DNA of 64,000 nt, from assembly GCF_000263735.1 (NCBI RefSeq), contig NC_017946.1:971348-1035347 (forward strand). Direction: 5' to 3'. How positions within the stretch are numbered: the first letter of the stretch is position 1; each line of letters begins with the position of its first letter. This document shows positions 1-64,000 of this stretch, one piece after another. The stretch comes from Pyrococcus sp. ST04. Lineage in GTDB: Archaea; Methanobacteriota_B; Thermococci; Thermococcales; Thermococcaceae. The notes under the pieces are model-generated. The model was not told where the DNA came from. It saw nothing but the letters and a program-made list of their open reading frames with translations, and made no database searches. The translations under genes were made by a program, and so were the position numbers.

Positions 1-198
1 CTCCCACCACCACTCCTCACCTTTTCCCGTAAGCTGGTAACTAACGAGGGAGTTGGCTATTACAAGCTTTATGAAAGTCTCCCCATCATTCAAATTATCG
101 TGTAGGTTTTTCAAGGCTTTAAACTGTTCATCGACTTTTTCCTCAATCTCTCTTGCTCCCTCTATTCCTATTTCCCTTATTAGTTCTGTGATTTTCAT
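1..198 (-). CDS. N-terminal part of archaeal 8-oxoguanine DNA glycosylase/lyase (AGOG), cut by window edge
   Basis: Only the first 66 codons are in the window; the gene continues leftward beyond position 1. The readable protein begins [20 protein letters not shown] and contains [18 protein letters not shown], which resembles the N-terminal helices of the AGOG family (archaeal GO glycosylase of the HhH-GPD superfamily). These bifunctional glycosylase/AP lyases remove 8-oxoguanine. The ATG overlaps the stop of the upstream gene by four bases (ATGA), so the two genes look translationally coupled. The catalytic HhH-GPD motif lies outside the window, so the assignment rests on N-terminal similarity only. 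Confidence 0.7.
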
Positions 199-1169
199 TT
201 AGAGCCCCCAACAGACTTTATCAACCTTTCTAAAAACAGATTCTCTCCTACAATTTCTGCTCCTGTGTTCCTTGGAATTCCTAACTCAACCCTTGCCTTT
301 ATCCCATGATCTTCTAAGAATTCTTGAATGCTAGCTTTGATAGGTTCGTACTCACTAATTCTTATGAGTCCATAAACTGTAGGCCCCCAACTGCTTTGAC
401 CTGCCCCGTAGGTTTTTTCTTTAAGGAAGTTGACTATTATAGCTATGTCATCTCTGAACTCCCCTCCCTGAAAGGCTGAAAAGTGTCTTCCTACTAATGC
501 CTGTATTTCTGAGAGTGCTTTTCCGAACTCTTTTATGTTCTTCTCAATCAGGGCAGGTAAAAGTTGGAGTAAAATTCTATGCGAGATTTCTTTAGCAGCC
601 TTTTCGTCTCCAAACTTATCTTTCATTATCTCTTCCTCTTCTCTCTCACTTAACCCTCTTTTCACGTTTGGCATCACAAGGATAAATCCCCAGTCGGGGG
701 GTAAAGTGTGTCTGACTATCAATGGAGGGATGTCCTCTTTAACTCCTCCATCGATGACGAGGCCACCATATTTGAAAACGTATAAACCTGCTCCACTTTC
801 TTTGGCCCTTCCTAATGCCTTTGCTATATCTTCTTCTCCTATGGATAAGTGAGACAGCTTTGCAACAGCACTTCCAACTGCTAGAGACAGCTGAGTTACT
901 GATCCAAGACCGACGTGTCTTGGTATAGATTTTCTGACTTCTATGTGATATTCAAAGCCGGTTCCGAATTTAGAATTCATAACCTCAATTACGTTCTTTA
1001 TGACCTCTTTGTCTTCATCGTTTGCCTCTATCCTCAGAGAATCGGAAGGAGTTATCTTAACCTCGTAACCATCCTCTAACGCAACTCCTATACTACCGAA
1101 TCTTCTACCGAATGTTCCTATTGGGTCTATGATCCCCAGGTGTAGCCTTTTGGGAGTTCTAACTATCAT
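195..1169 (-). CDS. mptG: Beta-ribofuranosylaminobenzene 5'-phosphate synthase (GHMP-kinase fold)
   Basis: The 324-residue protein has the GHMP fold signature of beta-RFAP synthase: [15 protein letters not shown] at the N-terminus, [12 protein letters not shown], then the phosphate loop region [18 protein letters not shown] near residue 87, and a C-terminal [13 protein letters not shown] segment. The enzyme joins PRPP and p-hydroxybenzoate or p-aminobenzoate with loss of CO2 in methanopterin-type cofactor synthesis. An upstream in-frame start at 1232 exists. I prefer 1169 because GGGGGG lies seven bases before this ATG and because the conserved family start is MIVRTPKR. It overlaps the glycosylase gene by four bases. 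Thermococcales are not methanogens, so the product is probably a modified pterin carrier. Confidence 0.85.
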
Positions 1170-1257
1170 GACTATCCCCCCGCATTTATTCATTGGGCTC
1201 TCTAATAATCCTTTGTATTTACGGTGATGCAAGAGAAACTTTGTTTGGTTGCGAAAA

Positions 1258-1266
1258 CTTTATAAG
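1258..1266 (+). promoter_or_regulatory. Box A (TATA) element of the tRNA-Leu gene
   Basis: CTTTATAAG sits about 32-40 bases upstream of the first base of the tRNA. This is the usual distance when an archaeal TATA box directs initiation a few bases before the mature tRNA 5' end. Confidence 0.6.
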
Positions 1267-1297
1267 TGCCATTTAGAGGAAGATATCTCGGGACGGA

Positions 1298-1385
1298 GCG
1301 GGGGTTGCCGAGCCTGGTCAAAGGCGCGGGATTGAGGGTCCCGTCCCGTAGGGGTTCCGGGGTTCAAATCCCCGCCCCCGCACCA
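1298..1385 (+). tRNA. tRNA-Leu, anticodon GAG, CCA encoded
   Basis: The sequence folds into a class II tRNA. The acceptor strand GCGGGGG pairs with CCCCCGC. The anticodon stem CGGGA/TCCCG encloses the loop TTGAGGG with anticodon GAG. There is a long variable arm (TCCCGTAGGGGTTC) and a T arm CGGGG-TTCAAAT-CCCCG. The discriminator A is followed by a genomically encoded CCA. It reads CUC and CUU leucine codons. No intron is seen in the anticodon loop. Confidence 0.96.
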
Positions 1386-1615
1386 TTTTCCTTCTGAGTT
1401 CGATGTTAAAAGAGGCTTCTCTGGTAATTGTTGCTTCATTTTAATATGCCTCTTGAACCCATCTGAACCGGAGACACTCCTATGTATGTTCTTGAAGATT
1501 GGGTAATTTCTCCCTTCACCTAGGTGATTGTGTAATTATTTAAATAATTAATTGCATTATTATGTAGACCTAAGTTTTAATGTTATCTTCCTTATAGTAC
1601 CCTGTGGTGATTCTC

Positions 1616-2383
1616 ATGAATGTTGACCTGAATTCTGATTTAGGAGAAAGCTTTGGGAGATACAAACTCGGTCTCGATGAAGAAGTTATGAAGTATATAA
1701 CATCAGCAAATATAGCTTGTGGGTGGCATGCTGGAGATCCAATTGTCATGAGAAGAACTGTGAAACTCGCAAAAGAAAACGGAGTAGCGGTTGGAGCACA
1801 TCCTGGGTATCCAGACTTGATGGGATTTGGAAGAAGGTATATGAAGCTTTCTCCAGAGGAGGCTAAAAACTACATCTTGTATCAGATTGGAGCCCTCTAT
1901 GCCTTCGCAAAGGCAGAAGATGTTCCTTTACAACATGTAAAGCCCCATGGGGCATTATATAATGCAATGGTTAAAGAAGAAGATTTGGCAAGGGCGGTTA
2001 TAGAGGGAGTGCTAGATTTTGATAAGAAGCTCATAATTGTTGCACTCGCAAACTCCAGGGTAGTTGAAATCGCTGAAGAAATGGGAGCAAGGGTTGCCAA
2101 TGAAGTATTCGCCGATAGGGCATACAATCCAGATGGAACCCTAGTTCCACGAGGAAAGCCAGGGGCTGTTATAGAAGACAAATATGAGATAGCTGAAAGG
2201 GTAATATCTATGGTCAAGGACGGAGGAGTTAAGGCGATAAATGGAGAATGGGTTGAACTTAAAGCAGATACAATATGCGTTCATGGAGACAATCCAAAGG
2301 CAGTTGAGATAACAGCGTACATTAGAAGTAGACTTGAGGAAGAGGGAATTAAAGTGATTCCAATGGGGGAATTCCTGAGATGA
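1616..2383 (+). CDS. pxpA: 5-oxoprolinase subunit A (LamB/YcsF family)
   Basis: The protein has 255 residues with the LamB/YcsF hallmarks: [10 protein letters not shown] at the N-terminus, [12 protein letters not shown] near residue 30, [16 protein letters not shown], and a C-terminal TICVHGDNP segment. With PxpB and PxpC it forms the ATP-dependent 5-oxoprolinase that opens cyclised glutamine/glutamate (5-oxoproline) to glutamate. Such damage is fast at high temperature. GTG codons at 1604 and 1607 are in frame, but GGTGAT (1606-1611) is placed as the ribosome binding site for the ATG at 1616. The stop overlaps the pxpB start by four bases, the first link of a three-gene operon. Confidence 0.9.
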
Positions 2384-3060
2384 AAGTGAGGCTTGTTGGG
2401 GAGTCGTGCATAGCAATCATACTTGGAGAAGAGATTAACGAGCATATCAATGATATGGTACACGCATTGATGGATTCATTAATGGCCAAGAATCCAGAAT
2501 GGCTTCTTGAAGTTGTTCCTTCCTATTCTACCCTTTACATATATTTTGACCCTCTTAAGGCAACGTACAAGGAGGTACTCAAATTCCTGGAGAATGTTGA
2601 GATCCGGAAAGTAGAAAGAAAAGGAAAGAGAGTGGAAATACCGGTAGCATATGGTGGGGAATTTGGGCCAGATATCTCCTTCGTTGCTGAATACAATGGC
2701 CTAACGGTTGATGATGTAATAGAAATACACTCGAGGCCACTATATAGGGTTTACTTTCTGGGATTTCTTCCTGGATTCGCATACCTTGGGGGAATGGATG
2801 AAAGAATTGCTACCCCAAGACTCGAAAAGCCGAGATTAAAGGTTCCGGCAGGTAGTGTTGGGATAGCAGGAAAGCAAACGGGGTGGTATGCAATTGAAAG
2901 TCCAGGAGGGTGGAGGATAATAGGAAGAACACCGTTGAAAACCTTTAACCCAACCAAAGTTCCTCCGAGCATAGTGGAGCCAGGAGATTATGTTAAATTC
3001 GTTCCAATAACTGAGGAGGAGTTCTGGGAAATTTACAAGGAGGAGTGGGGAGATGATTGA
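2380..3060 (+). CDS. pxpB: 5-oxoprolinase subunit B (KipI family, carboxyltransferase domain 1)
   Basis: The 226-residue protein is a full-length KipI-type domain. Recognisable motifs are [30 protein letters not shown] and [20 protein letters not shown], the cyclophilin-like core shared with allophanate hydrolase subunit 1. It works with PxpC and PxpA in ATP-dependent 5-oxoproline hydrolysis. It overlaps pxpA by four bases and pxpC by eight, so the three proteins should be made together. In bacteria the same family was first described as an inhibitor of a sporulation kinase, but the three-gene order here points to the metabolic role. Confidence 0.9.
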
Positions 3061-4048
3061 AATAGTATCGGTGATAACTCCAGCAACGATTCAGGATTCT
3101 GGAAGATTTGGGTATCAGAGATTTGGAGTTCCTGTAAGTGGCTTTATGGATTACATCTCAGCTAGGATTGCAAACTACTTAGTTGGAAATCCTGGAGGAT
3201 TTCCAGTTATAGAATTTACAGTTGGTGGGCTAATTCTTAAGTTCCACGGTTCTACAGTCTTTGCAGTAACTGGAGAGGCTGAAGTAAATTTGAATGATAT
3301 ATCTCTTTCCCCTTGGGAGAGTTATTGGGCCAAGAGAGGAGATGTACTCAGGGTAAGGCTCAGAGAGGGGATGTATGGTTATATTGCCTTTGCTGGAGGA
3401 ATTGAATGTTCGAAGGTTCTTGACAGTTGCTCAACATATGTAAGGGCTAACTTTGGAAAAACATTAAAGCAGGGAGATATGCTAAAGACTGGTTATGCAA
3501 TACTTTCTGGAAAGGCTGGGAGAAGTGTTCCTGAAGAACTAGTCCCAAGACTTTGGGGGAACAAGACCGTTAGGGTGATTTTGGGCCCTAACGTTGAAAA
3601 TTTCTCTCCGGATGGCATTAGAACCTTCGTATCTTCAGAATACGAGGTAACCCCGAATTCGGATAGGATGGGATATAGGTTGGAGGGGCCAGTAATAGAG
3701 CACTCGGAGAGAGGGGCTGACATAATTACTGAACCAATAGCTAGGGGTAGTATTCAAGTTCCAGCCAACGGGAAGCCTATAGTTATGATGGCAGATGCCC
3801 AAACTACGGGTGGCTATGCTAAGATAGCTACAGTTATAAAAGTAGACCTTCCGAAGGTTGCCCAAACTAGGCCAGGAGAGAAGTTGAAGTTTAGGCCTAC
3901 GAGTTATAAAAAGGCTGTAGAGGAGTTAAAGAAAGTTGAAACGATGATGAATGCACTTGAGAAGTTCCTCAATGGAAAGCTCAATCTGTTTAGGATTAAA
4001 GTAATGGGGGAGAAGTACCTCGCCTTTGCGGGTAGAGAAGACTTATAA
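3053..4048 (+). CDS. pxpC: 5-oxoprolinase subunit C (KipA family, carboxyltransferase domain 2)
   Basis: The 331-residue protein matches the KipA/allophanate hydrolase subunit 2 pattern: TIQDSGRFGYQRFGVPVSG near the N-terminus, NRMG-like SDRMGYRLEGP, and DGQTTGGY-like MADAQTTGGYAKIATV in the C-terminal third. It is the partner of PxpB in 5-oxoprolinase. The ATG lies eight bases inside the end of pxpB. The extra 30-residue tail after the conserved GEKLKF segment is rich in Lys and hydrophobic residues and is probably a C-terminal helix. This is the last gene of the pxp operon; the next gene begins 33 bases on with its own ribosome binding site. Confidence 0.9.
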   Translation: MIEIVSVITPATIQDSGRFGYQRFGVPVSGFMDYISARIANYLVGNPGGFPVIEFTVGGLILKFHGSTVFAVTGEAEVNLNDISLSPWESYWAKRGDVLRVRLREGMYGYIAFAGGIECSKVLDSCSTYVRANFGKTLKQGDMLKTGYAILSGKAGRSVPEELVPRLWGNKTVRVILGPNVENFSPDGIRTFVSSEYEVTPNSDRMGYRLEGPVIEHSERGADIITEPIARGSIQVPANGKPIVMMADAQTTGGYAKIATVIKVDLPKVAQTRPGEKLKFRPTSYKKAVEELKKVETMMNALEKFLNGKLNLFRIKVMGEKYLAFAGREDL

Positions 4049-4081
4049 TCCAAACGATTCCTTTAAAGTTCGGGGGCAGTT

Positions 4082-4390
4082 ATGGCCGGTAAAATGTATG
4101 TGAAGGTATACAGGGTTCAGGGTGAAGTGTTGGTTGCCGCTTGTGATGAAGAGTTGCTTGGGAAAACCTTTAGGGAGGGGGAGCTTAAGCTTGAGGTGAA
4201 AGAAAGGTTCTATAAAGGAGAACTTGTTGATGTGGATGAGCTTGAAAAATTGCTTGAGGAAGCGACGATTGCGAACCTTACTGGGGAGAGGGTTGTAAAG
4301 AAGGCGATAGAACTCGGGTATATAGACGAGCATAGAGTTCTGAAAATCCAAGGAGTTCCCCATGCTCAGATGGCAAGGATGTTCTTCTGA
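4082..4390 (+). CDS. DUF424 family protein
   Basis: This 102-residue cytosolic protein fits the archaeal DUF424 family: MYVKVYRVQGEVLVAACDEELLGKTF at the N-terminus (beta strands followed by a helix), EATIANLTGERVVKKAIELGYID in the middle and a conserved end VPHAQMARMF. Its molecular function is not established to my knowledge. GGGGGC five bases before the ATG at 4082 supports this start; ATG at 4094 is an alternative. It follows pxpC closely on the same strand and may be read through from that operon. Confidence 0.8.
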   Translation: MAGKMYVKVYRVQGEVLVAACDEELLGKTFREGELKLEVKERFYKGELVDVDELEKLLEEATIANLTGERVVKKAIELGYIDEHRVLKIQGVPHAQMARMFF

Positions 4391-4446
4391 AGTTAAGTCT
4401 TGGGATGATCCTAAAAATTGTTCAAAAACAGATATAAGCTGAAGTC

Positions 4447-4749
4447 TTAGAGGTTAATTTTTATCCCTGTTTCTTCTTCAACCTCCTTAAATCCTCTCTT
4501 TATATACTCAGCCAGTTCTTTGTCAATCTCAAGCAGAGCGGCTAGAAATTCTCCAACGTGCTCTTTTTCTTCGTTGGCAACATCATAGAAGATGTGCTTT
4601 ATCCTTTCATCTTCTATAAGCTCAGCTAACTGTTCGTAGAAACTTATAGCATCCAATTCAGCTTCAATAGCCCATCTTAGAGCTTGTGCAATTTCTTTTT
4701 TGGAAAGGGGCTTTTCTCTACTTAAAAGAAAAGGCTTCTCCGCGAGCAT
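4447..4749 (-). CDS. Encapsulated-ferritin-like (rubrerythrin superfamily) protein, stand-alone
   Basis: The 100-residue protein is a two-helix ferritin-like domain. It has AIEAELDAISFYEQLAELI around residues 30-48 and DVANEEKEHVGEFLAALL around residues 60-77, then a helical tail. Spacing of the Glu and EExxH residues matches the EncFtn family, which dimerises to make a ferroxidase site and is normally packaged in an encapsulin shell. An in-frame ATG exists at 4809. AGGTGA lies just before the ATG at 4749, and an AT-rich box A (minus strand ATATTTATTT) lies upstream, so 4749 is preferred. No encapsulin shell gene is adjacent. In P. furiosus the shell is fused to such a domain, so this lone copy is unusual. 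A plain rubrerythrin-like oxidative stress role is the alternative. Confidence 0.75.
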   Translation of the reverse strand: MLAEKPFLLSREKPLSKKEIAQALRWAIEAELDAISFYEQLAELIEDERIKHIFYDVANEEKEHVGEFLAALLEIDKELAEYIKRGFKEVEEETGIKINL

Positions 4750-4850
4750 GCTTTCACCTTCAATTCTATACTCTTTGCTAAATAAATATCTTCCCCTTAT
4801 TATTGTCATGGCAAATTTTGAATGAGAGCTGATTTGTTGATAATAAAATT

Positions 4851-4864
4851 ATGACAGGTGTCAT
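4851..4864. promoter_or_regulatory. Palindromic operator candidate ATGACAggTGTCAT
   Basis: A 6-2-6 inverted repeat lies midway between the leftward ferritin-like gene and the rightward hydrogenase protease gene. The same half sites recur at 48561-48574 before a hemerythrin-type sensor gene. This suggests a dimeric HTH regulator shared by the two loci. The regulator itself is not identified. Confidence 0.5.
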
Positions 4865-4953
4865 TTAATCTTCAATTCATTTAACTTCCTTTTTGTTCCC
4901 AAAATCTGGGAAAACCATAACACCTATATGTTCATGTCATAGGAATAGATTCT

Positions 4954-5427
4954 ATGAATCTTAAGCAGGTTATCAAAAGTGGCAAGAGGATCGTAATCTG
5001 TGGGATTGGAAACGAAATTAGGGGTGATGATGGCTTTGGAGTTCTACTCGTTAAAGAGTTGAAAAAGTTGATAAAGCGAGAAAATGTTCTAATTCTTAAC
5101 TGTGGCCAAGCTCCAGAGAGCTTCTTCGGAAAAATCATAAAATTCAAACCAGATTTGGTAATATTTGTGGATGCCATCCATTTTGGTGGAAATCCTGGTG
5201 AAATAGTCGTTGTAACTCCGGAGAGCGTTATTGGGGAAGCTTTTTCGACTCATGGTATGCCCTTAAAGCTGATGGCCAAGCATATTGAGAGAGATGTTGA
5301 TGCCGAGATAATCCTTATAGGATGCCAGCCAAAGAACATCGGTCTCTTTGAGGAGATTAGCCCAGAGGTCAAAGAAGCATTAGAAAAGTTGCTTTCCATT
5401 ATTGCGGATGCTCTTAATGATCCTTAG
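4954..5427 (+). CDS. hycI: Hydrogenase maturation endopeptidase, HycI/HyaD family
   Basis: The 157-residue protein carries the nickel-binding motifs of the [NiFe]-hydrogenase maturation protease family: [20 protein letters not shown] near residue 17, [11 protein letters not shown] near residue 74 with the conserved Asp, and STHGMPL with the conserved His around residue 100. It removes the C-terminal extension of the hydrogenase large subunit after Ni insertion. A weak TATA-like sequence at about 4922-4929 leaves little 5' leader. The 3' end overlaps the convergent mobA gene by 48 bases. Related proteases serve membrane-bound and cytosolic hydrogenases; which one this processes cannot be told. 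Confidence 0.87.
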
Positions 5428-5979
5428 ATCTTCTTTCCTATTGATGTTGAAAAAGCTTGAGTACCACTCCTTTGGAATTCTGGTTATGTCTATGTAGCAC
5501 GGTCTTGATGACTCAACTATTGCAGAGAGCCTGTACATTCCCTTCTTAATTGCAACTTCAAGAACTTCCCTAAACTCCCTACGGTAAGCAGCGTGGAGGG
5601 GTTCGAGATATCCATTGGGCCACCTAGGGATGCACACTTTGTTACCATAATTATTGAATTGCATAATTATGTAATCAATGAATTCTGGAATTAATGCTGG
5701 CATGTCCCCACCGACGACGAAGATATCTCCAAGGGAGAGAGCAGTATAGAGACCACTTATTGGTCCTATTTCCATCTCATCAACAACAACCTCGTATCCA
5801 AGCTTTTTAGCCTTCTCAAAGTTCCTACGGGATGCCACTATTACAATCTCGTCTATCATCTGGACTTTTTCAAGAGCCTGAAGTGCATAGAGGATTAAAG
5901 GCTTACCTCCTATTTTAAAGAAAAGCTTATCCTCACCAAACCTTCTCGACTTTCCACCCGCAAGTACTGCTCCAATCAT
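5380..5979 (-). CDS. mobA: Molybdenum cofactor guanylyltransferase
   Basis: The 199-residue protein has the nucleotidyltransferase signature [22 protein letters not shown] at the N-terminus, the [10 protein letters not shown] motif near residue 72 and [13 protein letters not shown] near residue 88, where the Asp binds Mg. It transfers GMP from GTP to molybdopterin, or its tungsten analogue in Pyrococcus, to make the dinucleotide cofactor. The last about 50 residues lie over the end of hycI on the other strand. The assignment to MobA rather than another sugar nucleotidyltransferase rests on the [12 protein letters not shown] pattern. Confidence 0.85.
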
Positions 5980-6103
5980 CTCTCATTTTTACCTAAATTT
6001 CCACTTTTTAGTCTTGTCGGTGAGCAAAGATCTTTAAGATTACATGCTCCCAATTTTAAGCTTAAATATTGGTATCCTTTCACTTAGTGTTCGGTGGGGA
6101 ATT

Positions 6104-6589
6104 ATGAAAATCTGTTACACTCCAATAGGAATAATCCACACTCCCTTTAAGACTCCAAGGGGAGTTCCCATTCAGCCCTCTGCTGCCCAGGGTGTTAAGG
6201 GTGTCGTTGAAGTATTTGAAGAATACTCCCAAGGACTAAAGGATATTGAAGGATTTTCTCATATCATCTTGATTTACCACTTTCATCTTGCAAAGGGAGA
6301 TGACCTACTAGTAACCCCTTACATGGATGAAGAAAGACATGGTGTGTTTGCGACTAGGGCACCCAGCAGGCCAAATCCTATAGGGATATCGGTCGTTAGG
6401 TTGGTGAATGTTGAGAAAAACAGGCTGTATGTTGAGGATGTTGACATAGTTGATGGGACGCCACTGCTTGATATAAAGCCATATGTCCCAGAGTTCGATA
6501 TAAGGAACGTTGAGAGGATAGGATGGCTAGAAAAGAACGTCAAGAAGCTTAAGAGTACTAGAGACGATGGAAGATTCTCGATGATTTAA
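6104..6589 (+). CDS. TsaA/TrmO-family protein (tRNA t6A37 N6-methyltransferase type)
   Basis: The 161-residue protein shows the TsaA-like beta-barrel pattern: YTPIGIIHTPF at the N-terminus, GFSHIILIYHFH, RHGVFATRAPSRPNPIGIS (residues about 78-96) and DGTPLLDIKPYVPEFD. The family includes bacterial TrmO, which methylates N6 of t6A37 in tRNA-Thr using SAM. An in-frame ATG at 6044 lies 20 codons upstream. GGTGGGG directly precedes 6104 and the conserved domain starts at MKICYTPIG, so 6104 is chosen. An AAATATT box at 6063-6069 fits as a TATA box. Archaeal members are less studied, so substrate is inferred. Confidence 0.83.
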   Translation: MKICYTPIGIIHTPFKTPRGVPIQPSAAQGVKGVVEVFEEYSQGLKDIEGFSHIILIYHFHLAKGDDLLVTPYMDEERHGVFATRAPSRPNPIGISVVRLVNVEKNRLYVEDVDIVDGTPLLDIKPYVPEFDIRNVERIGWLEKNVKKLKSTRDDGRFSMI

Positions 6590-6640
6590 ATTAAAACAGA
6601 TAATGGCAAAATTTTAGATGTGGAAAAATTGATTTAAAAT

Positions 6641-6654
6641 TTAGGTCAACCTAA
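6641..6654. promoter_or_regulatory. Operator palindrome TTAGGTcaACCTAA abutting box A
   Basis: A perfect 6-2-6 inverted repeat begins directly after a TTTAAAAT box A (about 6633-6640) and ends 14 bases before the start of the radical SAM gene. The half site TTAGG resembles DtxR/IdeR iron boxes. A second copy sits in the same position before the next gene at 7638. A repressor binding here would block the start site. Confidence 0.6.
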
Positions 6655-6668
6655 TTCTTGGTGGTGAT

Positions 6669-7613
6669 ATGATAGCCTTCGGACCTGTTCCATCAAGGAG
6701 GCTGGGAAGAAGCTTGGGAATAAATAACATTCCAGACAAAGTCTGTACTTATGCGTGTGTGTACTGCCAGATTGGGAAAACCTTAAGGATGCAAATCGAG
6801 AGGCAAGAGTTTTATGAACCAAGGAAAGTAATTGAGGAAGTTACAAAGAAAGTTGAGGAGGCGGTTGAGAAGGGAGAGAGAATAGATTATTTAACCTTTG
6901 TTCCCGATGGTGAGCCAACACTTGATGCGAACCTTGGCAAAGAAGCCGATGCATTAAAGTCACTTGGTATCCCTCTGGCAATACTTACGAACTCTTCGCT
7001 TCTCTGGAGAAGAGATGTAAGAGAGGATTTAGCTGTATTTGAGTTAGTGTCCTTAAAGCTGGATGCAGTAACTGAAAACCTTTGGAGGAAAATTGACAGG
7101 CCTCACAAGGATTTGAAACTTGATAAGATTCTTGAAGGAATGCTTATTTTCAGGGATGAGTTTGAGGGTAAGATAATAACCGAGACTATGCTTATAAACA
7201 TTGAATATGGAGATGAGCTTGAAAAGATTGCTGAATTCCTAAAAGAGCTAAAGCCGGATAAGGCGTACATAGCTGTCCCAACAAGGCCTCCTGCTGAAAA
7301 ATGGGTTAGACCTGCGAGTGAGGAAATAATAGCAAAGGCTTATTCTCTGTTTAGTGATGCTCTAGGAGAAGGGAGAGTTGAGTATCTTATAGGCTATGAA
7401 GGAAATGCCTTTGCATTTACGGGGGATGTAGTTGAGGATCTTCTAAGCATAACCGCTGTTCATCCAATGAGGGAAGAGGCCGTAAAAGAGCTTCTGAAGA
7501 AGGCCAATGCATCATGGGAAATCGTTGAAAGACTAATTGAGGAAGGAAAGCTAATTGTCCTGGAATACAATGGTGTTAAGTTCTATATGAGAAAGTTGAA
7601 GAGCAGATCTTGA
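6669..7613 (+). CDS. Radical SAM protein (COG0731-like)
   Basis: The 314-residue protein begins FGPVPSRRLGRSLGINNIP, typical of a radical SAM subfamily related to wyosine synthetase-like proteins. The cluster motif is CTYACVYC (CX3CX2C) at about residues 27-34, and a SAM-binding region PDGEPTLD follows near residue 80. The C-terminal about 80 residues (TAVHPMREEAVKELL...) resemble a small winged-helix or DNA-binding-like domain. The start has GGTGAT seven bases upstream. It is preceded by the TTAGGTcaACCTAA operator and followed by two ferredoxin-containing MinD ATPases under an identical operator, which suggests a shared iron-sulfur role. The substrate is unknown. Confidence 0.8.
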   Translation: MIAFGPVPSRRLGRSLGINNIPDKVCTYACVYCQIGKTLRMQIERQEFYEPRKVIEEVTKKVEEAVEKGERIDYLTFVPDGEPTLDANLGKEADALKSLGIPLAILTNSSLLWRRDVREDLAVFELVSLKLDAVTENLWRKIDRPHKDLKLDKILEGMLIFRDEFEGKIITETMLINIEYGDELEKIAEFLKELKPDKAYIAVPTRPPAEKWVRPASEEIIAKAYSLFSDALGEGRVEYLIGYEGNAFAFTGDVVEDLLSITAVHPMREEAVKELLKKANASWEIVERLIEEGKLIVLEYNGVKFYMRKLKSRS

Positions 7614-7637
7614 GCATATGCACAAAACTTAAAAATA

Positions 7638-7651
7638 TTAGGTAAACCTAA
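7638..7651. promoter_or_regulatory. Operator palindrome TTAGGTaaACCTAA abutting box A
   Basis: This has the same half sites and spacing as the site at 6641. It again directly follows an ACTTAAAAAT box A and lies 17 bases before the first MinD-type gene. The identical geometry in two neighbouring promoters supports a common repressor, probably metal-responsive. Confidence 0.6.
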
Positions 7652-7668
7652 TCCTCGGAGGTGAGGGA

Positions 7669-8532
7669 ATGCAGATCGCGATCAGTGGGGGAAAAGGGGG
7701 AACTGGAAAATCAACGGTTGCAATAAATGTTGCCGTCGAACTCGCCAAAAAGTTCAGGTTAGTTTTGGCAGATTTGGACGTTGAAGCGCCAAATGATCAC
7801 CTCCTCCTTGGGGTTGAACTCCAGAACGAGAGAGAGGTAAATCAGTTCATGCCAAAGTTCGACTACTCTAAATGTATAAAATGCAGGAAGTGTGCTGAGG
7901 TTTGTGAAGAACATGCAATAATAACGCTAAAGGATGGAACGCCGTTTCTTATGCCTACACTTTGCTCTGGATGTAGGGCTTGTGAAATTGTCTGTCCAGT
8001 TCCTGGAGCAATCCAAGAGGGTTCAAGGCTTATAGGACACACGTATGTTACTCCAACGCCCTACAATTTTATCCTAGTTACGGGAAAACTGAGAGAAGGT
8101 GAGGAAAGGTCGATGCCATTAGTCGTTGCTGCCAAGAGGAGGGCTAAGGAAATTGAGAAAGAGCTTCTAATAGTTGACACAGCTGCAGGAACTGGAAACA
8201 CCGTTTCAAAGGCTATAGAGGGGTCACAGTTGTTGATAGCCGTAACAGAGCCAACGCCCTTGGGTATTCATGATACTGAGTTAATCTTGCAACTTGGTAA
8301 GCTCATGGGCATCGAGACATGGGTGGTAGTTAATAGAGCCGACCTAGGAGATGTTGGAGAGGTGAGGAAACGGGCAGAAAAGTATGGGGCGAGAATCATC
8401 GCCGAAATTCCATACAGCGAGAACATAGTGAAAACTTACGTCTCTGGAAGACCTATTGTGACTACTGATTATCCAGAGGCTGAAATATTCAGGAAGATAG
8501 CCGATGAGATTTACAGATTTTTGAGGGGGTGA
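7669..8532 (+). CDS. MinD/Mrp-family P-loop ATPase with 4Fe-4S ferredoxin insert (first copy)
   Basis: The 287-residue protein has the deviant Walker A motif GGKGGTGKST at residues 7-16. Two inserted 4Fe-4S motifs follow: CIKCRKCAEVCEEHAI near residue 66 and CSGCRACEIVCPVPGAI near residue 102. The switch Asp motif VDTAAGTGN is near residue 169. This MinD superfamily subgroup with a ferredoxin insert is widespread in anaerobes and is thought to help iron-sulfur assembly or metal cofactor handling; the client is not known. GGAGGTGA six bases upstream fixes the start. It is followed after four bases by a paralogue. Both likely form one transcript and perhaps a heterodimer. Confidence 0.86.
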   Translation: MQIAISGGKGGTGKSTVAINVAVELAKKFRLVLADLDVEAPNDHLLLGVELQNEREVNQFMPKFDYSKCIKCRKCAEVCEEHAIITLKDGTPFLMPTLCSGCRACEIVCPVPGAIQEGSRLIGHTYVTPTPYNFILVTGKLREGEERSMPLVVAAKRRAKEIEKELLIVDTAAGTGNTVSKAIEGSQLLIAVTEPTPLGIHDTELILQLGKLMGIETWVVVNRADLGDVGEVRKRAEKYGARIIAEIPYSENIVKTYVSGRPIVTTDYPEAEIFRKIADEIYRFLRG

Positions 8533-8536
8533 GGGA

Positions 8537-9427
8537 ATGCAGATAGTTATAGCGAGCGGTAAGGGTGGTGTTGGAAAGAGCAGTGTAACGGCTTCGCTGC
8601 TTTACCTTCTTAAGGATGAATACAAGCTGATAGCGGTTGATGCAGATGCAGAGGCTCCTAATCTTGGTCTTCTCCTTGGAGTGACGGAGTGGGAGGAGGA
8701 AAGAGAGCACATTGGAGCTAAGATTGCCAGAATAAACACTGAAACGTGCATAAGATGTGGGATATGCATGCAGAGATGCCCCTATGAGTGCATTTACATT
8801 GACGATGAGGGGAACTACGTTGTTAACGAACTTACCTGTGAAGGCTGTAATGTTTGTGGACTAGTATGCCCTGTCCCGGGGACAATAACTCTAGAACAAG
8901 TGAGGTCGGGGGTTATAAGGAAAGCAACCACAAAATATGGGTTCCCAATAATTTCAGCTCAGCTCGATGTGGGGAGGCCAGAGAGTGGAAAGCTGGTAAC
9001 TGAAGAGAAGGAGTGGGCAAAGCAGATAATGAAAGAACTTAACCTTGAGCATATGATAGTTGATTCCGCGGCTGGAATAGGATGTCAGGTTATAGCAAGT
9101 GTGGGAGGAGCCGATGTTGCAATATTGATAGCGGAGCCAACTCCAGCTTCTCTCAGTGACGTTCAAAGGGTATACAAGGTTGTTCAGCACTTCCATGAAC
9201 CCGCTTACCTTATAATAAACAAAGCTGATATAAATCCTGGATTCACAAAACTCAGGGAGTGGGCCGAGAGTGAGGGGATTCCAATACTCGGAGAGATTCC
9301 ATATGATTCTTCGATCCCAAAGAGCATGTCAATGCTTAAACCCTTTGTAGAGGCTTTTCCAGAATCAAAGGCCTCTTTAGCAATTAGGGAAATTGCTGAG
9401 AAGATCAAGGAAGAGGTCATCCAATGA
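8537..9427 (+). CDS. MinD/Mrp-family P-loop ATPase with 4Fe-4S ferredoxin insert (second copy)
   Basis: The 296-residue paralogue has Walker A SGKGGVGKSS at residues 6-15, cluster motifs CIRCGICMQRCPYECI near residue 72 and CEGCNVCGLVCPVPGTI near residue 100, and the conserved VDSAAGIGC switch near residue 175. The fold and cofactor pattern are the same as in the upstream gene, and both have GEIPY before the C-terminal helix. The two are separated by four bases with GGGGGTGAGGG as ribosome binding site. A paired arrangement suggests complex formation. A role in cluster delivery is inferred from the family, not shown. Confidence 0.86.
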   Translation: MQIVIASGKGGVGKSSVTASLLYLLKDEYKLIAVDADAEAPNLGLLLGVTEWEEEREHIGAKIARINTETCIRCGICMQRCPYECIYIDDEGNYVVNELTCEGCNVCGLVCPVPGTITLEQVRSGVIRKATTKYGFPIISAQLDVGRPESGKLVTEEKEWAKQIMKELNLEHMIVDSAAGIGCQVIASVGGADVAILIAEPTPASLSDVQRVYKVVQHFHEPAYLIINKADINPGFTKLREWAESEGIPILGEIPYDSSIPKSMSMLKPFVEAFPESKASLAIREIAEKIKEEVIQ

Positions 9428-9485
9428 CGCATTTCCCCAAACTTTTTAATATTATAACCTGTTAATATTCTTGGAGGTTCCAATA

Positions 9486-10439
9486 TTGAAGGAAGATTTG
9501 AGGGAATACATGAGAAAGGTTATAGAGAATCTTAAGAGCTTGCCTCCAAAAGATGTTCTCAGTTATGCAATCTTTAATGAGGAAGATGAAGCTGAATACT
9601 ATAGAAAATTGGCTGAACATGCTAGGAGAGAAAGTATAAGAGTCCTTTTCCTCCAGATGTCTGAAGAGAGCCTTCAACATAAAGAAAAGCTGTACAAGCT
9701 TTTTAAGAAACTTTATCCTAATGAAGAGCCTAGAAAAATTGAGGCTCCTCCAGTTGAAGTTGTCCCTTTATATCCAAAGTTTGAGACTGTTGAGGATTAC
9801 CTTGAGGCTCTTGAATACTGTATGAAGAGCGAGCTTTTTGCAAAAGATACCTATGAGATTCTAGCCCAGAAGGCAATAAATGAGGAGTCGAGAGTGATTT
9901 TCCTTCAACTGGCTGAAATGGAAAGAGATCACTATGAAAGGCTTAAAAAGGCATATGATTTGTTTACATCGTTGAAGTCAAGAAAAATGATGCCAGAATA
10001 CCTAAAACCTGGGGGATACCTTTTCTTTGATAAATTCAAGGCCAGATATACTTTTCTGGACTTAGTCTCCAATAATAGGGATGGATTTATATTCTCAAGA
10101 GATCCCCCGAACTTAATTAAAGAGTGGATGAAAAATGAAAACTTATCAATAACTTGGATAAGCACAGCGCCACTAAAGGGATCAGTTACTCCTCGTGCCT
10201 TTTTGGATTCTAAAGAGGATCTAATAGAGATCATGAAAAGGGGGAGAATGGTTTTCTTAGTTGAGAGTATTGAATTTATAATAGCTAAAGAGGGATTTAA
10301 AGAGACATTCGAGCTTATATCAGCCCTCAGAGATGTTGCAATAGTGTCTAACTCACATCTGCTTGTTCACTCTACCAGGGATACATTGAATGAGAGAGAA
10401 AAAGCGATTTTAGAAGCTGAACTGCAAGTTATCGAATAA
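9486..10439 (+). CDS. Rubrerythrin-like ferritin domain fused to DUF835
   Basis: The 317-residue protein joins two parts. Residues 1-155 form a four-helix ferritin-like domain with Glu/His iron-ligand motifs (NEEDEAEYYRKLAEHAR, EESLQHKEKLYKL, KSELFAKDTYEIL, EMERDHYERL). Residues about 170-317 match DUF835 (GYLFFDKFKARYTF, FIFSRDPPNLIKEWM, LVESIEFIIAKEGF). DUF835 is common in Thermococcales signalling-like proteins. A TTG at 9471 is in frame, but GGAGGTT (9473-9479) is correctly placed for the TTG at 9486. Its 3' end overlaps the convergent malic enzyme gene by 11 bases. The combination suggests redox or iron sensing; this is inference. Confidence 0.78.
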   Translation: MKEDLREYMRKVIENLKSLPPKDVLSYAIFNEEDEAEYYRKLAEHARRESIRVLFLQMSEESLQHKEKLYKLFKKLYPNEEPRKIEAPPVEVVPLYPKFETVEDYLEALEYCMKSELFAKDTYEILAQKAINEESRVIFLQLAEMERDHYERLKKAYDLFTSLKSRKMMPEYLKPGGYLFFDKFKARYTFLDLVSNNRDGFIFSRDPPNLIKEWMKNENLSITWISTAPLKGSVTPRAFLDSKEDLIEIMKRGRMVFLVESIEFIIAKEGFKETFELISALRDVAIVSNSHLLVHSTRDTLNEREKAILEAELQVIE

Positions 10440-11733
10440 ATTTCCTTTTTTCATTTAAAGGTTCAATGAACTCCTGATAGAACTCTCTGAGCCTTCTCGT
10501 ATGCTCTTCGACCCACTCTCCCTTCACTTTTCTCCTCGCAACTCCATCCTTAACTGCCTGCTCGGCAACTGCCCTTGCCTCTCTTGGATACACATCAGGA
10601 TGGAGAGGAGTCGGGATTATGTAGTCTTCATTAAGCTCATCATCCCCAACAACAGAAGCTATTGCCTCTGCTGCAGCTATGTTCATATTCATTGTTATAT
10701 CCCTCGCCCTAACATCTAGTGCTCCTCTAAATATACCAGGGAACCCTAAGACGTTGTTTATTTGATTAGGAAAATCACTCCTCCCAGTAGCAACGATCTT
10801 GGCCCCACCCTTCTTGGCTTCCTCAGGCATAATCTCCGGAATTGGATTCGCCATTGCAAACACTATTGCATCATCCGCCATCTTAGACACCATATCCCTC
10901 GTAACTATTCCTCCAACGCTGACCCCAATGAATACATCCGCACCCTCCATTGCCTTTGCTAAATCCCCCTGAATTCCATGAATGTTAAACCTGGCCACTT
11001 CCTCTTTGTATGGATTCATGTTTTCCTTTCTTCCCTCATATATTATTCCAGCCCTATCAACTAGCAGAATCTCCCGGACTCCAACGTGGTGAAGTAACTT
11101 GGCTATTGCAATTCCAGCGGCTCCTGCTCCGCTTATTGCAACTTTAATCTCTCTAAACTTCTTTCCAACGAGCTTCAGAGCATTTATTAGTCCAGCCAGC
11201 GTCACCACAGCAGTTCCGTGCTGATCGTCGTGAAAGACAGGGATTTCAAGTTCCTCTTTGAGTCTCCTTTCTATCTCAAAACACCTTGGGGCAGAAATGT
11301 CCTCGAGATTTATTCCTCCAAAGCCCTTTGAAATGAGCTTAACTGTCTCAACGATCTTCTCAACGTCCTTAGTATTTATGAGAATTGGAAACGCATCCAC
11401 ACCCGCCAATGCTTTAAAGAGAACACACTTTCCCTCCATCACTGGCATCCCTGCAAGAACTCCTATATCTCCAAGTCCCAAAATTGCTGAACCATCCGTT
11501 ACAACGGCCACAGTATTCGGAATTATCGTATACTCCTCATAACTTTCCCCACTAGCTATGGCCTTACAAGGCTCCGCAACCCCGGGCGTGTAAGCGAGGC
11601 TAAGGTCATAGAAATTTCTCAGGGGAACCTTGGGAATTACCTCAATTTTACCATTTCCAGGAAAATTGTTCCTATGATACTCCAATGCATCCTTGGGAAG
11701 CCTTCTTCTCTCTTCTTCGGTAATCTTCTCCAT
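10429..11733 (-). CDS. NAD(P)-dependent malic enzyme
   Basis: The 434-residue protein is a bacterial-type malic enzyme. It has SLAYTPGVAEPCKAIA near residue 50, VTDGSAILGLGDIG near residue 80, the catalytic KALAGVDAFPI, GGINLEDISAPRCFEIE, FHDDQHGTAVV, the Rossmann motif ISGAGAAGIAIAKLL and VFAMANPIPEI. It oxidatively decarboxylates malate to pyruvate. Start 11733 is chosen over 11787 because GGTG lies six bases upstream and the family begins near EERRRLPKDALEYH. It lies downstream of the symporter gene on the same strand (about 50 bases), so co-expression is possible. Cofactor preference cannot be read from sequence. Confidence 0.92.
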   Translation of the reverse strand: MEKITEEERRRLPKDALEYHRNNFPGNGKIEVIPKVPLRNFYDLSLAYTPGVAEPCKAIASGESYEEYTIIPNTVAVVTDGSAILGLGDIGVLAGMPVMEGKCVLFKALAGVDAFPILINTKDVEKIVETVKLISKGFGGINLEDISAPRCFEIERRLKEELEIPVFHDDQHGTAVVTLAGLINALKLVGKKFREIKVAISGAGAAGIAIAKLLHHVGVREILLVDRAGIIYEGRKENMNPYKEEVARFNIHGIQGDLAKAMEGADVFIGVSVGGIVTRDMVSKMADDAIVFAMANPIPEIMPEEAKKGGAKIVATGRSDFPNQINNVLGFPGIFRGALDVRARDITMNMNIAAAEAIASVVGDDELNEDYIIPTPLHPDVYPREARAVAEQAVKDGVARRKVKGEWVEEHTRRLREFYQEFIEPLNEKRKFIR

Positions 11734-11783
11734 CGGAGCACCCAAATTCAAAAAGAAAAGTGTGGAGAATAAAAAGATTTCTC

Positions 11784-13262
11784 TCACTCCATAGCTTTCA
11801 TGAGCTCATCAACGTTCTCAGGAGGTCTTGTGAGCAGGCTGACTATAATGGTTGCCAAAAGTGCAAATATGAATGCTGGGACAAGCTCGTATAGGCCGGT
11901 GACTTTCTTCAGATAGAGCTTCCAGACTATTGTCGTTATAGTTCCAACGATCATCCCAGCAACAACACCCCATTTAGTAGTCCTCTTCCAATAAAGCGAG
12001 AGCAGAAGTGTTGGACCTATCGAAGCTCCAAGTCCTCCCCAGGCAAAGAGGACGAACCAGAAGATTATGTCCTTTGCATAGTATGCAAGTATCGCTGCTA
12101 AGAATCCTATCACTAGAACCGTCAGTCTGCTAATCTTTAAGGCCGTCTTTTCATCGAGCTTTTCACCCTTCTTTATGACCTCCTGATAGAAGTCCTTAAC
12201 TACCGTTGAGGAGACTACAAGCAACTGAGAATCCGCGGTTGATAAGATTGCGGCAAAAATTCCTCCCATAAGGATTCCGTAGAGCAGAGGTCCAAAATAC
12301 TGGGCGCTGAGATATGGGTATATCATTTCAGCACTCTTATTTGGCAACATTTCAACGTTTGGAACAAGAGCCCTTCCAGCAAGACCGACGAAGACCGCAC
12401 CCCAAGCTAAAACTACGTTCCAGAAAGTTCCTATAACAGTCGACTGCCTGAGCCTCTCTGGGTCATTTATTGACATGTACCTGACTATTATGTGGGGCTG
12501 TCCGGGAGAACCGAGTCCGATTCCAAGGAAGCCTATAACTACTCCAGCTCCAAAGGCCCATGGATCAACGTACTTTGGATCGAGCTGGTGAAGTATATCA
12601 AGCACCGCTCCAACACCGCCAACCTTGGCCACGGCAACGACGGGCAGAACAGTAAGGCCGATTATCATTATAACGGCTCTAATGACATCATTATAAGCAA
12701 CTGCTATGAACCCTCCAAGCACCATGTAAACGACTATCATCAAAACTGCTATTATAAGGCCTGTAAAGAGGCTAATCCCGAGGGCAGCGCTCAGCGTCTT
12801 AGCACCAGCATTGAACTGTGCTCCAACGTATGATGTTAGGAATATCACTATTATTATAGAAACTACAAGCCTAACTATCTTACTACTATCCCTGAATCTT
12901 GCTTCAAAGTAGTCTGGGACGGTTATTGCGTTGAATCTCTCCGAAAACCTCCTTAGCCTCATTCCCATATACACGAACTGGAGCATTTCAACCGTTATGT
13001 ACCCAACTGCAGCCCAAACGGCCGTTACTCCCATCTTGTAAGCCATCCCGCTGAGGCCCAGAACCAGCCAGCTTGATCTCCCCGATGAAACTGCTGAAAG
13101 TGCCACCGTTATCTTGTCCATTGCCCTCCCGCCGACGAAGAAGTCTTCTTCAGTTTTGGTTCTCTTCATCACTAAGAAACCAACGAGTATGGGAAGCAGA
13201 AGAGTGAAGAGGAACGCTGTGAAAGCTACTGGATTCTTTAGCATTTCATAGGCTGAGCTCAT
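11784..13262 (-). CDS. Sodium:solute symporter (SSS family, PutP-like)
   Basis: The 492-residue protein has about 13 hydrophobic segments and SSS motifs: DFFVGGRAMDKITVALSAVSSGRSSW near residue 40, GLSGMAYKMG, YFEARF near residue 118 and GGIFAAILSTADSQLL near residue 335, the last being the signature around the sodium site. The best general match is the proline/sodium symporters. The start ATG overlaps the stop of a 33-codon membrane ORF by four bases, and a malic enzyme gene follows. The substrate may be proline or another organic acid or amino acid. Confidence 0.87.
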   Translation of the reverse strand: MSSAYEMLKNPVAFTAFLFTLLLPILVGFLVMKRTKTEEDFFVGGRAMDKITVALSAVSSGRSSWLVLGLSGMAYKMGVTAVWAAVGYITVEMLQFVYMGMRLRRFSERFNAITVPDYFEARFRDSSKIVRLVVSIIIVIFLTSYVGAQFNAGAKTLSAALGISLFTGLIIAVLMIVVYMVLGGFIAVAYNDVIRAVIMIIGLTVLPVVAVAKVGGVGAVLDILHQLDPKYVDPWAFGAGVVIGFLGIGLGSPGQPHIIVRYMSINDPERLRQSTVIGTFWNVVLAWGAVFVGLAGRALVPNVEMLPNKSAEMIYPYLSAQYFGPLLYGILMGGIFAAILSTADSQLLVVSSTVVKDFYQEVIKKGEKLDEKTALKISRLTVLVIGFLAAILAYYAKDIIFWFVLFAWGGLGASIGPTLLLSLYWKRTTKWGVVAGMIVGTITTIVWKLYLKKVTGLYELVPAFIFALLATIIVSLLTRPPENVDELMKAME

Positions 13263-13360
13263 ACTTTCACCTCCTTACCGGTTATGTAATAGATGGCTAT
13301 CGATGCCAACACTATCAACGTTGGTAGCACGAACAGCACAAACTTTGCCCATCCGTACAT
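13259..13360 (-). CDS. 33-residue single-span membrane protein, likely symporter small subunit
   Basis: The product begins MYGWAKFVLFVLPTLIVLA and has one hydrophobic span followed by a short basic tail (GKEVKV). GGAGGTG lies six bases before its ATG, the strongest ribosome binding site in the neighbourhood. Its TGA overlaps the symporter ATG (ATGA). Small accessory peptides encoded next to SSS symporters are known as a class. I assign this one by position, size and topology, not by a recognised motif. Confidence 0.7.
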   Translation of the reverse strand: MYGWAKFVLFVLPTLIVLASIAIYYITGKEVKV

Positions 13361-13506
13361 CAATTCACCTCCATAGACATTGAGCATCATATATGGAGAT
13401 TTTATGAATATAAACTTTACGAATGTAAAGGGTCAACCTAAAAATTTTAGGAGTATCTAACTACAGATATTTAAACACTACAACAAATATCGAAATGGTG
13501 GTCTTC

Positions 13507-14649
13507 ATGAAAGCAGTTAAGGCAACTCTGCTATATGATGGTCTCGGGAACGTCCAGAGGAATGTATATGTTGTTTTTGATAAGGAGATAGTGGAGATTA
13601 CAAAGGAGAAGCCAAAAGAGGCTGAAGTTGTTGCAGAAGGTGTAGTAACTCCTGCCTTCATAGACGGACACAGCCATATAGGGATGGATCGTTATGGAGA
13701 ACCATACAGGGAGGGAGAGGCTAACGAGGAAATGGATTCAGTTTTGCCCCTTGTTGATGCCCTTTACTCAATATACATGGATGACAAGGCATTCAAGCAC
13801 TCAATAGAATTCGGAGTTCTATACTCCTCAGTCCTCCCTGGTAGTGGAAACATAATAGGAGGAAAGGCTGTTTTCATAAAGAATTATGGCCGGGACATAG
13901 AGGAAGCATTCATGAAATATGTTGGTGTAAAGGCTGCTTTTGGCTACAACCCACGCTCAACCACGAATTGGAAGGGAACTAGACCAAGCACGAGAATGGG
14001 TGCGATAGGTATACTCCTTAACTGGCTGATAAAGACACAGAAAACAATGGCTCTGCTAGAGAAAGGAAAGAAAGAGCCAGAAGAAGTTGAACCAACAATT
14101 GAAGCCTTGATCCCAGTCCTTAAGGGAGAAGTTCCCTTAAGGGTTCATGTTCATAAGGAAGATGACATAGCGGCTCTCCTCATGATAAAAAGAAAATTTA
14201 ACCTGAAAATAACAATCGAGCATGCAGGAGATGTACACAGCAGAGAAACGTTTGAAAAGATAAAGAGGGAAGGGGTTCCAATAATCTACGGCCCATTTGA
14301 CTCACATCCATACAAAGTCGAGCTCAAGCATGAAGACTGGAAAAACGCAAGATACCTCCTTGAAGTCAAACCGCTTTTCGGCCTAATGAGTGACCACCCG
14401 GTAACGCTACAGGCCAACCTATATTTACAGCTGAGGCACTTCATAAGGCTTGGAATGAGTAAAGAAGAGGCAATAAAGATAATAACATACAACAACGCGA
14501 AGATTCTTGGAGTTGACGACAAGTTGGGAAGCATAGAGAAAGGAAAATGGGCCTCATTAGTGGTATGGAACGGAGACCCATTCTGCATGGAGAACTATCC
14601 GACACACGTCTTTGCCGAGGGTAAGCTCATCCACGAAGCCTCTTGGTGA
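13507..14649 (+). CDS. Amidohydrolase family protein
   Basis: The 380-residue protein has the metal-dependent hydrolase layout: TPAFIDGHSHIGMD (HxH) near residue 47, the RVHVHKEDD segment near residue 213, IEHAGD with the next metal His near residue 240, and MSDHPVTLQ with the catalytic Asp near residue 292. The late LGVDDKLGSIEKGKWASLVVW strand is the beta-sandwich return typical of imidazolonepropionase- and adenine deaminase-type amidohydrolases. Substrate is not apparent. GGTG six bases before 13507 selects this ATG over 13495. A box A (about 13469-13474) and a degenerate copy of the TTAGGT/ACCTAA palindrome (13428-13441) lie upstream. Confidence 0.82.
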   Translation: MKAVKATLLYDGLGNVQRNVYVVFDKEIVEITKEKPKEAEVVAEGVVTPAFIDGHSHIGMDRYGEPYREGEANEEMDSVLPLVDALYSIYMDDKAFKHSIEFGVLYSSVLPGSGNIIGGKAVFIKNYGRDIEEAFMKYVGVKAAFGYNPRSTTNWKGTRPSTRMGAIGILLNWLIKTQKTMALLEKGKKEPEEVEPTIEALIPVLKGEVPLRVHVHKEDDIAALLMIKRKFNLKITIEHAGDVHSRETFEKIKREGVPIIYGPFDSHPYKVELKHEDWKNARYLLEVKPLFGLMSDHPVTLQANLYLQLRHFIRLGMSKEEAIKIITYNNAKILGVDDKLGSIEKGKWASLVVWNGDPFCMENYPTHVFAEGKLIHEASW

Positions 14650-14651
14650 TC

Positions 14652-15770
14652 TTATCTCTTTTTTATCACATGGATGTCTCTAACTATCTTATGCTTCTCA
14701 TCCCTGTCAAGTACAGATTCCAAAACCTCAAATCCAAGCTCCTCGAGCCACGGTCTGTTTCTTCTGTAGATACCTCTTTCAGCGAGGTTAAAAGCTGGAA
14801 AAACAAACACCACTTTTCCTCCTCTCTTGAGAACATCCCCAAAACTTTCAAATGCTTGATAGTAAAGTCTATCAAGGTTCCTTGCAATTTTTACAGCTTC
14901 CTCCCTTGTGGGTTTAGCTTTGAGTGCTTTCCCCATATAAGGTTCCGTTATTATAGCCTCGAATCTAGTCCTGAAGCATTTCTTTAGTCTCCTAACGTCG
15001 CAAACCCTCAAGCTTGCCGAGTGTTTAATTCTAAACTCCCTTCTAAGCCACTCCACGTTTTTTCTAGCGTCCCTTATCCTATCCTCACTTATATCACTAC
15101 CATAAGCTGTTAACCCCTGAAGAAGGAGCTCCATAACAATAGTTCCCGTTCCGCAGAATGGATCAAGAACATTTCCTTTTCTAACCTCAGAAAGGTTAAC
15201 CATTATTCTAGCGAGCCTTGGAGGGATAGATATCGTTGGCCTCACCACTGGCCTTTCAACATCAATCTTCTTCAACTCAAAGGGATCGGTAATTCTAACC
15301 GTTTCTCCCACCAAGATTTTATCATCATTCATAAACAGAAAAACTACATCCTTGGTTTCTGGGAACCCCTTTAACACTAGCTCGCTTGGCATTGCATATA
15401 CTTTGGCTGGCTTAAAGAACTTACTCGAATCTTTCTCCTTGAAAACCTTCTTCACCGCAGACCCCAACTTCCGCCATAGCCTCCAGTCTTCTCTCCCGTA
15501 GAGGCTTACTGTGAAAAGCCTTGCATATTCAAGATTTTCTATTGCATCTATCCCCTCTCCAACTATCCTTACCAGCTTTAAGGAGCCACCTATAAATCTA
15601 AAGTATCTCTCGATATCTGTTTTTGCCTGAATTAAGACAAAGGACTTGTTTGGGCCAGATAGGTGCTCCTCAAGAATTCTAACTCCTAATCTAAACCTTC
15701 TTGAAAACGATCTAAGCTCAAGCAGGCTTAGCTCTGGATTCTTACCGAGGATTACGGCATACTTCTCCAT
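14652..15770 (-). CDS. THUMP-domain TRM11-family methyltransferase (tRNA guanine-10 N2 type)
   Basis: The 372-residue protein has an N-terminal ferredoxin-like/THUMP half (residues 1 to about 165) and a C-terminal Rossmann methyltransferase. VLDPFCGTGTIVMELLLQG (residues about 200-218) binds SAM, followed by GSDISEDRIRDARKNVEW. Archaeal Trm-G10 enzymes make N2-methyl- and dimethylguanosine at tRNA position 10. Motif IV here reads ITEPYMGK (about residue 277) instead of the usual DPPYG. The target base or catalytic details could therefore differ. The gene is convergent with the amidohydrolase, with two bases between them. Confidence 0.78.
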   Translation of the reverse strand: MEKYAVILGKNPELSLLELRSFSRRFRLGVRILEEHLSGPNKSFVLIQAKTDIERYFRFIGGSLKLVRIVGEGIDAIENLEYARLFTVSLYGREDWRLWRKLGSAVKKVFKEKDSSKFFKPAKVYAMPSELVLKGFPETKDVVFLFMNDDKILVGETVRITDPFELKKIDVERPVVRPTISIPPRLARIMVNLSEVRKGNVLDPFCGTGTIVMELLLQGLTAYGSDISEDRIRDARKNVEWLRREFRIKHSASLRVCDVRRLKKCFRTRFEAIITEPYMGKALKAKPTREEAVKIARNLDRLYYQAFESFGDVLKRGGKVVFVFPAFNLAERGIYRRNRPWLEELGFEVLESVLDRDEKHKIVRDIHVIKKR

Positions 15771-15832
15771 ACAAGATTGGGGCTGAAAGGTAAATATAAG
15801 AATTTTTCCTTCCCTTTGTTAGTTCTTTGCTC

Positions 15833-16837
15833 TTCTCAATACTACTAAGTTCTTCGGAAACGCACAACTGAGGCCGTGCATTTCTTCACCTACAACAACA
15901 CCAGCTTTCCATACTATTTAGTTCTTCGGAAACGGAGGGCTAACAATACTAAAATATGAGACGGATGAGGAAGTTGAGCTCTTTCCATACTACTAAGTTC
16001 TTCGGAAACTTGGTTGGAGGGAGCTTAGTAGGGCGTTTGTTGAGGGCTTTCCATACTACTAAGTTCTTCGGAAACCAAAACTACCCCTTACAAGCAAAGG
16101 TGGTGGTTGTGCTTTCCATACTATTTAGTTCTTCGGAAACTTCAGAATACTGTAAGAGGGACACCGAGATTGTCCTAAGGTTCGTCTTTCCATACTATTT
16201 AGTTCTTCGGAAACCCTTTCTTTGGGGGTGTTGTTGTGCAGGTGATTTTTCCCTTTCCATACTATTTAGTTCTTCGGAAACAAGTGATGACACCGGACGT
16301 TGAGCCACCCAACAACTTCTTTCCATACTATTTAGTTCTTCGGAAACTTGATGAGCTGGGGCCGGTAGGGGCCCCAGACAGCACTTTCCATACTATTTAG
16401 TTCTTCGGAAACAAGTTCTAGGTATGAAAGAGATTGCCTTGTCTGTTTGTCTGTTTCTTTCCATACTATTTAGTTCTTCGGAAACAAGGCCAGGGAGGTC
16501 GGGAAGCGCTTGATCGGCGGTCTTTCCATACTATTTAGTTCTTCGGAAACATGAGTTATATGAAGAGTTTAATGATTACATTCAAAAGCAAATCTTTCCA
16601 TACTATTTAGTTCTTCGGAAACTCTTCACTTCAACCCCAGAATACCTAACAAGGTCAGCTTTCCATACTATTTAGTTCTTCGGAAACCTAAATAGTATGG
16701 AAAGCACCAGGAGGCGGTAAACTCATAATCACTCGGCAACCCTTTCCATACTATTTAGTTCTTCGGAAACTGTAACCACATAGAATAGTAAAGTGAGCCT
16801 GGGCGTAACTTTCCATACTATTTAGTTCTTCGGAAAC
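15833..16837 (-). CRISPR. CRISPR array, 15 repeats and 14 spacers, transcribed leftward
   Basis: A 29-base repeat occurs 15 times, beginning at 15833, 15905, 15981, 16047, 16112, 16186, 16253, 16319, 16384, 16457, 16522, 16594, 16659, 16742 and 16809. On the plus strand it runs CTTTCCATACTATTTAG then TTCTTCGGAAAC. Spacers are 36-47 bases except one of 54 (16688-16741). The reverse complement ends in GGAAAG, the 3' end seen in Pyrococcus repeats that gives the crRNA 5' handle. The leftmost repeat is degenerate. Both facts place the leader on the right and transcription toward the left. Repeats 1, 3 and 4 carry ACTACTAAG instead of ACTATTTAG. No cas gene is in the window. Confidence 0.98.
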
Positions 16838-17440
16838 TTTGGGTTTTTTGGTTGTTTTCCTTCATTACTCCCTCCCCCAGGCTTAAATAATTTACCCCTT
16901 CAGGAAACCCGTGCTACTGCACTCTCTTTATAAACCCAACCCTAAAATGAAGAACTCACGAAAACCCTCACACTAACGAGTGGAGGATTGTGAATAGTTA
17001 AAACGAGAATTCAAGAAATCGAAGCATGTTAAAAATGAAAAAATTACCTAAAACCAAGAGAATTCAAAAACAATGCTTAACTAGACCTCCTAGACTATCC
17101 AATTTTGGGGCTTCTCGCCTTCACTCCCTAATTAGACTTATGAGAACCCCCAGTTTTCAAATGTGTTCAATTGGCGGGGAATTACTACTGGCGGGGTAAT
17201 CTGAAAACTAAACCCGTTTTCAGGGTCTTATTCTTGTCTTACTCTCCTATCATTGCTTGTTTTTTGAATCTTGACCCCGAGCAGTGCTTTAATCCTCGAG
17301 TATTAAATGCATTAACCCCAACTCTACAAATGAAAAAACCAGCATAACACAAAATAACACCAAACAAACAAAAAATAACACAAATATTAATTACTAATTC
17401 TATTCCTTTGCTCTTTCATCGAAACCTTTAAGGCCTTGAA
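16838..17440 (-). promoter_or_regulatory. CRISPR leader region, about 600 bases without genes
   Basis: The stretch between the newest repeat (16809-16837) and the next gene has no credible reading frame. It contains many short A/T tracts. It holds a TTTATAAA box (16927-16934) and an AAATTATTTAAG box (minus strand, about 16884-16895), either of which could drive array transcription toward the left. Pyrococcus leaders are long and carry both the promoter and the signals for spacer integration. The right end of the leader is not defined by sequence and is set before the promoter of the gene at 17479. Confidence 0.7.
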
Positions 17441-17478
17441 GTCATAACAAAAGTTCCGAAAATCAGAGGGGGGTTTTG

Positions 17479-18462
17479 ATGGTAGGCATCTTCCGGAGAG
17501 TGTTTTCGATTGTATCTTTTATATTCCTCATGGCCTCATTCGCATATGCCACATATAATGCTGGGTACGATGTTAGAGGGCTAGTTGCGATTTCTGAAAA
17601 CTCGTATTCGATTTGCGAGAGGCTTAAATATGAAGATCTCAAAGAGCTCGAAGACATTGTGAAGGAAATTAAAGGTGTTAGGGATCCTCTTAAGGCTCTA
17701 TACCTGAGTTCTACCATTGGAGATTTAGCCGTTTCCTACTTAAGGCGACTTGAGCTCAAAAGGAACAGCCTTAATAAACTTAAGGTTGAGGGTGTCTCTT
17801 CCAGGATTGAGTATTATGCTTTGATTCTGGGGGATAGGGAGCTTGTAATAGAGGCTAGAAACGCTAGGAAGGCCTTTGAGAGAGGGGACCTAAATGCCAG
17901 TTTAGAGACACTTGAAATTGCAAATTCATTGCTGTTAAAAAAGATCGCTGATCTCCCAGTTTTGACTCCTCAAAGTGATCCATTGGCAAGGATTAAGTTT
18001 CTTGAGACAAAATATAATGCAACCCTCCACTATGCGATCCAGGTTGCAATAGCCCTTCCAGAGAATGGAAGTAAAGATGTGAATAATGAAGTGTACTATA
18101 TTCAAGAGTTACTAGATGATGTTGCTACCCTTGAGGGAGAGGGCAGGTACTTGGAGGCTCTCACTGAGTTGGAAGAGAACGTTGAGAGGATGATAAACTT
18201 TCAGAGAAAGTTGAACTACCTGGAAGAGTCAACCTTAAGATCCTTATTTGATAAAGAAGGCAAGATGTTAGTCCTTAGGCTCAAGATAGCTCTAAAGAAA
18301 TATGAAAAGACGACTTCTGAAGGGATCCTAGTAGAAATTGCCAACAATGAGCTGGAGCTTGCTAAGGTAGATATGAGCCTCGGTAGGAATGAAACGGCTT
18401 ATCTAAGGGTACTCAGGGCCTCAAGAATAATAGGTTATCTGTACAGAACTAGGGAGGAGTGA
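17479..18462 (+). CDS. Signal-peptide-bearing helical protein of unknown function
   Basis: The 327-residue protein has an N-terminal hydrophobic segment (FSIVSFIFLMASFAYATYNA) that acts as a signal peptide or anchor. A mostly helical, Leu/Glu/Lys-rich body follows, with heptad-like stretches (about residues 40-110 and 200-310) and several NxS/T sites. I recognise no family. GAGGGGGG five bases before 17479 supports this ATG. It is six bases upstream of a membrane-anchored HTH gene on the same strand, so the two are almost certainly co-transcribed. A partner or sensor role on the outer face of the membrane is inferred from that pairing. Confidence 0.7.
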   Translation: MVGIFRRVFSIVSFIFLMASFAYATYNAGYDVRGLVAISENSYSICERLKYEDLKELEDIVKEIKGVRDPLKALYLSSTIGDLAVSYLRRLELKRNSLNKLKVEGVSSRIEYYALILGDRELVIEARNARKAFERGDLNASLETLEIANSLLLKKIADLPVLTPQSDPLARIKFLETKYNATLHYAIQVAIALPENGSKDVNNEVYYIQELLDDVATLEGEGRYLEALTELEENVERMINFQRKLNYLEESTLRSLFDKEGKMLVLRLKIALKKYEKTTSEGILVEIANNELELAKVDMSLGRNETAYLRVLRASRIIGYLYRTREE

Positions 18463-18468
18463 GATATC

Positions 18469-19332
18469 ATGAAGGCTTGGAGAAGTTTTGGAATTGTCAT
18501 CATTCTCACAATCCTAGCCCTTTTTGCACGACCATCTTATGGTTACATAGTCACGGGACTTAACATTACCGTCTGGGAAGATGGGGAAGTAACGGTAAGT
18601 GAGAGTATACATGTAGAAGATTATGAAATTGTTATTGATGTTCCATTCCTTGGTAGCAATGTCCATGACATAATGGTTCTCGCTGGGAGGTATTCTCTTC
18701 CATATGAGATTGAAAATGGGAGTATTAGGATAATAGTTCCGAATTTGAACGTAACTACGATAAAACTTGTCTACACAGCCTCGGACCTCGTTGAGAGGGA
18801 GGGAAGTGTTTGGATTCTCAGGGTTTCATTGGACAGATGTCCAGCTAATATAACCTTTCATGGAAATGTTAAGATTCTAAAGGTATCTGACCTTCCCATA
18901 GGGTATTCCAACTCTTCAATAGTCATAGGGCCTGGGAATATAACCATTGCATTCACTTATCCTGACGTGTTCAGCATTAAGGAGAGTAGGAGTTCAAGGT
19001 TCATTTTTATTGTCCTCTTAGTTGTTGTTCTGGTGATTCTCGGGATACTTAAACTAAAGAGTAGGGAAGAGGAGGTTCACTATAGGAAGGATAAGCTTGA
19101 GAAGCTTGCCGAGGAATACTCCCTGAACGACGAGGAAGTAAATGCAATTCTCTACCTTCTTCAGAAGGGTGGGAGATGTAGCCAGACTGAGCTCAGAAAG
19201 GCTCTCGATCTGCCAAAGACAACTGCATGGAGAATGGTCAGAAGACTGGAACAGAAGGGGCTCATAAGGGTTTATAAAGTTGGTAGGGAGAACTGGATAG
19301 AGCTCACGGTGGATATGCATAAACTTACATAA
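18469..19332 (+). CDS. Membrane-anchored winged-helix transcription regulator with extracytoplasmic domain
   Basis: The 287-residue protein has four parts. A signal/anchor (residues 1-26) is followed by a beta-rich outer domain of about 155 residues containing several N-glycosylation sequons. A single membrane span comes next (FIFIVLLVVVLVILGIL, about 184-200). The cytoplasmic winged helix (about 215-287) has ILYLLQKGGRCSQTELRKAL and KTTAWRMVRRLEQKGLIRV. The layout is that of archaeal one-protein membrane sensors that bind DNA directly. It follows the secreted helical gene by six bases. The signal and the target genes are not evident. Confidence 0.8.
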   Translation: MKAWRSFGIVIILTILALFARPSYGYIVTGLNITVWEDGEVTVSESIHVEDYEIVIDVPFLGSNVHDIMVLAGRYSLPYEIENGSIRIIVPNLNVTTIKLVYTASDLVEREGSVWILRVSLDRCPANITFHGNVKILKVSDLPIGYSNSSIVIGPGNITIAFTYPDVFSIKESRSSRFIFIVLLVVVLVILGILKLKSREEEVHYRKDKLEKLAEEYSLNDEEVNAILYLLQKGGRCSQTELRKALDLPKTTAWRMVRRLEQKGLIRVYKVGRENWIELTVDMHKLT

Positions 19333-19408
19333 ATAGCATTAGTCTAAATAACTCCCCGTAATGTTTAAATCCTATGAAAGTTTAACGCCAGCAAAAGGGG
19401 GTGGTAAA

Positions 19409-21583
19409 ATGGTTAGGTATATGGTGACTTCTGCTCTTCCCTACGCTAATGGCCCAATTCATGCCGGGCACCTCGCCGGAGCTTATCTTCCGGCAGATAT
19501 ATTTGTCAGGTACCTCAGGCTCAAGGGTGAGGACGTTGTTTACATTTGTGGAACAGACGAGCACGGGACTCCAATATCGTTTAGGGCAATAAAGGAAGGG
19601 AGAAGTCCAAGGGAGATAGTGGATGAGTTCCATGAGAACATAAAGATAGCATTCGAGAGGGCAAAAATTAGCTTCGACTACTTTGGAAGGACTGAGCTCC
19701 CTGTTCACTACAGGCTTAGCCAGGAGTTTTTCCTGAAGGCTCTTGAGAACGGTCATCTTGTGAAGAAGGTAACAAAGCAGGCCTACTGTGAGCACGATAA
19801 GATGTTCCTCCCTGACAGGTTCGTTATTGGGACGTGTCCCTACTGTGGGGCTGAAAACCAGAGGGGAGACCAGTGTGAAGTTTGTGGAAGGCCGTTGACC
19901 CCTGAGATACTCATAAATCCAAGGTGTAATCTGTGTGGGAACCCGATAACGTTCAAAGATTCCGCTCACTACTACATCAAAATGCAAGACTTCGCCGAGA
20001 GAATAAAAGAGTGGATTGAAAAGCAACCATGGAAGCCAAATGTAAAGAATATGGTTCTTGGATGGATTGAGGAGGGGCTTGAGGAGAGGGCAATTACAAG
20101 AGACTTGGATTGGGGAATTCCAGTTCCGCTCGATGAGGAGGATATGAAGGGCAAGGTTCTCTACGTGTGGTTCGAGGCCCCAATAGGATACATATCGATA
20201 ACGATGGAGTACTTCAAGAGGATAGGAAAGCCCAATGAGTGGAAGAAGTACTGGCTCAACATAGACGGACAGACTAGGGTTATTCACTTCATAGGAAAGG
20301 ATAACATTCCGTTCCATGCCATATTCTGGCCAGCATTCTTGATGGCATATGGAAAGTATAAGGATGAAGAAGTTGAGGCTGAGTGGAACCTTCCCTATGA
20401 TATTCCAGCAAACGAGTATCTGAACCTTGAAGGAAAGAAGTTCTCAACTAGCAGGAACTGGGCAATTTGGGTTCATGAATTTCTCGATGTCTTTCCGGCC
20501 GATTATCTTAGATACTATTTAACCGCAATAATGCCCGAAACGAGAGATTCAGACTTCAATTTTGCCGACTTCAAGGCTAAAATAAACGAGGAGCTAGTGA
20601 ACAATCTTGGGAACTTTGTCCACAGGGCTCTAACTTTCGTCAACAGGTACTTTGACGGCATTGTTCCCGAGAGAGGAGAGCTTGATAAGCTGGATAAGAA
20701 TGCGCTTGAGGAGATAGAGAAGGCATTCAAAGAGGTTGGAGAACTTATAATGAACTACCGCTTCAAGGACGCTCTCAAGAGGGTCATGGCACTTGCATCT
20801 TTTGGAAACAAATACTTTGACCACAAACAGCCTTGGAAGACAGCAAAGACGGATAAAGAGAGAACAGCAACCACGGTGAACATATCGCTCCAAATAGTCA
20901 AGGCCCTTGGAATCCTCATAGAGCCCTTCCTTCCCGATGCAGGTGAAAAGATATGGCACCTGTTGAACCTTGAGGAAGTTAAAAGGTGGGAATTCACGGA
21001 AATTCCCGCAGGCCACAAGGTCAGAAAAGCTGAGATAATGTTCAAGAAAGTCACGGATGATCAGATTATATACTTTATACTGAAATACATGGCCAAGGGC
21101 AATCCGGAAGGAGCTAGGTTACTCCTTGAAAAGTACTACAAGATTGATGACGTGGTAAAGGTTGCCCGGGAGAAGTTTGGTGAGGAGGAGGCAGAAATTA
21201 TCCTCAGAAGGGTTTATGGGGATAAATTTAAGAAAAAGAAGAAGGGGGGAGAAAAAGTGCAGTACGTAAGCTTTGATGACTTCGCAAAGCTTGATCTTAG
21301 GGTTGGAAAGATAGTGGAAGTAAAGGATCATCCTAATGCAGACAAGCTGTACGTCGTTAAGGTTGATCTTGGTGGTGAAGTTAGAACCCTTGTTGCTGGC
21401 CTCAAGAAGTATTACAAGCCAGAAGAACTTCTCAACAAGTACGTGATAGTTGTAGCAAACTTAGAGCCCAAGAAGCTCAGGGGCATTGAAAGTCAGGGAA
21501 TGTTATTAGCCGCGGACGACGGGGAGAAAGTCGCCCTACTTATGCCAGACAAGGAAGTTAAGCTAGGAGCTAAGATTAGGTGA
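19409..21583 (+). CDS. metG: Methionyl-tRNA synthetase with C-terminal tRNA-binding domain
   Basis: The 724-residue class I synthetase has the HIGH-type motif PIHAGHLAG near residue 15. Two zinc knuckles lie at CPYCGAENQRGDQCEVC and CNLCG (residues about 145-185). The KMSKS-type motif is KKFSTSRN near residue 345. An anticodon-binding helical domain follows, then a C-terminal EMAP/Trbp-like domain (about residues 620-724; DDFAKLDLRVGKIVEV). It charges initiator and elongator tRNA-Met. In some archaea the last domain is a separate gene; here it is fused. GGGGGTGGT precedes the ATG at 19409; the frame is open upstream to 19361, but the conserved start is MVRYMVTSALPYANG. Confidence 0.96.
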   Translation: MVRYMVTSALPYANGPIHAGHLAGAYLPADIFVRYLRLKGEDVVYICGTDEHGTPISFRAIKEGRSPREIVDEFHENIKIAFERAKISFDYFGRTELPVHYRLSQEFFLKALENGHLVKKVTKQAYCEHDKMFLPDRFVIGTCPYCGAENQRGDQCEVCGRPLTPEILINPRCNLCGNPITFKDSAHYYIKMQDFAERIKEWIEKQPWKPNVKNMVLGWIEEGLEERAITRDLDWGIPVPLDEEDMKGKVLYVWFEAPIGYISITMEYFKRIGKPNEWKKYWLNIDGQTRVIHFIGKDNIPFHAIFWPAFLMAYGKYKDEEVEAEWNLPYDIPANEYLNLEGKKFSTSRNWAIWVHEFLDVFPADYLRYYLTAIMPETRDSDFNFADFKAKINEELVNNLGNFVHRALTFVNRYFDGIVPERGELDKLDKNALEEIEKAFKEVGELIMNYRFKDALKRVMALASFGNKYFDHKQPWKTAKTDKERTATTVNISLQIVKALGILIEPFLPDAGEKIWHLLNLEEVKRWEFTEIPAGHKVRKAEIMFKKVTDDQIIYFILKYMAKGNPEGARLLLEKYYKIDDVVKVAREKFGEEEAEIILRRVYGDKFKKKKKGGEKVQYVSFDDFAKLDLRVGKIVEVKDHPNADKLYVVKVDLGGEVRTLVAGLKKYYKPEELLNKYVIVVANLEPKKLRGIESQGMLLAADDGEKVALLMPDKEVKLGAKIR

Positions 21584-21698
21584 TTCTTCTCCCTTTCAGC
21601 TTGGATATTTTTAGGTTCCTTAACTTCATTTTCTAACCATTTTCGTCCCTCTATTAGTGTTTTTGAACCATTATAGAAACTTTTAGGGAAGTTAATAG

Positions 21699-21755
21699 GT
21701 TCTGAACCTTTGGTTTTAGAAAACCGTATAAACGCTTGGTTCAAAACTTTTGGTG
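21699..21755 (+). promoter_or_regulatory. Two SurR-type sites flanking the TATA box of the Nfn-like operon
   Basis: GTTctgAACctttgGTT (21699-21715) exactly fits the SurR consensus GTTn3AACn5GTT. GTTcaaAACttttgGTG (21739-21755) fits it except for the last base. A TATAAA box lies between them (about 21726-21733), so one site is upstream of the box and the other covers the expected start site. SurR is the redox switch that reprograms Pyrococcus for sulfur. Binding at both positions could activate or repress depending on redox state. Confidence 0.65.
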
Positions 21756-21789
21756 AACATAATTGAACATGTGAACGGAGGTGTTCATT

Positions 21790-22641
21790 GTGGGTTACCT
21801 AATCACAGACAAGAGGGATCTCAGCCCAATAGACTATATGGTCGAGGTTGAGGCCCCCCACGTTGCCAAAAGCTGGAAGCCTGGGCAGTTCGTGGTTTTC
21901 ATACTACATGAGAAGGGAGAGAGGGTTCCGATGTCAGTATTCAAGGCAGATGATGGCAGGGTTGCAATGTTCATAAGAAAGCTTGGAAAAACGAGCCTTC
22001 AGCTCTACTACGAATACAAACCAGGAGATGAGATTTACAGCTTTCTAGGCCCTCTTGGAAGGCCTATAAAGATAAAGAACTATGGAAACGTTGTCTTTGC
22101 TTCTGATGCCGTCTGCGGCCACGCAGAGAACTATGCTCTCCTAAAGGTCATGAAGGAGAAAGGAAACTACACCATCTCGATACAAACCTTTGAGGACAAG
22201 AACCACGTCTATCCAGAAGAGTTCTTGGCCAAGAGGGTTGCTGATGAGTATTACCTTACAACACTGGACGGCTCGGCTGGAATTAAGGGCCATTATCTCG
22301 ACGTGCTTAAGCAACTTATAGAAAAGGACAAAGTCGATGTTGTCTTCGCCGGAGGAAAACTTGGCTTTTTAGCAAAGCTAGCTGAGCTTACGAGGCCCTA
22401 TGGAATACCAACATACGCCACAGTCAGGCAGATAATGGTTGATGGAACGGGAATGTGTGGCTCATGCAGGGTTCTTTACGATGGGAGGATAAAGTTCGCC
22501 TGCAGGGATGGGCCGGTTTTTGATGCACACAAGATAGACTGGGAGGATGCAATAAGGAGAAATGAAGAGCGCTTTACGGAGCAGGAGAGGTTAGCTAAAG
22601 AGCTCTACCTTAAGTACTTGAAGGAGAAGGGGGTGGTTTGA
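21790..22641 (+). CDS. Small (FAD, 2Fe-2S) subunit of an NfnAB/sulfide dehydrogenase-type oxidoreductase
   Basis: The 283-residue protein is a ferredoxin-NADP reductase-like subunit. The N-terminal beta barrel has ERVPMSVFKADD for flavin binding. The C-terminal DGTGMCGSCRV...ACRDGPVFDAH (about residues 218-246) has the three Cys and one Asp of the SudB/NfnA 2Fe-2S site. The nucleotide-binding motif of typical NfnA is not visible; instead the equivalent strand reads VVFASDAVCGHAENYALL. This agrees with the second Thermococcales Nfn type, whose small subunit may use a carrier other than NAD. GGAGGTG precedes the GTG at 21790, preferred over the GTG at 21781. It abuts the large subunit gene. Confidence 0.82.
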   Translation: MGYLITDKRDLSPIDYMVEVEAPHVAKSWKPGQFVVFILHEKGERVPMSVFKADDGRVAMFIRKLGKTSLQLYYEYKPGDEIYSFLGPLGRPIKIKNYGNVVFASDAVCGHAENYALLKVMKEKGNYTISIQTFEDKNHVYPEEFLAKRVADEYYLTTLDGSAGIKGHYLDVLKQLIEKDKVDVVFAGGKLGFLAKLAELTRPYGIPTYATVRQIMVDGTGMCGSCRVLYDGRIKFACRDGPVFDAHKIDWEDAIRRNEERFTEQERLAKELYLKYLKEKGVV

Positions 22642-24051
<1,410 letters not shown>

Positions 24052-24081
24052 CAGGTAGGCTGATTTAAGTTATGCTCTCTT

Positions 24082-24555
24082 TTACCATGTTTTCTTTCTA
24101 TACCCTAAGAAGAATCCCCTAAAGCTCATCCCTATGAAATCATCCCCCAAAAATCTATCGAAAAACTCTCTTGTTTCTTCTTCGTTCAGCCACTCTATGT
24201 GTTCCGGGACTCCTTCTTCAAAGTAATATGTTATTTCATCATCTTTTTTGCTGGCTATGTCTATAGTGTAGATCCTCTTCTTGTAGCTTCTGGCCTTCTC
24301 GACCTCTCTACAAACGAGCGATGAAAACTTCCCGTAGATTGCCACAGCCACTAAATACTCAGCCTCGGCTATTCTGTCGCTTACATCCTTTATCCCATAA
24401 TCTGATGGGACTATGACATTTGTTGAGTCAAGTTTCTCTTCAATTATCTCCAGAATTAACTTCTCGGTTTGGGTGTGGTAGAGAATAGTTGGCTCACTTA
24501 AATAAACTAAGGGCCCTCTCTTTTCTCTCTTCCTTCGAAGTATTCCAAAGACCAT
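24082..24555 (-). CDS. Conserved-looking small protein of unknown function
   Basis: The 157-residue protein begins MVFGILRRKREKRGPLVYLSE and has alternating strands and helices (YLSEPTILYHTQTEKLILEII, AEYLVAVAIYGKFSSLVCREVEKA, KKRIYTIDI). The pattern resembles small Rossmann-like nucleoside-binding folds that detect Asp/Glu-rich loops (EAEYLVAV followed by EVEKA). I cannot name a family. GAGGTG six bases before the ATG at 24555 decides the start. A candidate C/D box sRNA ends inside this ribosome-binding region, so transcription of the two overlaps. Confidence 0.65.
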   Translation of the reverse strand: MVFGILRRKREKRGPLVYLSEPTILYHTQTEKLILEIIEEKLDSTNVIVPSDYGIKDVSDRIAEAEYLVAVAIYGKFSSLVCREVEKARSYKKRIYTIDIASKKDDEITYYFEEGVPEHIEWLNEEETREFFDRFLGDDFIGMSFRGFFLGYRKKTW

Positions 24556-24562
24556 GGGAAGC

Positions 24563-24627
24563 ACCTCAGGTGGGGAATATACCTCATCATCGACCCCGGG
24601 TCAGCAGGGATGACACTCTTCATCGGT
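24563..24627 (-). ncRNA. Candidate C/D box sRNA in the leader of the downstream gene
   Basis: Read on the minus strand the order is: box C ATGAAGA (24617-24623, one mismatch to RUGAUGA), a 12-base guide, box D' CTGA (24601-24604), a 10-base loop, box C' ATGATGA (24584-24590), a 14-base guide and box D CTGA (24566-24569). ACC and GGT flank the boxes and can pair as a short terminal stem. Spacing fits archaeal methylation guides of about 55-65 bases. The imperfect box C lowers certainty. Targets were not determined. Confidence 0.55.
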
Positions 24628-25158
24628 TACTCTCATTAGATTCCACTCTTTGGGTTTTATCTTTCAAACAGGCCGTTTTACTCGGGCACATTGTCATCGG
24701 TTATAATTTACCTCTTGTCCCAGCTTTGTAAAGTACTCCGTAGGGAGGCTTAATAATCTTTTGTTTCCGTGAGCAAGCAAACCTCCAAATTTTCCAATTT
24801 TTGAGGCTGTATCTCTAGTTTGACAATATTCGGTTGAACTATCAACCAATATAAATAAAATAAGACCATGCTCCTAACTATTGGCTTTATTTGGTTGTAA
24901 ATATTGGAAAGGAACCCATACTTTTCAGAAACCCATTGGAAACTTTGGACATTAAAACGAAAAAACGATATGTACTTCATGTTGGGTAGTTATTACATTG
25001 ATATCTGACCTCCTCTCTACCCTGGAGAGTCCATGGAATCTTTCTTACTAGTGAATGAGGGGATAAGTTAATTTTAAGCTCGACCCTTGGTAGGGGAAAG
25101 TTGGAGAGTTATAAAAAACTAAACCGAACGACTTCTAACGAAGGCACCGCTCTTAAGG
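24628..25158. other. Gene-poor AT-rich spacer of about 530 bases
   Basis: No reading frame here has both a ribosome binding site and a protein-like sequence. There is a short palindrome GGTTGAactaTCAACC (about 24831-24846) and AT-rich stretches. It separates the core region on the left from the accessory block on the right and may be a boundary or an eroded gene; I see nothing definite in it. Confidence 0.5.
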
Positions 25159-25953
25159 TTATAGGGAGTGTAGCTGGGCAAAAACCTTTATCAGTATAGA
25201 GGCAAGGACGAGGGCAATTAGCAGGAGCATTAAAAGGCCAGCCCTTCTCCTTCTAGGCAGGATTAGGATTTCGATGAGGCCATACAGGATATTCAAGACT
25301 GACAGCAACAGGAGGTTCTTGTATAAGTCCCTGTTTACGTAGAATTTTAGGAGAGAGCGGAATACCTCCATTTCTGAGGCTCCATGACGTGCGGATATAA
25401 AACTTAAGAGAACCAGAAAACCCTCAGAAACCAGCGAAATCAGCATGATTTCCTTGAAGATAGGCGAGAGCCGTTTTCCAGTTAAACTTTCATAGAGCAT
25501 CAAAGGCACGTCCATAAGCAATACCACCATAGAGATGATTAACAGGAGCCCGACGGTTATAAAAACCAGTGCAAAGTCAATAGCGAGTATTATCCCCCTC
25601 CTGGAACCATCGATCAGAACTCCGGAACTAAAAGCACCCCATACTAAAATAGCACGAAAAATTCCTGACGTCAAATCATTTATAGTCTCCGGGTCAGCCC
25701 TCTCAAGAACTTGAGGGAGCTCTTTAAATTTGAGGTCGGTATAACCCACTTTTCTCCGGCGCTTTTTGAGTACAAGGGCAATAAAAGCCAGCACAAGGAA
25801 TAGGGAAACCACCGTTGTAATCAGCCAGGAAACGTTGAAATTCTCACGCTGAATACCAGATGTTGGACGAATATAGAGAAACATCAATATAACTACCCAA
25901 GCCACCAGTGGAACTGTTATATCCTCTATTACCGACCTTTTTTCAGATTTCAT
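25159..25953 (-). CDS. Multi-pass membrane protein, paralogue of the upstream gene
   Basis: The 264-residue protein has about six or seven hydrophobic segments (for example ITVPLVAWVVILMFLYI, WLITTVVSLFLVLAFIALV, AIDFALVFITVGLLLIISMVVLLMDVPLML and LLMLLLIALVLASILIKVF). A cytoplasmic loop with KKRRRKVGYTDLKFKELP follows the second. No family is recognised. It shares size, topology and a helix-loop pattern (ILWGAFSSGVL against LILWGIFSTFLL) with the neighbouring gene 17 bases upstream, so the two are probably tandem duplicates in one operon. A transport, sensing or membrane-anchor role cannot be chosen from sequence. Confidence 0.7.
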   Translation of the reverse strand: MKSEKRSVIEDITVPLVAWVVILMFLYIRPTSGIQRENFNVSWLITTVVSLFLVLAFIALVLKKRRRKVGYTDLKFKELPQVLERADPETINDLTSGIFRAILVWGAFSSGVLIDGSRRGIILAIDFALVFITVGLLLIISMVVLLMDVPLMLYESLTGKRLSPIFKEIMLISLVSEGFLVLLSFISARHGASEMEVFRSLLKFYVNRDLYKNLLLLSVLNILYGLIEILILPRRRRAGLLMLLLIALVLASILIKVFAQLHSL

Positions 25954-25970
25954 CTTAACATCCCCAGCGC

Positions 25971-26741
25971 TTAACGTTTCAACAATGCCCAGACGAGGAA
26001 GAGCATAGCCACCGCAAGTGAAAGCAGAACGATCGTAAGAATCCTCCTTCCAACTCTGTGCGAGAGATAAACCCCAAGAAAGCCAAACAGGGTGTTTAGG
26101 ATTGAGAGAATCAGGAACTTTTCGGCGTTTACAACCACGGCATTGAACATTCTCAGAACGTCTTCCGGGTAGTTCTTGGTTGAAACGTAAGAGGAAACGG
26201 CCCAGATAACGGGAATCGCGAGTGTGATGGCGAGGGATGTTTTACCGATGAACTCAAAGACGTACTCTGCTCTTCTACTCTTGAGAAAGTACAACGGGAG
26301 AGCTGCAATCCATACTGCCATTGTGGTGAAGACTGGATATATCACTACCATAAGAAAAGCCATGCCAACGAACGCCATTATGGCAAGGAAAACATCGTGA
26401 AACCCCAGGAGAAACGTACTGAAAATTCCCCAGAGAATGAGGTGATGGACTATGCATTCCTGTACGTCGTGCTTTAGGTACCCTGAATCCCACGGTTCCT
26501 TCCAGTGCTCCTCAAGAATCTCGTCAATTCTCTTGATGTCACTTTTCTTGTATCCATGCTTCTCTAGAATGCGGGCGAGGAAGAAGATCATTGAAGCTAC
26601 CATGAGGACAAAAAGAAGTATCGTACTAAGAACCCATTCACGGGTTATGACCCCGAGTTTCACCCAGACGAAGCCAAACAGCACCGCAAAGAGCACCACA
26701 GGAAAAACAAAGATCTTAAGAATAATTTTTCTCCTCCTCAT
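25971..26741 (-). CDS. Multi-pass membrane protein, first of a duplicated pair
   Basis: The 256-residue protein starts MRRRKIILKIFVFPVVLFAVL and has about six membrane segments. A soluble stretch (about residues 55-95: EKHGYKKSDIKRIDEILEEHW) lies between spans two and three, the same place as the charged loop of its neighbour. GGTGG five bases before 26741 sets the start over the GTG at 26750. The same-strand gene downstream is a divergent copy, and a decayed third copy lies just upstream (26775-26880). The giant surface-protein gene is divergent on the other side. Function is unknown. Confidence 0.7.
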   Translation of the reverse strand: MRRRKIILKIFVFPVVLFAVLFGFVWVKLGVITREWVLSTILLFVLMVASMIFFLARILEKHGYKKSDIKRIDEILEEHWKEPWDSGYLKHDVQECIVHHLILWGIFSTFLLGFHDVFLAIMAFVGMAFLMVVIYPVFTTMAVWIAALPLYFLKSRRAEYVFEFIGKTSLAITLAIPVIWAVSSYVSTKNYPEDVLRMFNAVVVNAEKFLILSILNTLFGFLGVYLSHRVGRRILTIVLLSLAVAMLFLVWALLKR

Positions 26742-26774
26742 TGAGACCACCGGGGCTTTTTTGATAAATTCGAA

Positions 26775-26880
26775 CTATAGTGAGTGCAGTTGGATGAAAA
26801 CTTTTATCAGTGTAAAGGCGAGGTTGAGAGGCACAGATTTGTGGTACTGATTTTCTCCAGCATTAGAAGTATGGCCGCTA
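26775..26880 (-). pseudogene. Remnant of a third membrane-protein paralogue (3' end only)
   Basis: On the minus strand the last codons read LAFTLIKVFIQLHSL followed by TAG. The intact gene at 25159-25953 ends LASILIKVFAQLHSL and a stop. Base-level similarity (AAAACTTTTATCAGTGTAAA against AAAACCTTTATCAGTATAGA) extends over about 90 bases. Upstream of this the similarity fades, so only the C-terminal end of an old copy survives. Confidence 0.7.
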
Positions 26881-27006
26881 CCCCCTTTGTTTGGGTCGCC
26901 TAACTTCAATTAAGTACTGTGCTTATAAAGGCTCCCTAGGTTTGATGAATTTCCTCAAACCCAGCTGATATGTATGATGAAGGCGGAATATTAATAGTGA
27001 TGTCCG

Positions 27007-27186
27007 ATGGTTAGTGAGGGATCTATCGCTGGCCGTTCTGCTGTGAGAACGATAACTGGAGAACTCGTGGAATTTATAGCCAGGGAAACTGGTCTCGATA
27101 AAAAGATCATTCTAATGGTCTTGAAAGCTGAGGAAGACTTTCTCATGCTTCAGATATCTAAGAGCTTAGGAAGTGACCAGCCATGA
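27007..27186 (+). CDS. 59-residue protein coupled to the giant surface-protein gene
   Basis: The reading frame begins MVSEGSIAGRSAVRTITGEL and continues as a probably all-helical basic/acidic protein (ELVEFIARETGLDKKIILMV then an acidic helix). Its TGA overlaps the ATG of the giant gene (ATGA). It has no signal peptide, unlike the giant product. A TTATAAAG box (26921-26928) lies about 80 bases upstream. The weak ribosome binding site (GTGATG) is a caution, but the overlap and protein-like composition make it credible. Role unknown; it may assist translation or export of the giant protein. Confidence 0.6.
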   Translation: MVSEGSIAGRSAVRTITGELVEFIARETGLDKKIILMVLKAEEDFLMLQISKSLGSDQP

Positions 27187-30100
27187 GGAGGGTTAGCCTT
27201 ATTGTTTTGATGATTCTTCTCGGCTCCCTATTACCTCATAACTTTGTACTCCACGAGAGAGTTCTCGCCCAAGCGGGGCCTTCCGATATAGTCGTTTCGA
27301 ATCCAAGGTATACCGTGGAGAACGGGAAAATAATTGTTTCCGTTCCTATTGAGAATAGGGGAGGGTCGGGAAGTCCATTTAACCTCACGTTCTCATTCAT
27401 TGGTTTCATAAGTTCTCCAGAGCCTGAGGAGGTTCCCTTCACATGGTTCAACACGAGCAGGATGCTTGAAAATTCGCGTGAGGTTTCGTCGGGGGAAGTA
27501 GTTAATGGTAGTGTCGTGCTAAGGGACGACGATGGCTACATAATATACGAACTTCCCTTTGAGCTGAACTTCTTTGGTATTCCCGTGAAAAAACTCTCGG
27601 TCAGCACCAACGGCTACGTGGAGCTGATGACGGAATACGAGGACACTATCTCCGAGGGGGATTACGAGGTATGGGATTTCCTCTCCGAAAGCAGGAGAGA
27701 CTTCGTAGCTGGTCTCGATGAGGATCTCGAAACCGAGGACGGCTATCTGCTCGTGGCCAGAATAGAAAACGGCGTCGTGATTGAGTGGTTTGGCTCAACA
27801 TGGGATGAGTACGACTCGGAGAACTACCCCATCAACTTTCAGCTGATAATACTTTCCAACGGGACGCTCATATGGAGCTATGGTCGTCTCAGGGCCCTAA
27901 GCTACGGCAAGGCGGGGTACTTCTCAAGGGTCTCACTCGAATCCAGGGAGATTGAGCCTGAGGAAGGAAAAAGCTACTCTCTGAGCCTCCCCCAAGTGAC
28001 TCCAACAGTTCTGAAAGTTCAGATTCCACCCATGGAAGAGAATGAAACCCGTAACGTCTCCATAATTTCGCCGGTGGACGAGGGATACGTGCGCATTTTT
28101 GCTGACTTGGAAGAGACACTAAATGAGGTCGACCGCTCAAACAACTTTGCTGAGCTGTGGCTCTGGCCCGGAAACTACTGGATAGAAAACGTCAGCATTG
28201 GCAATGTAACCCCCGGCGAATTCGTCGAGGTAAACTTTACGGTGAAAACAACTTCAAGGCATCCGGAGCCTGTGGCGGTGAGGCTCCTAAAGAATGGGGA
28301 AGTAGAGGTAGAACGCCACATCTGGAACCTCCCAGCGGAGGGTCTGACAGGGGCTCTTCACTGGCTTGCCCAGGGCGGGAGCTACAATCTGAGCCTTGAG
28401 ATAGATGCAATGGGAGATACAAACCTGAGCGACAACTGGGTCTATCTTGGAGAGTACTCCTTCCCGTTGCCGAACTTCAGGATAGTAAATTACTCCATTG
28501 AAGTGCCCCACTGCTCTGGCTCCCCGGCGAGGATAAGGGTGAACGTGACCAATGATGGATCGCTGAACTGGAGCAATGTGGGGGTAATGGGGGCACTCAT
28601 GTACAGCGACGGAACCATGTCACCATTCTGGACCTTCATACCATTCCTGCCTGCAGGAAAAACTGCCGAAGTTCTGCTGGAGCCCGTGGTTGCCCCAGGG
28701 AACATAACCGGGGTTCGTATAGAGGTTGATCCCTACGACTGGGTCGAGGAGTCTAGTGAGGACGACAACTCTGTGAGCGTTGACCTTTCTCTGAGCATTG
28801 AAATGCCTGACTTTACTGTGGTTGGAATGGAGATTCCTTCAAACGTAACGACTGGGGAATCTTACCTGGTAAACGTTACCCTGGACAACCTGGGAGGCTG
28901 CTACGGTGGGGCTGTGGGAGTTAGGCTCTACGAGAACGGTCGCGATGAAGACTCAGAATACGTAGAGATAAACGGAACTACTAAAGTCAGTCTGAGGTGG
29001 TCACCTTCGGCGATAGGATGGGTCAATCTCACCGTCGCAGTCGATCCATACAATGTGATAGCTGAGCTTAGAGAGGATAACAACGAGCTAACTGAGAGAG
29101 TTTTTGTGAGAGGGCCCGATATAACGATAACGAACGTTGAACTGGTGAGCTTTGACGGGATAGCAGGAAGCCCGGCCGTCTTCAACGTGACGCTCAAGAA
29201 CCTCGGTGAAACCTTCACCAGCGGGTTTTATATCAAGGCCTACGGGGGCCTCAGTACGAGCACAATATATGTTCCTGGAGGGCTTTCGAAGGGCGAAGAA
29301 AAGACCGTGGCGATGGAAATCTACGCTAACGCTGGGAACGTTACCATCTATTTTAAAGCCGATTCCTCCGACAGGATAACGGAGACGAACGAGTCAAACA
29401 ATGACTTTTCATACGAACTGAATGTTCCCTTGCCAAACTTTAAGGTTGAAGCTATATCCCTCCCCGAAAACACCGTCGGCTACGTTCCGGTAAACGTCAC
29501 GGTGAGGAACATCGGAGCACCCTACAACGGCACGCGCTTTCCGCTAACGCTCAAGATTTCCATTGGGGGACGTTCAAGATACTATTACATCAGGAATCTT
29601 TTCGGAAGCAACGAAACGATAACCAAGCAAGGGACTATAATTATACAGGCTCCAGGAGGGCTTGTGAATGCAAGTGTCTATTCAAACGTCAATGAAACAT
29701 CTAAATCCGACAACTGGTTGGCCATGAACGTCTCAACCGGCTATCCCGACCTGGTAGTAGAGATTCATCCGCCGGAGGTTTCAGCCGGGAGCTACGTGCG
29801 GGTCAACTACACCGTGAGGAACCGCGGGAACGCGACCCTCTTCCTTAAAGGAACCTCCCTACCCGTGAAATACGGAATTGAATACGAGGACGGGAGAAGA
29901 ATAACCGGAGGGACCTGGATAAGCAACCTTGTTCTGGAGCCTAACGGGACAGCTGAGATAAGGCCCTACCTCAGGTTCAATGGAGGCAGAAACATCTTGT
30001 TTGGTGTTATAGATGAGGCGAACCGGTGGGTGGAGAGTAACGAGGACAACAACAATGCCACCCTCCTGCTGGAGCTGGATAAGCCGGATTTCGCAATAGC

Positions 30101-33100
30101 AAACTATTCGATTCCGGATGAGGTTCTCAACGGCAGTGCGTACCTTTACCATCAGTATGGAATCGAGGTCAACGTCACTAACCTCGGGGGAGAATTTATG
30201 GGACATCTGATAATTGCCCTGCTTGTCGATGGCAGGGTGAATGAATTAACCGGATTCTACAACCTTGGAAAGAACGAGACCAAGGAGGTAACCCTCTACT
30301 ACAGGCCTGAACCCGGGAAACACAACCTAACGATAGCACTCGACTACAGTAACGAGTGGATAGAGGAGAGGAAAAACAACAACAATGCCACCGCTATGAC
30401 CGCTGAGTTCGGGATGCCCGACGTGACTCCGGTTGGCGTGACATGGGAGCCCTACAACTTCACCTCGGGCGAGAGGGTAACCTTCAAGGTTTACCTGAAG
30501 AATCTAGGCCAGGCTTTTGAGAAATCATTCACAACCCGGATTGAAATATGGAACGGAAGCAGCAGGCTGGCGTATGGTACTGCTTATCCCTATCCCTACG
30601 GCTACACCTTCCGGGAAAATGAGACGCGGGAATTCAGATGGATCTGGTACGGTGCAGAGCCTGGGAACTTGACCCTCAGGGTAGTGGCGGATTACTACAA
30701 CTACCTGCCGGAGACCAACGAGACTAACAATAACCTCACCGTTGACCTTGGAAGCATCGGAACTCCTGACTTCGAGTTGAGCAACCTGAGCGTTGGAGAG
30801 CTGGCCTTTGGAAGGTGGGTGGATGTTAACGTCACACTCAGAAATCTCGGGGAGAGCATATACAGACCTTTCAACGTGCTCTTCAACCTTAGCGGGAAGA
30901 CTTACTATGAGACCGTCTACGGCATCGGTGCAAACGAGATGAGGATTCTCAGTAGGCGTTGGTACGTTGATAGAACCGGAGAACTTAAGGTGAGGGTGGG
31001 GGTTGATCCAAGGAATGAAATAGTAGAAACGAACGAAACGAACAACTGGATCTCTGCAATCTACCACGTAGAGCCTCCAGAACTTTTCATAGTCTCATAC
31101 AGGTGGGAGAGGCATGAACTGGCAAGCGGATACTTGGCATTCACGGTGAACGTGACGAACTCCGGTGGAGACACCTACAAGGGCTTCTATCTTGCTATGT
31201 ACGTTGATGGTTCACTGAAAGCCCGTGTTTGGGTTCCGACGCTTCTTTCGGGTGAGACCTTGGAGAAAACCCTGAGATGGCGCCTTGATACAGGAGGAAT
31301 GCACGAAGTCTGGCTGGTGATTGATGATGGCAATTTGATTCCAGAAACTGACGAGGACAACAACATCGTGAAGACCAACGTCACCATTGAGCTCCCAGAC
31401 ATTGAGGTCGAGGGGGTCTCGGTTCCTAAGATGCATGCCAATGCACTATTTACTATTAACATTACTCTGAGGAATTCCGGCATCCAAGACATCGAGAGAT
31501 CATTCTTCGTGGCGGTGTACCAGGACGACAAATACCTCGGGGGAGCATGGGTTAATTCTCTTCCTGCGGGAGATTCAAAGAAAGTTGGGATAGCGGTCAG
31601 GCCCTATCCAGGTGATTCCACCATAACAGTCGTAGCGGATCAGTACAACACCATTGTCGAGGCCAGCGAGGACAACAACGAACTCTCGGTGACCGTTCAC
31701 GTCAGTGCCCCAGATCTGAGGGTTATCTCTTTCTCTCCCGGAAACCCAGGGTACTCCGGAGAGACTGTAAACGCGACTGTTATCATAAGGAACGAGGGGG
31801 ACTACGAGACGGGAACATTCCAGTTGGCGATTCGCGAAAACAGGAAAACCCTTGGAAGCGTGTACGTTGAAAGCCTTATGCCTGGGGAGGAGCTAAACGT
31901 CACGGTACCTTGGAAGGCAGTACCGGGAAGATACAACGTTACCGCGGTCGCCGATCCATACAACGTCATTCGGGAATGGGACGAGAGCAATAATGCCCTG
32001 AGCATTCCGGTCGTCGTTCCGGCGCCAGATTTGAGCGTTTTAAGCTTCAGTTACTCTGGCAGGAGGATAGCAGGGGAGAGCATGAGTTTCATCGTAACAG
32101 TTGCGAACAAGGGAAACACCACCCTGTTGCCGTTCTACGTGGTTATCTATGCTAACTCCACTGTTATTGGTGTCAAAAGGCTCAACGGACTCCAATCGGG
32201 AGAAGTAAGAACCATTTACTTTGAGAATTCCTGGAAAGCCCGCTATGGGAGCTACGTTCTTAGAGCCGTGGTTGATCCCTATAACAAGATAGCTGAGCTG
32301 AGGGAGGACAACAACGAGGCCAATGTGTCGGTATTCATAGACGACGAGACTCCCCCGTCAGTAGTTACTCTCTACCCAGCCAACGGAAGCTTCACTAATG
32401 AGGCACTCATCGGTGTCCTTCTGAGTGATGAAGGATCTGGAGTTGATCTTGAAAAAAGCCAGTTGAAGATTTATCGCGAAGGTATTCCAGTTGAAGGCTT
32501 AGGTGAGGCCTCGTGGGGGTGGCTTATCTTTAGGAACTCAACACCCCTTCTAGACGGAAACTACACGGTAATTCTCACGGCCGTGGACAGGGCTGGTAAC
32601 TCGATAGAGTACTCGTGGAACTTTGTTCTTGACAGGAAGGCACCAGTGATTTCCAGCAACATCGTCAACGGCACCCTTTACAACGGGAGTGTGGTGCCGG
32701 CGATCAACGTCACCGACGAGAACCTGCTGAACTATAGGGTAACCGTTAACGGGAGAGAGTTCCGTGGCGGGGAGATACGGGCTGACGGGAGTTACCTCCT
32801 TGAGGTCTTTGCTGTGGACAAGGCAGGTAATAAGGCGAGATATTCAGCCTGGTTTACGGTCAACGGCATTCCCCATCCACCATCGGGTCTTACACTGAGG
32901 ATGGAAGGAAAGTACGTGGAGCTGAATTGGCTTCCAAGTGGGGATTCGGACATCGCTGGATACTACGTTTACGTGGATGGAAAGAGGCTCAACGAGGAAC
33001 CGGTGGAGGTCACAACCTTCAGGGATATCTTCAGGGGAAGCCTCAACTACAGCGTAACGGCGGTTGATTTCATGGGCTTCGAGAGCGAACCAGTTCAAGT

Positions 33101-36100
33101 ATTCCCTGTGAGACTTGAAATAGAGACCGAGAAGATGGTAGTGGGCTACCCAACCGAGGTCAGAGTGAATATTGAGAACCTAGATGGACCAGCCAACGGG
33201 ACGCTGAGGCTTGAGCTAGTGGACGTCTTTGGAAACATCATCGAGGGTATCGTTAGAAACGTTAGTCTCATCCCTGGGAACGGCACCGAGAACTTTGAAG
33301 TCGTAGTTCCACAGGGTCTTAGCTCGCTTAGGGCTTCCCTGACCATCAATAACTCTGGAACTTTAGCCGTCCTTCCGGTGATTCCCGAAGAAGCCGAGGC
33401 CCCAGTAATTCTCCCTCAAAAGCTTGAAACTGGTCTTCCCGGGCTCGTGGAGGTCAGATTGAGGAATCACGGTTCCAGACCGCTCGACACCTCCAAGGCC
33501 ACTTTGAGGCTGGGAAACATTACAGGGGAGGCCATTGGAGTTCTCCCAACAATTTCTCCAGGTGAGGAAGCGGTTCTCCGCTACCGTATCGTTCCGCGGG
33601 AAAGGGGGCTTCAAAACCTGACTTTCCGTCTGGGATACTTATCAGCAACGATAGAGGTTAATATCAGAGATCCGGTAACGAGTCCAGTTATGGTGTCCAC
33701 AGAGAACTTCGTGCGTGGGGCTAGAGCAAAGGTTTACGTCACCTTCAGAAACATTGGCACAGCACCGCTGAGGGTTGCGGATGTTGAAGTGCTCGGAATG
33801 AGGCGGAGTGTCGGGCTTCTCCTCCCACCAAATCTCTCGGTGGAGCTTCCCTTTGAGTACACGGTACCCCAGAACGCCTCGCGGATTCTCATAAACGCCA
33901 CCGTCTTTACCGATGTGGGAACGTTCAGGAGGAGCATCGTGGCAGAAACTGCGGAGCCAACTTACAATGCCAACGTCACGGTTAAGCCGGTCTTCACAGT
34001 TGGAGAGGATGTGCTCATCGAGGGATTCGCCTACAATTCAAGTGGCCTTCTTGCTAACGTTCCGGTCAAGGTTAGCGTCCTCCGTGGTGACTTCGTGAGG
34101 GAATACTACGTGGTCACCGATGGAACGGGACGCTTTAACCTCACATTCCGGCCGTTAAGGGGAGAATACGGGCACTTCATCGTGAGTGCGACCCATCCGG
34201 CTGTCGTTGCCCCGGAGAGGGACGGGGAGTTTGATATAGTCGGCCTAACCCTTATCCCCGATGTATATGACCTCACGGTTACCCGGGAGTTCACTGGGGA
34301 AATTGAGGTAGAGATAATCAACCACTGGCTCGACTCGAACGTCTCGGTTGATGTTAGTGCTCCGGAGACCTACAACGTTACAGTTCCCCCGAAGATAGAG
34401 CTGAAAAGTGGTCGCAACCGCCTGAAGATTGGACTTTCCAGCAAGAGTGCGGTTAATGGAACCATAGTGATAACCTTCAGAGCTGTCCAGCTGGGGATTG
34501 AAGTGAAGAAGAACCTTACCGTGAGGGTTAACGTCCTTCCACCCGCTCCAAGAATAGAAATCGAACCCCTCAGCCTCGATGTAGGACTTTTGACTAACGA
34601 GAGTGCTAGCAGGACAATAACGGTAAAGAACACGGGATTCGAAGAGCTCAGGAACGTTAGTGTCGTCTCGTCCATAGAATGGGTAAAGGTTGTTTCGGCA
34701 TTCACCGGGCTTGAAGCCGGAAAATCAGGGGCCATAAGTCTCTACATAGCTCCCCCTGAGAACCTAACCGGGACGTTCGAGGGGAGTATAAGGATATCTT
34801 CCTCAAATTACAGGGACATTTATGTTCCAATCAGGATAACTGTAACTCCAAACGCCAAAGGCTCCCTCAGGGTCATCGTCATGGATCCCAACGCCACAAG
34901 GCTAGAAAAAGCTGAGGTTACACTCTACAATGGATACGCCCATTTTGAGGGGAAGACGGACGAAAACGGAACGGTGATCTTCACCGACGTTCCAATCGGA
35001 GAATACACGCTTATAGTGGGTGAGGAGAGCCACTATACTTCAAGCAGGAAGGTTGTCATAGAGGCAGGACTGGAGAGGAATCTAACTGTAGTGCTTATGC
35101 CCTCGGTGCTGGAGATTGAATGGGAGGTCGTGCCTGTAACCATAGAGGACGTCTACATCATAAAGCACGAGATTGGTTACACTACCTACGTTCCCGCTCC
35201 AGAGATAAAAACATACGGTGGCGATCTTGAGGTTTACATAGACTATGAAAAGCTGGCGGAGTTGGGGATAGTAGAGTTCCGGGGACAACTCATAATCAGG
35301 AACACCCATCGCTACGTATCGGTCTTCAATATCACCTTTGAGAGCGGTGGCAACCACTACATAGATGTAGAGTTTATGGTGGATAGAATAGACGAGCTGA
35401 AGCCCGGAGAAACCGTAATAGTACCCTACGTGGTGAGGATTTACTACCAACGCTCGCCGCCTATAAACCCGTGCCTCCACGAGACCAAAGTCTTTATCCT
35501 CAAAGCGGGCGTTGTTTGTGTGGAGGAAGCTGGAAAGATAACCTTAAAGGCCCAGAAAGTGCACAGGTTGATAGTCAAGCCAACCTGCGACGGTTGCTGG
35601 AAGAGCCTGCTAAACATAGGTGCGCACATACTCTTTGAGAAGCTGAGCGACAAGCTGGGAGACCTGCTTGAGAACAATGAGATAGCCAAAGACTCCGGGG
35701 ACAAGGCGCTTGAAGCTTTGAAGGAGCTATATGAGGCATACTATCAGATGAGCATGAACCCCACCGATGAGAACATAAAGAACTATGAGAAAACTCTCCA
35801 GAAGTTCAAAGGAACTCTTCTGGAGATTGGAAAGACCGCCCTGGCAAAGTACGGCGAGAAGTACCTTGAGAACTATCTCTCCACCGAGGGAATTGAGTTC
35901 GACTTGATACTCGATGAAAAGGGTCAGGTCGTCGGGTTTGTGATACCTTCTGATGTCACTCCGATGTACCCAGAGGTCATGAGCACTATCAACGTGCAGA
36001 ACGGAAACGTTCAAGTGAACTGGGAGGAAGCTGAGAAACTTGCAGACAAGCTAACTGGCGGGGTTATATCGGAACTCAAGGAGAAGGCCGAGAACCTGTG

Positions 36101-39100
36101 GATAGTCGAGATGATCAACCTAATAGTGAAGCTTGTTGATGATTACACGCCAATGATAGCTGAGGCCGGAATGAACTGTGCTATCTGCCTACTTCACAAC
36201 AACTGCAGTCCGCCAAATGTCGGGGAGATGAGACCAATCCAGCTCATACGCACGGCCTACTTCACCGGATACGACGGAGGCGGAGCCGGGGGCGTTTCGG
36301 GAGGCGGTGTCCAAGGGGAAACCAGCGTTGGAAGGTTCACGTGCGAGGGTCTTCCGAGACCAAAGAATTCCACGTCACAGACATCGCAACCAACGACTAA
36401 CTCATGTACGGCTTGTAGCATCAAAACTAATCTCTCTGACCCGGGGGAGAGGAAAATCTGCGTTAATCTCCCAGTGAGAAACCTTCCATCCCAGCCCCTC
36501 CAGGAGAACGAGAATGGAGAAGCGCAGAACATGCTTCACATGTGCGTTGATCTGGTCATAACCATAGAACAGAGACTCACCTTCGAGAGACAGGCATTCA
36601 GGGCTTCACTTAGGTTCACTAATACTAATGCCAACTACAGCCTGGAGGATGTCAACGTTACCTTGGTCTTCTTCGACGATAACGCTAAGGATGCAGGCGA
36701 GAGGTTCTTCGTGAGGCTCGAGGAGAGGAGCGGTCTGAACAACGGAGTACTACAACCAAAGGGAGAAGCAAGCTTCAGGTGGCTCATAGTGCCTAAGGTG
36801 GGGGCGGCGAGAGAGTTCAGAACGAGATACTACGTAATGGCCAATGTTACCGCAAAGCTCGGCGACTCCAGACTTGTCTTTGAGACCTGGCCGGCTGTGA
36901 TAGAGGTTAAGCCGGTTCCCCAGTTGGAGCTCGACTACGTGATTCCAAGAAAGGTCTACGGCGATGACCCATACACCCCGGAGATAGAGCAGCCAGTGCC
37001 CTTCATATTCGGATTAAGGGTGAAAAACGTTGGGTATGGAGAAGCCAGGAACCTGAGGATAGCATCAGCCCAGCCCAAGATAGAACGTTCCAACTATCCA
37101 GGAGTGTACATAGATTTCAAGCTACTAGGAACCATCGTTAATGGAAAGGCAGCCCCCAACAGTCTAACGGTGAACTTTGGGGATCTAAAGCCCGGAGAAA
37201 GCTCAACGGCAGCATGGATAATGAGCGCGGAAGTAACGGGAGATTTCGTTTATTACAATGCCACCTTCCAACACAGCGACGAACTAGGTGGAAACGAAAC
37301 GTCCCTAATAAGGGTTCTGAGAACACACTTTCTCTTTAGGGCCTTCAACGACACCGCCAACGACGATGGGATGATGGACTTCCTAGTGGATGATGATGGG
37401 GACGCCATTCCAGAGATGATAATCGACTCCAACGGGGAGGATTATCCCGTTCTGAAGGTCAACTTCACGGAGGAGTATGGGAGAGGCTTTAGAAAGGTAA
37501 TTCCTCTGGTAAAATCCCCAGGTTGGATCTACATGGCGATACCAGTTAGCGGGTTCACGAGAGCGACGAGGAGCGATGGAAAAGAACCAGTGGCCCAATG
37601 GATTGATAACGAAACTCTCCATCTTTTGGATCTTGGAACCTCGGAATTCTACGTTCTAAAGGCTAACCGCCCGCCGGTTCCGGTGGTGAGGGTCAGTGAA
37701 CCCATTCTCGTCAACAGAACAGTAACCCTTGATGCATCATTGAGCTACGATCCAGATGGTAGAATCATTAGATACCTCTGGCGGATTGGCAACGATACTT
37801 TAGAAGGCCCCCTGGTGAGCTATACTTTTAGAGAAGTTGGAAACTATACGGTCATTCTGACTGTCTGGGACGAAGAAAACTCCAGTGCCTCCATAACAAG
37901 AAACATCAGGGTCTATCTGGGCCCGAAGTTCGTCGTTGAAGTGGGAACTATTCCGGAGTGGGGAATAGTGCCCTTCAACGTCACCGTTGAGGTTAGCGTT
38001 ACCAACACTGGGGATACTCTAGGCACATACAATCTTACTATCCTCATCGACAATCAGCTGGAAGTGGTTGAGGAGGTAACACTTCAGGCAGGTGAAATGA
38101 GAAATCTAACGTTCCCGGTTGAGATAACGAGCGCGGGTGAGCATGTAATCTCCGTTAATGGAAAGAACGCAACTGTGTTGGCCTACTGGAACATAAGTCT
38201 GAGTAAAAACGAGACCCTTAAATACACGAAGGACTTCGGATTCTACGATTCCCTAACCTGGGAACCCTTTGTGAAGGACTTCAATAACTGGACCGCACAA
38301 TTGCTGGAAAACGTCTCCCTCCCAGAGCTAATGCTTGAAAGGATACTCGACGAAAAGGTCTCCAACTGGACACTTGTGAATCGCTCCGAGAACCTCAATC
38401 CTCGGGAAAAGGAGGGTTACATTAGAGCCATATACTTCAGAAACGCCACCATCAGAGGAATATCCGGGTGGAACTACACTACCGTAAGGGTAGCTCAGAG
38501 AGTGGTGATCTTCGCGAACGCAAGTCACAGGCTCGATGAGGAGCCACCGACGATACGGGTAACCCCGGAAAGTGGTGTCTATGAGAGAATACCAGTTCTC
38601 AACGTTACAGTCATTGATGAAACCAACGTCACGGTCTGGGTGGAGACGAAGAGGGGCAGGAAAAATCTGACGCTTCTGCTAAAGAATGGCAACGTGTCAG
38701 TTTGGACCGGTATGCCACCCCTTGGGCTTGGGAACAACACGGTTACTGTCTATGCAGAGGACTACTTTGGAAATCGGGCCAATGAGACGCTCTGGATTTA
38801 TCTCAACCCCAAAGCTCCCATAGTTACGATAGAGAGCCCGGAGGAGAAAGTTTACAACTCCAGACAGGTCTGGATAAACTACACCGTAATCGATGATGAT
38901 CTCGTTGGTGTGAAAGCCTACCTTGACGGGAGGCTCATCTCGACTAACTCCTCGTGGAGCGTCAAACTGGTGCTCGACTATGGAACTCACAACTTCACAG
39001 TCGAGGCGTGGGATGTCAGCAACAACGTCACGGAGACTGTCATGTTTAGAATAAACGAACCTCCCACAGTGAACTTCACGTGGAGTGCTGAGTATCTAGA

Positions 39101-40676
39101 GGTGAGCTTCCAAGCCAATTCAAGTGATCCTGACGGCATAATCGAGTATCTATGGGACTTTGGAGACGGCTCAACTGGTCGTGGAGCAAATATTACCCAT
39201 GTCTATGCTAACGGAGGAGTTTACAACGTCACGTTAATTGTTTGGGACACCTACAACCTCAGCTCAAGCATTACTAAGATGATAGAGGTCTTCGCTAATG
39301 TGAGTCTGAGTAGAAACGAGACCTTTGAGTACACCAGGGACTTTGGATTCTACAACTCGACATCGTGGGAATCCTTTAAGAGAGACTTCGAGGAATGGGT
39401 TAACGAGATCCTTCGGGAGATTAAAGTTCCAGAAAGCGAGTTTGACGAGGTGTGGATCGTAAAAGCTGATAACTGGAGCCTCATAAACCACACTGAGAAC
39501 CTCTTACCCGGCTCCGGTAACGGCTGGATAAACGCCACCTATCGCCGTGTGGTTATCATGAAGGGCTTAATTGATCACAACGAGACGACCATGCTTGTAA
39601 TTCAGAGGGTTGTCCTCTTCGGCAGCGCAACCAACGTGAAGGATGTGGAACCTCCGCTCGTGAAAATAGTCTATCCCGAGAACAGAACCTATGATCACAA
39701 CGTTACCGAGCTAATTGTGTTCGTCAACGACTCCACGGTAGTGGCGTCAGTGGTAGCGGAGCTCGATGGGGAAGCTGTTACTCTAATCCAAGCCAATGGC
39801 TCGTGGCGGGCAGAAATAATGGCAGGGGATGGGAGACACCGGATCGTGGTTATCGCAAAGGACATATGGAACAACACCGCCATTGAATGGGTAAACTTCA
39901 CCGTCAACACCACAGTTAGGATTACCGAAATCAATGGGACGGAGATAGTCACAATTCCTGGCGAACTTGAAAGCGCGATCATCGTTCATAACGGACTGCT
40001 TAGGATAACACTTGAATTGGGAGGAGAGAGTGTCTCCCTAGGATTCTCCCTCAGGAAGCAGGTGCTCATAGACGAACGTCTCTGGGAAATGCCGTGGCTC
40101 GCGGTAAGAAGTGGAATGAATATGGGGAGAATTTCAGTTCGGGAGGAGACCATAAGGAAGGCAGGTAAGCTTTATGAGAGAAGAACGTTCAGGATCGAGG
40201 CAATGGGACAAGGTTACGCTGTGCTAATGCTTCCGCTGAATGGAATGGAGGTGGTGAGAGTTACCATCGAGAAAAACGGAACAACTTATGAACTCGGCAC
40301 TACCAATGAGGGCAAAGTCGGCTACTACGGAACCCTCGGAGGATACCTCTACGTTGTCATTAGAGAGGATCCAGTAGTTGAAATTGAGCTTGAAAAAGTG
40401 CTCAAAGAAGAGAAGAAAACTCCGAACTGGTTTGCTCTAGGTTTGTTGTGGGAACGCTGGTACCTAGCGCTTAGAAACGAGTTCATTAAATTCCACATGA
40501 ATTGCACGAACGAGACTGCGCTTGAAAAGGCTCTAAAATTACACAAAACGGCAGAGGAGTACTACACAAAAGGAAAGGAATACTATCCAAATGTCCCTGT
40601 ATTGTACGCCATATACATGAGAAAGGCATATCTGCTTGAAAAACAGGCGATCGAAATTGTGAGGCCTTACACTTGA
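27183..40676 (+). CDS. Giant secreted multi-domain protein (CARDB, FN3-like, PKD), 4497 residues
   Basis: The N-terminus (1-31) is a signal peptide. Residues about 90-270 form a beta-rich nidogen-like module (STNGYVEL, FVAGLDEDL, FQLIILSNGTLIWSYG). About 14 CARDB-type Ig units follow up to residue 1720, each about 107 residues and ending in a D/N-rich motif such as REDNNEL. Then come an Ig-like unit, an FN3-like unit (about 1896-1970), more CARDB-like units, carboxypeptidase-regulatory-like folds (about 2270 and 2560-2636), a helical Cys-containing region with a GG-rich linker (about 2640-3120), an Asp-rich calcium-type motif (about 3390) and two PKD domains (about 3500-3580 and 3958-4037). 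A duplicated NETxxYTxDFGFY module lies around the second PKD. No C-terminal membrane span or CGP-CTERM tail is present. Very many NxS/T sites suggest heavy glycosylation. Adhesion or an S-layer-like structure is inferred. Confidence 0.85.
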   Translation: MRRVSLIVLMILLGSLLPHNFVLHERVLAQAGPSDIVVSNPRYTVENGKIIVSVPIENRGGSGSPFNLTFSFIGFISSPEPEEVPFTWFNTSRMLENSREVSSGEVVNGSVVLRDDDGYIIYELPFELNFFGIPVKKLSVSTNGYVELMTEYEDTISEGDYEVWDFLSESRRDFVAGLDEDLETEDGYLLVARIENGVVIEWFGSTWDEYDSENYPINFQLIILSNGTLIWSYGRLRALSYGKAGYFSRVSLESREIEPEEGKSYSLSLPQVTPTVLKVQIPPMEENETRNVSIISPVDEGYVRIFADLEETLNEVDRSNNFAELWLWPGNYWIENVSIGNVTPGEFVEVNFTVKTTSRHPEPVAVRLLKNGEVEVERHIWNLPAEGLTGALHWLAQGGSYNLSLEIDAMGDTNLSDNWVYLGEYSFPLPNFRIVNYSIEVPHCSGSPARIRVNVTNDGSLNWSNVGVMGALMYSDGTMSPFWTFIPFLPAGKTAEVLLEPVVAPGNITGVRIEVDPYDWVEESSEDDNSVSVDLSLSIEMPDFTVVGMEIPSNVTTGESYLVNVTLDNLGGCYGGAVGVRLYENGRDEDSEYVEINGTTKVSLRWSPSAIGWVNLTVAVDPYNVIAELREDNNELTERVFVRGPDITITNVELVSFDGIAGSPAVFNVTLKNLGETFTSGFYIKAYGGLSTSTIYVPGGLSKGEEKTVAMEIYANAGNVTIYFKADSSDRITETNESNNDFSYELNVPLPNFKVEAISLPENTVGYVPVNVTVRNIGAPYNGTRFPLTLKISIGGRSRYYYIRNLFGSNETITKQGTIIIQAPGGLVNASVYSNVNETSKSDNWLAMNVSTGYPDLVVEIHPPEVSAGSYVRVNYTVRNRGNATLFLKGTSLPVKYGIEYEDGRRITGGTWISNLVLEPNGTAEIRPYLRFNGGRNILFGVIDEANRWVESNEDNNNATLLLELDKPDFAIANYSIPDEVLNGSAYLYHQYGIEVNVTNLGGEFMGHLIIALLVDGRVNELTGFYNLGKNETKEVTLYYRPEPGKHNLTIALDYSNEWIEERKNNNNATAMTAEFGMPDVTPVGVTWEPYNFTSGERVTFKVYLKNLGQAFEKSFTTRIEIWNGSSRLAYGTAYPYPYGYTFRENETREFRWIWYGAEPGNLTLRVVADYYNYLPETNETNNNLTVDLGSIGTPDFELSNLSVGELAFGRWVDVNVTLRNLGESIYRPFNVLFNLSGKTYYETVYGIGANEMRILSRRWYVDRTGELKVRVGVDPRNEIVETNETNNWISAIYHVEPPELFIVSYRWERHELASGYLAFTVNVTNSGGDTYKGFYLAMYVDGSLKARVWVPTLLSGETLEKTLRWRLDTGGMHEVWLVIDDGNLIPETDEDNNIVKTNVTIELPDIEVEGVSVPKMHANALFTINITLRNSGIQDIERSFFVAVYQDDKYLGGAWVNSLPAGDSKKVGIAVRPYPGDSTITVVADQYNTIVEASEDNNELSVTVHVSAPDLRVISFSPGNPGYSGETVNATVIIRNEGDYETGTFQLAIRENRKTLGSVYVESLMPGEELNVTVPWKAVPGRYNVTAVADPYNVIREWDESNNALSIPVVVPAPDLSVLSFSYSGRRIAGESMSFIVTVANKGNTTLLPFYVVIYANSTVIGVKRLNGLQSGEVRTIYFENSWKARYGSYVLRAVVDPYNKIAELREDNNEANVSVFIDDETPPSVVTLYPANGSFTNEALIGVLLSDEGSGVDLEKSQLKIYREGIPVEGLGEASWGWLIFRNSTPLLDGNYTVILTAVDRAGNSIEYSWNFVLDRKAPVISSNIVNGTLYNGSVVPAINVTDENLLNYRVTVNGREFRGGEIRADGSYLLEVFAVDKAGNKARYSAWFTVNGIPHPPSGLTLRMEGKYVELNWLPSGDSDIAGYYVYVDGKRLNEEPVEVTTFRDIFRGSLNYSVTAVDFMGFESEPVQVFPVRLEIETEKMVVGYPTEVRVNIENLDGPANGTLRLELVDVFGNIIEGIVRNVSLIPGNGTENFEVVVPQGLSSLRASLTINNSGTLAVLPVIPEEAEAPVILPQKLETGLPGLVEVRLRNHGSRPLDTSKATLRLGNITGEAIGVLPTISPGEEAVLRYRIVPRERGLQNLTFRLGYLSATIEVNIRDPVTSPVMVSTENFVRGARAKVYVTFRNIGTAPLRVADVEVLGMRRSVGLLLPPNLSVELPFEYTVPQNASRILINATVFTDVGTFRRSIVAETAEPTYNANVTVKPVFTVGEDVLIEGFAYNSSGLLANVPVKVSVLRGDFVREYYVVTDGTGRFNLTFRPLRGEYGHFIVSATHPAVVAPERDGEFDIVGLTLIPDVYDLTVTREFTGEIEVEIINHWLDSNVSVDVSAPETYNVTVPPKIELKSGRNRLKIGLSSKSAVNGTIVITFRAVQLGIEVKKNLTVRVNVLPPAPRIEIEPLSLDVGLLTNESASRTITVKNTGFEELRNVSVVSSIEWVKVVSAFTGLEAGKSGAISLYIAPPENLTGTFEGSIRISSSNYRDIYVPIRITVTPNAKGSLRVIVMDPNATRLEKAEVTLYNGYAHFEGKTDENGTVIFTDVPIGEYTLIVGEESHYTSSRKVVIEAGLERNLTVVLMPSVLEIEWEVVPVTIEDVYIIKHEIGYTTYVPAPEIKTYGGDLEVYIDYEKLAELGIVEFRGQLIIRNTHRYVSVFNITFESGGNHYIDVEFMVDRIDELKPGETVIVPYVVRIYYQRSPPINPCLHETKVFILKAGVVCVEEAGKITLKAQKVHRLIVKPTCDGCWKSLLNIGAHILFEKLSDKLGDLLENNEIAKDSGDKALEALKELYEAYYQMSMNPTDENIKNYEKTLQKFKGTLLEIGKTALAKYGEKYLENYLSTEGIEFDLILDEKGQVVGFVIPSDVTPMYPEVMSTINVQNGNVQVNWEEAEKLADKLTGGVISELKEKAENLWIVEMINLIVKLVDDYTPMIAEAGMNCAICLLHNNCSPPNVGEMRPIQLIRTAYFTGYDGGGAGGVSGGGVQGETSVGRFTCEGLPRPKNSTSQTSQPTTNSCTACSIKTNLSDPGERKICVNLPVRNLPSQPLQENENGEAQNMLHMCVDLVITIEQRLTFERQAFRASLRFTNTNANYSLEDVNVTLVFFDDNAKDAGERFFVRLEERSGLNNGVLQPKGEASFRWLIVPKVGAAREFRTRYYVMANVTAKLGDSRLVFETWPAVIEVKPVPQLELDYVIPRKVYGDDPYTPEIEQPVPFIFGLRVKNVGYGEARNLRIASAQPKIERSNYPGVYIDFKLLGTIVNGKAAPNSLTVNFGDLKPGESSTAAWIMSAEVTGDFVYYNATFQHSDELGGNETSLIRVLRTHFLFRAFNDTANDDGMMDFLVDDDGDAIPEMIIDSNGEDYPVLKVNFTEEYGRGFRKVIPLVKSPGWIYMAIPVSGFTRATRSDGKEPVAQWIDNETLHLLDLGTSEFYVLKANRPPVPVVRVSEPILVNRTVTLDASLSYDPDGRIIRYLWRIGNDTLEGPLVSYTFREVGNYTVILTVWDEENSSASITRNIRVYLGPKFVVEVGTIPEWGIVPFNVTVEVSVTNTGDTLGTYNLTILIDNQLEVVEEVTLQAGEMRNLTFPVEITSAGEHVISVNGKNATVLAYWNISLSKNETLKYTKDFGFYDSLTWEPFVKDFNNWTAQLLENVSLPELMLERILDEKVSNWTLVNRSENLNPREKEGYIRAIYFRNATIRGISGWNYTTVRVAQRVVIFANASHRLDEEPPTIRVTPESGVYERIPVLNVTVIDETNVTVWVETKRGRKNLTLLLKNGNVSVWTGMPPLGLGNNTVTVYAEDYFGNRANETLWIYLNPKAPIVTIESPEEKVYNSRQVWINYTVIDDDLVGVKAYLDGRLISTNSSWSVKLVLDYGTHNFTVEAWDVSNNVTETVMFRINEPPTVNFTWSAEYLEVSFQANSSDPDGIIEYLWDFGDGSTGRGANITHVYANGGVYNVTLIVWDTYNLSSSITKMIEVFANVSLSRNETFEYTRDFGFYNSTSWESFKRDFEEWVNEILREIKVPESEFDEVWIVKADNWSLINHTENLLPGSGNGWINATYRRVVIMKGLIDHNETTMLVIQRVVLFGSATNVKDVEPPLVKIVYPENRTYDHNVTELIVFVNDSTVVASVVAELDGEAVTLIQANGSWRAEIMAGDGRHRIVVIAKDIWNNTAIEWVNFTVNTTVRITEINGTEIVTIPGELESAIIVHNGLLRITLELGGESVSLGFSLRKQVLIDERLWEMPWLAVRSGMNMGRISVREETIRKAGKLYERRTFRIEAMGQGYAVLMLPLNGMEVVRVTIEKNGTTYELGTTNEGKVGYYGTLGGYLYVVIREDPVVEIELEKVLKEEKKTPNWFALGLLWERWYLALRNEFIKFHMNCTNETALEKALKLHKTAEEYYTKGKEYYPNVPVLYAIYMRKAYLLEKQAIEIVRPYT

Positions 40677-40729
40677 TTCCCGGAAGGGATTTATACTTCT
40701 TTTTTTATAAAGCTCATTGAGGGATGTGT

Positions 40730-43003
40730 GTGAATACACTTGCCCTGCTTAAGGCTCTCTCCAACGAAACGAATCTTCAGATACTCTCCCTTCTGAGGTC
40801 AGGATCATTCCATCCAAGGGAGCTGGCAAGGCTTCTTCAGAGGAGTGAGAGTGACGTGTCGAGAAGACTGAAAAAACTGGAGAAGCTGGGACTTGTGGAG
40901 GGGAGATGGATTAGACTCGGGGATAGAAACGTTAGGATATACTCCCTCAAGGTGAACGAAGTAAAAGTTAACTTCCTGCCGGGAGAGGTTCAGGTGGGTA
41001 TTAAAGAGGCTGAATCCTATAGGCTTCCCATAACATTTGAAGATGTCCCAAAGACTAGCTTCTTCGTAGGAAGGCACGATGAGGTTGAGATTCTCAAAAA
41101 TGCAAAGGGTAAAGTGGTTGTCGTTTATGGAATTGCAGGAATTGGTAAGACCAGCCTCCTTGCAAGGGTTTTTCCTGAAGCATTCTGGTACTCAATGAAC
41201 GGCTCGGAGAGCTTCGAATACTTCGCCTGGCAGCTTAGCCTCTACCTAAACTCCCTGGGATATCGGGCCCTCATGGAGTATCTTCGAGGCGGTGGAAAAG
41301 AGGAAAAGGAGCTGTTTGAGCTGATTCTCGAAGGAATAGACGAGACAGAAAGTGTCATCGTGATAGACGACCTCCACAAGTGCCAGGACGAGACACTTAT
41401 GAGAATGCTCTCTTATCTGGCCGGAAGGCTGAAGAAAGGTACCATCGCCGTTGCATCGAGAGTCAAGCCCCTCCTCGGCATCGAGGGAGTAATCTACATA
41501 AACCTAAGTGGCCTGGAACCTGGGGAGGCCTACGAACTGGCAAAAAAGATTAAAAAAAGAATCCCTGTGGACAAATTTGCCAAAATCTACCGCATAACCA
41601 GAGGGCACCCTCTGGCACTCATCCTTTTGCTCGAAAGCTCAGGGGAGAGCTTGGAAGAGGCTAAAGAGAACATCTTTGAGTTTCTTTTCACGGAGATTTA
41701 TCGTTCTCTGACCGAAGAGGAGAAGCGGATGCTTCTAATGCTTTCTATCTTTGAAGAACCCCTTGAATATGAGGCCATTAAAACCCTTTATGGTGGCAGG
41801 AAAACCTTTTTCATTCTCCACTCTCTACTGAGAAAGGGACTGGTAGAGAGGAGGGGCAGTCAGTACTTCATCCACGACATGCTGAGGGGGTTTCTCAGAG
41901 AAAAAGAAACTTTTGAGAGCAGAACCTACTACCTTGAGTATGCGGAGTACCTCATTCAAAAAAATACCCCCAGAGACTTCCTGAAGGCCTTCGAATATAT
42001 ACTCAAAGCCGGAGCCACCGAGAAAATAAGAGAATTAGTGGAACTTCGAATCCGGAGGTTCAAACACCTGCCGGGAGACTTTCCGAAAACATACAGGAGG
42101 ATACTATCCCAAGCGGGGGATAACCCCTACGCTCGGGGAGAACTGGGTATAATCTACTTCAACACAGGATTCTTCCAGAAGGCCAGAGATATCCTCCTAG
42201 AGGTGGAGGACAAAATTGAGGGCCTCTTCAAAGCGGAGGTTGTGAGCACCTTGGCAGATGTTTTCCTCGTGCTTGAGAACCTAGAGATGGCTGAGAGATA
42301 CCTTCAGAAGACGAAGGAGCTAGCCGAAGAACTTCAAGATCCTGAGGTGTGGCTTTGGTATTACATGGAGAAAACGAAGTACGAGTACTATCGCCGAAAC
42401 CTTGAAGAAGCTTTGAAGAGTGCGTTTAAGGAGCTAGAAGTGGCACGAGAGCACGGAAGAAGTCCGGAAGACGAGGGGCTAGTGCTCCTTCACATAGGAG
42501 ACATATACCTCGACCTGGAGCAACCAGAGGAGGGAATAAAATACTACGAAGAGGGCCTAAGGGTAGCAAAAGCATACGGGCTGACCTTTATCGAACACGT
42601 TACGTACATGGAGCTATCCAAGACACACTACATACTCGGGAACTACCGGAAAGCCGTCTCCTATGGAAACCGGGCCGTGGAGTACTTTTTGAGAATCAAG
42701 AACTACCGCAGGGCAGTGGATGCCCTGGCTTACAGATGCGTATCATGGATAGGGCTCGGCGAGGCGGAGAGGGCAGAGGAGGATGCCAGGGAGCTCATTA
42801 GAATCGCCCACAGTACTGGCTATCCTCTTGCGTGGGCTGGCTACATCTTCATGGGAGCGGCAAAGTTTTTGAAGGGAGAGGATGGGTCTAGTTACGTGGA
42901 GAAGGGAAGAAAACATTTCCAGGATTATCCCTGGCTTTTTGAGGCTGTAATTCAAGAACTTGAAAGGGTTTTTGAGTTCCCCAAGGAACTAAAACTTAAG
43001 TAG
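40730..43003 (+). CDS. STAND-type NTPase regulator: HTH, NB-ARC-like ATPase, TPR repeats
   Basis: The 757-residue protein has three parts. Residues 1-75 are an ArsR/MarR-like winged helix (LALLKALSNETNLQILSLL, HPRELARLLQRSESDVSRRL). Residues about 110-370 are a STAND ATPase with a FVGRHDE entry motif, Walker A GIAGIGKTS (about 134), Walker B SVIVIDDLH (about 209) and GHPLAL. The C-terminal half is TPR-like helices (about 470-730). The layout is that of MalT-like signal-dependent regulators. GAGGG placed six bases before the GTG at 40730 favours that start over the ATG at 40724. It lies 53 bases after the giant gene with its own TTTATAAAG box, so it may control that locus. Confidence 0.85.
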   Translation: MNTLALLKALSNETNLQILSLLRSGSFHPRELARLLQRSESDVSRRLKKLEKLGLVEGRWIRLGDRNVRIYSLKVNEVKVNFLPGEVQVGIKEAESYRLPITFEDVPKTSFFVGRHDEVEILKNAKGKVVVVYGIAGIGKTSLLARVFPEAFWYSMNGSESFEYFAWQLSLYLNSLGYRALMEYLRGGGKEEKELFELILEGIDETESVIVIDDLHKCQDETLMRMLSYLAGRLKKGTIAVASRVKPLLGIEGVIYINLSGLEPGEAYELAKKIKKRIPVDKFAKIYRITRGHPLALILLLESSGESLEEAKENIFEFLFTEIYRSLTEEEKRMLLMLSIFEEPLEYEAIKTLYGGRKTFFILHSLLRKGLVERRGSQYFIHDMLRGFLREKETFESRTYYLEYAEYLIQKNTPRDFLKAFEYILKAGATEKIRELVELRIRRFKHLPGDFPKTYRRILSQAGDNPYARGELGIIYFNTGFFQKARDILLEVEDKIEGLFKAEVVSTLADVFLVLENLEMAERYLQKTKELAEELQDPEVWLWYYMEKTKYEYYRRNLEEALKSAFKELEVAREHGRSPEDEGLVLLHIGDIYLDLEQPEEGIKYYEEGLRVAKAYGLTFIEHVTYMELSKTHYILGNYRKAVSYGNRAVEYFLRIKNYRRAVDALAYRCVSWIGLGEAERAEEDARELIRIAHSTGYPLAWAGYIFMGAAKFLKGEDGSSYVEKGRKHFQDYPWLFEAVIQELERVFEFPKELKLK

Positions 43004-43120
43004 ATGGTTCTGGGACGTGAAGAATTTAACCCGAGGGGGAGGCTTTTAAAAGGGAAATGTAATACAAAACTTCCTTCTCGATTATCTTGAACACAACTAC
43101 ACTCTATCACAACTCACCTC

Positions 43121-43540
43121 TCATAACCTGGAGGATTCCAGTTCAATCACTTTAACTTCCCTAACTTCTTCAATCTCCTTCAACTTATCTTCGAGTTCCT
43201 TTGTGCTAATTTTAGACTCACTGACATCGACTATTGCAACTATCGCTGAGAGTCCCAAAGATTCCAGCTCCTCTGCCTCGTTGAATAGGATGTTTATCCC
43301 AAACCTTCCTAAAAGCCCACTGACCTTGGCTAAAACTCCCGGCTTATCCTCAACGACCATCTCTATCTCAACTAGCTTCTTTCCTGGCAGGGCAACTCTC
43401 TCAACGTGCATTTCTTTTATGTCAGTATCAACCTCCACAAGGAAGTATGCTCCCTTAATCAGGCCGAGCTCATAGGCGAACTCTAGGGGGATCTCTATCT
43501 TTCCATCTTCCTTTATCTTTACTATGAAGTACTCCCTCAT
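43121..43540 (-). CDS. ACT-domain protein with N-terminal AbrB-like segment
   Basis: The 139-residue protein joins a short beta-rich region similar to AbrB/SpoVT folds (IKEDGKIEIPLEFAYELGL, residues about 8-27) to an ACT domain (VEIEMVVEDKPGVLAKVSGL near residue 57, with FGINILFNEAEEL). ACT domains bind small ligands, often amino acids, and regulate enzymes or transcription. This combination occurs in archaeal small regulators, but no target is visible next to it. It is divergent from the sRNA at 43584. Confidence 0.75.
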   Translation of the reverse strand: MREYFIVKIKEDGKIEIPLEFAYELGLIKGAYFLVEVDTDIKEMHVERVALPGKKLVEIEMVVEDKPGVLAKVSGLLGRFGINILFNEAEELESLGLSAIVAIVDVSESKISTKELEDKLKEIEEVREVKVIELESSRL

Positions 43541-43583
43541 CCTGACACCAAAAGCTTATCATCAAACACTTTTAATAACGTTT

Positions 43584-43643
43584 GAGGCAATGATGAGTAG
43601 CAAGCCACCTGAAAAGTGATGAAGTGAACACCCCCTGAGCCTC
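43584..43643 (+). ncRNA. C/D box sRNA (2'-O-methylation guide)
   Basis: All four boxes are perfect and correctly ordered: C ATGATGA (43590-43596), a 12-base guide, D' CTGA (43609-43612), a 3-base loop, C' GTGATGA (43616-43622), a 12-base guide and D CTGA (43635-43638). The terminal stem pairs GAGGC (43584-43588) with GCCTC (43639-43643). By the box-plus-five rule the D' guide would methylate the C in GTGGCTTG and the D guide the U in GGGGUGUU of its target RNA. I could not place the targets. Its last bases overlap the stop codon of the convergent surface-protein gene by two bases. Confidence 0.85.
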
Positions 43644-45960
43644 ACCTCCTTTTTAGTAGAAGAAGGCTAAATAATACTATTATTCCCGGACCACAGATCC
43701 CCTTAGTGACAGTAACTGTCTCAATTTTCTCATTCGTGAGCGTTTTACTGTTGGTTTTCTCTGTACTGGGCTTGGTGGATGAAGAGGAAGTCTCCGATTC
43801 TTTTGGAGGTACTATAACTTTGATTTCATTTGTGGGTGGCCCAATGAAACCTGTTTCAAGTCTCACCGCGATGGAGATGTAATACACCCCAGGGTTTAGC
43901 TGGAGGGTATACTCCTTTTCTCTAACTTCAACCTTGTTCCTTCTCCTTCCTGGCTCCACGTCGTAGTAAAGTATATATCCAACGACTTTTGAAAGGCCTT
44001 CCTTTTCAGGGACAATCTGATAGTTATAAACTCTAAACTCGTCGTAGCAGCCAAGCATTGAGTGAGGACCATAAGGCCAATAACCCGGGTTTTGACCTAG
44101 CGAAAAGTCCTTATTTGTTTGTATTGGTCCCCTATAATCCCCTTCTCCAATTTTTATCCCGTTGATGTAGAGCTCATTTCCCCTGATCCCCCATGTAACG
44201 GCTATATGATACCACTCGTTCGGATCCCAAATTAGCACATCCTTGGAGAAGCTCCATTTTATAAGTACCCCGCTATCACTAACCTTGACACTAACATTAT
44301 CAGGCCTCGTTAGGAAGTTATTTCCAGCGCTGATCCATTCCTTTCCATTCCATATGCTCCATGAGACCCAAGTTCTTGGATTGTGCGGATCTTTCCAGGA
44401 TATGGGTACCAGGGGCAGTATAAACGCTCCCTTATCTGCCGCTCTCCAGCCTATGTTGTCGAGCAAGAACCCTCCATCTGGTGGCGTATAGGAGCCATAA
44501 TTTTTCCATTCATCGTGTCTCCTTGAATAAATCTTGTAGATATCCTTGGGTGGCTTCCAATAGAATTCTATGCTCCCCTCTTTGGCAGGTAGAATTTCTC
44601 CCTTATATGTTATATAACCATCATCTTCACCAATGAAGATACACTCTCCCGCTACTCCTGCTCTATATTCTCCTTTAACGCTTCCCTTTGTTTTTCCTTT
44701 ATCTAGGGGATCATAGAACACGACGCCTTTTCTTGGGGTGCTCTTGGTTGTAGTTTTGGTTTTCTCTTCCTCCTTTATTATTTCCTTTACCTCGAGCCTT
44801 GTTTGAAAGTGTGAAATTTTTGTTTTTGAGGCAATAAAGGTTGGCTTCCACTCCTCTCCAGCGATCTTTATGTTTGTCTTTCTCTTTACAATGCTTCCAT
44901 CTGCCTCTTTTATTGTTATATTCTCACATTTTGAGCAATCCAAATCGCTAACTTCCAAAATAGCAAGCTTATGACCCCATCCTCCAAAATCTCCTGTATA
45001 CAAGGTTCCAACGATCATGTAGCTTCCATCACTTGCAAAAAAGTCCTTTATCGTCGAGAGTGAGGCCCTTATCCTCTTTGTCCACTTTATGTTGCCCTTT
45101 AAATCTGTTGAAAATATCGTTAGACCCTCCCTATCGGCTTCCAGAAATACTAGTGAATTACCAACTTTTATTCCCCTTATAACTGGCTTAACATCATAGC
45201 TTTTCTGCCAGAGTATGTTTCCTTTTTCGTTTATCTCCATTAAAAAGAACACTCTCTGAAGGACATCAAATCCGTATTCTATGTCCCCAGTCACTATGTA
45301 GCCATTTTTACTTGGAAACACGGTTAGTATTCTCACCCTTTCACCCTTGCTTCCGACTAAATAGAAGGACGTTCTGAGGTGGAAGCTGGAATCTATGATT
45401 CCTATAAACCCCTCCCCGTAGCTTTGTCCAAACTGTCCAAATATTGCTGCAGAATTTGCACCTCTAGCGATACCTTTTAAGTATCCCTCTCCAATGTTTG
45501 AGTATTTAAGAAGAACTCTAAATCTTCCATCTTTTTCGATTCTCCCAATTCCAAATCCGGAATAAGTAGTTCTTGAAATGGTAAAGCCCACAAGTCCATA
45601 GCTATCCCATGGGACAAGTGTGTCTAAATCCATATCCTTTTTCTCTCTGATCCAAAGCGGATTAAGGCTGTCATCAAGTGCAAGAATATAGCTTCCCCCT
45701 CTAATTAGGTATCCCCAGCTGAGCCTTTCTATTTCTCTAGCAGGATCGCCAAGTCCATTAATCTTCATACCTTTTCCATTTGTAAATACTATGTATGTTT
45801 CACTCCCCTGGAAAAAGGACTGCATGCATAAATTTGCTGCGCAGTTTGCTTCTTGTATTCCTTTAGCTCCTTCAACTCCCGGTGAATATTCCCTTAAACT
45901 CATAGCTGACACTAGTCCAGGCAAAAGGGTTAGAACAAAAAGAAAGAATAGCTTTTTCAT
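43642..45960 (-). CDS. Surface protein with beta-propeller and LamG domains and CGP-CTERM anchor
   Basis: The 772-residue protein has a signal peptide (MKKLFFLFVLTLLPGLVSA). Residues about 35-340 are repetitive strands with W/Y and GN/GD turns (GNILWQKSYD, GNIKWTKRI) like PQQ or bulb-lectin propellers. A Lys/Thr linker is followed by a LamG/concanavalin-like domain (about 435-645; EFYWKPPKDIYKIYS, WYHIAVTWGIRGNELYING). An Ig-like strand set and a Ser/Thr-rich stalk come next. The tail GICGPGIIVLFSLLLLKRR is the Thermococcales CGP-CTERM sorting motif. GGAGGAG six bases before 45960 selects this ATG over those at 45975 and 46008. Carbohydrate or surface binding is likely. Confidence 0.85.
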   Translation of the reverse strand: MKKLFFLFVLTLLPGLVSAMSLREYSPGVEGAKGIQEANCAANLCMQSFFQGSETYIVFTNGKGMKINGLGDPAREIERLSWGYLIRGGSYILALDDSLNPLWIREKKDMDLDTLVPWDSYGLVGFTISRTTYSGFGIGRIEKDGRFRVLLKYSNIGEGYLKGIARGANSAAIFGQFGQSYGEGFIGIIDSSFHLRTSFYLVGSKGERVRILTVFPSKNGYIVTGDIEYGFDVLQRVFFLMEINEKGNILWQKSYDVKPVIRGIKVGNSLVFLEADREGLTIFSTDLKGNIKWTKRIRASLSTIKDFFASDGSYMIVGTLYTGDFGGWGHKLAILEVSDLDCSKCENITIKEADGSIVKRKTNIKIAGEEWKPTFIASKTKISHFQTRLEVKEIIKEEEKTKTTTKSTPRKGVVFYDPLDKGKTKGSVKGEYRAGVAGECIFIGEDDGYITYKGEILPAKEGSIEFYWKPPKDIYKIYSRRHDEWKNYGSYTPPDGGFLLDNIGWRAADKGAFILPLVPISWKDPHNPRTWVSWSIWNGKEWISAGNNFLTRPDNVSVKVSDSGVLIKWSFSKDVLIWDPNEWYHIAVTWGIRGNELYINGIKIGEGDYRGPIQTNKDFSLGQNPGYWPYGPHSMLGCYDEFRVYNYQIVPEKEGLSKVVGYILYYDVEPGRRRNKVEVREKEYTLQLNPGVYYISIAVRLETGFIGPPTNEIKVIVPPKESETSSSSTKPSTEKTNSKTLTNEKIETVTVTKGICGPGIIVLFSLLLLKRR

Positions 45961-46200
45961 GTAGTTCTCCTCCATACTTCTAATCAACGACCTTTGACTT
46001 AATTCCATAAATATTTTTCATAATAGGAAGGTTTTAAACTGAAAGTTTTGTATATATTGGAATATTATTTTGGTATTTATAAAGAACAAAATTGTCAAAC
46101 ATTAAATAAAGTCTGAAGTTCACCCCTTGGGGTATTGGCACTAAGAGAAATATAAACTAGGAGTAGTTATTTTTTATCTTAATTTATTAAGTGCCTCTGT

Positions 46201-46611
46201 GTGGCAACATGTGGTGCCAGGAAAATATGGGATGTCGATAAGTTAGTGCCAAGATTCGTTGAGGCGAGGAGGGCCTACGTTGGACCCCTTGCCAAGAAAA
46301 CTATTCAATACTGCGAAAAATTTCATCCTGGAAGTTATGTCATACTTTCAGCCAAGTACGGCTTTCTACTACCACATGAGAAAATTGAGAACCACGATGC
46401 GAGATGCGGTGTTAATCCCAAGATAACGATTGAAAAGCTTAGAGATCAAGCCTATATGAAGAAGATTAACGGGATAAGACTCATTGACTTTGAGAGAGTC
46501 ATAGTGCTTGCTGGAAAATGCTACTGTAATTGGGCTTACAAAGTGTTTGGGAAGGAAAAAGTTGTTTGCCCTCTCCTTAGGAAAGGTGGCATAGGGCTGT
46601 TTCATAGGTAG
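46201..46611 (+). CDS. DUF6884-type protein, start codon uncertain
   Basis: The 136-residue frame has the DUF6884 pattern: ATCGARKIWD near the start, ARRAYVGPLAKKTIQYCEKF, YVILSAKYGFLLPHEKIENHD and a C-terminal LLRKGGIGL. Related proteins are predicted nucleic-acid-linked enzymes of unknown reaction. The only standard start in frame is the GTG at 46201, which has no good ribosome binding site. The conserved N-terminal strand seems to extend upstream through KCLCVATCGA, to an ATT codon at 46186. An IS607 element begins within about 50 bases of its end. The gene may be intact with a rare start or slightly damaged. Confidence 0.55.
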   Translation: MATCGARKIWDVDKLVPRFVEARRAYVGPLAKKTIQYCEKFHPGSYVILSAKYGFLLPHEKIENHDARCGVNPKITIEKLRDQAYMKKINGIRLIDFERVIVLAGKCYCNWAYKVFGKEKVVCPLLRKGGIGLFHR

Positions 46612-46668
46612 TTAAAAGCGTAAAGTTTAAGTATTTTCGCTTCTTATCTTGTTTTGGTGGGGCTTGGC

Positions 46669-47277
46669 GTGAGGCTCTATCGGACAGGAGAGGCATCACA
46701 ACGCTTGGGCATCAGCAAACCAACCCTCCTCAGAAAAATCAAATCCGGTGAGATTAAAGCCTACCGGGTCGGGAGAGAATACCGCATCCCCGAAAGCGAA
46801 ATCAAAAGGCTCCTTGAGGGCAAAACCCTTGATAAAGTCGTCATTTACGCAAGAGTCTCAAGCCGAGACCAGAAAGAGGACTTAGAGAGGCAGATCGAAT
46901 ACCTCAAAAACTACTGCACCGCCAAGGGTTATCAGGTCGTGAAAATCATCACAGACATTTCCTCCGGCCTGAACGAGAACAGACGGGGCTTAAAACAACT
47001 CTTCAAACTTGTGGAGAGCGGAGAAGTCGGGAAAGTCGTGGTAACTTACAAGGACAGGCTCACCCGCTTTGGCTTCAAATACCTCGAACAATACTTCAAC
47101 TCTCACGGCGTTGAAATCGAAGTCATCTTTGATGATGAAGAGAAAACTCCAGAGAAAGAACTCGTTGAGGACTTATTAGCCATCGTAACTTCCTTCGCTG
47201 GAAAACTCTACGGGATGCGTTCTCACAAGAAAAAACGCCTTGTAGAGGCGGTAAAGAATGCCCTCAGAGACGATTAA
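46669..47277 (+). CDS. tnpA: IS607 serine recombinase TnpA
   Basis: The 202-residue protein starts with a MerR-type helix-turn-helix (LYRTGEASQRLGISKPTLLR, AYRVGREYRIPESEIKRLL). The small serine recombinase domain follows, with catalytic Ser in VIYARVSSRDQKEDLERQ (about residue 67) and DRLTRFGFKYLEQYF near residue 128. It performs strand exchange for transposition. GGTGGGG six bases before the GTG at 46669 supports this start. The 3' end overlaps tnpB by 20 bases. Confidence 0.92.
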   Translation: MRLYRTGEASQRLGISKPTLLRKIKSGEIKAYRVGREYRIPESEIKRLLEGKTLDKVVIYARVSSRDQKEDLERQIEYLKNYCTAKGYQVVKIITDISSGLNENRRGLKQLFKLVESGEVGKVVVTYKDRLTRFGFKYLEQYFNSHGVEIEVIFDDEEKTPEKELVEDLLAIVTSFAGKLYGMRSHKKKRLVEAVKNALRDD

Positions 47278-48439
47278 ACTGACAGCAAAATTCAAGCTCA
47301 AAAACCCTCCAAGAGAATTAGACGACCTCTTCTCCACTTACCATAAGATTGTGAATTACCTCATAACTTACGCCTTTGAGAACAACGTAACCAGCTTTTA
47401 CAGGCTGAAAAAAGAGACTTACAAAAACCTTCGGAAGGAGTATTCAAGCCTTCCAAGCCATTACCTCTACACGGCCTGTCAAATGGCTACATCAATTTAC
47501 AAGAGCTACAGGAAGAGGAAAAGGAAAGGAAAAGCTAGAGGCAAGCCCGTTTTTAAGAAGGAAGTCATAATGCTGGACGATCACCTATTCAAGCTCGACC
47601 TTGAGAAAAGGGTAATCAAACTCTCAACGCCAAGTGGGAGAATTATCTTAGAGTTTTATCCAGCTAAATACCACGAGAAGTTCAAGGGCTGGAGGATTGG
47701 GCAGGCTTGGCTCATCAAAACGCCCAAGGGGGTCTTCGTCAATGTAGTCTTTTCGAAAGAGGTTGAAGTTGGTGAGCCTAAAGCCTTCGTCGGCGTGGAC
47801 TTGAACGAGAACAACGTTACCTTAAGCCTTCCAAACGGTGAGTTCGTGCAAATCATTACCCACGAGAGAGAAATTAGGACTGCCTACTACTTAAAGAGAA
47901 GGAGGGTTCAGAGGAAGATTAGGGCCGGGAGAAGGAGAGAGGAACTCCTTGAAAAATACGGTGAGAGGGAGAGGAACAGGGTTAACGACCTTCACCACAA
48001 GTTGGCGAACAAAATCGTTGAGCTGGCTGAAAAATACGGTGGGATTGCCTTGGAGGATTTGACGGAAATCAGGGAGTCGATAAGGTATTCTGCCGAGATG
48101 AATGGTCGCCTGCACAGGTGGAGCTTCAGGAAGCTTCAGAGCATGATCGAATACAAGGCCAAACTAAGGGGTGTTAAGGTCGTTTTCGTGAATCCCGCTT
48201 ACACTTCATCCCTGTGCCCGGTATGTGGGGGGAAGTTAAGCCCGAATGGGCACAGGGTTTTGAAGTGTTCGAACTGTGGGTTTGAGGCTGATAGGGATGT
48301 GGTTGGGAGTTGGAATATTCGCCTGAAAGCCCTGAAGATGTGGGGAGTAACCGTTCCCCCCGAAAGCCACCCGATGAAGATGGGAGGGTGGAAGCCTACC
48401 CGTTACGAGATTAACGCTCCACACACAACTAACGGGTAG
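47258..48439 (+). CDS. tnpB: TnpB RNA-guided nuclease of an IS607 element
   Basis: The 393-residue protein has the TnpB RuvC-like site: FVGVDLNENNVTLSL (first Asp about residue 181), GIALEDLTEIRES (Glu about 266) and DRDVVGSWNIRL (last Asp about 347). A zinc finger CPVCGGKL...CSNCGFE lies between the last two. TnpB is an RNA-guided DNA nuclease related to Cas12 that helps retain the element. All catalytic residues are present and the length is near the usual 370-420. The C-terminal about 40 residues after the RuvC motif are typical. It overlaps tnpA. Confidence 0.92.
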   Translation: MPSETIKLTAKFKLKNPPRELDDLFSTYHKIVNYLITYAFENNVTSFYRLKKETYKNLRKEYSSLPSHYLYTACQMATSIYKSYRKRKRKGKARGKPVFKKEVIMLDDHLFKLDLEKRVIKLSTPSGRIILEFYPAKYHEKFKGWRIGQAWLIKTPKGVFVNVVFSKEVEVGEPKAFVGVDLNENNVTLSLPNGEFVQIITHEREIRTAYYLKRRRVQRKIRAGRRREELLEKYGERERNRVNDLHHKLANKIVELAEKYGGIALEDLTEIRESIRYSAEMNGRLHRWSFRKLQSMIEYKAKLRGVKVVFVNPAYTSSLCPVCGGKLSPNGHRVLKCSNCGFEADRDVVGSWNIRLKALKMWGVTVPPESHPMKMGGWKPTRYEINAPHTTNG

Positions 48440-48560
48440 GCAGAACGGTAATGATGAAGCTTTTAAAAGAGGCAATAGAGTCGGACACTCCCCTTGTTAG
48501 GGGTTGATTTCCCCTCTTCTCTTACTCAGATATGCTCCAAAAGGTTTAAATATGTTCAAT

Positions 48561-48574
48561 ATGACACGTGTCAT
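48561..48574. promoter_or_regulatory. Perfect palindrome ATGACACGTGTCAT over the start site
   Basis: The 14-base inverted repeat lies eight bases after a TTTAAATA box (48545-48552) and just before the coding start at 48587. This is the usual place for an archaeal repressor site. It shares half sites with 4851-4864. Confidence 0.6.
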
Positions 48575-48586
48575 GAGGGAAAAAGA

Positions 48587-49918
48587 ATGAGTGAGTTCCT
48601 AAAAAATTTTGATGAAAAGAAGGAAAAGCTGAAAAACTTACTGCTCGAGTTGCATGAAGGAAAGAGCGTGGAGGAGCTTAAGGAAGAATTCAAAGAAGTT
48701 TTGGCCTCAATATCCCCACTGGAGATACCTTTAATTGAGCAGGAACTTGTAAGGGAAGGAGTTTCTGTTAAAGATATAGCCAAGATGTGCGACCTTCACG
48801 TTGAGGTCTTCAGAGAGAGTGTAGCAGGTTCTGGTAAGTTTGATTATCTCCCAGATGGTCATCCCCTAAAAACTCTTTATCTAGAAAACAAGGAAATTAT
48901 GAAAGATTCCGAAATGCTAAACCTCTATGCCCAGACTCTCGCAAAGACTAAAGATGAAACAGCTAGATTGCAGATACTTGATGTCCTTGGAGGTATAATA
49001 TCTGATTTAAGGAGAGTCGGGCCAACACACTACAGCAGAGAAGAAATGTTGATATTCCCTTATATAGAGAGGCTCGGCCTTAGGGCGGTAGCTACCGTAC
49101 TCTGGACTAAGCACGACGAGATAAGGTTCATGATAAGGCGGCTATGGGAGCTTTTTAAGATGAGAGGCTCTCTCCCATGGAACGAATTCGTCCAAAGGCT
49201 AACTAAAAGTGCTTCTGAAGTCTCAAGAGCTCTGGCAGACATGGTTTTTAGGGAGGACAACATTTTGTATCCAACCGTTGAGGCACTCTTAGGAGAAGGA
49301 GAGTGGAAGGCTGTCAAGCTTCAGGAGGGAGAGTTTGGGTATTATAAGATTGATCCCCCAGATTGGGACCCTGATATTGAGCCAGTCTTCCCGTGGGAGA
49401 TTGATACTACCCTCTCAGCCGAGAAAATTCTATCTCTACCAAGGGATGTTCAGAAGGCTATTGAAAAGTATGGTCTCACTCCGGACGAAGCGGGAAGCAT
49501 AAAGAGGGAAGGAGATATAGAATTGGGGACAGGTTATTTGAGTGTTGAAGAGCTTAAGGCCATCTTCAGAACGCTTCCGGTTGATATAACCTTTGTAGAT
49601 AGGGATGATAGGGTAAGGTTCTTCTCTCCTGGAGAAAGGATATTTGCCAGGCCACTTAACATACTCGGTAGGCCAGTTCAGCTGTGCCATCCACCGAAGA
49701 GCGTTCATATAGTCAATAAAATTCTCAAAGCCTTCAAAGAGGGCAAAAAGGATAAGGCCGAGTTCTGGATAAGGATGGGAGATAAGCTTGTCTACATCCT
49801 ATACCTACCAGTTAGGGACGAAAATGGTGAATACCTGGGAACCCTTGAGGTGACTATGGACGTTAAGAGGTATAAGGAACTTGAAGGAGAGAAGAGACTG
49901 TTAGATTGGAGGGATTAA
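48587..49918 (+). CDS. DUF438 / hemerythrin-like / PAS sensor protein
   Basis: The 443-residue protein begins with a DUF438 helical domain (residues 1 to about 70), then a hemerythrin-like region with His/Glu ligands (DGHPLKTLYLENKEIM near residue 85, GPTHYSREEMLIFPYIE near 145, LWTKHDEIRFMIRR near 173). A C-terminal PAS domain follows (about 325-440; DITFVDRDDRVRFFSPGERIF). Hemerythrin sites bind oxygen or NO and PAS domains bind small ligands. ATG 48587 is used because GAGGG lies eight bases upstream and the family starts there; the frame is open to 48494. A perfect operator palindrome precedes it. The next gene follows after one base. Confidence 0.85.
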   Translation: MSEFLKNFDEKKEKLKNLLLELHEGKSVEELKEEFKEVLASISPLEIPLIEQELVREGVSVKDIAKMCDLHVEVFRESVAGSGKFDYLPDGHPLKTLYLENKEIMKDSEMLNLYAQTLAKTKDETARLQILDVLGGIISDLRRVGPTHYSREEMLIFPYIERLGLRAVATVLWTKHDEIRFMIRRLWELFKMRGSLPWNEFVQRLTKSASEVSRALADMVFREDNILYPTVEALLGEGEWKAVKLQEGEFGYYKIDPPDWDPDIEPVFPWEIDTTLSAEKILSLPRDVQKAIEKYGLTPDEAGSIKREGDIELGTGYLSVEELKAIFRTLPVDITFVDRDDRVRFFSPGERIFARPLNILGRPVQLCHPPKSVHIVNKILKAFKEGKKDKAEFWIRMGDKLVYILYLPVRDENGEYLGTLEVTMDVKRYKELEGEKRLLDWRD

Positions 49919-49919
49919 A

Positions 49920-50996
49920 ATGAGAGGCAAAGAGGAAATATTCAGGAGAAGGGTCGAAAGGTTCCAGGAGGAGCTTAGAAAGAGGGACATAGACGGAGCG
50001 GTAATAAGAACGCTCTCAAGCTTCATCTACTTCACTGGAACTAAGTGGCTTAGGCCAAGCCTTCTCATTCCGGCTGATGGTGATCCAGTAGTTTTTGTTG
50101 CCAAAAATGAGGCAGAGGAATTCCGAAGGAGAAGCTGGATTGAGGATGTGAGGGAGTATCAAAGGGTCGAAGACCTAATGGCAGGCGTTGTTACGTGGAT
50201 TCACGGCAACGGGATGGAAAGAGTCGGACTGGAGTTCGGTTTCGAGAGGGATGCTTATCTAGCCTTTCTCAAGATATTTCAGAGGCTCAACCCAACCATA
50301 GATATCGTGGATATACTAGATGTTACCATGAGTCTCAGGATGGTAAAGGATGAGTGGGAGCTGGAGAACATAAGAAAAGCTGGAAGGATAGCGGTAAAAG
50401 GTATGGAAGTTGCAGAAGAGAGTATAAGACCGGGGGTTAGTGAGCTTGAAGTAGCGGCAGAGATCATGAGAGAACTTATGAGAGAAGGCAGTGAGGATCC
50501 AAAGGTTTACGTGTCCACTACTCCAAGGGCCCATGCTGAACCGTTTCGGGATTTAAAGGTTAAGGAGAACTCTGTTGTGACGGTGGTTATAGGGGCGGAT
50601 TACAACCACTACTATGCTAACATGGCAAGGACTTTCATCATTGGAAATCCTGGGAGGAGAGTTTTTGAGGCTATTAAGGTTAAGGAAGAGGCCTACAAAA
50701 TTGCAATAGAAGAGACTAGAGTCGGTGTTCCTTTGAATTCTGTTGAAAAGAGGCTGGCCCAATTTTTCAAGGAAAAGGGGTTCGAGAATGAGTATATAAC
50801 TGGATACACACACGGTGTTGGATTGCTTATAGAAGAGCTCCCCATGCCAACTATAATAGTCCAGACAAGGGCCCAAAAGGTCGTGGAGAACATGGTTCTC
50901 AGCATAATTCACGCACCTCTAATGCTCCCTGAAGGGGCAATAAAGCATGAAAACACGTACATAGTAAAGAAGGACGGGCTGGAGAGAGTTACATAA
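49920..50996 (+). CDS. M24 peptidase-fold protein lacking metal ligands (pseudoenzyme)
   Basis: The 358-residue protein has the Xaa-Pro dipeptidase layout: a creatinase-like N-terminal domain (about 1-125) and the pita-bread C-terminal domain. Aligned by eye with Pyrococcus prolidase, the five ligands Asp, Asp, His, Glu, Glu read Val, Asn, His, Ile/His, Glu here. The motifs are VVIGADYNHYYANMART, GYTHGVGLLIEELP, LSIIHAPL and GAIKHENTYIV. It is unlikely to bind the two-metal centre. It starts one base after the hemerythrin-sensor gene, so both are one transcript. A binding or regulatory role is likelier than proteolysis. Confidence 0.82.
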   Translation: MRGKEEIFRRRVERFQEELRKRDIDGAVIRTLSSFIYFTGTKWLRPSLLIPADGDPVVFVAKNEAEEFRRRSWIEDVREYQRVEDLMAGVVTWIHGNGMERVGLEFGFERDAYLAFLKIFQRLNPTIDIVDILDVTMSLRMVKDEWELENIRKAGRIAVKGMEVAEESIRPGVSELEVAAEIMRELMREGSEDPKVYVSTTPRAHAEPFRDLKVKENSVVTVVIGADYNHYYANMARTFIIGNPGRRVFEAIKVKEEAYKIAIEETRVGVPLNSVEKRLAQFFKEKGFENEYITGYTHGVGLLIEELPMPTIIVQTRAQKVVENMVLSIIHAPLMLPEGAIKHENTYIVKKDGLERVT

Positions 50997-51152
50997 CCCT
51001 TTGTTTGTCTATATTTTATTCATTTTTTCCTCAATTTTCAATTACTTTGCAAAGTTTTATTCTTGCAAGTAATTTTTAGAACAAAAAATTATGTCGAAAT
51101 TTATATAAAACTCGGAGTGAATAATTCTCCAGCTAAAATGAGGTGAGGCGAG

Positions 51153-52280
51153 ATGATCGTCATCAAGTTTGGTGGGAGCTCTATTAGGAGTGAGTTCAGG
51201 GAAGCTGTAGATCTCACGCTCAACATTTTCGATGAAGAAGATGTTATTGTCGTAGTTTCCGCCCTTAAAGGAATTACCGACAAGCTAATTAAGTACTCAG
51301 AAACTCTTGATCCCAGGATTGCCGTTAATATTGCCGCCGAGTACGTTCACTTTGCGAGACTCCATGGAATTGATCCCTCCTTCCTAAAGCCCTATCTAGA
51401 TGAGCTCTTCCATCTTCCCGAGTTGCGTGGGAATGCTTTCCAGGATTACATACTTGGAATTGGAGAAGTTCTCTCGGCAGTTCTATTTGCAGCTGCCGTA
51501 AATGGTGTTTTCGTTCCGGCATGGGAAGTTTTCAGGGGAGAAGGAGAATTTGGAGATGCTTTTATAGATATTGAAGGTAGCAGAAAGAACTTTAGAAAAA
51601 TATTTGATGTCATTGGAGAGGGCTATATCCCCGTTATTCCCGGCTTTATAGCTGGGAAGAATGGACTCAGAATAACTTTAGGACGGGGAGGAAGCGATTA
51701 TTCCGCAGTGGCTGCCGGAGTGCTATCGAAGGCAAAGCTCGTTTTGATAATGAGCGATGTCGAAGGAATTTATACTGCCGACCCAAAGCTTGTTCCCAAT
51801 GCGAGACTGATTCCATACATCTCCTATGATGAGGTAATCTTGGCCTCAAGACATGGGATGAAGGCAATTCAGTGGAAAGCCGCTGAACTTGCAAAGAGGG
51901 AGAGGCTTCCAGTTTTGTTTGGAAGAACAAGAAACTGGAGAATGGCAACTGTTTTGGGAGAAAAGAGTAGTAAAATGCCGCTGATGACATATGGAGATGG
52001 ACTTTTACTGATCAACACTCCCGAGAGGCTGCCTTATCCGGTTATTGATGAAGGGGAGTTCTGGACTCTCTACGATGTTCCCCAAGAGGATGCAGTTAGA
52101 ATAATCAGGGAACTCCATAAGAAGCTATTTCCACCTGTCATGTCATTATTTCAACATGTACTCTACAAAGATGAAGAAATTGGACATAACTCTACGAACA
52201 TCATCGAAAAAATGTCGACAGAACAAACTATCTCCAGAAAAATTTATTATGAGGAGGGAGAGGTTGAGCCTTTGGGGTGA
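51153..52280 (+). CDS. Aspartate kinase, first copy
   Basis: The 375-residue protein has the aspartokinase signatures VIKFGGSSIRS at the N-terminus, VIVVVSALKGITDKL near residue 30, LGRGGSDYSAVAAG near residue 175 and SDVEGIYTADPKLVPNAR near residue 198. It phosphorylates aspartate, the first step of threonine/methionine/lysine synthesis. The part after residue 290 is short, so at most a reduced ACT-like region exists, unlike the usual 450-residue enzyme with two ACT domains. It opens the five-gene threonine operon. AGGTGA before the ATG is a good ribosome binding site. Confidence 0.88.
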   Translation: MIVIKFGGSSIRSEFREAVDLTLNIFDEEDVIVVVSALKGITDKLIKYSETLDPRIAVNIAAEYVHFARLHGIDPSFLKPYLDELFHLPELRGNAFQDYILGIGEVLSAVLFAAAVNGVFVPAWEVFRGEGEFGDAFIDIEGSRKNFRKIFDVIGEGYIPVIPGFIAGKNGLRITLGRGGSDYSAVAAGVLSKAKLVLIMSDVEGIYTADPKLVPNARLIPYISYDEVILASRHGMKAIQWKAAELAKRERLPVLFGRTRNWRMATVLGEKSSKMPLMTYGDGLLLINTPERLPYPVIDEGEFWTLYDVPQEDAVRIIRELHKKLFPPVMSLFQHVLYKDEEIGHNSTNIIEKMSTEQTISRKIYYEEGEVEPLG

Positions 52281-52290
52281 ACTACGATCG

Positions 52291-53367
52291 GTGGTGTACA
52301 AACCCTTCGTTATTAAGTTTGGAGGAAGCTCAGTAAGATACGCCTTTGAAGAGGCACTTAGCCTTGTAAGGCACATTTCTGAAGGGAGACCAGTAGTTGT
52401 CGTTGTTTCGGCACTGAAGGGAGTTACAGATGCATTAATAAGATTGGCAGATGGGGACGAGAAAGCGCTTCTCGAAGTTTTGGAGATACATGAGCAGATT
52501 CTTCAGGAGACGGGAGTCAGTATAGACCACTTATTCCAAGAGCTCGAGAAGACGGTAAACGCTAAAAGACTGTTCCCTTCCCGCGAGTCGTACGTTGATG
52601 CAGTTGCAACTTTCGGAGAGAGAATTTCGGCCGAGATATTTGCAGAGGGGCTCAGGCTTATAGGAGTCGAGGCAAGGGCGGTGGACTCCAAGGATGTCTT
52701 AGTTGCCAAGGGAAACTTTGGAAATGCTGAGGTTGACTTTGAAAGAAGCATGAGAAGGATTCCGGTTCTGATTAAGTTGCTTAGAAAAGGCATCATTCCA
52801 GTTGTAACTGGATACTATGGGGATCTCAACGGCCTGAGGGCGACTTTTGGAAGGGGAGGGAGTGACTACTCTGCAACTTCTCTTGCATCACTACTCAACG
52901 CTAGGGCGGTTGTTATAATGAGCGATGTGGAAGGAATATACACGGCAGACCCCAGACTTGTCCCAGAGGCTAAGCTTATTCCCTATCTATCGTATGAGGA
53001 AGCAAGCACCGCCGCCAAGCTTGGAATGAAGGCTCTTCACTGGAGGGCAATTGACCCAGTAGAAGGGAGGATGCCCGTGATTCTCGGGAAGACAAAGGAC
53101 TGGAGATTTGGAACCCTTGTATTTGAGGACAGCAGTGAGATGCCGATAGTCGTTCATAGGGTTCTTGGAGACGAAGCTGAAATCTCTGTTGTCTCCAGAA
53201 AAGCCCCAGAGATCCCGTATAAACCGGTAGAAGAGGGGCCAAATTACATAAAGATTAGAGTTCCAAGGGAGGAGTTTGTTTATGTCCTTAGAGAAGTTCA
53301 TAGGATGGTGATTGACAATGAAGGTGTACGCTCCAGCGACGATAGCGAACTTTGGGCCAGGGTTTGA
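52291..53367 (+). CDS. Aspartate kinase, second copy
   Basis: The 358-residue paralogue has FVIKFGGSSVRYAF, VVVVSALKGVTDALI, FGRGGSDYSATSLAS and SDVEGIYTADPRLVPEAK. The frame is open further upstream, but that part overlaps the first kinase gene. The GTG codons at 52291/52294 begin right after it with GGGGTGA at 52274-52280 as a distant ribosome binding site, so the start is uncertain by a codon. Both copies keep the catalytic motifs. They may be a catalytic/regulatory pair or two isozymes. The 3' end overlaps thrB by 50 bases. Confidence 0.85.
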   Translation: MVYKPFVIKFGGSSVRYAFEEALSLVRHISEGRPVVVVVSALKGVTDALIRLADGDEKALLEVLEIHEQILQETGVSIDHLFQELEKTVNAKRLFPSRESYVDAVATFGERISAEIFAEGLRLIGVEARAVDSKDVLVAKGNFGNAEVDFERSMRRIPVLIKLLRKGIIPVVTGYYGDLNGLRATFGRGGSDYSATSLASLLNARAVVIMSDVEGIYTADPRLVPEAKLIPYLSYEEASTAAKLGMKALHWRAIDPVEGRMPVILGKTKDWRFGTLVFEDSSEMPIVVHRVLGDEAEISVVSRKAPEIPYKPVEEGPNYIKIRVPREEFVYVLREVHRMVIDNEGVRSSDDSELWARV

Positions 53368-54196
53368 TGTTTTTGGAATGGCAATAGAAAGGCCGGGGGA
53401 TGAAATAATAGCCAAGGAAAGTGATGATTTTAGCATTGAAGTCATTGGATACAGCGTTCCGGCTGATGATAATAATGTAGCCCTTGTTGCTGCAAAGGCA
53501 CTATTCAAGCTAGCTGGAGTAGAGGGTGGAGTACGAATAAAGCTGAAAAAAGGCATAAGACCTAGAAGTGGTCTTGGAAGCTCTGGGGCTTCCTCACTTG
53601 GAGGTGCCGTGGTAGCGGCTAGAATTCTGGGAATTGAAGATGACGCTTTAATAATCAAGGCGGCCTTAGAGGGTGAGAAAAAAGCATCAGGAAGTCCACA
53701 TGGGGACAATGTCATACCTTCTTACTATGGAGGTTTCACGATAATAGAATCTCTGGATCCGCTTAGGGTTCATGGAATTGATATTAGCATAAAGGTTGCC
53801 ATGGTGCTTCCTGAAGTTGAGGTTCCAACAAGCGAAGCACGGAAAGTTCTTCCCAAAAAGATACCGATAAGGGATGCCGTAAGAAACATAGCAATGGCAT
53901 CAAGCCTTGTTCTGGCACTCAAAGAGGGAGACCTGGAAACGGTTGGCAGGTTGCTCGATGATCACATTGCCCTTCCTTACAGAAAAGCCCTAATGCCGTG
54001 GTTTGAGAGGGTGAGGGAAGCAGCCCTTAATGCTGGGGCCTATGGGGTAACAGTATCTGGTTCAGGACCAGCGATGTTTGCAGTTGGAGAGAACCCAAGA
54101 GAGATAGCCAAGGCAATGGGAGAAGCCTTTGAGGAACTTGGGATAAAGTCTGAGTATTGGGTAACAAAAACGGGACGGGGTGCAAAATGGTTTTGA
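53318..54196 (+). CDS. thrB: Homoserine kinase
   Basis: The 292-residue GHMP kinase begins MKVYAPATIANFGPGFDVFG, the homoserine kinase start pattern. The phosphate loop RPRSGLGSSGASSLGGAVV is near residue 87, and GSPHGDNVIPSYYGG and TVSGSGPAMFAV follow. It phosphorylates homoserine for threonine synthase. GGTGAT five bases before the ATG at 53318 is a clear ribosome binding site. It overlaps the second aspartate kinase and, by 10 bases, thrC. Confidence 0.93.
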   Translation: MKVYAPATIANFGPGFDVFGMAIERPGDEIIAKESDDFSIEVIGYSVPADDNNVALVAAKALFKLAGVEGGVRIKLKKGIRPRSGLGSSGASSLGGAVVAARILGIEDDALIIKAALEGEKKASGSPHGDNVIPSYYGGFTIIESLDPLRVHGIDISIKVAMVLPEVEVPTSEARKVLPKKIPIRDAVRNIAMASSLVLALKEGDLETVGRLLDDHIALPYRKALMPWFERVREAALNAGAYGVTVSGSGPAMFAVGENPREIAKAMGEAFEELGIKSEYWVTKTGRGAKWF

Positions 54197-55371
54197 GATG
54201 CATTAGGTGTGGTAGGGAATACCCCGAGGATGAGGTAAGGTACAGGTGCGAGTGCGGAGGATTGCTAGAGGTTGTAATAGACTTGGACAAAGTTGATACT
54301 AACATATTTGACGGCAAAAATGTAACCTTGTGGAAGTATGAGAGCTGGCTCCCCGTTAAGAAAAGGGTAACCTTGAATGAGGGGGGAACACCTCTCTACA
54401 AGCTTGAAAACCTCGGAAAGGATTTGGGGATCAGGGAGCTCTATGCAAAAAATGAAGGGGCAAATCCAACTGGTTCCTTTAAAGATAGAGGAATGACTGT
54501 CGGGGTTTCAAAGGCATTGGAGCTTGGAATGGATAAAGTTATATGTGCGTCAACAGGGAATACCTCTGCATCCCTGGCTGCATACGCGGCAAAGGCTGGA
54601 ATAAAAGCATATGTTCTTGTACCGAGTGGGAAGATAGCCCTCGGAAAACTTGCACAGGCAATAATATACGGAGCCCAGGTAGTTCCCGTCAAGGGTAACT
54701 TTGACGATGCTCTCAGAATAGTTGTTGAGGCCAGCTCAAAGCTTGGGGTTTACATGTTGAACTCTATAAACCCCTTCAGACTCGAAGGACAGAAGACTAT
54801 AGCATATGAAATTTATGACCAGCTTCAGGAGGTTCCCGACAACGTTGTCCTCCCAGTAGGAAACGCTGGAAACATTTCAGCAATATGGAAGGGCTTCAAG
54901 GAGCTTTACGAGGCTGGAGTAATCGACAAGTTGCCCAGGATGATAGGTATCCAGGCAGAAGGGGCTTCTCCTTTAGCGAAAGCATGGAAGGAGAAGAGAG
55001 AGTTCAGACCAGAAGAAAGGCCAGAAACTGTTGCCACTGCTATAAGAATAGGAAATCCAGCAAATTGGCCAAAGGCGTGGAAGGCTGTTGAAGAGTCGGG
55101 AGGAACCTTTGAGAGTGTAAGCGATAAGGAAATTTTAGAGGCTCAGAGACTTTTGGCTTCAAGAGAGGGACTCTTTGTCGAGCCAGCTTCTGCAGCATCT
55201 CTGGCTGGCTTAATTAAGCTCCTTAAGAATGGAGAAATAGAGAAAGATGAGAGCTACGTTCTCATAACTACAGGTCACGGACTAAAAGACCCGAATATAG
55301 TTATCGACAACTTTAGGCTTCCTGAACCGATAGAGCCAACCTTAGAGGCATTTAGGAGGGTTATGAAATGA
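54187..55371 (+). CDS. thrC: Threonine synthase
   Basis: The 394-residue PLP enzyme begins with a Cys-rich zinc-ribbon-like segment (RCIRCGREYPEDEVRYRCEC) and has the PLP lysine motif NPTGSFKDRGMTVGV (Lys about residue 98), CASTGNTSASLAAYA, the phosphate loop PVGNAGNISA and the C-terminal TTGHGLKDPN. It converts phosphohomoserine to threonine. ATG 54187 is chosen over 54157 because GGGGTG precedes it and the conserved start is MVLRCIRCG. The stop overlaps the asd start. Confidence 0.94.
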   Translation: MVLRCIRCGREYPEDEVRYRCECGGLLEVVIDLDKVDTNIFDGKNVTLWKYESWLPVKKRVTLNEGGTPLYKLENLGKDLGIRELYAKNEGANPTGSFKDRGMTVGVSKALELGMDKVICASTGNTSASLAAYAAKAGIKAYVLVPSGKIALGKLAQAIIYGAQVVPVKGNFDDALRIVVEASSKLGVYMLNSINPFRLEGQKTIAYEIYDQLQEVPDNVVLPVGNAGNISAIWKGFKELYEAGVIDKLPRMIGIQAEGASPLAKAWKEKREFRPEERPETVATAIRIGNPANWPKAWKAVEESGGTFESVSDKEILEAQRLLASREGLFVEPASAASLAGLIKLLKNGEIEKDESYVLITTGHGLKDPNIVIDNFRLPEPIEPTLEAFRRVMK

Positions 55372-56375
55372 AGAAGGTTGCAGTTCTGGGGGCAACAGGA
55401 CTTGTTGGAAGAACGTTTGTGAAACTTCTTGCTGGCCATCCATGGTTTAAAGTTGAAGAGCTCGTTGCATCAGAGAGATCGGCTGGAAAAAAGTATGGGG
55501 AACTAGTTGAGGATTCGCCAGAGGAGTTCAGAGACTTTGTCGTCGTTAGCCTAAACGAGTTCCTAGAGAATCCCAATGTCGACATGGTATTCAATGCTCT
55601 TCCTGCCTCCATCTCAAGGGAAGTTGAGGAGAAGCTCGCCGAGGAAATCCCTGTATTCACAAATGCCAGGGCTCATAGATATGATGAAGACGTTCCAATT
55701 CTCGTGCCAGAGGTTAACAAAGAGCACTTGGAGATAATTAAGATTCAACAGAGAAATAGGGGATGGAAGGGCTTTATAGTTACGAACCCTAACTGCTCGA
55801 CGGCGATATTAACGGTTTCTCTAGCTGCAATAAGGGAGTTTGGAATAAGAAAGGTAAGAGTGGCAACTATGCAGGCCATAAGCGGTGCCGGCTTCTCTGG
55901 ACTTTCAGCATTTGCAATCCATGACAACGTCATCCCCTTTATAAGCGGGGAAGAATGGAAGATAGAAAACGAGAGCAGAAAGATACTTGGCAGGATAAGT
56001 GGGGATAAAATAGAGCCGGCCACGTTTGATATATCGGCAATAGCGACGAGAGTTCCTGTTATACACGGACACACAGAGGCAGTCTTTGTAGAATTAGAAA
56101 GAGGAAGTGTTGAGGAAATAAGAGAGGCTTTTGAGAGCTTTGACCCCCTTAAGGAATTAAGTCTGCCCTCCTATGCTAAGCCAATAGTTTACTCTGAGGT
56201 TCCACAGCCAAGGCTTCACAGGGATAGGGGAAGGGGTCTGACAGTGACGGTGGGAAGGTTGGAGGAGATAAATGGTGGCATTAAGTACGTTGTTCTTGGT
56301 CACAATCTTGTTAGAGGAGCTGCTGGAGGGTCAGTTCTGAACGCTGAGCTAGCATATAAGCTAGGCTACCTGTAG
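55368..56375 (+). CDS. asd: Aspartate-semialdehyde dehydrogenase
   Basis: The 335-residue protein has the NADP motif VLGATGLVGRTFVKLL at the N-terminus, the catalytic Cys in VTNPNCSTAILTVSL near residue 142, the AISGAGFSGL loop near residue 172 and a catalytic His in PVIHGHTEAV near residue 232. It reduces aspartyl phosphate to the semialdehyde, linking the two kinases to homoserine. It is the archaeal/fungal type. ATGA overlap with thrC closes the operon; homoserine dehydrogenase is absent from it. Confidence 0.94.
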   Translation: MKKVAVLGATGLVGRTFVKLLAGHPWFKVEELVASERSAGKKYGELVEDSPEEFRDFVVVSLNEFLENPNVDMVFNALPASISREVEEKLAEEIPVFTNARAHRYDEDVPILVPEVNKEHLEIIKIQQRNRGWKGFIVTNPNCSTAILTVSLAAIREFGIRKVRVATMQAISGAGFSGLSAFAIHDNVIPFISGEEWKIENESRKILGRISGDKIEPATFDISAIATRVPVIHGHTEAVFVELERGSVEEIREAFESFDPLKELSLPSYAKPIVYSEVPQPRLHRDRGRGLTVTVGRLEEINGGIKYVVLGHNLVRGAAGGSVLNAELAYKLGYL

Positions 56376-56469
56376 CTTCTTGTTCTTCTCTGCTTCTCTT
56401 CTTGGTTCTTCATTAACTTTAAGAGGAATACTTTCTTAAACCCCCTTCCAACTATTTTATGGTGGTGAA

Positions 56470-57702
56470 ATGTTTCGGCTGGAGCAATTTGACTACTCAA
56501 ATAAAACAGTTTTTCTTCGTGCTGATCTGAATTCTCCAATGAAAGAAGGTAAGATAATCAGCGATGCTAGGTTTAGGGCTGTCCTTCCGACAATAAAGTA
56601 TCTCCTCGAGCATGGAGCGAAGGTTGTGATAGGAACTCACCAAGGAAAACCGTACAGTGAAGATTACGCCACAACTGAAGAACACGCGAGGGTTCTATCT
56701 GAGCTATTGGATATGCATGTGGAGTACATAGAAGACATCTTCGGAAAGTATGCGAGGGAGAAGATTAAGAGCATGAAGCCAGGAGAAGTTGCAATACTTG
56801 AAAACCTTAGGTTCTCAGCGGAAGAAGTTAAGAACAAGCCTATAGAAGAGTGCGAAAAGACCTTCTTTGTGAAGAAGCTTTCCCAAGTAATTGACTTGGT
56901 TGTGAATGATGCATTTGCAGCTGCTCACAGATCTCAGCCCTCTTTGGTTGGCTTTGCTAGAGTTAAGCCTATGATAATGGGCTTTCTAATGGAGAGGGAA
57001 ATAGATTCGCTAACAAGGGCCTACTATAGCAAAGAGAGACCGAGGATTTATGTTCTTGGAGGGGCGAAGGTTGATGATTCTCTTAGGGTCGCCGAGAACG
57101 TTCTTAAAAAGGGAAAGGCTGATATGATTCTTACTGGAGGACTTGTAGCAAACATTTTTGTCTTAGCCAAGGGATTTGATTTAGGTAGGAAAAACGTAGA
57201 ATTCCTAGAAAGGAAAGGAATCCTGAAGTACGTGGATTGGGCCGAAAAAATACTTGATGAGTTTTATCCATACGTGAGAACGCCCGTTGACTTTGCAATT
57301 GACTACAAAGGGGAAAGGCTTGAAGTTGATCTCTTAAGCGATGAGAGAAGGCTGTTTGATGAGTATCAAATTCTTGACATAGGCTCAAGAACGGTTCAGA
57401 AATATAGAGAGGTTCTAATGAATGCCAAGGTTATAGTTGCAAATGGTCCAATGGGGGTCTTTGAGAGAGAGGAGTTTGCAGTGGGTACTGTTGGAGTATT
57501 TAAGGCAATAGCGGAGAGTCCAGCATTTAGTGTTGTTGGAGGGGGGCATTCAATTGCAAGCATTCACAAGTACGGGATTGAGGGGATTAGCCACATCTCT
57601 ACTGGAGGAGGGGCAATGTTAACGTTCTTTGCCGGAGAAAAGCTACCCGTCCTTGAGGCCTTTAAGATAAGCTATGATAAGTTCTCCTCACAATTTTCCT
57701 AA
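56470..57702 (+). CDS. pgk: Phosphoglycerate kinase
   Basis: The 410-residue protein has the PGK substrate motif VFLRADLNSPM near residue 15, ISDARFRAVLPTIKYL, LLENLRF-like AILENLRFSAEE, VNDAFAAAHRSQPSLVGF near residue 140, LGGAKVDDSLRVAEN near 197 and the nucleotide-site GGGHSIASI near 360. It catalyses ATP-linked interconversion of 1,3-bisphosphoglycerate and 3-phosphoglycerate. In Pyrococcus glycolysis bypasses this step, so the enzyme acts mainly in gluconeogenesis. GGTGGTGA precedes the start. Confidence 0.95.
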   Translation: MFRLEQFDYSNKTVFLRADLNSPMKEGKIISDARFRAVLPTIKYLLEHGAKVVIGTHQGKPYSEDYATTEEHARVLSELLDMHVEYIEDIFGKYAREKIKSMKPGEVAILENLRFSAEEVKNKPIEECEKTFFVKKLSQVIDLVVNDAFAAAHRSQPSLVGFARVKPMIMGFLMEREIDSLTRAYYSKERPRIYVLGGAKVDDSLRVAENVLKKGKADMILTGGLVANIFVLAKGFDLGRKNVEFLERKGILKYVDWAEKILDEFYPYVRTPVDFAIDYKGERLEVDLLSDERRLFDEYQILDIGSRTVQKYREVLMNAKVIVANGPMGVFEREEFAVGTVGVFKAIAESPAFSVVGGGHSIASIHKYGIEGISHISTGGGAMLTFFAGEKLPVLEAFKISYDKFSSQFS

Positions 57703-57759
57703 CAATTTAACACTAAAACTTTTAATCACCTCTTTTTAATCAACTTAAGGGGTGAAGGA

Positions 57760-59025
57760 GTGAAGGGCGTAATACTGGCTGCGGGATACGGTACCAGAAT
57801 GGGAGAAAAGCCAAAAGGTTTAATCAGGGTTGCTGGGAGAGAGCTGATTTATAGAACGATGAAGAATCTTCAGAAGTTTGGAATAAACGAGTTCATAATA
57901 GTGACGAACGAAAAGTACAGAGATCTCTATGAGGATTTTGTAAAAAAGCATGGATTCAATGCAAAAGTGATAGTTAACCCAAGTCCAGAGAGAGGCAATG
58001 GGTACTCACTGCACGTAGCGAAGGGACACGTAACTGGAAAATTCGTCCTCGTGATGAGTGACCATGTTTATGAGGAAAGGTTCTATGAGCTGGCTCTCAA
58101 GGGGGAGGGGCTAATAGCTGATAGAAGGCCCAAGGTTGTGGACGTTGAGGAAGCAACAAAGGTAAAGGTGAAGGACGGTAGGGTTGAGGACATAGGAAAG
58201 GAACTTAAATCCTGGGATGCCATTGATACTGGATTCTTTGTTCTAGACGACTCAATTTTCTCGATAACTGAGAAGTTATCTAAGGAAAGAGAAGTTATTG
58301 AGCTTAGGGATGTTATTAAGGAGGCCAGAGTAAAAGTTACCTTTGTCGATGGCCTCTACTGGATGGACGTTGATACCCCCGAAGAAGTTAAGCTTGCTAG
58401 GAAGATAATAGTATATTCCTCTGTGAAGGGAGTGGGAGACGGCTTTATAAGCAGGCATGTAAACAGGAAAATCTCTACCCGAATTTCTGTCCTTTTAGTG
58501 GAGCACTTCACACCAAACCAACTTACAATAATAACATTCCTGTTTGGAATATTCTCTGGACTGGTAAACTTTTTCAGCGTTCCTCTCGCTGGGATTTTAT
58601 ATCAAATAAGCTCTATCCTGGATGGTGTTGATGGAGAGATAGCAAGGGCGAGAATGCAAACAAGCAGATTTGGAGGGTATTTTGATTCGATACTTGACAG
58701 GTACGTCGACTTTACGTTTCTGTTAACTTTGGCATACGTGACGTTAAGGGAACCTCTGTGGTGGGCCATAGCAGCCCTTGCAATATTCTCATCTGCAATG
58801 GTTAGCTACTCTACTGAAAGGTTTAAGGGAGCATATTGCGCCGATGCATACAAGGCTATCCCAGCACTGAGGAAGGTTCCGGGGAAGAGGGATGAGAGAA
58901 TATTTGTAACAATGATATTCACCCTTTTGGGATGGGTAAAACCTCTCTTCGCCCTACTGGCAATCTGGAGCACGTTGAGAGTTGCAATAACAGTATTCCT
59001 AGTGAGGAGGGGTGTAAATGATTAA
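57760..59025 (+). CDS. Bifunctional CTP:inositol-1-phosphate cytidylyltransferase / di-myo-inositol-phosphate-phosphate synthase
   Basis: The 421-residue fusion begins with a nucleotidyltransferase (residues 1 to about 225; [19 protein letters not shown], and VMSDHVYEE with the metal Asp). A CDP-alcohol phosphotransferase follows, with motif [20 protein letters not shown] and [10 protein letters not shown] (about residues 288-318) and five or six membrane spans. The first half activates inositol-1-phosphate and the second joins it to another inositol-1-phosphate. The product yields di-myo-inositol phosphate, a heat-stress solute of Pyrococcus. GGGGTGA before the GTG at 57760 fixes the start. 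The 3' end overlaps the next gene by eight bases. Confidence 0.92.
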
Positions 59026-60178
59026 GGAGGATCATGTTAAGTTGGCTGAAGATATGATTAGGAAGGGGTATGATGAAAAGAGAATTAGAAAGGCCTTAAA
59101 ATTGCCGGAAGAAGAGTTTAAACTAGTATTAGAGGTTGCAAAGGCTAGAATAAGGGCTAAAGATAAATTTTCGAGAGATGACTTATGGTTTGATCTCGAG
59201 GGGTTGAGGTATGCGACGCACGAGGTCGTTGCTGACTACCGAGGAAGGAGGCTAAAGGATCAGGGTGTGAAGAGCGTAGCTGACGTTTCCTGTGGGGTAG
59301 GGATACAGTTAATATTCTTCGCTAAATATGGAATCAGGGCAGTGGGTGTGGATATAGACCCGATTAAAATAGAGTTTGCAAAGAGGAATGCTGAGAAGTA
59401 TGGAGTTAACGTGGAGTTCATTATTGGGGACTCACTTAGTCCTGAGATAATTGAAAAAATTGATGCAGATGTAATATTTTCAGATCCGGCAAGACCGCCC
59501 GAAGTTCCAGAAAGAAATCTTGAAGATTTGCTTCCAAGTCCATTAAAGGTGTATGAGGCCTATAAAGAGAAAACCGACGCGTTCATATTTGACCTGCCTC
59601 CCCAAATAAGGAGGGAGAAGGTACCTTGGAAAGGAGAATTCGAATACATTGATCTTTTTGGACACGTTAACAGGTTGACCTTTTACACGGAACCTCTGGC
59701 TAAAGCTGAAAGGAGTGCCGTTATACTTCCGAAGGGTGCAAGACTGGAGAGCGATCCTAGTCTAGAAAATATAGTCCAGGAAACAGCTACTCCTGAAAGA
59801 TACCTCTATGAAATTCCGCAGGGAATTGATTACGCCGATTTGATAAATGAGCTCTTCCATAAGGTTGGAGGAGAACTTAAACTTCTTTTAAGGGAAAAAA
59901 GGAGAGTTTTAGCAACAAGCATGGATGAGATTAAAAGCGAGTACTTCAAGAGAGCTTACGTTGTTGTTGCAACAATGCCCTTCCACCCAGTAAGGATAAA
60001 CGATTTCTTAAGAAAGGAAGGCTATGGCAGAGCAACTTTGAGAATGAGCGTTTCAGAAAATGAATACTGGAAGATTAGAAGGAAAATAGAGGCAAATCTT
60101 AAGGGAGAAAAGAGGGCTTTTGTGTTTAAGGTTGGAGATCTTGCCGTCATTGCTGAGGAGATTCCTCTGGTTCAATGA
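59018..60178 (+). CDS. SAM-dependent methyltransferase with THUMP-like tail
   Basis: The 386-residue protein has a short N-terminal helical part (residues 1-60), then a Rossmann methyltransferase with [20 protein letters not shown] (about residues 88-107), [20 protein letters not shown] and motif [12 protein letters not shown]. The C-terminal part after about residue 290 resembles the THUMP-like domain found in a set of bacterial and archaeal proteins. The substrate is unknown, probably RNA. It overlaps the inositol gene by eight bases and the convergent zinc-finger gene by 32. Confidence 0.78.
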
Positions 60179-60773
60179 TAATGTAAGGGCCGGTGCTTAG
60201 CTTTTTAATTTCTTCCTTTGTTAGCCTTCTGCTCTTAACTTTGTCTCCGATTAATGCACTATTTCCGAAGGGATCCATTATCCTAACTGTTAGCGGTTTC
60301 TTTCCTTCTTTAACTTCCTCTATATAGTTCAAAAGTTCGTCAATTCTCTTGACAGCCTCTTCGTCGTTTTCTTGCTCTTTGAAGTCTCTTGCCATTAGAA
60401 GAACATCTTTAGCCCTCTCTAGAACTCCCTCTATGTTGCTCACAAACCCCTCTGCAGCTGGTCCCGGCTCTATTTTTATTCCAAGCTCTTCAAGCTCTAT
60501 TGTTCCACTCTTACTCCTAACTACCCTGGTGAATAGGTCCTTCTCTTCCTCAACCTTAACTTCATAGAGTCTTGGCTCCCTCTCTTCAAGTATCATTATA
60601 TCCGCACTCTTGTAGCCACATCTCTCGCAGATTAGTGTCGATTCCATGACCTCACCAAAGTAGGGGATTTTGTGGATGAACTGGATTACCTTAAGAGTTC
60701 CCTTGCCTCCACATATGGGACAGTCTCCTACCTTAAACTCCTGAATTCTCTCGGGTTTTAGCTCTTCCTCCAT
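60147..60773 (-). CDS. ZPR1-type zinc finger protein
   Basis: The 208-residue protein has the ZPR1 finger CPICGGKGTLKV...ICERCGYKSADI (residues about 18-56), then the ZPR1 alpha/beta domain (RVVRSKSGTIELEELGIKIEPG, EGFVSNIEGVLERA, LTVRIMDPFGNSALIG). Eukaryotic ZPR1 binds elongation factor 1A and aids its folding; the single-module archaeal form is likely similar, by inference. CCTCC-type complement GAGAGGATG precedes the start. It is convergent with the methyltransferase gene. Confidence 0.88.
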   Translation of the reverse strand: MEEELKPERIQEFKVGDCPICGGKGTLKVIQFIHKIPYFGEVMESTLICERCGYKSADIMILEEREPRLYEVKVEEEKDLFTRVVRSKSGTIELEELGIKIEPGPAAEGFVSNIEGVLERAKDVLLMARDFKEQENDEEAVKRIDELLNYIEEVKEGKKPLTVRIMDPFGNSALIGDKVKSRRLTKEEIKKLSTGPYIIIEPEESPQQ

Positions 60774-60812
60774 CCTCTCACCAACTCAGACTTGGGGAAT
60801 CGGTTTATAATA

Positions 60813-61700
60813 TTATGGGCCTATAAAAACTGAGATCATCTTCTCGATATTCGAGGGCCAAATAGCCATACCAACGTACTTGTCTGCGGCTCCATAGTAT
60901 AGAAGGATTCTGTCTTTTAGCACCACGATTGATTCCAAAAAGACAACATTATTAACATGCCCATAACGCTCCCAAGAATACTCTGGCCACAAAATGGGAT
61001 TTTCGGTTCGGGCGATTAATTTTCTTGGATTATCTTTTGAGAACACTGCTATTCCTACCCTGTAGACTTTTGAGTTGTCCGCCGAATTATATAGGAGGAT
61101 TATCTTGTCATCTAAGAGAATTGGTGGGGGGCCAGGTTCGACTAATCTCTCGTCGAACATTCCTTTTCTCGGCCCAAGAACGGGTTCATCTTCAAATTCC
61201 CACGTTATCCCGTCCTTTGAATATGCGATCCAAATGTTAGAGTCTCCAAAGTACATTATGTATCTCCCGTTAACCTTCTTGTCCAGTATTGCCCCACTTT
61301 TTGTCCATCCTTTGGTTTGAGGAAATTCATCAAAAATTGGCCCATGCTTTTTCCAGCTTACTAAATTTTTTGAAGTGGCTAAACAGAGCCTTGCCCTCCT
61401 CCCGTCATATCCAGTGTATGTCATGATGAACTTTTTTCCAATCCTTACAATCCTTGGATCCTCAACTCCCCTCCTCTCCCAGCTGTATTCTGGCTCAAGC
61501 ACAGGTTCTGGGTGTTTTAAGAAAGTTATGCCATCCTCACTGATTGCAAGCCCTATTCTCCCTGTTACGTTGTCATCTCCTTCAGCCCTATAAAGCATGA
61601 CGAATTTTCCTCTGTGGTATATTACTCCTGGATTGTAAGTGTTTTTCGAGTCAAAACCTTTTGAGGATGGTAATAAAATTGGAAAAGGAAATTTTCTCAT
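60813..61700 (-). CDS. Glycoside hydrolase family 130 protein (beta-mannoside phosphorylase type)
   Basis: The 295-residue protein is a five-bladed propeller of GH130 type, with repeated YNPGVIYHRGKFVMLYRAEG, RGVEDPRIVRIGKKFIMTYTGYD, WTKSGAI, LVEPGPPPILLDDKIILLYN and the late ILLYYGAADKYVGMA strand. GH130 enzymes split beta-1,4-mannosyl bonds with phosphate or, in some groups, water. It is the last gene of a leftward operon with Opp-type transporters, which suggests import of beta-mannosides or related oligosaccharides and their intracellular breakdown. The exact substrate is inferred. Confidence 0.88.
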   Translation of the reverse strand: MRKFPFPILLPSSKGFDSKNTYNPGVIYHRGKFVMLYRAEGDDNVTGRIGLAISEDGITFLKHPEPVLEPEYSWERRGVEDPRIVRIGKKFIMTYTGYDGRRARLCLATSKNLVSWKKHGPIFDEFPQTKGWTKSGAILDKKVNGRYIMYFGDSNIWIAYSKDGITWEFEDEPVLGPRKGMFDERLVEPGPPPILLDDKIILLYNSADNSKVYRVGIAVFSKDNPRKLIARTENPILWPEYSWERYGHVNNVVFLESIVVLKDRILLYYGAADKYVGMAIWPSNIEKMISVFIGP

Positions 61701-61704
61701 GATA

Positions 61705-62694
61705 TCACCTTAAAGGATGGTGACAGGCAACGAAATGATTGTGAGAAACCTCAATGAGCTTTGGTTCTTTGCTTTTGCATTCGTCAGTGGCAAAGGGGCA
61801 CCTTGGGTGGAACCTACATCCACTCGGTGGGTTAGCGGCATTTGGGACTTCTCCAGTTATCTCGATTTTCTTTTCCTTTCTCTTTCTGGCTATTGAAGGA
61901 ACCGCTTGGATGAGAGCCATTGTGTATGGGTGGGCTGGATTTTTCAAGACCTCTTCTGTAGGCCCTATTTCAACTATTTTACCCAAGTACATGACGGCTA
62001 TTCTATCTGCTATCAGCCTCCCTACTGCGATATCATGGGTTATGAACAATTGGCTTAAATTGTACTCCTTCCTGAAGCTCTCAAGTAGATCAAGAATTGC
62101 TGCTCTCATAGATACGTCTATCATTGAAACTGCCTCATCAGCGACGACGAATTCAGGCTTTAATATCATGGCTCTTGCTATGACAACTCTCTGCCTTTGA
62201 CCTCCGCTCAGGTGATGGGGGTAACGGTCGTAGAATTCCTCTTCCGGAGTCAGCCCTACTCTTCTAAGCATCTTTAAGGCCTGCTCTTTGGCCTCTTCTT
62301 TATCTGCCAACCCGTGGATTATTAAGGGATGGGCTATTGCATCCCCTATTTTCATCCTCGGACTCAAACTGGCGTATGGATCTTGGAATATTATCTGCAT
62401 CCTTCTCCTGTAAGGCCTCAATTCTTCCCTTGAGAGCTTTGTTATGTCAACGCCGTCAAATATTATTCTCCCATCTGTTGGCTCTATGAGTCTTAGTATC
62501 GTCCTTCCAGCGGTTGTTTTTCCACATCCACTTTCTCCGATTAGGGCCAGAACCTCACCTCTGTCTATTTCAAAGCTTATCCCATCAACGGCCTTAACGT
62601 ACCTGATAGGGGCTCTTTTTATTGTCTCTATAATCCCCCTCTTTATCGGAAAGTACTTCTTTAGGTTTTCAACTTTGAGAAGAGGCTCACTCAT
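61705..62694 (-). CDS. Oligopeptide/oligosaccharide ABC transporter ATPase (OppF type)
   Basis: The 329-residue ATPase has Walker A GESGCGKTT near residue 53, LSGGQRQRVVIARAM near 162 and Walker B VADEAVSMIDVS. The C-terminal GCRFHPRCPFATDECK (about 290-305) contains the cysteines of the Opp/Dpp iron-sulfur-type tail. ATG 62694 follows GGAGGTG by six bases. It overlaps the oppD-type gene by eight bases and precedes the GH130 gene by four, so it belongs to one operon. A sugar oligomer is a likelier cargo than peptide in this context. Confidence 0.9.
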   Translation of the reverse strand: MSEPLLKVENLKKYFPIKRGIIETIKRAPIRYVKAVDGISFEIDRGEVLALIGESGCGKTTAGRTILRLIEPTDGRIIFDGVDITKLSREELRPYRRRMQIIFQDPYASLSPRMKIGDAIAHPLIIHGLADKEEAKEQALKMLRRVGLTPEEEFYDRYPHHLSGGQRQRVVIARAMILKPEFVVADEAVSMIDVSMRAAILDLLESFRKEYNLSQLFITHDIAVGRLIADRIAVMYLGKIVEIGPTEEVLKNPAHPYTMALIQAVPSIARKRKEKKIEITGEVPNAANPPSGCRFHPRCPFATDECKSKEPKLIEVSHNHFVACHHPLR

Positions 62695-63661
62695 TCTTAG
62701 CACCTCCGTAGAGGTGGCAGGCCACGAAATGACCCTTCTCGTACTCTATCATCGTTGGCTCTTGAGTGTCGCAGATTCCTTTGAGATCACTCCTTTCAGC
62801 AAATACATGGCACCTTGGATGGAACCTACATCCAGAAGGCGGATTCCTGAGATCTGGTGGATACCCTGGAATTGCTTTGATTTCCTTTTTGCTCCAAAGA
62901 TCAGGAACGCTGTTAAGTAGGGCTTGTGTGTATGGGTGAAGGGGATTCTCCACTATCTGCTCTACACTTCCAAATTCAACCAGCTTTCCAGCATACATGA
63001 CAGCTATCTTATCACTCCTCTCGGCCGCAAGGGAAATATCATGGGTCACGAACAAAATACTTGTCCCTTCGTCTTTAAGTGATTGGATAAGATCCATAAT
63101 AGAATCTTGAACTATAACATCTAGGGCTGTTGTGGGTTCATCTGCTATTAGGAGCTTGGGGTTAAACGCCATGGCCATTGCAATGCTAACCCTCTGCCTC
63201 TGCCCCCCGCTCAGCTGGTGGGGATAGTAGTCAAACCTGTCTGGAGGGATGTTCACCTTTTCAAGCAACTCCTTTGCCCTTCTTTTTGCCTCGTCCTCAT
63301 CGACCCCATGAACTGTCATAACTTCAACAAGCTGGTCTCCTATTTTTCTCAGTGGATCTAAGCTTGTCATCGGATCCTGAAAGACCATACTTATTTCTTT
63401 TCCCCTTATTTGCCTGAGCTCCTCTTCGGGTAGCTTTAGAATATCTTTGCCTTCGAATATTATTTCTCCCCCGATTATCTTCCCTGGGGGTGGGACAAGT
63501 CTCATTATGGCGCTGGCAACGGTTGATTTTCCACTTCCACTCTCACCAACGAAAGTTACCCACTCTTTCCTATCTATGGAGAAGGTTACCCCTTCCACAG
63601 CCCTAACAACACCTGAAAGTGTGAAGTAATGAATTGAGAGGTTGTTAACTTTTAGGAGCAA
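62687..63661 (-). CDS. Oligopeptide/oligosaccharide ABC transporter ATPase (OppD type)
   Basis: The 324-residue partner ATPase has Walker A GESGSGKST near residue 39, QLSGGQRQRVSIAMAMAF near 157, Walker B LLIADEPTTALD and the GCRFHPRCHVF tail. The start is a TTG at 63661 directly after the permease stop, with GGGGGTGA six bases upstream. Together with the OppF-type gene it powers the permease pair, one member of which is at the right edge. Confidence 0.9.
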   Translation of the reverse strand: MLLKVNNLSIHYFTLSGVVRAVEGVTFSIDRKEWVTFVGESGSGKSTVASAIMRLVPPPGKIIGGEIIFEGKDILKLPEEELRQIRGKEISMVFQDPMTSLDPLRKIGDQLVEVMTVHGVDEDEAKRRAKELLEKVNIPPDRFDYYPHQLSGGQRQRVSIAMAMAFNPKLLIADEPTTALDVIVQDSIMDLIQSLKDEGTSILFVTHDISLAAERSDKIAVMYAGKLVEFGSVEQIVENPLHPYTQALLNSVPDLWSKKEIKAIPGYPPDLRNPPSGCRFHPRCHVFAERSDLKGICDTQEPTMIEYEKGHFVACHLYGGAKNE

Positions 63662-64000
63662 TCATCTCACCCCCAGGGATATCCTTTCATTAAGGGCTTC
63701 TCCGATTAGGGCAAATGCCATGGCTAGGAGCATTATCATCATTCCTGGGAAGAACACCAGCCACCATTTACCATCCAGCAGGAAGGGTTGTCCAACCCTG
63801 AGATCGTAGCCCCAGTCAGGGGTTGGGGGAGTAACTGAAAGACCAAGGAAACTTAAGCCTGCCTCCGTTAAGATTGCATCAGCGACACTCAGGGTAAAAA
63901 CTACCAAGATTGTAGGTCCTAGGTTTGGCAAAATATATTTTAGCATTATCTCCCTATCTTTTGCTCCTATGGCATGTGCGGCTTCAACAAAAAGCTGATT
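63662..64000 (-). CDS. ABC transporter permease (OppC/DppC type), 5' part outside window
   Basis: The visible 112 codons are the C-terminal end of the permease. They contain the cytoplasmic EAA loop (VEAAHAIGAKDREIM, then LKYILPNLGP), which contacts the ATPases, and two or three membrane spans (ILVVFTLSVADAIL, WWLVFFPGMMIMLLAMAFALI). An internal ATG at 63946 is not the start because the conserved motif continues upstream to the window edge. It is the upstream partner of the two ATPase genes. Confidence 0.88.
   Translation of the reverse strand, partial: NQLFVEAAHAIGAKDREIMLKYILPNLGPTILVVFTLSVADAILTEAGLSFLGLSVTPPTPDWGYDLRVGQPFLLDGKWWLVFFPGMMIMLLAMAFALIGEALNERISLGVR

What the first reader, a model, noticed from the sequence alone, without database searches (positions are those of the whole stretch)
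16659..16741. CRISPR spacer carrying an inverted copy of the repeat, forming a 17-bp hairpin with it
The 54-base spacer at 16688-16741 starts with CTAAATAGTATGGAAAG, the exact reverse complement of the first 17 bases of the adjacent repeat (16659-16675). The remaining 37 bases are a normal spacer length. In the leftward transcript this makes a perfect 17-bp hairpin with a 12-base loop that would bury the cleavage-site side and crRNA handle of that repeat. Origin could be aberrant integration or copying of the repeat during acquisition. Effect on Cas6 processing of the flanking crRNAs is an open question.
Basis: partly seen in the sequence, partly recalled or inferred. Interest (0 to 1): 0.72.

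Follow-up and report, generated by a model that had tools for sequence, protein, structure and literature searches.

The report
CRISPR spacer with repeat-derived tail
In a heat-loving microbe, one stored virus fragment carries a back-to-front piece of the neighbouring CRISPR repeat stuck to its end; related microbes show milder versions, which look like scars left when the storage enzyme's first attempt to insert the fragment failed and was repeated.

Summary
The second spacer from the leader (16688-16741, 54 nt; array read leftward) is a normal 37-nt spacer followed by CTTTCCATACTATTTAG, the exact inverted copy of the repeat's last 17 nt, abutting the next repeat. It is not unique in kind. 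In 16 arrays of six Pyrococcus genomes (G000-G004, G007), 12 of 321 spacers end or begin with 7 or more nt of repeat terminus: 6 inverted and 3 direct at the leader-distal end, 3 at the leader-proximal end. Without the tail, 10 of 12 are 35-38 nt; with it, all are 42-54 nt. Related arrays show 1 of 300 and ATTGAAA-type arrays 2 of 2458. The inverted tails start at the repeat's terminal base and do not run on into neighbouring spacers; no body has a second copy in the arrays read. Best explanation: Cas1-Cas2 first joined the prespacer by one end to a repeat terminus, the abortive product was cut inside the repeat, and the tailed prespacer was integrated normally. The crRNA-blocking hairpin is real on paper at 37 C but is calculated to be molten above about 87 C. 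The cutting step is inferred, not shown.

The parts
15833..16837 (-). CRISPR array: 15 repeats of 29 nt, 14 spacers, read leftward
16838..17340 (-). leader, conserved in all four arrays of this genome (93-97% identity to the window copy)
16742..16770 (-). repeat 2 from the leader (upstream of the odd spacer)
16688..16741 (-). odd spacer, 54 nt, number 2 from the leader
16705..16741 (-). body of the spacer, 37 nt, normal length; no second copy or target found
16688..16704 (-). 17-nt tail, inverted copy of the repeat's leader-distal (3') 17 nt
16659..16687 (-). repeat 3 from the leader; forms the hairpin partner and loop
16659..16704 (-). 46-nt potential hairpin (17-bp stem, 12-nt loop)

Best explanation
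The spacer is a normal 37-nt acquisition with a 17-nt repeat-derived tail gained during integration. Proposed path: (1) the prespacer's 3' end that should attack the leader-repeat junction instead attacked the far end of the repeat, joining to the 5'-CTTTCC strand (a one-ended, half-site join); (2) the intermediate was not completed, repair synthesis displaced the repeat strand for some bases and a flap nuclease (Fen1, Cas1 or similar) cut it n bases in, freeing a prespacer with n bases of repeat on its 3' end; (3) Cas1-Cas2 then integrated this tailed prespacer normally. Joins of either prespacer end to either repeat end give the four tail classes seen. Shown here: the tails, the exact start of the inverted ones at the repeat terminus, normal body length, recurrence. 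Inferred: steps 1-3. Effect on crRNAs is probably small at growth temperature, and the tail lies at the PAM-distal end (inferred), so the guide likely still works.
For: Terminal repeat pieces of 6 nt or more in group A (321 spacers): i3 7 against 0.25 expected, d3 7/0.07, i5 3/0.05, d5 2/0.15 by shuffling (i/d = inverted/direct, 3/5 = leader-distal/proximal). A PWM null on long spacers and a third-order Markov null expect at most 0.06 and 0.32 per class. On 497 spacers, reversed repeats give 1,0,0,0 and rotated repeats 0.17-0.67 per class. Tailed (7 nt or more) bodies are 35-38 nt in 10 of 12, totals 42-54 nt, none tailed at both ends. In all 6 inverted leader-distal cases the inverted match ends at the repeat boundary (0,0,1,0,0,1 nt beyond, as chance gives), so neighbouring spacer DNA was not copied. 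No body has a second copy in the fetched loci. 9 of 12 tails are at the leader-distal end, the end reported to attack first (PMC9699676 passage). One-ended insertions dominate in vitro and can move between the two repeat ends (PMC8390005); polymerase displacement dismantles a half-site construct (PMC8211822); Fen1 and overexpressed Cas1 support 5'-flap processing in Haloferax extracts (PMC9051519).
Against: No target was found for any tailed spacer searched, so it is not proven that the tail is absent from the source DNA. The 17-nt tail is nearly twice the next longest inverted tail (9 nt). Two bodies are 42 nt. d3 pieces of exactly 6 nt sit on bodies of 41-45 nt (4 cases), which fits less well. 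The closely related arrays of group B (1 of 300) and T arrays (2 of 2458) hardly show the effect, and why is only guessed. The flap-cutting step has no direct evidence. The tail classes were defined after seeing the data.
Confidence: 0.5

Rival explanations
1. The spacer was captured from CRISPR DNA itself (own array, another cell's array or a virus-borne mini-array) or copied from a crRNA, and inserted backwards: 17 nt of repeat plus a whole spacer.
For: Read in reverse, the 54 nt is exactly 'repeat 3' end + 37-nt spacer'. All four tail classes could be read this way.
Against: No second copy of any of 20 tail-bearing bodies in the fetched loci; no spacer has pieces of 5 nt or more at both ends; body length is more constant than total length.
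Confidence: 0.15
2. Template switching or slippage by the polymerase that fills the single-stranded repeats after a correct integration inserted a repeat piece between spacer and repeat.
For: Also keeps a normal body length; gap-filling synthesis after integration is taken to be needed in all CRISPR systems (PMC8211822 passages).
Against: Needs a jump with no shared bases at the junction and a stop exactly at the repeat's terminal base; in 6 of 6 inverted leader-distal cases copying does not run on into the neighbouring spacer.
Confidence: 0.2
3. A functional hairpin: the inverted copy was kept because it controls Cas6 processing of the flanking crRNAs.
For: Strong predicted fold at 37 C.
Against: Calculated to be unfolded above about 87 C; unique length; relatives have 7-9 nt only; the spacer is the second newest, so there was little time for selection (inference).
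Confidence: 0.04
4. Sequencing or assembly artefact (a false inverted duplication).
For: Single genome; no reads available.
Against: Repeat tails of 7 nt or more in four other genomes, inverted leader-distal ones in three of them; the unit is otherwise perfect and lies in a one-contig genome.
Confidence: 0.05

Closest known systems
One-ended (half-site) spacer integration and disintegration by Cas1-Cas2 (S. pyogenes, PMC8390005: abstract, passages and section 17 read)
   Same: One prespacer end joins to a repeat terminus at either the leader-repeat or repeat-spacer junction, and the product is often undone
   Different: There the release is clean, at the join; here the released end would carry 7-17 nt of repeat and be used again
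Ordinary type I-B spacers of Pyrococcus
   Same: 37-nt body, same leader, repeat and cas1-cas2-cas4 module
   Different: 17-nt repeat-derived tail, total 54 nt
3'-DNA tailing of protospacers by RT-Cas1 (PMC11014452, start of abstract seen in the listing only)
   Same: Extra bases added to a protospacer's 3' end before integration
   Different: Those are short DNA tails on RNA protospacers in an RT-Cas1 system; here the tail is exact repeat sequence and the genome's intact Cas1 matched a type I-B model

Membership tests
CRISPR array with leader (type I-B, with III-A effectors) | Regular repeats with unique spacers | tested here: met
CRISPR array with leader (type I-B, with III-A effectors) | Conserved leader at one end | tested here: met
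CRISPR array with leader (type I-B, with III-A effectors) | cas1, cas2, cas4 and effector genes in the genome | tested here: met
   (families); Cas2 only by eye from an ORF
Product of aborted one-ended integration | Tail begins exactly at a repeat terminus | tested here: met
Product of aborted one-ended integration | Body of normal spacer length | tested here: met
   37 nt here; 10 of 12 in 35-38 nt
Product of aborted one-ended integration | Tail absent from the source DNA next to the protospacer | tested here: inconclusive
   no target found
Product of aborted one-ended integration | Strand cut inside the repeat by a nuclease | not testable with these tools
   needs biochemistry
Array-derived (self CRISPR) spacer | A source copy of the body as a spacer | tested here: not met
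   0 of 20 bodies have a second copy in the fetched loci; the window's body occurs in 1 of 94 genomes, only at its own place

The most novel reading that the evidence does not exclude
About 4% of spacers in these Pyrococcus arrays carry scars of failed first integration attempts: repeat termini left on the prespacer when a half-site join was cut out and the prespacer reused. CRISPR arrays would then hold a natural record of which prespacer end attacked which repeat end, and how far repair went before release.
Probability: 0.42. Interest if true: 0.72.

Novelty: new variant of a known kind. Interest (0 to 1): 0.55.

Why it matters
How half-site integration intermediates are resolved in living cells is an open question (my judgement). 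If the tails are scars of such events, existing genome sequences already contain a readable record of them, with tail length giving the cut position and class giving which end attacked. It also shows that spacers longer than usual can carry non-target sequence, which would mislead protospacer searches that use the full spacer.

Tried and rejected
Looked for the source of the 37-nt body: relatives' genomes with 3 mismatches (1 of 94, itself), own-genome BLAST (only repeats and weak chance hits), plasmids and phages (short chance hits only), IMG/VR exact 25-mer and 20-mer (0). Targets of five other tailed bodies by exact 20-22-mers in IMG/VR: 0 each, one more 0; five single BLAST searches of whole tailed spacers in phages or plasmids: no match. 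PAM orientation could therefore not be tested.

A first version of the repeat pattern missed the whole GTTTCCG family because it was one base short (corrected). The 'end displaced' control is partly circular because a shortened tail still counts, so I do not lean on it. One apparent direct tail (L014 spacer 7, 11 nt) is a tandem duplication inside a repeat and was dropped. Spacers under 20 or over 90 nt, with N, or identical to one already counted were dropped; arrays of fewer than four repeats were not counted; loci that overlap others were skipped. The genome G005 was not sampled.

Papers: searches listed nothing that describes repeat-tailed spacers; this covers only open-licence PMC full texts. 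Two P. furiosus uptake papers that looked relevant (PMC5737086, PMC7293040) are not held.

Full report
What is there. The array at 15833-16837 has 15 repeats and 14 spacers. A leader of about 500 bp, shared by four arrays of this 1,736,885-bp genome, lies to its right, so the array is read leftward. The second spacer from the leader is 54 nt. In reading direction it is GGTTGCCGAGTGATTATGAGTTTACCGCCTCCTGGTG (37 nt) followed by CTTTCCATACTATTTAG (17 nt), the inverted copy of the repeat's last 17 nt, and then the next repeat.

The genome is a Pyrococcus-like Thermococcales; the sizes of two relatives (1,765,118 and 1,738,505) agree with my recollection of P. abyssi and P. horikoshii, and the window's genome size with P. 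sp. ST04. These names are recalled and come from no call. An array of the same repeat and leader elsewhere in the genome sits with a type I-B Cas1, Cas4, Cas3, Cas5/Cas7 and III-A Csm set plus Cas6, and a Cas2-like ORF read by eye.

Is it alone? I collected spacers from related arrays. Class names: i = inverted, d = direct repeat piece; 3 = leader-distal end of the spacer, 5 = leader-proximal. In the first set (16 arrays, 319 spacers) the window's 17 nt is the longest inverted match by far (next 9), but shorter pieces recur at spacer ends. In the final set group A, Pyrococcus arrays with AAATAG-type repeats from six genomes (16 arrays, 321 spacers), has pieces of 6 nt or more: d3 7 (expected 0.07), i3 7 (0.25), d5 2 (0.15), i5 3 (0.05). 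One spacer counts in both d5 and i5, so these are 18 spacers. Group B, arrays with a variant repeat from six other genomes (11 arrays, 300 spacers): 0, 0, 1, 0. ATTGAAA-type arrays: Thermococcales 2, 0, 1, 0 of 476 (expected 0.15, 0.33, 0.17, 0.12) and others 3, 1, 0, 0 of 1982 (expected 1.35, 1.48, 1.10, 1.55).

With a threshold of 7 nt: A 12 of 321, B 1 of 300, T 2 of 2458 (Fisher A vs B p = 0.003, A vs T p = 3e-10). The 12 are spread over 5 of 6 genomes. Two stricter nulls, a position-specific model of long spacers and a third-order Markov model, expect at most 0.06 and 0.32 per class at 6 nt. Because the classes were chosen after looking, the p-values are guides only, but the excess is many-fold.

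What the tails look like. Bodies after removing the tail: 35, 35, 36, 36, 37, 37, 37, 37, 38, 38, 42, 42 nt; totals 42-54 nt. So a normal spacer was lengthened, rather than a normal-length spacer happening to end in a repeat-like motif. The inverted leader-distal tails are 7, 7, 7, 8, 9 and 17 nt on bodies 37, 37, 42, 37, 36 and 37. The inverted match stops at the repeat's outer boundary in all six, running 0, 0, 1, 0, 0, 1 nt further, as chance would. None of 20 bodies examined (18 of group A, one of group B, and the later dropped L014 case) has a second copy in the fetched loci. Tails are rare where spacer length is tightly kept (T: sd 1.9-2.1 nt; B: 2.5) and common where it is loose (A: sd 5.1), which fits tails surviving only where 3' ends are not strictly trimmed. 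That last link is inference from a few groups.

How it most likely arose. A prespacer whose 3' end joins to the 5' end of either repeat strand gives exactly 'spacer + repeat terminus'. Such one-ended products dominate S. pyogenes Cas1-Cas2 reactions in vitro and move between the two repeat ends (PMC8390005, abstract, passages and section 17). Displacement synthesis can dismantle a half-site construct (PMC8211822, passages). In Haloferax extracts Fen1, and Cas1 when overexpressed, support cleavage of a 5' flap (PMC9051519, section 8). If the displaced strand is cut n nt inside the repeat, the prespacer is freed with an n-nt repeat tail and can be integrated again in the usual way. The end said to attack first, the PAM-distal one (E. 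coli; PMC9699676 passage), is the end that carries 9 of 12 tails. The join and release-by-cutting are inferred.

What it does. At 37 C the repeat and tail fold into a strong hairpin. Extrapolated to growth temperature it is not stable: about -1 kcal/mol at 85 C, +1.2 at 90 C, +3.4 at 95 C (1 M salt parameters, so only a guide; Pyrococcus growth near 90-100 C is recalled). I expect both flanking crRNAs to be made, with the odd guide carrying 17 non-matching bases at its PAM-distal end. No RNA data exist here.

Limits. No target of any tailed spacer searched was found, so PAM side and tail origin are untested. Group A comes from six genomes of one genus. The window's tail, at 17 nt, is an outlier in its own class. 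The literature search covered open PMC papers only, and two P. furiosus uptake papers that looked relevant could not be read.

Noticed in passing
G000:C1:802453-803269 (locus L171, 7313-8297): A second cas4-cas1 locus whose cas1 is split into two overlapping ORFs, while several other Pyrococcus genomes have an intact second cas1.
   Followed up: partly
L014, near 2579-2608 (G000 array at 1466498-1467030): One repeat carries an internal 11-bp tandem duplication (GTTTCCGAAGAACTAAATAAGAACTAAATAGTATGGAAAG).
   Followed up: partly
L013, spacer 1 after the repeat at 2920 (G000:177419 array): The newest spacer is 51 nt and begins with its own short palindrome (AAGGGTTT...AAACCCTT), perhaps a fold-back extension of a prespacer end.
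   Followed up: no
window 27183-40676 (+): A 4497-aa ORF with CARDB and PKD domains, likely a giant surface protein.
   Followed up: no
L152, L132 and L055: Single direct repeat tails also occur in group B (d5 7 nt, body 37) and in ATTGAAA-type Thermococcales arrays (36+7 and 38+11), so the process may be rare rather than absent elsewhere.
   Followed up: partly
Group A arrays L012-L030 and window: 28% of spacers are 43 nt or longer, far looser than in related arrays (9%) or ATTGAAA-type arrays (1.5-2.7%). Leader-distal ends of long spacers in the GTTTCCG family look pyrimidine-rich.
   Followed up: partly

Follow-up and report, generated by a model that had tools for sequence, protein, structure and literature searches.

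Comparison of a three-gene locus of Pyrococcus sp. ST04 (Thermococcaceae; genome of 1,736,885 bases) with its relatives points, with a probability that we put at roughly 0.6, to a self-contained and horizontally exchanged unit in which a STAND regulator of the PH0952 type is predicted to switch a single surface-coat operon via a palindrome in its promoter. The cargo of this operon is of at least three exchangeable types, namely a CARDB giant, a NosD β-helix giant and a transglutaminase-like/207-aa pair, while the constant parts are a small protein, the regulator and the palindrome.

Locus organisation, regulator and cargo

The features of the locus are collected in Table 1 in coordinates of the window, by which we mean the whole 64,000-nucleotide stretch of DNA that was analysed. 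A preliminary description of this DNA had named three open reading frames here; all are real and lie where it placed them, the small gene and the giant gene do overlap (ATGA at 27183–27186), and the codon use it had judged deviant by eye is indeed so, with a GC3 of 0.595 for the giant and 0.566 for the STAND gene against 0.35–0.55 in most other genes of the window. The gap between giant and regulator is 47 bases (40677–40723) rather than the 53 given there. The duplicated membrane proteins said to flank the block exist as a pair that is 24% identical, but only on the upstream side; downstream of the regulator lie an ACT-domain protein and a laminin-G-like protein. A TnpB-like gene (IS605 OrfB/Cas12f-like TNB) occupies 47258–48439, about 4 kb downstream of the regulator.

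Table 1. Features of the locus in window coordinates
Feature	Position	Strand	Evidence or remark
Palindrome AGGTTTGA-TGAATTTCC-TCAAACCC, candidate operator	26938..26962	+	Cargo-operon promoters of related genomes
TATGTA, probable weak TATA box	26969..26974	+	TAAGTA in most relatives
59-aa cytoplasmic α-helical hairpin protein, gene 1 of the operon	27007..27186	+	Relatives in other genomes, dN/dS, AlphaFold
4497-aa secreted CARDB/PKD/Ig giant, cargo type A, with N-terminal signal peptide	27183..40676	+	ORF, domains, orthologs
C-terminal three-helix domain of the giant	40428..40673	+	Also found in NosD-type giants and numerous large secreted proteins of Thermococcales
TTTATA, probably the promoter of the regulator gene itself	40690..40695	+	Palindrome absent here
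759-aa STAND regulator with ArsR-like wHTH, NB-ARC NTPase and TPR sensor; PH0952 ortholog	40724..43003	+	
Transferred unit; DNA about 91% identical to G012 (another genus)	26890..43032	.	Both ends intergenic

The regulator combines in one chain, and in the same order, all three domains of the PH0952 type (HTH_5 at residues 15–59, NB-ARC at 126–314, TPR_12 at 587–654), and the Walker A motif GIAGIGKT is largely invariant across its family. Among solved structures that of PH0952 from P. horikoshii is the closest (6MFV; profile match E 3.7e-297), and the P. horikoshii locus of our survey (L066, genome G006) encodes PH0952 itself (identity over 652 residues) in a gene that adjoins its own giant and small gene. 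In the text available of Lisa et al. 2019 (PMC6468293), PH0952 is called a predicted transcription factor with orthologs conserved in over 10 Thermococcales, and its structure, its autoinhibition and its resting state as an ADP-bound monomer are described; the same text yielded no target, operator, inducer or gene neighbourhood for it. The regulator is therefore known, as an ortholog of PH0952 (PDB 6MFV), whereas the operator, the small partner and the exchangeable cargo appear undescribed. No description of these three was found in the literature searched, a coverage that left most subscription journals outside. Two tandem STAND regulators, one per subgroup, are seen in three genomes (L067 5727–10273, L077 1453–6010, L064 1981–6328).

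The giant is an acidic protein of about 502 kDa with 11 CARDB, two PKD and further Ig-like domains, and its signal peptide is its only transmembrane stretch. It carries 148 N-glycosylation sequons, where its composition would predict only about 44, and is probably heavily glycosylated. Its C-terminus, YAIYMRKAYLLEKQAIEIVRPYT, belongs to the three-helix domain that CARDB and NosD giants have in common. That domain was considered as a tag specific to this system and rejected, being present in 82 of the 94 genomes surveyed on many large secreted proteins of unrelated architecture. Such a distribution makes a general surface-retention module the more likely interpretation, and the domain may represent an unrecognised module for surface retention or anchoring. 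The alternative cargoes are the NosD β-helix giant of 1700–1900 aa and a secreted pair of 540 aa and 207 aa, the larger of which is transglutaminase-like by weak Pfam matches. At one locus (L041 5528–7210) the 540-aa protein also matches NCBIfam antiphage_ProA over 172 residues (E 2e-13; 48.6 bits against a cut-off of 1500), probably because of the transglutaminase-like domain.

Co-occurrence, cargo exchange and transfer

In the survey of 94 Thermococcaceae genomes the regulator was found in 31, one of which (G071) has a broken gene. The small protein occurs in 28 genomes, all of them among the 31 (Fisher p = 7e-21), and its gene and the regulator gene normally share one locus. The giant core is likewise confined to regulator-bearing genomes (12 of 12; Fisher p 3e-7), as is the intact 540-aa cargo gene (19 of 19, plus one relic; Fisher p 4e-12). 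The regulator is present without the small protein in G046, G052 and G060, all draft genomes, and in G060 neither a small gene nor an operator is recognisable beside it. In G072 the regulator lies about 6 kb from the giant, and in some genomes its orientation is divergent. Recurrent adjacency in related genomes, strict co-occurrence and block transfer together show that the link between the three genes is not accidental. The preliminary description had held its proposal refuted if STAND and giant genes were never neighbours in related genomes, and the proposal withstands this check.

The small gene stands either directly before the CARDB giant or directly after the 540-aa/207-aa pair, in which case a NosD β-helix giant or the regulator itself follows. 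The tree of regulators requires at least five switches of cargo type, so that the cargo changes while the small protein and regulator stay. G050 and G055 each hold a second 540-207-small operon away from their sole regulator. The two operons of this type that have no neighbouring regulator, L045 (8390–10787) and L051 (6413–8823), carry an operator variant that recurs at the giant operon elsewhere in the respective genome.

The 16.1 kb block has its counterpart in G012, which belongs to another genus, and no other part of the window can be aligned with that G012 stretch; between a gene beside the G012 copy and its ortholog in the window genome, identity is only 71% at the DNA level and 83% at the protein level. 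Because both ends of the block fall in intergenic DNA, the palindrome and all three genes were transferred together. Loss is seen in the Pyrococcus genome G008, which is collinear with P. horikoshii around the site and lacks about 15.8 kb; of the unit it retains no more than the operator and the last part of the regulator gene. No carrier of the STAND gene was found in the plasmid and phage record collections searched.

A candidate operator at the cargo operon

Promoters of the cargo operons contain the composite element GGGTTTGA-N9-TCAAACCC, followed after exactly 6 bases by TAAGTA, TATGTA or TATATA. Palindrome and box precede the operon in every promoter compared, for A-type and 540-type cargo alike, and the loci of G006 and G072 also carry the palindrome. 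The window copy (26938–26974) falls inside 26880–27010, the first of two DNA sites proposed beforehand for testing regulator binding. From the start of the box to the start codon there are 38 bases in the window and about 37–38 at many relatives, a spacing consistent with an archaeal TATA box and a short leader. The second site named beforehand, 40677–40730, holds no operator and only a TTTATA box, and regulator genes of A-type loci generally have this box without the palindrome.

The composite pattern has 29 exact matches in the 94 genomes, all at cargo operons. As it was derived from cargo-operon loci, its presence there is given by construction, and what is informative is that it is missing elsewhere and also from regulator-free genomes, apart from relic loci (exact in G076; with one mismatch in G008). 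In the window the exact palindrome core occurs once, and shuffled sequence is expected to give 0.37 matches at up to 2 mismatches. A single exact palindrome lies outside cargo operons in the 94 genomes (G029 at 1343171); it coincides in part with the start of an unrelated gene, no TAAGTA box accompanies it, and it is therefore judged a chance occurrence rather than a further target. Palindrome sites with one mismatch were considered among the matches listed, through G087. No compensatory changes between the palindrome arms are seen among loci, which argues for a DNA site rather than an RNA stem; since the palindrome moreover lies upstream of a box at TATA distance from the start codon, a leader RNA hairpin was rejected.

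Four loci with the divergent type of regulator have the operator arm GGTTTGG instead of GGTTTGA, and exactly these have the recognition helix DETQISRG instead of DETDVSRR in the regulator. This co-change is supporting evidence only, as the four loci are related and three of them near-identical. In the two genomes with one STAND gene and two operons, the same CAAAGCC change is found in both operators. The operator, the candidate target of the PH0952-type regulator, appears to be new.

The small helical protein

The 59-aa reading frame is a real gene, given its relatives in other genomes and its low dN/dS (0.11 against the closest relative, at most 0.26 in other pairs). AlphaFold predictions from 30 sequences give a two-helix hairpin (helices at 6–28 and 32–55) with a mean pLDDT of 83 that rises to about 96 in the core. 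These proteins of about 50 residues have no above-threshold match in Pfam or NCBIfam, and a profile from 30 members recovered no further member in 115 genomes of the phylum. Identification as a known HTH or HU protein was considered and rejected, since all such matches are sub-threshold (to HU-type PF00216 for 11 of the 30 members, and to several families of HTH). The likeness to HU consists of these weak sequence matches and of HU hairpins as the best, non-significant fold matches (none with E below 1); HU has a β-sheet saddle with DNA-binding arms, whereas the small protein has two predicted helices, with only 47 conserved residues, and no such elements. Its constancy while the cargo changes suggests that it acts on a constant partner, the regulator or the operator, rather than on the cargo.

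Discussion

Our results support a model in which the regulator would be made from its own TATA promoter and rest as an ADP-bound monomer, as PH0952 does in the available text of PMC6468293. A signal at the TPR sensor would then trigger ATP binding and multimerisation, and the ArsR-like winged helices would bind the palindrome abutting the poor TATA box and so recruit the basal transcription factors. The position of the operator and the poor TATA box suggest that the regulator acts as an activator rather than a repressor. In the window genome one operon would be switched on, yielding the 59-aa protein and, through translational coupling to it, the giant, and the output would be a changed surface coat, built from the CARDB giant here and from a β-helix giant or a transglutaminase-like pair in relatives. 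MalT is held in check by the inhibitors MalY, Aes and MalK, and a feedback partner of the STAND regulator is likewise the role that we rank first for the small protein, a more tentative step suggested by its constancy alone. The signal-gated surface system proposed in the preliminary description is thus upheld in part: control of a surface protein by a MalT-like regulator best explains the data, and a candidate operator is in hand, but among the roles named there (adhesion, biofilm, predation or defence) the data single out none. The giant, moreover, has at least two alternatives with which it is exchanged as cargo. Whether all of this amounts to an undescribed archaeal coat switch, with a one-operator STAND, a constant 50-residue helical partner serving as ligand or inhibitor of the STAND sensor, and an exchangeable giant slot moved between genera as a unit, is possible though on balance doubtful.

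The palindrome could have another reader. The small protein might itself bind it as an autoregulator, with the STAND protein doing something else, such as sensing surface stress and relieving the small protein. The small gene always lies in a palindrome-bearing operon, also at L045 and L051 with no STAND gene beside it, and its weak family matches are mostly to DNA-binding helices; yet the predicted fold is a bare hairpin resembling the dimerisation part of HU without the β arms that contact DNA, the clear wHTH belongs to the STAND protein, and where an operator change is common to two operons of one genome the small proteins there differ. We regard this autoregulation as unlikely. Still less probable is a palindrome that serves an unrelated or global regulator, the STAND gene being merely a co-inherited neighbour. 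Archaeal promoter sites can be shared by global regulators, and the promoter of the regulator gene itself lacks the palindrome in most loci; such a regulator should, however, have further sites, and the exact composite site is found nowhere else in the 94 genomes, nor in regulator-free genomes except as relics.

Control of the cargo operon by the STAND protein could also serve conflict rather than the coat, with the giant or its substitutes directed at other cells or viruses and attack sensed by the STAND protein. A defence system would suit the patchy distribution, the movement between genera, the exchange of cargo and the deletion seen in one Pyrococcus genome; STAND proteins are known in immunity, and VARTIG provides an earlier example of variable Ig modules in Thermococcales (PMC8416519). 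Against this, PADLOC defence models find no match in the giant, the small protein or the 540/207 pair, the STAND protein itself has hits only to HTH and TPR models and, weakly, to NTPase ones and carries no effector domain, neither a toxin-like domain nor an immunity gene is present, and CARDB, PKD and β-helix repeats fit structure or adhesion; defence therefore seems distinctly improbable. That the genes merely hitch-hike on a common mobile island without common function is very hard to credit: the block was transferred between genera and two genomic sites recur, but gene order, ATGA overlaps and a conserved promoter of fixed spacing are maintained, relics decay together, and the plasmid and phage records searched contain no copy of this STAND gene.

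Among known systems, MalT of Escherichia coli is, like PH0952-type proteins, a STAND protein with a TPR sensor, and is an activator that rests as an ADP-bound monomer and multimerises with ATP (see also PMC6468293). In MalT, DNA is bound by a C-terminal domain of LuxR type and the targets are many, whereas the regulator described here has an N-terminal ArsR-like wHTH, no LuxR-type domain and apparently a single genomic site. It differs from anti-phage STAND proteins (Avs-like) in that no Avs model is among its PADLOC matches and it has no nuclease-like effector domain. VARTIG (PMC8416519) is similarly restricted to Thermococcales, lies in patchy islands and encodes a large secreted Ig/CARDB-like protein. 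Compared by description, VARTIG starts with an arCOG07710 protein followed by small membrane proteins, whereas here the 59-aa protein comes first; the large Ig protein of VARTIG has the motif D[ND]NxxxG[GD] within its 15 C-terminal residues, a motif that this giant lacks, and the terms STAND and HTH are absent from the VARTIG paper. No statement on the locus was found in the T. barophilus secretome paper.

PH0952 is a structural model for STAND proteins with TPR sensors, described in the available text as lying between MalT and APAF1, and purified protein that lacks the DNA-binding domain has been crystallised (PMC6468293). The candidate operator, the predicted one-operon regulon and the conserved small partner make activation of PH0952 directly testable, and its sensor family gains a first concrete candidate target; an exchangeable-cargo surface-protein unit is moreover described in Thermococcales. 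Relatives of the regulator outside Thermococcales have mostly NTPase-level similarity. On one Desulfurococcales contig (L081 4634–9029), a single case, an HTH-STAND gene of 33% identity is immediately preceded by a subtilase gene, an arrangement that may be a distant parallel.
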